Origin: Fidelibacterota bacterium
Lineage (GTDB): Bacteria > Fidelibacterota > UBA8477
Direction of reading: 5' to 3'
NCBI GenBank assembly: GCA_021734045.1
Contig: JAIPJR010000055.1
Location: 1-19,853 of the forward strand
Length of the DNA stretch: 19,853 nucleotides
The translations under genes and the position numbers were made by a program. The notes beneath the pieces were generated by a model. It was not told the origin of the DNA and ran no database searches. It worked only from the letters and a program-made list of their open reading frames with translations. How positions within the stretch are numbered: the first letter of the stretch is position 1; the number at the start of each line of letters is the position of its first letter. Positions 1 to 19,853 of the stretch are shown in pieces.

Positions 1-85
1 CCTCTTTTAGATCCAGTAACAATTCCCGGATCTCCCAGGGCGGAACGATCCCCAGGATTTTCGTGTATAGTTCTTTTTCGTTCAT
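1..85 (-). CDS. ISL3 family transposase, N-terminal fragment (runs off the window)
   Basis: Starting from ATG at 83-85 the minus strand encodes 28 residues, beginning MNEKELYTKILGIVPPWEI and continuing to LLLDLKE at the window edge. The pattern L(Y)xxILGIxxPWEIxxxxLDL is the characteristic opening of ISL3-family (DDE) transposases, which begin with this short block before a Cys-rich zinc-finger region. Only this opening is visible; the zinc finger, helix-turn-helix and catalytic DDE residues would lie outside the window. The gene runs in the same direction as the interrupted LamG gene, so read-through from that gene could enter it. The start is preceded by a short AGGG tract very close to the ATG, a weak ribosome binding site. 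Confidence 0.7.
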   Translation of the reverse strand, partial: MNEKELYTKILGIVPPWEIRELLLDLKE

Positions 86-138
86 GCCCTACACTAAACA
101 AGATTCACACCCTTTTCCACTCAATTTCCCGAAGAGCC
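1..138 (-). mobile_element. Left end of an ISL3-type insertion sequence
   Basis: The IS tip appears to be at 138. Read on the minus strand the element starts GGCTCTTCGGGAAATTGAG and reaches a transposase start codon about 50 bases inside, at 85. The GG(C/G)TCTT-type terminus and short leader agree with what I recall of ISL3-family ends. The eight bases just outside the tip (139-146) read TATTTTTT on the minus strand, a plausible AT-rich 8-bp target. The other end and the second copy of the target lie outside the window, so the boundary is inferred from the terminus, from the break in the LamG gene, and from the transposase N-terminus. Confidence 0.65.
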
Positions 139-878
139 AAAAAATACAGCTCATCCACGGCACCTTTGAAGTACCACGGCGGCGCATCGTAATTGGTATC
201 TTTTTTCCCCATTAAAGCGGGACCATCAGAATAGGTTAATGATGACCCAAATCCGGAATAATTACCTTTGACAGGTTTTCCGTCAATAACCAAATCAATC
301 TTTTCCGTGCTGTAAAAAATGGCTGTAAAGAAATACCAGTTATGAAGCTGTAATGTATCTTGTCCAAAAAAAGACCGCCCTCCCAGTGGCGTTGTTAACC
401 CGCCATTTCCGAAACTTGCAATGGGCTGGCCGATTCCGCCAACACCGGCCCCCAACCAAAAACCATTGTAATAATCTTCATCATAATTATTGGTGAAAAA
501 CCATTCACCCCAAAAACGCTCGAATGTCACCCAGGCGCACACGGAAAACGGAGGCTGGGGTTTTAATCTTTTGGAATTCCCCAAATCGATGTAGTCGTCC
601 ACCCCATCAAAATATAATGCCCCCGCCGGGTGTCCATGTCGGTCACGGGTGGGAGACGCGCCAAAAGGAACACCATGAAGATTGTGGCTACCTAAATCTC
701 GTGCATTTCCATCCAGAGGATAGTAGGCAATCAAAGATTCACTTGATATCGGGAGACTTATCATGGTTGAGTCATCGGGATTTGTGTCAGCATTTGCTCG
801 CAACGCAAGCGCACTCATCAACATACAAAACACAAGTCCGGCTTGGCGCGTGATTGTATTTGTCCCGCTTTCCCTCAT
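105..878 (-). CDS. Secreted LamG/concanavalin-A-like domain protein, 3' end cut by an IS
   Basis: The predicted product is 257 residues from ATG at 878. This start gives a good signal peptide: a short polar N-region with Arg, a hydrophobic core (AGLVFCMLMSALAL) and an A-N-A cleavage site near residue 30. In-frame upstream starts at 941 (ATG) and 953 (TTG) would add a Cys-rich stretch that spoils it; none has a strong ribosome binding site. Residues about 48-246 look like a Laminin_G_3/ConA-like lectin domain: a SLIAYYPLDGNARD opening, a central FDGVDDYIDLG, HNWYFFTAIF, and GAVDELYF near the end. Such domains bind glycans or proteins at the cell surface. The family normally continues past GxVDELxxxxRAL; here the last ten or so residues (ALREIEWKRV) are encoded by the IS terminus. 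The gene is therefore probably truncated, and originally longer. Confidence 0.7.
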   Translation of the reverse strand: MRESGTNTITRQAGLVFCMLMSALALRANADTNPDDSTMISLPISSESLIAYYPLDGNARDLGSHNLHGVPFGASPTRDRHGHPAGALYFDGVDDYIDLGNSKRLKPQPPFSVCAWVTFERFWGEWFFTNNYDEDYYNGFWLGAGVGGIGQPIASFGNGGLTTPLGGRSFFGQDTLQLHNWYFFTAIFYSTEKIDLVIDGKPVKGNYSGFGSSLTYSDGPALMGKKDTNYDAPPWYFKGAVDELYFLALREIEWKRV

Positions 879-1098
879 AACTATTGAACACCCGGCATGG
901 AGCAAATTAACGCATTCTTTTGATGTTGAGCAAGGAAACATGCCATAATACAAGTCAGCCTTGTTGTTTTTTTGCTTTTAGTGAATACACGGGGTGCAGC
1001 CTTAAACATATTCGGTATAGAATACAGAATGCCTCGAAAAGATGTTTATAGGAAAAAAGCGCAAATCTAAACGCGAAGGCTGTAGAGGTTACTTTTTA

Positions 1099-1116
1099 GC
1101 CGCGGATGTCGCGGAT
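1099..1116 (+). repeat. Short CGCGGAT direct repeat, resembling the dispersed CGCAGA-type repeat
   Basis: The heptamer CGCGGAT occurs twice, 9 bases apart, in GCCGCGGATGTCGCGGAT. It resembles the CCGCAGATAACGCAGAT unit at 6350-6366 in island A, so it may be a decayed member of the same dispersed family. The rest of the 879-1225 gap, between two divergent genes, shows no gene; promoters for both should lie here, but I cannot place them with confidence. Confidence 0.35.
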
Positions 1117-1162
1117 ACTCACTTACTCGCTTATCCATTTACCAGCAGTGACTCACCAGGAA

Positions 1163-1188
1163 CTTCATGCCGTATCCCGGCATTGAAG
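1163..1188 (+). promoter_or_regulatory. Leader hairpin just upstream of the membrane-protein gene
   Basis: CTTCATGCCG and CGGCATTGAAG can pair around a five-base TATCC loop, with one bulged base. The hairpin ends about 23 bases before the AAGGAG ribosome binding site of the 1226 gene. It is not followed by a T run, so it is unlikely to be a terminator; it could be a 5'-UTR structure or a remnant repeat. No conserved regulatory family was recognised. Confidence 0.3.
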
Positions 1189-1225
1189 CGTCATTGTGGC
1201 CAGTGAACAAGAAGGAGTACGAAAT

Positions 1226-1804
1226 ATGCCCCCGCAATTTAAAGACCTGCTGGAAATTGGCGCTATTGCAGCCGGATTATTGCTAATCCCATTGATAGCA
1301 ATGGTTTTAACCAATGAGGTGGCTTGGGGGCCGGGTGACTTTGTCATCGCATGGGTTCTGTTGAGCGGTGCAGGAATCGCGTACAAGATAATTTCCAGCA
1401 GGGTAAGTCACACCGCCTATAAATACGCCGTGGGTATAGCGGTCTTCACGGCGCTGCTGCTGGTCTGGATGAATCTGGCGGTGGGACTCATCGGAAGCGA
1501 GGATAATCCCGCCAATCTGCTCTATGCCGGCGTGTTGGTCATTGGCATTGTGGGCGTGATGTTGTCTCAATTCCACGCTCGCGGGATGTCCCGGGCATTG
1601 TTTTTCACCGCCCTGGCCCAGGCTCTGGTGCCCTTCATGGCTATACTGATTTGGAAACCGCCCATGTCCACGACAGAACAATTGCTGGGCGTGTTGGGGG
1701 TTATTGTTTTAAATACGGCTTTTGTTGTTTTGTGGGGCGTTTCAGGTTGGTTGTTCCGGAAAGTAGCCTTAGAAAGCGTGACGCTTCAAAATTCTGTCGC
1801 TTAG
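1226..1804 (+). CDS. Six-helix integral membrane protein, function unknown
   Basis: The product has 192 residues. ATG at 1226 is preferred over GTG at 1196 because GAAGGAG (1211-1217) lies eight bases upstream of it. About six hydrophobic segments are visible at residues 8-29, 37-57, 67-90, 98-116, 122-143 and 153-177, with almost no soluble domain. A short motif GSEDNPANLLYAGV (90-103) sits between helices three and four. I recall similar proteins annotated as hypothetical in Bacteroidetes and related groups, with the same SEDNPANL motif, so it is probably a conserved family without assigned function. It stands alone on the plus strand, divergent from the LamG gene and convergent with the symporter gene, and is followed by a hairpin terminator. 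Confidence 0.8.
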   Translation: MPPQFKDLLEIGAIAAGLLLIPLIAMVLTNEVAWGPGDFVIAWVLLSGAGIAYKIISSRVSHTAYKYAVGIAVFTALLLVWMNLAVGLIGSEDNPANLLYAGVLVIGIVGVMLSQFHARGMSRALFFTALAQALVPFMAILIWKPPMSTTEQLLGVLGVIVLNTAFVVLWGVSGWLFRKVALESVTLQNSVA

Positions 1805-1828
1805 GTTTCTAATACACATCCGTTAATC

Positions 1829-1861
1829 AAAAGAGTACCGTATAACCGGCGCTCTTTTTTT
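1829..1861. terminator. Hairpin terminator between convergent genes
   Basis: AAAAGAG (1829-1835) pairs with CTCTTTT (1852-1858). A smaller CCG/CGG stem is nested in the loop, and a T run continues to 1861. It sits 24 bases after the plus-strand stop at 1804. On the minus strand the same structure is followed by only four T, so it may also stop transcription of the symporter operon, less strongly. Confidence 0.6.
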
Positions 1862-1897
1862 CACCCTCAAGTGAACCTGCGGTAAAAATCCGGCCTG

Positions 1898-3430
1898 TTA
1901 TTCCCCTGTAAATTTATGCCACAAATTACCCACGATAAGGGTCACACTGCTGCCGATAAGTGTGTACCAGGTCCAATTCACCAAGGCCGGTTTTCCCAAA
2001 ATCATGGGAATCAGGATAATGAGTAACATCACGGCAATGCCGGTGCTAAAGCCCACGATGGCACTGGTTTGTTTGGGTCCTTTAAACAGCACACCCAGTA
2101 AAAATGTCCCCAGCAAACCGCCGTAGGTGATACTGGCAATGCCCAGTGCAATTTCCACCACCGATGCCAGGACATTGATAAATAACAGCGCCACCGCCGA
2201 TAAAATCACCGCCCAGAAAATCGTCAGCATTCTGGAAGCCCACAAATCCTGCTTATCGGTAGTATTTTTCCCGAAATAGGGTTTGTATAAATCCATCATG
2301 GCCGATGAAGAGAGCGAACTCATACTGCCGGCCAGTGTGGACATGGCCGCCGCAAACAACCCGGCGATGATAATGCCCTTTACACCCGTGGGCATGTAAT
2401 TGATAATGAAGTAAGGGAAAATTTCATCCGCCTTGTGGAAGGGTGCCGCAGCCGCACTCATATCCACACCTTTGAGCTGGAAAAACACATAAAGCAGAAC
2501 GCCAACAACCAGAAACAGGGCAAACTGGAACATCACCATTACACCGCTGCCGATGAGCGCCTTCTGGCTGTCTTTGAGCGATCGGGTTGTCAGTAATCGC
2601 TGCACGATCAACTGGTCCGTTCCATGGGATGCCATGGAGAGGAATGTACCACCGATGAGCGCGTTGATGAGGGTGTAGGGTTGGCGGAAAAATTCACCAA
2701 TACTATTGCCGAAATCGAAATTAAAGACCTTGAATTTGTGCATGGGTCCTGCCACGTCGCGCACCGTTTGCCAACCATCGGGCAGGGAGTTTAGGATAAG
2801 AATACCGGCCAGAATCGCACCGCCGATATAAATGGTCATTTGAATCACATCCACCCAGATAATGCCCTTCATACCACCAGTGTAGGTATAGATCAGCGTC
2901 ACAATGGCAATAATTACGATAGAAAGGACATAGATCTCCATGTTGGACCATTCAGCGAAAAATGCCGACGTTTTAAAAATCACTGCAATGGGAATGGCCG
3001 TTGCAAACAGCCGTACACCATCCGCCGCTACCCGGGTAAACAAAAACACGGTGGAGGCATAGCTGCGGGTCTGATGCCCGAAACGATTTTCCAGTAAATG
3101 GTAAGCTGTACTCAAATTCCCCTTCTTATAAGCCGGCAGAAAAATGAAGCTCACAATCACCCGGGCGATTAAATACCCAATCGTAAGTTGGAGAAAAGTC
3201 AGGTCGGTCACATAGGCCAGACCGGGAATGCTGATAAAGGTCAGCGTGCTGGTTTCAGCCGCCACAATGGCAAAAGTCACCGCCCACCAGGGGATATTGG
3301 AGCCACCCATGAAGTAATCTTTAATGGTACGCTGTTTTCCTCCGGAAAAACTCCCAATGACAGCAATCACCACCAGGTAGCCCACCAGAATAATAATGTC
3401 CAATGTCTGAAAACCGCTATTCTCCAGCAT
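1898..3430 (-). CDS. Sodium:solute symporter (SSS/SLC5 family)
   Basis: The product is a 510-residue polytopic inner-membrane transporter of the SSS family, which couples Na+ entry to uptake of sugars, amino acids or related solutes. Visible family traits: an N-terminal GYLVVIAVIGSFSGGK helix followed by KDYFMGG, the AAETSTLTFISIPG unwound first-core helix (57-70), YHLLENRFG (110-118), the YTYTGGMKGIIWVDVIQ block (181-197), GTDQLIVQRLL (270-280), and the Ser-rich AGSMSSLSSS stretch (367-376) where the Na2-site serines fall in the family. The start is chosen between adjacent ATGs: AGGAGG (3435-3440) is only one base from ATG 3433 but four from ATG 3430. It lies 33 bases downstream of the AmpG-like gene on the same strand, so the two are probably co-transcribed. 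The substrate is not determinable; the neighbour suggests a cell-wall sugar. Confidence 0.9.
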   Translation of the reverse strand: MLENSGFQTLDIIILVGYLVVIAVIGSFSGGKQRTIKDYFMGGSNIPWWAVTFAIVAAETSTLTFISIPGLAYVTDLTFLQLTIGYLIARVIVSFIFLPAYKKGNLSTAYHLLENRFGHQTRSYASTVFLFTRVAADGVRLFATAIPIAVIFKTSAFFAEWSNMEIYVLSIVIIAIVTLIYTYTGGMKGIIWVDVIQMTIYIGGAILAGILILNSLPDGWQTVRDVAGPMHKFKVFNFDFGNSIGEFFRQPYTLINALIGGTFLSMASHGTDQLIVQRLLTTRSLKDSQKALIGSGVMVMFQFALFLVVGVLLYVFFQLKGVDMSAAAAPFHKADEIFPYFIINYMPTGVKGIIIAGLFAAAMSTLAGSMSSLSSSAMMDLYKPYFGKNTTDKQDLWASRMLTIFWAVILSAVALLFINVLASVVEIALGIASITYGGLLGTFLLGVLFKGPKQTSAIVGFSTGIAVMLLIILIPMILGKPALVNWTWYTLIGSSVTLIVGNLWHKFTGE

Positions 3431-3463
3431 CATCCCTCCTGAAATTTCATTTCACTTTCAGTA

Positions 3464-5404
3464 TTATCCGGCGTCTGCCTCATCCAGCACTGCCACATCT
3501 TCTTCGTCCGTCTTTTTTCCGAATTCCGGATCCAGCGGTAGGAAATACAACAGAATAAACCCTGGAATGGTTGCCAGCAGTACCCAGATAAAAAAGTGCT
3601 GGTAACCGATAATCTCCTGCAACCAGCCACTGAACATGCCGGGAATCATCATTCCCAGCGCCATAAATCCTGTGGTAATGGCAAAGTGGGAGGTTTTGTA
3701 CTCACCCTCTGAGATAAAAATCATATACAGCATGTAAGCCGTGAAGCCAAAGCCATAACCAAACTGCTCAATCCCCACGCAAATATTGATAATGAGGAAG
3801 CTGTCCGGCATTGCATGGGACAGATAGATGTACAACGCATTGGGCAGATTAATGGCAATGGCCATCCACCACAGCCAGTACTTTAATCCATTTCGCGCCG
3901 CCAGAAAGCCGCCCAGCAAGCCGCCGACAGTGAGCATGAGAATACCGATGGTGCCATAGACGAACCCAACCTGGCCGGTGGTTAACGCCAGCCCACCCAC
4001 TTCCTGGGCATCCAGTAAAAAGGGTGACGCCAGTTTGACCAATTGCGATTCTCCCAGCCGGTAGAGCAGCAAAAACGCGACGGAGAGCCAAATGTGTTCC
4101 TTCTTGAAGAAGAGGGCAAATGTCCGGAAGTAATTTTTGAAAAATTCACCGGCACTATGCACGGTACGGGGTACATCGGTCACCGGTCGCGGCAGCATGA
4201 ATTTGTGGTACACAAAAAAGAGGATGAACAGTCCGCCGAGGAAAAAGAAGGTTACCGCCCAGGAGAGCGGGATATTACCAGCCTGTACACCGAATGTAGC
4301 CGCTGAAGCGGTGCGTAATTTGGGATCCAGCTGGATCACCGCCATGGCCGGTATATTCCAGTTGCTGGCATTAAAGACAAACCGTTCCCCCTCCACCAGA
4401 GAAATGGACTTATCGCCGGCGCGGCGACCAAAATTCACCACAAAAGATTTCCCCGCCGGTGGTGGCGCGGAGAGATAAAAGTAAACGACCCCCACATTTC
4501 CCACACCGTCACGCGTGTTCACCGCCGCCTCAGCCACACCAAAATTCCGTCGTAGCCAGGACTCCATATTTTGGACCACAGCCCGTTCCCACCAAGACAT
4601 TTCAGGGGTTGTCTCTGATGCTGATGAACCGTTTTTATCACCGTTGGATACTTGAATATGGCCATTCGCCAGGTTCCATGCTCTGGCCACCTGTAAAATG
4701 GAATCCACTTTTTCTTCAGGTTGGCGGTCCGTGTGAATCACCAATTCCTCCGGCGCATGACGCAACCTGATTTCCCCGCCTGTTTCCGCGAGATTCAGCG
4801 CATCCCGGGTCACCGTGCGTACCTGTGCTGTGTCAGGTGTGGCTTTCACCGGAATGTCCAGGGCACCCAATCCGCTGTGGCTTTCGATAAAACCCGCCAG
4901 AATGATTAACAATCCCTGTCCGGTAATCATTGCAAAGCGGTAAAACGTGCTGCGAACCCCCACGAACCATGCCTGGTCATGCTTGGACAAACCCAGCATA
5001 TAAAATCCGTCGGCGGCAATGTCATGGGTTGCCGAGCTAAAAGCCATGAGCCAGAAAATGGTAATCGTAATAGTAAAATAGCCCGGCATGGGAATGGTTA
5101 ATCCCACCGCGCCCAATCCGGCTCCCACCAGTAGCTGCATGGTAATAATCCAGAACCTTTTGGTACGGAGCAGGTCCACCACCGGACTCCAGAAGGGCTT
5201 GATAACCCAGGGCAGGTAGAGCCAGGAGGTGTAAAGCGCGATGTCGGTATTGGAAACGCCCATGCGTTTGTACATGATGACTGATACCGTCATCACCACC
5301 ACATAGGGGATGCCCTCCGCGTAATACAGCGATGGTACCCACCACCAGGGAGAACGCGTTTTTTTGCCGGTCGTTTGCTTTACAGCGCCATTGTCCTTAC
5401 CCAT
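3464..5404 (-). CDS. AmpG-like MFS permease with a large extracytoplasmic insert
   Basis: The product has 646 residues. AmpG relatives of the major facilitator superfamily import GlcNAc-anhydroMurNAc muropeptides for wall recycling. The N-terminal half has the expected features: WWWVPSLYYAEGIPY (about 20-34), TSWLYLPWVIKPFWSPVVDL (59-78), then FSSATHDIAADGFYM (122-136). After the fifth helix (150-172) the protein departs from the usual layout. Residues about 176-378 form a hydrophilic stretch rich in beta-prone and charged sequence before the next helix (379-400). With N-in topology this loop (between helices 5 and 6) is periplasmic. E. coli AmpG is about 490 residues and lacks it. The C-terminal half (about 379-630) supplies the remaining helices. 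The start ATG 5404 has a GAGGG tract upstream. It is followed by the symporter gene after 33 bases and preceded by aroQ. Substrate remains an inference. Confidence 0.85.
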   Translation of the reverse strand: MGKDNGAVKQTTGKKTRSPWWWVPSLYYAEGIPYVVVMTVSVIMYKRMGVSNTDIALYTSWLYLPWVIKPFWSPVVDLLRTKRFWIITMQLLVGAGLGAVGLTIPMPGYFTITITIFWLMAFSSATHDIAADGFYMLGLSKHDQAWFVGVRSTFYRFAMITGQGLLIILAGFIESHSGLGALDIPVKATPDTAQVRTVTRDALNLAETGGEIRLRHAPEELVIHTDRQPEEKVDSILQVARAWNLANGHIQVSNGDKNGSSASETTPEMSWWERAVVQNMESWLRRNFGVAEAAVNTRDGVGNVGVVYFYLSAPPPAGKSFVVNFGRRAGDKSISLVEGERFVFNASNWNIPAMAVIQLDPKLRTASAATFGVQAGNIPLSWAVTFFFLGGLFILFFVYHKFMLPRPVTDVPRTVHSAGEFFKNYFRTFALFFKKEHIWLSVAFLLLYRLGESQLVKLASPFLLDAQEVGGLALTTGQVGFVYGTIGILMLTVGGLLGGFLAARNGLKYWLWWMAIAINLPNALYIYLSHAMPDSFLIINICVGIEQFGYGFGFTAYMLYMIFISEGEYKTSHFAITTGFMALGMMIPGMFSGWLQEIIGYQHFFIWVLLATIPGFILLYFLPLDPEFGKKTDEEDVAVLDEADAG

Positions 5405-5469
5405 ATTGCCCTCATTGCTGCCGGGGATGCGTCACCCGGACTTGCTTGCTCGATGCGACTTGTGTTTAT

Positions 5470-5496
5470 ACCGGCCTGACCAGAGCGCTGGCCGGT
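5470..5496 (-). promoter_or_regulatory. GC-rich hairpin between aroQ and the AmpG-like gene
   Basis: ACCGGCC and GGCCGGT form a seven-base-pair stem with a 13-base loop, inside which CCAG/CTGG can also pair. It lies in the 111-base gap between the aroQ stop and the permease start. No T run follows, so it is a weak terminator candidate at best; it may attenuate or separate expression of the two genes. Confidence 0.3.
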
Positions 5497-5515
5497 GTGG
5501 TGATTTCATGACCCG

Positions 5516-5959
5516 TCAACGCTCGTTTTGTTGCAGGGATTGTACCAAAAAGGCGAGACCTTCCAGGTAAGATTCCAATTTTTTACCCACGACCTGGTGG
5601 ATACACACCGGCTCAATCACCGATACGCGGCGAAAATCTTCCCGTTCATAAATGTTGGACAAATGCACCTCCACCACCGGCTTCCCGATGGCTTCAATAG
5701 CGTCCCGGATGGCGTAGGAATAGTGGGTCAACGCCCCTGGATTCAACAGAAATCCACTGGCCCATTTGCGCCGCCGGTGCAGTGTGTCAATGATGGTTCC
5801 CTCATGATTGGTCTGCAGAATACGAACCTCCACCTGCAGCTCACGGGCGTGTTTACGGATGGCCCGATTCACCTTATCCAGCGTCAGGGTACCATACTGG
5901 GACGCGTCCCGCCGTCCCAATAAATTGAGATTGGGTCCGTGAATAATCATGATCCGCAT
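5516..5959 (-). CDS. aroQ: Type II 3-dehydroquinate dehydratase
   Basis: The product is 147 residues from ATG 5959, the usual length for this cytoplasmic dodecameric enzyme, which converts 3-dehydroquinate to 3-dehydroshikimate in the shikimate pathway. Visible motifs: IIHGPNLNLLGRRDASQYG (5-23), which carries the conserved Asn, the flexible-loop Arg and the catalytic Tyr; QTNHEGTIID; LLNPGALTHYSYAIRDAI; and EVHLSNIYEREDFRRVS with the conserved His, Ser and Arg. The family usually has NPGAyTH; here the Tyr is Leu. The C-terminus (EPVCIHQVVGKKLESYLEGL) is more divergent than typical. GTG at 5989 would add ten residues; neither start has a clear ribosome binding site. It is the first gene of the leftward group, with repeat island A directly upstream. 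Confidence 0.92.
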   Translation of the reverse strand: MRIMIIHGPNLNLLGRRDASQYGTLTLDKVNRAIRKHARELQVEVRILQTNHEGTIIDTLHRRRKWASGFLLNPGALTHYSYAIRDAIEAIGKPVVEVHLSNIYEREDFRRVSVIEPVCIHQVVGKKLESYLEGLAFLVQSLQQNER

Positions 5960-6110
5960 GGGTTTGGTATTCTTTCCCGGGGTTGACACGGCTGGAATTT
6001 ACACGGCATAACCACCGGGGCAATGAAATTGGGGGAGAGATTCACCACCACGTCACAACCACTATGGAGAAGATTTCACCACAATGGCTCGAATAACACG
6101 GGAAAAAGAG

Positions 6111-6162
6111 GCAACCGCAGAGATGCCAAGAAGGCGCAAAGTGCGCTGAGGTAAAATTTTTC
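6111..6162 (+). repeat. CGCAGAG/GCGCAAAG-type dispersed repeat, copy A1
   Basis: The unit reads AACCGCAGAGATGCCAAGAAG then GCGCAAAGTGCGCTGAGG. Further copies or fragments: 6347-6368 (CCGCAGATAACGCAGAT), 6461-6510 (ACTGAGATCGCAGAGCG, GCGCAGAGAACACAGAGG), 12237-12272 (CCACAGATTACACAGAG), 12511-12534, and in reverse orientation 15941-16016. Units of this kind (cgcagag, cgcaaag) are, from memory, scattered through many environmental bacterial genomes; I know of no established function. Confidence 0.6.
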
Positions 6163-6167
6163 TAACC

Positions 6168-6262
6168 CGTCACTCTGAATTTACTTGCCGAGCCGAAGCT
6201 CCGCGAAGGCTGGTTTCAGGGTCTTCGGACGGATTAAGATGCTGAAATGAATTCAGCATGAC
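6168..6262 (+). repeat. CCCTGAA/TTCAGGG palindromic repeat, copy A1
   Basis: Two nested palindromes are visible: ACTCTGAAT ... TTTCAGGGTCTTC around a core with CCGAAG and GCGAAGGC, then ATGCTGAA-ATGAA-TTCAGCAT, a perfect eight-base-pair hairpin ending GAC. A second copy lies at 7050-7113, sharing GAATTTAC.TGCCGAGCCGAAG and CCGCGAAGGCTGGTTTCAGG. A decayed third copy lies at 12907-12978. Confidence 0.75.
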
Positions 6263-6273
6263 TGGGTTGCCTT

Positions 6274-6308
6274 TTTAGAGAAAGTGGAAAGTTGAAAGAG
6301 GAAGAGAA
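6274..6308 (+). repeat. Purine-only tract repeat (TTAGAGAAAG...GAAAGAG), copy A1
   Basis: TTTTTAGAGAAAGTGGAAAG leads a nearly pure A/G strand. Further copies at 6424-6456, 6570-6600, 12408-12442 and 12578-12594 begin with the same TTTAGAGAAAG or TTAGAGTAAGAGAAAG. These tracts sit at the joints between other repeat modules in both islands. Confidence 0.7.
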
Positions 6309-6387
6309 AGTGCGGGTCGAACACGAGCAGGAGATTTGAGATTGTTGTGCCGCAGATAACGCAGATATAGCCCCAGTACTGATTATT

Positions 6388-6420
6388 CTCCCCTTTTTAA
6401 GGGGAGACACAGAGGGGTTG
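6388..6420 (+). repeat. CTCCCC...GGGGAG hairpin repeat, copy A1
   Basis: CTCCCCTT-TTT-AAGGGGAG is a perfect eight-base-pair hairpin followed by ACACAGAGGGGTTG. It is the variant form of the repeat at 6537-6569 and 12544-12575, with a different loop but the same GAGGGGT(T)G tail. Confidence 0.7.
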
Positions 6421-6532
6421 TCCTTTTAGAGAAAGTGGAAAGTTGAAAGAGAAAAAGGCAGTTATCCACTGAGATCGCAGAGCGTGCGCAGAGAACACAG
6501 AGGTGAAATTAATCTCCGGCCGTCGTTCTAAG

Positions 6533-6600
6533 AAATCTCCCCTTGAGGGGAGAAAAAGAGGGGTGTTGTTTTAGAGAAAGAGGAAAGAGCAAGAGTAAGA
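6533..6600 (+). repeat. CTCCCC-TTGA-GGGGAG hairpin plus purine tract, copy A2
   Basis: The hairpin (6537-6552) is followed by AAAAAGAGGGGTGTTGTTTT and a purine tract. About 50 bases from AAATCTCC to AGAGAAAGAG match 12540-12590 in island B, differing by a single extra T there. This is the longest nearly exact match I found between the two islands. Confidence 0.8.
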
Positions 6601-6706
6601 GTCCGTCTTCGTCCGGCAACTACCGGACTACGCCGCGACAAGAAAGAAGAAAGGAATCCCGGCGGGATGTCAGATGCGTAGCCCCGGGTTTTAGACCGGG
6701 GGAATT
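6600..6706 (+). repeat. GTCCGG...CCGGAC and CCCGGCGGGA...CCCCGGG hairpin module, copy A
   Basis: The first half (6600-6655) holds hairpin GTCCGG-CAACTA-CCGGAC and the string ACGCCGCGACAAGA. The second half (6655-6706) holds ATCCC-GGC-GGGAT, then GATGCGTAGCC and a hairpin CCCCGGG...CCGGGG. In island B the two halves are separated: the first is at 12445-12498, the second at 12594-12645. Confidence 0.75.
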
Positions 6707-6727
6707 AAAAACCCCTGCAAATAATCA

Positions 6728-6769
6728 GGTTTTATCCCAACAACGCTTGTGAATTGTTGGGGAAAAACC
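6728..6769 (+). repeat. Long hairpin GGTTTT..CCCAACAA / TTGTTGGG..AAAACC
   Basis: Arms of 16 bases pair with two mismatches around the ten-base loop CGCTTGTGAA. I found no copy in island B. It is not followed by a T run. Confidence 0.6.
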
Positions 6770-6785
6770 GAGCACGTGACCTACT

Positions 6786-6825
6786 CCCCGGTTGGCTCCC
6801 TCACTTCATCGAGGGGCAACCGGGG
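6786..6825 (+). repeat. Long GC-rich hairpin CCCCGGTTG / CAACCGGGG
   Basis: The outer nine base pairs are perfect. An inner stem (GCTCCCTC with GAGGGGC, imperfect) continues it around the loop ACTTCATC. No copy was found in island B. Confidence 0.6.
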
Positions 6826-6906
6826 CCAGATAAAAAAGAAAACCACAACCCGGATGAAGTGAAGGGATCTCGCCGGCAAACTGCAATCGCTGGGCTGATG
6901 CAAAAA

Positions 6907-7034
6907 TTAGCACCACAATTCATTGTGGTGGTCGCTGATAAACGGTTAAAACCGTTTGTGTTACTTGACGGGTAACCGGATCACCCGAATAAATTCGGGT
7001 GCTAATTTTTCCAAGAGACAATCAAACCGTTCTA
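6907..7034 (+). repeat. Three-hairpin TTAGCACC...GGTGCTAA repeat, copy A
   Basis: In order: TTAG, hairpin CACCACAAT-TC-ATTGTGGTG (6911-6930), hairpin AAACGGTT-AA-AACCGTTT (6940-6957), GTGTTACTTGACGG, hairpin CACCCGAAT-AA-ATTCGGGTG (6982-7001), CTAA, and a trailing ATCAAACCGTTCTA. The TTAG and CTAA ends are complementary, so the unit can fold as a closed three-arm structure. A second copy is at 12761-12895. Confidence 0.8.
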
Positions 7035-7049
7035 AGCCTGGTGACACAG

Positions 7050-7113
7050 CCACCCTGAATTTACATGCCGAGCCGAAGCCCCGCGAAGGCTGGTTTCAGG
7101 GTCTTCTGAGCTG
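7050..7113 (+). repeat. CCCTGAA/TTCAGGG palindromic repeat, copy A2
   Basis: CACCCTGAATTTACATGCCG through GGTTTCAGGGTCTTCTGAGC closely matches 6168-6228 but lacks the second ATGCTGAA hairpin. It directly follows the three-hairpin repeat, as the decayed copy does in island B. Confidence 0.75.
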
Positions 7114-7114
7114 A

Positions 7115-7150
7115 CGGGGACGAGAATGGGTACGAGTAGGAGCACGAGAA
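7115..7150 (+). repeat. CGAGNACGAG-type repeat, copy A
   Basis: GACGAGAATGGGTACGAGTA then GGAGCACGAGAAC. Related tracts occur at 6313-6335 (CGAACACGAGCAGGAG) and 12658-12682 (CGAGTACGAGCACGAGCACG), again next to the same neighbouring modules. Confidence 0.55.
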
Positions 7151-7206
7151 CAAACCCTGCGGGTCACCCAACAACATTTGACACAAGAAAATTTTCTTTT
7201 CACCCC

Positions 7207-7237
7207 TTGACTCTCACGTAACGTCAGACCTTATCTT
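7207..7237 (+). promoter_or_regulatory. MerR-type promoter and operator of the TipA-like gene
   Basis: TTGACT (7207-7212) and TATCTT (7232-7237) are separated by 19 bases, the overlong spacer typical of promoters activated by MerR regulators. Between them lies a dyad TCTCACGT-A-ACGTCAGA (7212-7228, centre 7220), matching in seven of eight positions per arm. The CTCACGT..ACGT core resembles, from memory, the operator of Streptomyces tipA. The position, just upstream of the regulator gene, suggests autoregulation. Confidence 0.7.
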
Positions 7238-7285
7238 GGTTATTGTTGCCAGGGAAATGCGTCCCGAATCAACAGGAGGATGAAA

Positions 7286-8041
7286 GTGAAATTAACGGTG
7301 AAACAGTTATCGCAAACAGCCGGCATCAGCATTCGGACGCTGCATTACTATGATGAAATCGGATTGCTCCATCCCGCTGAAACCGGTAAGAACGGCTATC
7401 GCTATTACCACGAAGCCAATCTATTGCGTCTGCAGCAGATCATGTTTTACAAGGAACTGGGACTGCCACTGGAGAAAATCGGGGAGATCCTGGACGATCC
7501 CCATTTTGATACCCTTCAGGCGCTACAGGAACACAAGGTAGCCCTGCAGCAGAAATTTCACCGTATCCAGTCACTCATTGCCACCGTGGAGAATACCATT
7601 AAACATGTTGAAGGAGAGAAAATCATGACCAAGCACGAGCTATTCAAAGGCTTTAGCAGTAAGGAAGAGGAACGGAAGGTTCAACAGGAGGCGGAAAAAC
7701 GCTACAATCCTGAGTTGGTGAAACAATCCTATCGCAACTGGAATAGTTATTCCGATGATGAAAAAACCGCCATTATGGACCGGGGGAACGAGATTTTCCG
7801 CAAGATTGCCGAATCCATGGAGCAGGGTATTGACTCACCGGCGGTTCAAGAGCAGGTAGATGCCTATTTCCAGTACATCAATACCTACTATTACGATTGT
7901 TCATTGGAAATTTTCCGTGGTCTGGGCAGCCTGTACGTAGACAGTCCCGACTTCCGTGCCAATTTCGATAAAATGCATCCGGACCTGGCACCTTTTTGCC
8001 GGGATGCGTTTGCTCATTACTGCGACGCGCGGGAGAAATAA
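7286..8041 (+). CDS. MerR family regulator with TipAS ligand-binding domain (TipA/Mta type)
   Basis: The product has 251 residues. It is a cytoplasmic transcription activator that untwists a 19-bp-spaced promoter on ligand binding. Residues 3-71 are a MerR winged helix-turn-helix (TVKQLSQTAGISIRTLHYYD, then GYRYY and LRLQQIMFYKELGLPLEKI). Residues 75-110 form the dimerisation coiled coil. Residues about 118-251 are a TipAS domain (FKGFS opening; YYYDCSLEIFRGLGSLYV and FRANFDKMHPDLAPFCRDA), which in TipA binds thiopeptides and in Mta or SkgA senses other drugs or stresses. I chose GTG 7286 over ATG 7280 because AGGAGG (7274-7279) abuts the ATG but is six bases from the GTG, and MKLTVKQL is a typical MerR opening. 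No efflux or resistance gene is next to it, so its other targets are unknown. Confidence 0.88.
   Translation: MKLTVKQLSQTAGISIRTLHYYDEIGLLHPAETGKNGYRYYHEANLLRLQQIMFYKELGLPLEKIGEILDDPHFDTLQALQEHKVALQQKFHRIQSLIATVENTIKHVEGEKIMTKHELFKGFSSKEEERKVQQEAEKRYNPELVKQSYRNWNSYSDDEKTAIMDRGNEIFRKIAESMEQGIDSPAVQEQVDAYFQYINTYYYDCSLEIFRGLGSLYVDSPDFRANFDKMHPDLAPFCRDAFAHYCDAREK
7611..7627 (+). promoter_or_regulatory. Internal ribosome binding site and start for a TipAS-only product
   Basis: AAGGAG (7611-7616) lies eight bases before an in-frame ATG at 7625, exactly at the junction between the coiled coil and the TipAS domain. Initiation here would give a 138-residue ligand-binding domain (7625-8041) with no DNA-binding part. 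Streptomyces tipA is known to make TipAS this way from an internal start. Confidence 0.6.
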
Positions 8042-8257
8042 TCTCTTCCAATATCAGGAAGCAAAAACCCTGGTTTGTTGCGCCAAATACTCTGGCCAGA
8101 CAGCCTGGGGGTTTCCCCTACCTATTATTTGGAGGATATACAGCTCAATTGGGAGGACAAATCGTGATTTAAGGCGTGCTCGATAGTTAGCCATTGTTTA
8201 TTTAATGAGAGCAACACGTGGGCAATGTAACCGATTCTTTCTACACAGCCGTAAAAA

Positions 8258-9307
8258 TCACGGCCCCACTGCCGCCTTGACCCGCGCGAGAATTTCGGTC
8301 CATTTCTCCGGGTTGATTTCAATTTGAACAGGTAGGTAATAAATTTGCTGTTCAGCCACAAATGCCTTGGGCAATTTCACAAAATCTTTCTGCGTCGTAA
8401 CCCATCTATTCACCCTTGCGTGAACAATCCGTGCCCGGTCTGCGTCACCGTATGCACAATGATCCGGGAAGGTCAATTCCACTACCGGGGAAATGCCCGC
8501 CTGCGCCAGTGTCCGGAAAAAATGCCACGGCTGACCTAACCCGCAAAAGGCACCGATTTTTTCTCCGGATAAATCGTCCCCGTTCAATCCCGGCGACTCG
8601 GTACTCCGTAATCTGTCAGCAACTGTAAACCGGAGATTGTCTGACTCGGAAACCCGTGATTCTTCACCACTCGGGAGCTTGGCATAAAAAATTACATCTG
8701 CCCGCTGTAGTCCGCGCCTGGATTCCCGCAAATTTCCCCACGGCAGAAGGTGTCCCATATTTTCCGGCAGCCGGTTCAGAATCACCACATCCAAATCCCG
8801 GTGCAATCGCCGGTGCTGAAAGCCATCATCCAGCAAAATCACCTCCACACCAAAGCGTTCACAAAGGGCATTCCCAACATCCCGCTTATCCGCGCCAACC
8901 ATCACGGGTACACCGGCCAGGTTCTGTGCCAGCAGAAAGGGTTCATCACCGGCTTCCTGCGCTGACAGTAAAACTTTTTCACCATCGGAAACCACCTGAA
9001 GACCTTTTGACCGACGCCGGTAGCCCCGTGAGGCAATGCCCACCCGAAAACCTTCTGCTGTGAGCATTCTGGCCAGCGCCTCCACCAAAAGCGTTTTCCC
9101 GCTGCCGCCTACACTAAGATTCCCAACGCTGATAACGACTGCCGGAACGCGCTTTATCTTCAAAAACCGCCAGTCATACAACCGGTTTCGCAACATCGTC
9201 ACCCCCCAATACACTCCCGCCAACGCCATGCGCACTGGCAACAACCACAGCGTCAGCCACCTGGATTGAAGGGAAAGGTTCGGTGGATTTGGTCGGGAGT
9301 CAGTCAT
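8258..9307 (-). CDS. lpxK: Tetraacyldisaccharide 4'-kinase
   Basis: The product has 349 residues. LpxK phosphorylates the 4' position of tetraacyldisaccharide-1-phosphate to make lipid IVA at the cytoplasmic face of the inner membrane. An N-terminal hydrophobic or amphipathic segment (about 17-38) precedes the Walker A motif GNLSVGGSGKT (62-72). VILLDDGFQHRRL (156-168) is the family's DDGFQH block, and RGYRRRS follows the strand after the P-loop. The frame is open upstream to 9742, but ATG 9307 gives the expected LpxK length and overlaps the stop of the preceding acyltransferase gene by eight bases, which suggests translational coupling in place of the missing ribosome binding site. It is the last gene of the leftward lipid A group; about 216 bases without a gene separate its stop from the MerR gene's stop. 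Confidence 0.93.
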   Translation of the reverse strand: MTDSRPNPPNLSLQSRWLTLWLLPVRMALAGVYWGVTMLRNRLYDWRFLKIKRVPAVVISVGNLSVGGSGKTLLVEALARMLTAEGFRVGIASRGYRRRSKGLQVVSDGEKVLLSAQEAGDEPFLLAQNLAGVPVMVGADKRDVGNALCERFGVEVILLDDGFQHRRLHRDLDVVILNRLPENMGHLLPWGNLRESRRGLQRADVIFYAKLPSGEESRVSESDNLRFTVADRLRSTESPGLNGDDLSGEKIGAFCGLGQPWHFFRTLAQAGISPVVELTFPDHCAYGDADRARIVHARVNRWVTTQKDFVKLPKAFVAEQQIYYLPVQIEINPEKWTEILARVKAAVGP

Positions 9308-9965
9308 GGGAGGTATACCGGTCAGCCTGCTCCTGCAGCGTGATACATCTGTCATTAACCTGTTCCAACAGGTTTTGGAATTCCGAACGTGACAAGCACG
9401 GCGGTATTTTGATGGGTTCGCCAAACCAGATACGCGCTTTACTGAAGGGCAGTGGTACGAAAAATCTGTCCCAACTGTCGGCGCGCAGGGCGTATTTGGC
9501 TGACATGGCGATGGGAATGATGTATCCATCAGTTTTGCTGGCGGCAGCCAGGATGCCCGGCTTGAGTTGGCGACGTGGTCCCCGGGGACCATCCGCGGCG
9601 AAGACATTAATGGGCATTTCCCGCTGGGATAAATGGCGCAACATGGCTGCAAAGGCTTCCCGTCCACCCCGCGTACTGGACCCACGAAAAGTATGGAATC
9701 CAAACCGCTCCAGGGTGCTGCTGGCGATTTCACCGTCACCATGCTGACTCACAATGGCTGCCGGCCGGAATATGCTGAGGTAATACCAGGCAATGAACAT
9801 ATCCCCGTGCCAGACTTGCAGCGTAATCTGCTTTTTCTGAATGACCAACCGCCAGACGGCCTCCCAGCCACGCCGCTCCAGGCGCAGGGTTTTCACAATG
9901 CCCTTCACCAGCAGATAAGCCCAGCGTTCAGCTTGAAAACGCAATTTATCCATCACCGGACTCAT
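9300..9965 (-). CDS. DUF374 lysophospholipid-acyltransferase-like protein
   Basis: The product has 221 residues. Motifs of the DUF374 family (LPLAT superfamily) are visible: WHGDMF (52-57), SQHGDGE (73-79), FRGSSTRGG (93-101) and AADGPRGP (123-130) before LKPGILAAA. Members are peripheral or single-anchor inner-membrane proteins presumed to move acyl chains; the His of the HGD motif is in the place of the catalytic His of the HX4D acyltransferases. Its ATG overlaps the lpxB stop by four bases (ATGA), and its own stop overlaps lpxK, so it is inserted within the lipid A pathway. A role as a secondary or replacement lipid A acyltransferase is an inference from position; I see no separate LpxL-type gene here. 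Confidence 0.87.
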   Translation of the reverse strand: MSPVMDKLRFQAERWAYLLVKGIVKTLRLERRGWEAVWRLVIQKKQITLQVWHGDMFIAWYYLSIFRPAAIVSQHGDGEIASSTLERFGFHTFRGSSTRGGREAFAAMLRHLSQREMPINVFAADGPRGPRRQLKPGILAAASKTDGYIIPIAMSAKYALRADSWDRFFVPLPFSKARIWFGEPIKIPPCLSRSEFQNLLEQVNDRCITLQEQADRYTSHD

Positions 9966-11101
9966 GGACGGCCTGCATTTAAATCATTCAGGATACCGTC
10001 CGCAACGCGCCGCGCCCCACCCGTCTCGCCCAGCTTTTCCCGGATGGTATGAAGTTTTGATTTCACTTCACCGGTGTACACTTCATCATTCAGATAGGTA
10101 AATATCCACGACGCGATTTGAGCACCATTGGCCTGTTTTTGGAGCAATTCGGGGACCACCCGGTCGCCGTAGACCAGATTGGGCATGGCAATATGCTCCA
10201 CCTCTACCAGCAACCGAGCCAGCAGGTATGAGAGCGGTGAGACTTTGTAAACTACCACCAGTGGTGTTCCCAAAACGGCGGTTTCCAGCGACGCTGTTCC
10301 GGATGCTACCATGGCGGCGCCCGAATATGCCATGATTTCGTAGGGATGACCCGCAATCAAGCGCACACTGGGGTTTTGACTGATCTCGCTGTAAATGGCA
10401 TCAGGTAAATGACGAACCCGGGCGATGGCGAATTGAACTTCCGGCATGATGTCATGAATAATCGTCACCGCGTCCAGGCATGGCTTCAACAGTCGTGACA
10501 CTTCATTGCTTCGGCTGCCGGGCAAAATTCCAACCAACGGCCGGAGTGGATCCAGGTCAAATTCGTTATAAAAATCCGCTTTATCCTGCAGCGCCGGCAT
10601 CTCTTCAACCAGCGGGTGACCAACGAATTCCGCCGGGACACCCTTCCGGGTGTAGATTTCCTCCTCAAAGGGAAAAATCACGAACATTTTCCGTACAAAC
10701 CGGCGAATCATATCAATGCGTCCACTGCGCCAGGCCCAAACCTGCGGGGAGATGTAGTAGTACACCGGAATTCCCAGCTCATGCAGCTTTTTACCCAGGC
10801 GCATGTTGAACCCGGGATAGTCCAGCAGAATTGCCGCGTCCGGTTTGTCCCGCTCACAGCGCGTTACCACCCGGTTCATAACCTCCCGGAAAAAGGACAG
10901 GTGTTTCAGCACTTCCACGAATCCGGTGACGGACAATCGGTCCACGCTGTAGAGCTGCTCCATTCCCACCGCCAGCATCTCTTCACCGCCAAGTCCCCAA
11001 AAAACGATTTCAGACTCGCGGTGCCTGAGTTCCATCATCACCTTGGCAGCGTGCTGATCGCCGGACATTTCACCGGCTACGATGAGCATGGATTTAGCCA
11101 T
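9962..11101 (-). CDS. lpxB: Lipid-A-disaccharide synthase
   Basis: The product has 379 residues. LpxB (GT19) condenses UDP-2,3-diacylglucosamine with lipid X to form the beta-1,6 disaccharide of lipid A on the cytoplasmic side. Diagnostic segments: MLIVAGEMSGDQHAAKVM (5-22), WGLGGEEMLAVGMEQL, RLSVTGFVEVLKHL (55-68), DYPGFNMRL (94-102), YYISPQVWAWRSGRI (115-129), and the nucleotide-binding LPGSRSNEV (193-201). ATG 11101 is chosen because GGAAG lies eight bases upstream and it begins right at the MAKSMLIVAGE opening; TTG 11116 would add five residues. It overlaps the following acyltransferase gene by four bases and follows the oxidoreductase gene after 96 bases. Confidence 0.95.
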   Translation of the reverse strand: MAKSMLIVAGEMSGDQHAAKVMMELRHRESEIVFWGLGGEEMLAVGMEQLYSVDRLSVTGFVEVLKHLSFFREVMNRVVTRCERDKPDAAILLDYPGFNMRLGKKLHELGIPVYYYISPQVWAWRSGRIDMIRRFVRKMFVIFPFEEEIYTRKGVPAEFVGHPLVEEMPALQDKADFYNEFDLDPLRPLVGILPGSRSNEVSRLLKPCLDAVTIIHDIMPEVQFAIARVRHLPDAIYSEISQNPSVRLIAGHPYEIMAYSGAAMVASGTASLETAVLGTPLVVVYKVSPLSYLLARLLVEVEHIAMPNLVYGDRVVPELLQKQANGAQIASWIFTYLNDEVYTGEVKSKLHTIREKLGETGGARRVADGILNDLNAGRP

Positions 11102-11197
11102 TGATTCAGCTTCCAATTAAATAAGGTGCAGACATGGTTTTAGGAGAATATGTGTAAAAGCCAGCCAAATAATAATCGCATGCTACGCGCCCATTCA

Positions 11198-12193
11198 TTA
11201 GGTAATCAGAGCGTAAATTTTTTCCGCAATGCGCAAGGCTTCCAGTCCATCTTCGCCACGCACCAAAGGCGTTACATTCTTTTCAATGGCCTCCACGAAG
11301 GAGATTTGCTCAGCCTGCATGGCGTCGCTGTCGGGCAATTCTGGTTTGTTGTACACGATTTTCCGGTCTGTACCGGCAATATCAATGCTCATGGCTGTGG
11401 AGGGAATATCCCGGGCATTTTTCAATTGGTAAATCTCGGTCTGATGTTGCTGGAAATCGATGGTGATATAGGTTTCAGGCTGGAAGATGCGCATTTTTCG
11501 CATTTGTCCCAGTGAAATGCGACTGGCCGTCACGTTGGCTACACAGCCATTGGCGAAGGTGAGCCGGGCATTGGCGATGTCGGGCTGGCCGGTCACCACG
11601 GCTACACCGTTAGCGGCGATGTCTGTCACCGGCGATTTTACCAGGGACAGGATAATATCAATATCGTGAATCATGTTTTCATGTACCACGGCCATCTGTG
11701 CGCCGCGGGGATTAAATGGCGCCAGGCGGTGGGATTCGATGAACAGGGGCCGTAAATCCAAGTCATTGAGCACCATGAGCGCCGGATTAAAGCGCTCGAT
11801 GTGGCCTACCTGGAATTTGAGATTTTTTTCTTTCGCCAGCGCCACCAACTCCTCGCCCTGCTGCACCGATTCGGTCACCGGTTTTTCGATGAAAATATGT
11901 TTGCCGACAGTCAGTGCCTGTAGGGCCAACGAATAATGGGTTTTAGTGGGTGTGCAGATTAGAATCGCGTCACTGGCAGTCAGAAGTTGTTCATAATTTT
12001 CATGGACAATACCACCGAACTCGGCGCTGATTTCGCGTGCACGTTCCGGACGGATATCGAACATTCCGGAAAATTCAAACGCCGTCTGACCTACCAGATG
12101 CCGGGTGTGGAACCGGCCAATATGCCCCACGCCTACGATGCCTACTCTGATTTTCGATTGTGATGTGTTGGTTTTTGTCCCATTACCTGACAT
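11198..12193 (-). CDS. Gfo/Idh/MocA-family oxidoreductase linked to lipid A genes (GnnA-like candidate)
   Basis: The product is 331 residues from ATG 12193. The N-terminal Rossmann fold has VGIVGVGHIGRFHTRHL (17-33, GxGxxG dinucleotide motif). FIEKPVTE (101-108) carries the EKP lysine of the family, and VGHIERFNPA (129-138) is a variant typical of members in LPS gene clusters. The C-terminal half is the mixed alpha/beta substrate domain with ENMIHDIDIILSL. It lies directly upstream of lpxB on the same strand. In some bacteria a Gfo/Idh enzyme (GnnA) next to lpxA/lpxB oxidises UDP-GlcNAc at C3, with the aminotransferase GnnB, to give amide-linked lipid A; that is a reasonable hypothesis here. 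No GnnB is in the window, so other UDP-sugar oxidations are equally possible. The frame is open further upstream, but that part is repeat-derived. No clear ribosome binding site. Confidence 0.85.
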   Translation of the reverse strand: MSGNGTKTNTSQSKIRVGIVGVGHIGRFHTRHLVGQTAFEFSGMFDIRPERAREISAEFGGIVHENYEQLLTASDAILICTPTKTHYSLALQALTVGKHIFIEKPVTESVQQGEELVALAKEKNLKFQVGHIERFNPALMVLNDLDLRPLFIESHRLAPFNPRGAQMAVVHENMIHDIDIILSLVKSPVTDIAANGVAVVTGQPDIANARLTFANGCVANVTASRISLGQMRKMRIFQPETYITIDFQQHQTEIYQLKNARDIPSTAMSIDIAGTDRKIVYNKPELPDSDAMQAEQISFVEAIEKNVTPLVRGEDGLEALRIAEKIYALIT

Positions 12194-12341
12194 AGCGGGA
12201 AAATTTAAGTCCGCTGGTTCAAAGCCAAAGAAGTTTAAACCACAGATTACACAGAGAGAGCACAGATTGGAAAGACAGAAGAGAAGCCACTCATGCCACG
12301 AATTTCTCGAATTGACAGGGGAAAAACAGAAAAACGCAGAC

Positions 12342-12400
12342 AACATCCCCTCCAACGGAAGGGTGGTCTGGCGAAACGCAAGGTGAGCCAGACCGGGGTG
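12342..12400 (+). repeat. Nested hairpin GGTCTGGC / GCCAGACC within CATCCCC...GGGGTG
   Basis: GGTCTGGC (12365-12372) and GCCAGACC (12387-12394) pair perfectly over eight bases. The flanking CATCCCC (12344 on) and GGGGTG extend an outer stem. No copy was seen in island A. The flanking purine tract then starts TTAGAGTAAGAGAAAGAGG. Confidence 0.65.
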
Positions 12401-12407
12401 GGTTGAT

Positions 12408-12540
12408 TAGAGTAAGAGAAAGAGGAAAGAGAGAAAAAAGAAAGCGTCCGTTTTCATCTGACAACTACCGGACGACGCCGCGACAAGAGAGAAGAAAGAG
12501 AAAAAGGCAGTTAACCACCGAGACCACAGACCGTGACATA
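12408..12540 (+). repeat. Island B modules: purine tract, CCGGAC half-module, CGAGACC repeat
   Basis: A purine tract (12408-12442) is followed by GTCCGTTTTCATCTGACAAC, TACCGGACGACGCCGCGACA and AGAGAGAAGAAAG, the counterpart of 6600-6655. Then AGAAAAAGGCAGTTAACCAC and CGAGACCACAGACCG match the string at 6450-6479. The left arm of the CCGGAC hairpin has decayed (ATCTGA instead of GTCCGG). Confidence 0.7.
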
Positions 12541-12645
12541 AATCTCCCCTTGAGGGGAGAAAAAGAGGGGTGTTGTTTTTAGAGAAAGAGAAAAAAATCC
12601 CGGCGGGACGTCAGTTGCGTAGCCACGGGATTTATCCCGGGTGAT
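12540..12645 (+). repeat. Island B modules: CTCCCC hairpin, purine tract, CCCGGCGGGA half-module
   Basis: CTCCCC-TTGA-GGGGAG (12544-12559) with its GAGGGGTGTTGTT tail is followed by AGAGAAAGAG and then AATCCCGGCGGGACGTCAG. The following hairpin, CACGGGAT-TT-ATCCCGGGTG, has different bases from the island A version (CCCCGGG...CCGGGG) but keeps the ability to pair. Confidence 0.75.
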
Positions 12646-12657
12646 AGAGAATCCATT

Positions 12658-12730
12658 ATCCGAGTACGAGCACGAGCACGAGACCTACCTGTCATCCCGA
12701 CCGTAGCGAAGCGAAGCGGAGGGATCTCGG
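12658..12730 (+). repeat. Island B modules: CGAGCACGAG tract and GTAGCGAAGCGGAGGGATCT unit
   Basis: CGAGTACGAGCACGAGCACG is followed by GTCATCCCGACCGTAGCGAA, GCGAAGCGGAGGGATCTCGG. The second unit corresponds to GATGAAGTGAAGGGATCTCG at 6853-6872 in island A. In both islands it directly precedes the three-hairpin repeat. Confidence 0.6.
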
Positions 12731-12760
12731 GCTGCAAACCGAAAGCGTTGTTTTATAAAA

Positions 12761-12895
12761 TTAGCACCACAATTCATTGTGGTGGCTCCAACATCCATTG
12801 TAAACGGGGAAACCGTTTGTGTTACTTGACGGAATACCGCACCACCCGAATAAATTCGGGTGCTATTTTTCCCAGGAGACCATCAAACCGTTCTA
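12761..12895 (+). repeat. Three-hairpin TTAGCACC...GGTGCTA repeat, copy B
   Basis: Same layout as 6907-7034. Hairpins one (12765-12784) and three (12843-12862) are identical to copy A. Hairpin two is AAACGG-GGAAA-CCGTTT (12802-12818) in place of AAACGGTT-AA-AACCGTTT, so the loop changed and the stem was kept. GTTTGTGTTACTTGACGG and ATCAAACCGTTCTA are shared single-stranded parts. Confidence 0.8.
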
Positions 12896-12906
12896 TTGCC
12901 ATTGCC

Positions 12907-12978
12907 GCTGCCACCGTCCCCCTGATTCGCTTGCCGCTCCGAACCCCTGCGAAGGCTGGTTTTCCGGGTCTGGGTCAG
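12907..12978 (+). repeat. Decayed CCCTGAA/GGTTTCAGGG repeat, copy B
   Basis: CCGCTGCCACCGTCCCCCTG, TTGCCGCTCCGAACCCCTGC and GAAGGCTGGTTTTCCGGGTC align with the copies at 6168 and 7050 but with many substitutions. It occupies the same place after the three-hairpin repeat as copy A2. Confidence 0.5.
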
Positions 12979-13116
12979 CCACGACACCGTGCGTTTTTAC
13001 TTTTTAAAAAAGACGACCTGCTTAACTTCCCGCGGTTGAACACCAAAATCCCGCACCGCTTTGCTCTGCGGCTTTTGCCAGCTGGTTATGCAAATGTTAG
13101 CCGCATAGGAGGACGG

Positions 13117-13383
13117 ATGGCAGCAGAGGAATCAAATCTGAGACGCCCCAGATATTCGATGCCCGGCTTTGTTAAGCAAGCGCTTGAGGAGCATCGGTTG
13201 ATGGCTGAATATCAAAAACGGCCGGCGTACCAGCAAAACGACTACATTGGCTGGATAAACAGAGCAGAACGTCAAGAAACGAAGGAAAAGAGGCTGCACC
13301 AAATGCTAGAAGAGCTTGAAAAGGGTGGCGTTTACATGAATATGGCGCATCCCCCATCAAGAAAGAACAAGAAGGGGGAATAA
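13117..13383 (+). CDS. Small YdeI/OmpD-associated-family-like protein
   Basis: The product has 88 residues. ATG 13117 is chosen because AGGAGG (13107-13112) lies four bases upstream; the same frame is open far upstream only through repeats. After a short polar start the sequence has a helical pattern, FVKQALEEHRLMAEYQKRPA, then NDYIGWINRAERQETKEKRL and a Lys-rich tail. The [YF](I/V)xWIxxAxxxETRxKR core is that of the C-terminal helical part of YdeI/OmpD-associated proteins (PF13376), here without the longer N-terminal domain usual in the family. Biochemical function is unknown. It is followed after five bases by a truncated RidA-like gene, suggesting a former two-gene unit. Confidence 0.7.
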   Translation: MAAEESNLRRPRYSMPGFVKQALEEHRLMAEYQKRPAYQQNDYIGWINRAERQETKEKRLHQMLEELEKGGVYMNMAHPPSRKNKKGE

Positions 13384-13388
13384 ATAGA

Positions 13389-13538
13389 ATGAGTGTCGAG
13401 TATTTGTGTCCAGATGGCTTGCATAAAAATCCTGCTTTCTCGCAGGTGGTTGTAACGCAAGGCAAAGTACGCATGGTCTACATCGGCGGTCAAAATGCGG
13501 TTAATTCGTCCGGTGAACTTTGTCATTACCTACGCTAA
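13389..13538 (+). pseudogene. Truncated RidA/YjgF-family gene fragment (49 codons)
   Basis: From ATG 13389 the frame encodes 49 residues. MSVEYLCPDGLHKNPAFSQV, then VVTQGKVRMVYIGGQNAVNS and SGE match the N-terminal third of RidA/YjgF (Rid) proteins, whose canonical opening includes NPAFSQ(V/A)V and (V/I)GGQ. Rid proteins are about 125 residues and deaminate reactive enamine/imine intermediates; the catalytic Arg and Glu near the C-terminus are absent here. After SGE the sequence turns into LCHYLR and a stop, so the gene is broken by a deletion or rearrangement rather than a simple point stop. A GGGGGA tract about 12 bases upstream and the five-base gap show that it was read together with the YdeI-like gene. 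Confidence 0.75.
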
Positions 13539-13574
13539 ATAATTGTATCACTCACTCGAAAGTAAGGTGAAATC

Positions 13575-14912
13575 GTGTGGTCTAAAATTAAATCAGGGCT
13601 GCTTTTCGCAATTGCCCTGGGGTTCGTTTTGTCTTGTTCCGAATCACAGATGCCGTCAAAACCGGTGGATCCGAATAAATATCAAAATTCATTTTGGATG
13701 CATACTGAGACCGGGCATGCAAAGGATTATTACATTCAAATTTCTTTACCCCGGAGCTATTACGACACTAAAAACAAGCAGTATCCCGTTATTTACCTGA
13801 CAGATGCGGACTATTGTTTCAATATGGCAGAAGATCTCACCCTGGTATTGGACTGGCCACAGCGGGAAGTTATTGTCGTCGGGATAGGGCTCGGTTCACC
13901 TGAACGACTCCGCGCATTTAGGGAGGCTGAATATGGTGATATTAAGGATGCGTCTGGTGAACCTGGATGGGTTCAGTTCCTAAATTTCATTGAAGAACAA
14001 TTAATTCCCCATGTTGAATCGAAATATCGAATCAATCCTTTTAACAGAACCTTGTACGGGTGGTCCCTGGCAGTTCAGTTTATAACCAATGTTTTAGATG
14101 AAAACCCATTACTTTTTCATAATTACATTATTGGAGGTGGCGGTAGAAAGCCACTTTATGTTGATAACTTGTATAGTAAATGGCCCGATTTGCCTGTGAA
14201 TATTTACTTCGGGACAGGCGAATATGATGGCAATCTCCACATTTTGATGAATTTCACTGATAATATTTCAAGTAAGCATTTTTCAGGATTGGAAACCAAG
14301 CGAGAGATTTATCCGGGATTGGGTCATGAAATGATTACCAAGGGTGTGCTTCTTGATCGAGGGATGAAATGGTTGTATTCAAAAAAGCCGATAGAGCCTC
14401 GGCTTAGACTGGCAATGAAATCTGGTGGGGTCGAAGCATGTCTGGAAAAGTTTAACAAGCTGCAGTTAACCAATCCGGATGACTATGATTTCAATCCAGT
14501 ACATCTGGTGAACTATGCTGAATCACTAGGCAATGAAGGAAACACTGAAGCCGAGAAAGCTATTTTAAAATATGTTCAACAGGCGTACCCAGTTAGAAAT
14601 GTAACCATTCATGTTGTGACGGAAGCGATGCCGGACTCAGAAACCATATATATCACAGGTAATCATGCGGAGCTCGGAAATTGGAATCCAAAAAAAGTTG
14701 CGCTGAAGCAATTGGATGCAAGGGTATGGGGTGGAACATACCAGATCTTTTCGGGGGATGAATTAGAATTCAAGATTACCCGGGGGAGCTGGGAGACACA
14801 AGCCGCTGATTCAACTGGTTTGGAATTAGCGAATTTTGTGGCGAGCATTACCACTGATACGCTGATTACTAAAGTCGTTGAGGGATGGGTGGATAAAAAA
14901 ACGGGCAGTTAA
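13575..14912 (+). CDS. Esterase-fold lipoprotein with C-terminal CBM20-like domain
   Basis: The product has 445 residues. GTG 13575 is preceded by AAGGTGA. Residues 1-21 are a lipoprotein signal (LLFAIALGFVLSC) with lipobox Cys21. Residues about 40-270 are an alpha/beta-hydrolase of the esterase D/Fes type (PF00756): DYYIQISLPRSYY, YPVIYLTDADY, VVGIGL, FIEEQLIPHVESKYR, a nucleophile elbow YGWSLAV (Ser164), an acidic FGTGEYDG (Glu216 or Asp218) and GLGHEM (His251). The usual GHSxGG is G-W-S-L-A here. Residues 273-338 are a helical linker. Residues 341-440 resemble a CBM20-type starch-binding domain (IYITGNHAELGNWNPKK, LEFKITRGSWE). A cell-surface enzyme acting on acylated glycans or siderophores is plausible but unproven. 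The gene looks AT-richer than its neighbours, which may indicate acquisition. It begins 36 bases after the RidA fragment. Confidence 0.82.
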   Translation: MWSKIKSGLLFAIALGFVLSCSESQMPSKPVDPNKYQNSFWMHTETGHAKDYYIQISLPRSYYDTKNKQYPVIYLTDADYCFNMAEDLTLVLDWPQREVIVVGIGLGSPERLRAFREAEYGDIKDASGEPGWVQFLNFIEEQLIPHVESKYRINPFNRTLYGWSLAVQFITNVLDENPLLFHNYIIGGGGRKPLYVDNLYSKWPDLPVNIYFGTGEYDGNLHILMNFTDNISSKHFSGLETKREIYPGLGHEMITKGVLLDRGMKWLYSKKPIEPRLRLAMKSGGVEACLEKFNKLQLTNPDDYDFNPVHLVNYAESLGNEGNTEAEKAILKYVQQAYPVRNVTIHVVTEAMPDSETIYITGNHAELGNWNPKKVALKQLDARVWGGTYQIFSGDELEFKITRGSWETQAADSTGLELANFVASITTDTLITKVVEGWVDKKTGS

Positions 14913-15069
14913 AGCACCAGCGGTCAGCTCAAAGGAAGTTGTCTGGCGCCGCGCCCTTAATCTTACTCAATCCACACCAGGGAAGGCTTCCTCTGCACTC
15001 GGCCGGAGAATTTTTCGTCTCTGTGCTCTTGTTGCAACCCGGGTGATTTCTATGGTTAAGGTTAATCAA

Positions 15070-15846
15070 TCACTCCCCCGTACAGCAGGAACCATCCGTT
15101 TCCATCATCATTTTGCCATTGCCGGAATTGTGCTGCATTTTTTCCATCTGCAGCTTCATCTGGGCTGGTGTTTTCCCACTCATTTTGGGACTGATGTAGG
15201 GAATACCCAGAGACAAGCCCCGCAGGATGAATAGCACCGCCAGGAGCACAGCGCCCACCGGGACCAGTTTCTGGATAAATCGGCGCACCTCAATCCCCAC
15301 CCAGTTACCCGCCAGGGAGGTGGCCAGCATGATGGGGAATGTCCCCATACCGAACAATGCCATGTAAGCGGCACCGGACCACACACCACCCGTTGACATG
15401 GCGCCTGCCAGGCCCACATAAACGAATCCGCAGGGCAGAAAGCCATTCAAAACGCCGATTGTGAAGAGGGATGGATGGGAATTATTCCGGAACAACCGTC
15501 CCCAAAAGTCGCGCACGCGCACCATGAATGTCTGAACCGGTGAGAACGGCAGCAATTTGGCGGCATATTTTGAGGGTAAAAATACCCCCAGGAGAATCAC
15601 AACCCCCAGCGCGATGGAAAGACTCTGCTGATAACCTGCCAGGGCGATTGATTGACCTATGATGCCGAAAATAATCCCCAGCAACGAATAGGTGACGATT
15701 CGTCCCAGATTGTACAACACCCGCCCAAAAATCCAGGCGCGTTTTTGCGCGTAGCCCCCCGGCAAAGCCAGCGTAATGGGACCGCACATCCCCACGCAAT
15801 GAAAACTTCCCAACAATCCGATGATGAAACCTGTCCAAATATCCAT
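15070..15846 (-). CDS. SafE/UreH-like membrane transporter with Met-rich C-terminal tail
   Basis: The product is 258 residues from ATG 15846; an ATG three codons upstream directly abuts the AAGGGG ribosome binding site (15856-15861), whereas 15846 is nine bases from it. The opening GLLGSFHCVGMCGPITLALPG (9-29, shown in parts: GSFHCVGMCGPI) and VLNGFLPCGFVYVGLAGA (132-149) are hallmarks of the COG2836/PF13386 family (sulfite exporter SafE or UreH-like), related to metal transporters. About six transmembrane helices precede a cytoplasmic or periplasmic tail (219-258) with seven Met, one His and a Cys-Cys pair, a soft-metal-binding composition. It may carry copper or nickel or another small solute; that is inference. 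It stands between two convergent or distant neighbours; no operon partner is obvious. Confidence 0.82.
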   Translation of the reverse strand: MDIWTGFIIGLLGSFHCVGMCGPITLALPGGYAQKRAWIFGRVLYNLGRIVTYSLLGIIFGIIGQSIALAGYQQSLSIALGVVILLGVFLPSKYAAKLLPFSPVQTFMVRVRDFWGRLFRNNSHPSLFTIGVLNGFLPCGFVYVGLAGAMSTGGVWSGAAYMALFGMGTFPIMLATSLAGNWVGIEVRRFIQKLVPVGAVLLAVLFILRGLSLGIPYISPKMSGKTPAQMKLQMEKMQHNSGNGKMMMETDGSCCTGE

Positions 15847-15940
15847 GTGATTCATCCCCTTCAGATGATTATTTGAACCAGACGGTTTTGTATCTGAATA
15901 TTCTATCTAGCATTCGATCTGCATTTGCTATACAAGCTTA

Positions 15941-16016
15941 GCGGTCTCTGCGATTATTTTTTTAGAGTCTCTTTGCGTATCTGGCGTGATTCTTTGCGCC
16001 TTGCGGTTAATTTCTT
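15941..16016 (-). repeat. CGCAAAG/CGCAGAG-type repeat at the gltX 3' end
   Basis: Read on the minus strand: AAGAAATTAACCGCAAGGCG, CAAAGAATCACGCC, ACGCAAAGAGACTC, an A run, and ATCGCAGAGACCGC. It belongs to the same family as 6111-6162. Its first bases overlap the last codons and stop of gltX (stop 16007-16009), so the repeat supplies the stop codon. Confidence 0.6.
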
Positions 16017-17422
16017 AATGCCGCCGCCAGTCGCTCCCGCACCTTTTCCCTGCCGAAGATCTCCACAATCCGCGGCAACTCCGGCCCGTGGACCTGTCCG
16101 GTTAACGCGATTCGCACCGGCATCCACAACTGCTTGCCCTTCACCCCAGTCTCCTGCTGGATTTGCTTCATCATGGACTTGAATGCGTCCGCCGTCAAGG
16201 TTTCAATTGTATCCAAAATTTCCACCGCAGCCCTGTAAACGGTTTGGCTGGATTCTGCTTTCAGCATGGTGGCCGCATCGTCATTCTCCGGAACCGGTAT
16301 TTCAGTCAACAATGGCTCCAGATGGTCCGGCAGATCGACCAGCGTGGTAAGACTATCCCTTACCAGCAGGAGCAACTCATCCGATACGACTGCATGTCCC
16401 TGGCCTGCCAGCCAGGTGTTGGCGCGATTCAGGTAATCGTTCACCTCCAGCATGCGGATGTATTGGCCATTCATCCAGTACAATTTTTCAAGATTAAAAA
16501 CTGCGCCGGCTTTATTCACCCGCTCCAGCGAAAAAACATCCACTAGCTCTTCCAGGCTGAAAACTTCTCGGTCATCGCCCGGATTCCACCCCAGCAGCGC
16601 CACAAAATTCACCAGCGCTTCCGGAAGAATGCCCTTGGTGCGATAGTCCTCCACCGCCACATCGCCCTGGCGTTTGGATAATTTGGAGCGGTCGCTGTTG
16701 AGCAAAAGCGGCAGGTGGGCAAATTCCGGAACCTCCCAGCCCAGATATTGATAGAGCAAAATATGTTTGGGCGTGCTGGGTAGCCATTCTTCACCCCGAA
16801 TCACCAGATTCACCTGCATATAATGATCATCCACCACATTGGCCAGATGGTAGGTGGGAAAGCCGTCGGTCTTCAACAAAACCTGGTCATCCATTTGATT
16901 CAGGGGATAGTTGATGTTTCCCCGCACCCGGTCTGAAAATTTCATCTCACCGGTTTCGGGAATTTTCATCCGCACCACATGGGGTTCAGACTTGGCACGC
17001 TGGGCTGCTTCAGCTTTGGGAATGTGACGGCAATGCCCATCGTAACCCGGCTGCCGCTTGGCGGCAATTTGCCCCTGCCGCACCTCCTCCAGTCTTTCGG
17101 AAGAGCAGAAGCAATAGTAGGCATGATCCTCAGCTACGAGTTGGTCAATGTGACGATGATAGATATCCAGACGCTCTGACTGAAAATAGGGTCCAAAATC
17201 ACCACCACGCTCCGGACCTTCATCATAATCCAATCCCGCCCAGTGTAAACTCCCAATCAGATTCTGCACGGCGCCGGTAACCTTCCGGTTCTGATCCGTG
17301 TCCTCAATGCGCAGAATGAACTGCCCTTTGGTCTGGCGTGCCACCAGATAGTTGAACAATGCCGTTCGTAAACCGCCCACATGCAACTTCCCCGTGGGGC
17401 TTGGTGCGAACCTAACTCTCAT
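16007..17422 (-). CDS. gltX: Glutamate--tRNA ligase
   Basis: The product has 471 residues. GluRS charges tRNA-Glu (or, in non-discriminating forms, tRNA-Gln) with glutamate in the cytoplasm. Class I signatures: RFAPSPTGKLHVGGLRTALF (4-23, the HIGH motif is HVGG), LRIEDTD (37-43), a zinc-type site C104/C106 with YDGHC (127-131), and KLSKRQGD (247-254, KMSKS motif). The C-terminal half is the helical anticodon-binding domain, ending AAALRN. ATG 17422 overlaps the dedA stop by 11 bases, so it is probably coupled to dedA. Its last codons and stop fall in a dispersed repeat; the true ancestral C-terminus may have been slightly different. Confidence 0.95.
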   Translation of the reverse strand: MRVRFAPSPTGKLHVGGLRTALFNYLVARQTKGQFILRIEDTDQNRKVTGAVQNLIGSLHWAGLDYDEGPERGGDFGPYFQSERLDIYHRHIDQLVAEDHAYYCFCSSERLEEVRQGQIAAKRQPGYDGHCRHIPKAEAAQRAKSEPHVVRMKIPETGEMKFSDRVRGNINYPLNQMDDQVLLKTDGFPTYHLANVVDDHYMQVNLVIRGEEWLPSTPKHILLYQYLGWEVPEFAHLPLLLNSDRSKLSKRQGDVAVEDYRTKGILPEALVNFVALLGWNPGDDREVFSLEELVDVFSLERVNKAGAVFNLEKLYWMNGQYIRMLEVNDYLNRANTWLAGQGHAVVSDELLLLVRDSLTTLVDLPDHLEPLLTEIPVPENDDAATMLKAESSQTVYRAAVEILDTIETLTADAFKSMMKQIQQETGVKGKQLWMPVRIALTGQVHGPELPRIVEIFGREKVRERLAAALRN

Positions 17423-18041
17423 GTAATGTCGCTCTCTTCCGTTGTTGTTTCACGCGCCAGTGATATCCCAACCAGGTTGCGATAATCACCAGAAACACAA
17501 TCGTCGCTATACTATTATATTCTGCCAGATAATGGCGTACAACTTCCCAGTTTTTCCCCAGCCGGGCGCCCAGCCAGATGAGGACGCCATTCCACACCAA
17601 GCTGGATAAAAAACTCAATCCAAATACTTTTCGCCAGTCCAGATGACCCACACCGGCAAACAGGGCAATCACGCTCCGTAACCCGGCCATAAACCGGTTG
17701 ATCAGCACCACGCCGTATCCCCAACGATTAAAAAGCTGGTCCACACGGGACAGCGCTTTATCCGAAAACCATTTCTGCTGCCGCTCAAAAATAAAGCCGC
17801 GGCCATAGCGGTGCCCCATGTAGTAAATTGTCATGAATCCCGCCACGCTGCCGACCAGTGTCGTGACCAGCGCCAGAGAAAAGGAAAGATCACCCACGCC
17901 CACCATATAAGCACCGAAAATCAAAATCGTATCACCGGGTATGGGGGGGAAAATATTCTCAATATAGGAGGCTAGGAGAATGATGGTGAAAACCACCAGC
18001 GGAGATGCATTGTGAACAAACTGGGTGATGGCTTCCAGCAT
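17412..18041 (-). CDS. DedA family membrane protein (VTT domain)
   Basis: The product has 209 residues. DedA proteins are inner-membrane proteins with a SNARE-associated (VTT) fold; members such as UptA return undecaprenyl phosphate across the membrane. Visible features: YIENIFPPIPGDTIL (26-40) with the conserved Glu28 and reentrant FPPIPGD, GSVAGFMTIYYMGHRYGRG (64-82), and NRFMAGLRSVIALFAGV (115-131) with Arg116 and Arg122. The C-terminus has a final helix (176-193) and a basic tail. It starts nine bases after the ispF stop and overlaps gltX. ispF supplies polyprenyl precursors, but this arrangement alone does not prove a shared role. Confidence 0.88.
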   Translation of the reverse strand: MLEAITQFVHNASPLVVFTIILLASYIENIFPPIPGDTILIFGAYMVGVGDLSFSLALVTTLVGSVAGFMTIYYMGHRYGRGFIFERQQKWFSDKALSRVDQLFNRWGYGVVLINRFMAGLRSVIALFAGVGHLDWRKVFGLSFLSSLVWNGVLIWLGARLGKNWEVVRHYLAEYNSIATIVFLVIIATWLGYHWRVKQQRKRATLHES

Positions 18042-18050
18042 GGGTTGCGA

Positions 18051-18545
18051 TTACTCGGTCACAAGGATTAGCGCTATCGCTTGAACCGCCACGCCTGCGC
18101 CCGTGCCGGTGAAATCCAGCCCTTCGGTGGTGGTCGCTTTCACGGAGACCTGTGAAATATCACACCCCATGGCGCGCGCCAGGTTCTGCCGCATCGCTGC
18201 AATATACGGTGCCAGTTTGGGCGCCTGCAAAACGATGGTGGCATCCACATTTCCCACCTGAAAACCAGCCTGGGTTAATTTTGCAGAAATATCACTTAAA
18301 AATGTCAGGGAATTGGCGCCGGCGTACTGTGCTTCCGAGTCTGGAAAATGTTGCCCAATGTCGCCCATCGCTGCCGCACCCAAAAGTGCGTCACAAACAG
18401 CATGGGTTAACACATCACCATCCGAGTGTCCCAGCACACCTTTTTCGAAGGGAATTTCCACACCACCCAATATGAGCGGGCGCCCCGCCACCAGGCGATG
18501 GACATCATACCCGATTCCGATGCGAGGTGTGGCAGATGGTTTCAT
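18051..18545 (-). CDS. ispF: 2-C-methyl-D-erythritol 2,4-cyclodiphosphate synthase
   Basis: The product has 164 residues. IspF is the homotrimeric MEP-pathway enzyme that cyclises CDP-ME 2-phosphate to MEcPP. Motifs: IGIGYDVHRL (9-18, metal ligands Asp14 and His16), LGGVEIP (26-32), GHSDGDVLTHAVCDALLGAA (39-58, with the third metal ligand His48), GDIGQHFPD (61-69) and VKATTTEGLDFTGTGAG (near 135-151). The start ATG 18545 has no clear ribosome binding site but fits the family N-terminus closely. It lies 28 bases after queA and nine bases before dedA in the same direction. Confidence 0.95.
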   Translation of the reverse strand: MKPSATPRIGIGYDVHRLVAGRPLILGGVEIPFEKGVLGHSDGDVLTHAVCDALLGAAAMGDIGQHFPDSEAQYAGANSLTFLSDISAKLTQAGFQVGNVDATIVLQAPKLAPYIAAMRQNLARAMGCDISQVSVKATTTEGLDFTGTGAGVAVQAIALILVTE

Positions 18546-18573
18546 GGTGTTGATTTTCGTCCGGTGTACCGCG

Positions 18574-19629
18574 TTAATGAATCAACATGGCATCACCATA
18601 GCTGAAAAAGCGATATTTTTCTGCAATGGCGGCCTGGTAAGCCTTCATAATCATGTCCCGGCTGGACAGGGCAGAAACCAGCATGAGCAGCGTGGATTTG
18701 GGTTGGTGGAAATTGGTGACCAGGGCATCAATCACCTTAAACTCAAACGGCGGTTTAATAAATTTGTCAGTCCAGCCATGCGCTGCTTTCAGACCATTGG
18801 GTTTCATCACAGCGGATTCCAGCGCCCGCACCACGGTGGTTCCCACACCCACGACACGCTTTCCGTCCGCTTTCGCTTTTTTAATGGCATCCACGGTTTC
18901 CTGGGGCACAGCGTATTCTTCAGCGTCCATATGATGCCGGTTCAGATCCTCCACATTCACGGGACGGAACGTGCCCAATCCCACATGCAACAGCACCGGT
19001 TGTACCACGACGCCTTTGTCTTTGGCTTTTTGTAAAATCTTATCGGTAAAATGCAGTCCGGCAGTTGGTGCTGCCACGGCGCCATATTCCCGGGCATAAA
19101 TGGTCTGGTACCGCTCCTTGTCCAGCGCTTCGGCCTGACGCTTGATGTAGGGCGGCAGCGGCCAGCTTCCTACCTGATCCAGCATTTCATAAACGGTTTC
19201 ACCGTTGGATTCAAAGCGGATAACGCGGCCACCGGAGACGGTATTGTCAATAACATCTGCCGTGTATTTACCGTCAATCACCAGCTTATTTCCCACCCGA
19301 ACTTTGCGGGCCGGCTTAACCAGAACCTCCCACAATTCCTTCCCCAGCTCCCGCAGCATGAAGACTTCAACCTGTGTGTCGGTTTTGTCTTTGATCGCGA
19401 ATAATCGGGCCGGGAAGACCTTCGTTTCATTCACAATCAACACATCACCGGGACTTAAATAATCCACCACATCGGGAAATTGCTTGTGCTCAATGGCACC
19501 GGTCTTTCGATTTAAAACCAGAAGCCGGGAACCATCACGCTTCTCCGCCGGGTATTGGGCAATCAACTCCTCCGGGAGCTCATAATCAAAATCAGACAGG
19601 GTCAGGGGTTGAACTTGATCAAAAAACAT
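18574..19629 (-). CDS. queA: S-adenosylmethionine:tRNA ribosyltransferase-isomerase
   Basis: The product has 351 residues, the usual QueA size. It transfers and isomerises the ribosyl of AdoMet onto 7-aminomethyl-7-deazaguanine at tRNA position 34, making epoxyqueuosine. Motifs: LSDFDYELPEELIAQYPAEK (11-30), RDGSRLLVLNR, GDVLIVNETKVFPARL, VAAPTAGLHFTDKIL, LHVGLGTFRPV and VTNFHQPKSTLLMLVSAL, then YRFFSYGDAMLI at the C-terminus. It begins 16 bases after the ruvB stop with the leader TAGGTAAAGAAATTC. The ruvB-queA pairing is common in bacteria. Confidence 0.95.
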   Translation of the reverse strand: MFFDQVQPLTLSDFDYELPEELIAQYPAEKRDGSRLLVLNRKTGAIEHKQFPDVVDYLSPGDVLIVNETKVFPARLFAIKDKTDTQVEVFMLRELGKELWEVLVKPARKVRVGNKLVIDGKYTADVIDNTVSGGRVIRFESNGETVYEMLDQVGSWPLPPYIKRQAEALDKERYQTIYAREYGAVAAPTAGLHFTDKILQKAKDKGVVVQPVLLHVGLGTFRPVNVEDLNRHHMDAEEYAVPQETVDAIKKAKADGKRVVGVGTTVVRALESAVMKPNGLKAAHGWTDKFIKPPFEFKVIDALVTNFHQPKSTLLMLVSALSSRDMIMKAYQAAIAEKYRFFSYGDAMLIH

Positions 19630-19645
19630 GAATTTCTTTACCTAC

Positions 19646-19853
19646 TTATTTCTCACCAAATAAATGCTGTTGCGTTGTTGCGGTTAACTTGATTCCCAAA
19701 TGCTTGTATGCCAATGGCGTGGCCTGGCGCCCCCGGGGCGTCCGGTCCAGAAATCCTTCCATGATCAGGAAGGGTTCATAAACCTCCTCAATAGTGTCCG
19801 CCTCTTCACCCACCGCCACCGACAAGGAATTCACACCCACCGGGCCGCCACCG
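19646..19853 (-). CDS. ruvB: Holliday junction branch migration ATPase RuvB, C-terminal fragment
   Basis: The last 68 codons of RuvB are present; the gene continues beyond the window end. The [20 protein letters not shown] segment followed by [20 protein letters not shown] and [13 protein letters not shown] is the RuvB winged-helix C-terminal domain, which contacts DNA. RuvB is the hexameric motor that drives RuvA-bound Holliday junctions. The ATPase domain is outside the window. The visible end is intact and typical in length, with the stop at 19646-19648; queA follows after 16 bases. Confidence 0.95.

Follow-up and report, generated by a model that had tools for sequence, protein, structure and literature searches.

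Two repeat copies in intergenic mosaics

The window, a 19,853-nt stretch of a Fidelibacterota bacterium assembly (GCA_021734045.1, contig JAIPJR010000055.1), contains two copies of a hairpin-rich repeat, each found between divergently transcribed genes and upstream of both. Copy 1 (6903-7009, + strand) lies in a repeat mosaic spanning 6264-7166 and adjoins a gene for a TipAS-type MerR regulator (7280-8041). Copy 2 (12757-12871, + strand) lies in a homologous mosaic at 12436-12975, likewise between divergently transcribed genes, and adjoins an OmdA-domain ORF (13117-13383). The mosaics are composite. A second repeat family, a TAG-tagged CCCCGGG-type hairpin, is present at 6678-6732 and recurs in similar mosaics elsewhere (C62:7775, C50:5604, C65:6726, C115:26760 and C31:7311), and further intergenic repeats are found at 6171-6262, 7051-7109, 7130-7150 and 12690-12730, among them CGTC-type-like palindromes (TTCAGGGTCT...TTCAGCATGAC, GGATCTC) and GAGTACGAG runs.

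Copy 1 opens with the tag TTAG (6907-6910) and hairpin B' (CACCACAATTCATTGTGGTG, 6911-6930), both on the + strand, and continues with hairpin A (AAACGGTTAAAACCGTTT, 6940-6957), a linker of 24 nt that contains TTACTTGACGG (6958-6981, - strand) and is conserved in length and not in sequence, and hairpin B (CACCCGAATAAATTCGGGTG, 6982-7001), which together with a reverse-strand TTAG tag (7002-7005, CTAA as written) occupies 6982-7005 on the - strand. In copy 2, the TTAG tag and hairpin B' (12761-12784, + strand; hairpin at 12765-12784) are followed by a central hairpin, AAACGG-GGAAA-CCGTTT (12802-12818), and by hairpin B (12843-12862) with its tag, which reads CTAT on the + strand (together 12843-12866, - strand). 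The first and third hairpins, CACCACAATTCATTGTGGTG and CACCCGAATAAATTCGGGTG, are identical between the two copies, just as the initial annotation had it. Its description of a shared TTAG and three hairpins also stands, but the common CTA(A) closing ends and the span assigned to copy 1 do not: copy 2 closes with CTAT and therefore has the weaker closing stem, and copy 1 ends near 7009 rather than 7034 because its complementary ends are AAAATTAG (6903-6910) and CTAATTTT (7002-7009).

Both copies fold far better than shuffled sequence. As DNA their z-scores are -5.7 (copy 1) and -4.6 (copy 2), with 0 of 200 shuffles equally stable for either copy, and as RNA they are -5.5 and -3.0. The three-arm fold proposed earlier is predicted for copy 1 as DNA, where AAAATTAG and CTAATTTT close a multi-arm structure, but not as RNA, for which the minimum free energy structure of 6903-7010 is a single long hairpin with B' paired to B; the arms 6899-6933 and 6979-7013 are 80% complementary.

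Folding of this kind could also reflect a structured RNA or a transcription terminator, selected in the transcript. The RNA folds beat their shuffles, and in two relatives (G009 and G015; L010, L011) hairpin-B-like palindromes followed by T-runs lie downstream of genes at apparently corresponding positions. We nevertheless consider this explanation very unlikely. A search of Rfam with the element gave no match, a terminator is not expected upstream of two divergent genes, where both window copies are found, and the hairpins vary little within the genus, with no covariation.

Deletion derivatives of a four-hairpin element

The genome to which the window belongs, a 2.5-Mb Candidatus Marinimicrobia-related MAG that is 92% complete, carries five copies, four of them near-full (C19 twice, C65 and C62) and one truncated (C115), and copies are also found in two congeneric genomes, G001 (a sister species) and G002. 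Comparison of these copies reveals a less-deleted, four-hairpin form, B'-A'-A-B, in C65 and C62 of the window's genome and in C262 of G002, with the hairpins B' (CACCACAATTCATTGTGGTG), A' (AAACCGTTTCAACGGTTT), A (AAACGGTTAAAACCGTTT) and B (CACCCGAATAAATTCGGGTG). Read in this way, the four-hairpin element is two inverted units, each consisting of a TTAG tag, the 20-nt hairpin B, a linker of ~24 nt and the 16-18-nt hairpin A; in C65 the two units occupy opposite strands at 2080-2147 (+) and 2168-2233 (-). By the same comparison the window copies are internal-deletion derivatives in which one A hairpin has been lost. One deletion that removes A' is common to copy 1 and three G001 copies, four copies in two species, so the three-hairpin form was itself copied.

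The initial annotation had taken the central hairpins of the two window copies to be compensated versions of one stem, which would be evidence of selection on pairing. They are not homologous base for base. Judging by C65, C62 and C115, slippage best explains how copy 2 came by its central hairpin. A deletion between two AAACCGTTT repeats, one being the left arm of A' and the other the right arm of A, would leave a left arm derived from linker sequence and a right arm derived from an A'/A fusion (C115 CGATCGGGGAAACCGTTTC versus 12761 AAACGGGGAAACCGTTTG). On this reading the apparent compensation provides no evidence of covariation. The TTACTTGACGG of the linker, described before as a conserved single-stranded segment, is kept among close copies only, and C62 and the G002 copy have other sequence in its place. 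Aligned across the genus, hairpins B' and B show no change at 37 of their 40 columns, the 24-nt linker at 6. At this depth the stems are conserved and vary little, and there is no covariation.

The sister-species site and the spread of copies

The aroQ-MerR intergenic region of G001 is orthologous to the site of copy 1, with a 98% match upstream and an 86% match downstream of the block, and there window 6264-7166 is replaced by a 75-nt filler. An empty site in a relative, one of the observations proposed at the outset, therefore exists for the mosaic and not for the element alone: what was gained or lost is the entire 0.9 kb. For copy C65 there is no usable synteny across the site in G001 or G002, and a clean insertion of one element by itself was not observed for any copy: they are embedded in larger mosaics with partly shared flanks, and segmental copying may therefore have spread some of them.

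Some copies also have integron sequences close by. Contig C115 of the window's genome encodes a complete integron integrase (TIGR02249, 480 bits, over the cut-off) at 26928-28106, ~170 nt downstream of the truncated copy; related intI-upstream sequence comes after the copies in G001 C84, in C62 and at window 12761 (window 12975-13045), and an attC-like site is visible in G001 C84.

These surroundings raise the possibility that the element no longer moves by itself and is a passive passenger of intergenic blocks of 0.5-0.9 kb, whose spread would be due to recombination, to gene conversion or to the neighboring integron platform. Several copies share flanks over 50-200 nt, the two window mosaics are homologous over long stretches, the entire 0.9 kb is missing at the sister site, and the intI-upstream segment adjoins some copies. 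The G002 copy shares little flank, however, and passive spread leaves unexplained both the match to units flanking transposase genes and the gene-less family of another genome, which are described below. We regard such spread as possible but doubtful, although it may apply to the most recent copies in the window's genome; it bears on the recent history of the copies and does not conflict with the origin of the element in transposon ends that we favor.

Two-hairpin units flank Y1 transposase genes in relatives

We gathered Y1 loci from 30 relatives and examined 45 tnpA loci (~137 kb) alongside 62 kb of control loci. Two-hairpin units are found near the gene at 13 of the 45 Y1 loci, or at 9 under stricter criteria, and these 13 loci, which belong to the same order and phylum, yield 55 unit readings, one unit being readable from either side. 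No such unit is found in the 62 kb of control loci, and shuffled sets contain ~0.05 per set. Each unit consists of a 5' tag, a 20-nt hairpin (9 bp, with a TTYA-type loop), an interval of ~19-28 nt and a 16-18-nt hairpin. The tags are mostly NTAR, and GTAG is found mainly in the L020 family. The units are arranged as B'A'-[tnpA]-AB with constant geometry, most clearly at L063, L077 and L055. Since like units lie on both sides of tnpA genes and in both orientations, the case for a structured RNA is weakened further.

The Y---Q--HH signature is present in all flanked genes with a readable motif and is invariant in an eight-member alignment, and the HuH motif is also present. All six flanked transposases that were tested score over the IS200 cut-off of NCBIfam and under the REP-associated one (REP_Tyr_transpos, 21-38 bits versus 80). 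Y---Q--HH is the signature of TnpA subclass 1.2, for which neither a REP nor, in general, typical IS200 end structures are recorded (Quentin et al. 2018, PMC6006769). Taking subclass 1.2 as assigned by motif signature, a little-studied transposase family recorded without such repeats appears to have them after all.

Between the element and the tnpA ends found in the order, for example at L076 in G013, structure and part of the sequence are in common; the exact cognate was not found. Nor did we find a Y1 gene flanked by exactly this element in the window's genome (92% complete), in G001 or in G002. The Y1 gene sought from the start thus did not turn up in this form in the window's genome, where the two Y1_Tnp genes found carry other palindromes on their flanks and were rejected as the cognate enzyme; units of this type flank Y1 genes in other genomes. 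Of the three Y1 genes of G002, L053/L117 and L075/L119 show YVESQGKKY as their motif, without the HH signature, and are free of units, and the third, L118, which is cut by a contig end, adjoins L020-type units and not units of this element.

A model built from transposase flanks recovers the element

A covariance model, R1, was constructed from 12 units flanking tnpA genes of other genomes, none of them from the window's genus. When R1 is run over the whole 2.5-Mb genome, the nine best hits are units of these elements in the predicted opposite orientations (best E 6e-10). In copy 1 the unit at 6940-7005 (-), which comprises hairpins A and B, scores 56.2 bits (E 2e-9, whole genome) and is paired in inverted orientation on the opposite strand, with a short spacer, with 6907-6957 (+), which scores 31.9 bits. 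The corresponding units of copy 2, at 12810-12866 (-) and 12761-12818 (+), score 37 and 32.6 bits, respectively.

The same model bears on whether the hairpins could be palindromes of a widespread stem type that arose by chance or are peculiar to the lineage, with no tie to a transposase. Short palindromes are common in such genomes, and hairpin B alone is widespread, but paired units of fixed geometry are missing from control loci and rare in shuffles, and a model made from tnpA flanks ranks the elements first genome-wide. We consider a chance origin extremely improbable.

In 26 units from ten loci, both sides of hairpin B change in seven of nine pairs. The covariation score is 0.82; shuffles reach 0.15, and sliding gives no more than 0.19. 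The hairpin is 99% paired (28-53% when slid), a value that is partly built in because units were picked for near-perfect pairing, which does not apply to the shared loop and tag. Hairpin A fell into different registers in the all-family MAFFT alignment, and for this reason A was modeled from the AACCGTT group only and covariation was counted on hairpin B only. These substitution patterns indicate that hairpin B covaries strongly across transposase families with its geometry kept. The covariation that the initial annotation proposed to test for is thus missing from the genus alignment, and the signal emerges across families. The compensated hairpin put forward for a unit selected for folding falls away, real covariation being seen in the comparison across transposase families.

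A gene-less family in another genome

A scan with the 20-mer of hairpin 1 gave hits in MAGs of Bacteroidota, KSB1, Calditrichota, Ignavibacteria, Neomarinimicrobiota and one Eremiobacterota (submitters' labels), and one match in viral contigs. The Eremiobacterota-labeled MAG (G060; JAIORV, 5.6 Mb) contains at least 140 R1 unit hits, with 150 of 2934 candidates scored, and of the loci that were read no fewer than 15 are gene-less and of the form B'A'AB; genome-wide counts of adjacent pairs are undercounts at this fraction scored, and the locus reads are the better basis. These elements measure ~165-290 nt and have complementary outer tags around GACA. The genome has 12 Y1 genes, four of which have an R1 unit within 500 nt, and all four are among the five genes scoring >79 bits.

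The gene-less elements of G060 match both ends of the L288 tnpA element (76-82% over ~87 nt and 79-81% over ~67 nt) and one end, including the linker, of the L208 and L296 tnpA elements (84-87% over ~78 nt). As judged from these alignments, this is the relation expected between gene-less derivatives and a gene-bearing element, and ends common to gene-less and tnpA-carrying elements, the criterion for a MITE, are found in the G060 family. At L269, L154, L168 and L261, 17-24-nt tandem units, each a tag and one hairpin B arm, are stacked outside the elements; they look like repeatedly duplicated ends and are absent from the window copies.

Interpretation

The repeat is very probably a non-autonomous, REPIN/MITE-like mobile element in which both ends of a Y1 (HUH) tnpA transposon are joined face-to-face as B'A'-AB with the gene missing. 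Five lines of sequence evidence converge on this interpretation: the anatomy of the copies, the like ends at tnpA loci, the covariation across families, the multicopy gene-less elements of another genome and the mosaic missing at the sister site. The suggestion of a non-autonomous, REP/Y1-associated element in the initial annotation is upheld, with paired hairpin units flanking Y1 genes in related genomes and forming gene-less families elsewhere. The history of the element would include cleavage at the tag, mobilization as a single strand and loss of the cognate tnpA. In the window's genome the family is small and probably relict, as suggested by its deletions, its low copy number and the lack of a cognate tnpA among the genes found.

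By analogy with the known biochemistry of IS200/IS605 elements and RAYTs (PMC6006769, with general background), a subclass 1.2 IS200/IS605-like Y1 transposase would bind the hairpins once the DNA is single-stranded, at replication forks, and would cut at the tags, after which the folded strand would be excised or inserted. An evenly balanced proposition is the broader one that subclass 1.2 TnpAs act on a two-hairpin end, conserved in geometry and covarying in sequence in several phyla, and sustain gene-less populations, and would thus represent a distinct class of single-stranded DNA mobile elements between IS200 and REP/RAYT. The units are candidate DNA substrates for a transposase subclass with none recorded so far, their anatomy provides a rule for finding such substrates, and the mechanism is open to in vitro test with short oligonucleotides. 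Intergenic palindromes in Marinimicrobia, Bacteroidota, KSB1 and other MAGs may likewise be the ends of transposons, and not RNA elements or repeats that lack an explanation.

Comparison with known systems

Among documented systems, the palindromic repeats of the CGTC/GTAG type and their TIRYT transposases (PMC3733652) resemble the element in forming dimers with spacers, some of which contain small stem-loops, and in having Y1 genes between inverted repeats; in the parts of that report available to us, the constant-geometry two-hairpin unit is not among the palindrome families described. With IS200/IS605 elements and their MITEs it shares a Y1 HUH transposase over the NCBIfam IS200 cut-off, subterminal hairpins and gene-less derivatives with similar ends. 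It differs from them in its two hairpins per end and complementary outer tags, and in that the tnpA genes here are few and diverse per genome, rather than many near-identical copies. The flanked transposases share Y---Q--HH with TnpA subclass 1.2, but, unlike that subclass as recorded (PMC6006769), they have two-hairpin units, at 13 of the 45 Y1 loci.

The closest comparison is with REPINs and BIMEs and their RAYT (TnpAREP) transposases (PMC3116915, PMC2817692, PMC6006769). Like these, the element is a gene-less, intergenic, inverted palindromic pair with a 5' tetranucleotide tag, its units also flank a Y1 gene elsewhere, and, as in a REPIN, the whole can form one long hairpin or separate arms. 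In contrast to REPINs and BIMEs, a unit here contains a pair of hairpins separated by ~24 nt instead of a single one, and its tag is of the NTAR type (TTAG in this genome), not the canonical GTAG/GTGG; unlike RAYTs, the flanked transposases fall below the REP_Tyr_transpos cut-off of NCBIfam and carry Y---Q--HH. The five copies in the window's genome contrast with the high copy number typical of REPINs, and Y1 genes flanked by such units were found in other genomes and not in this one. Because the GTAG tag, the copy number and the same-genome cognate gene all fail, the element is a variant and not a strict REPIN; in its workings it is like a REPIN or an IS200-derived MITE.
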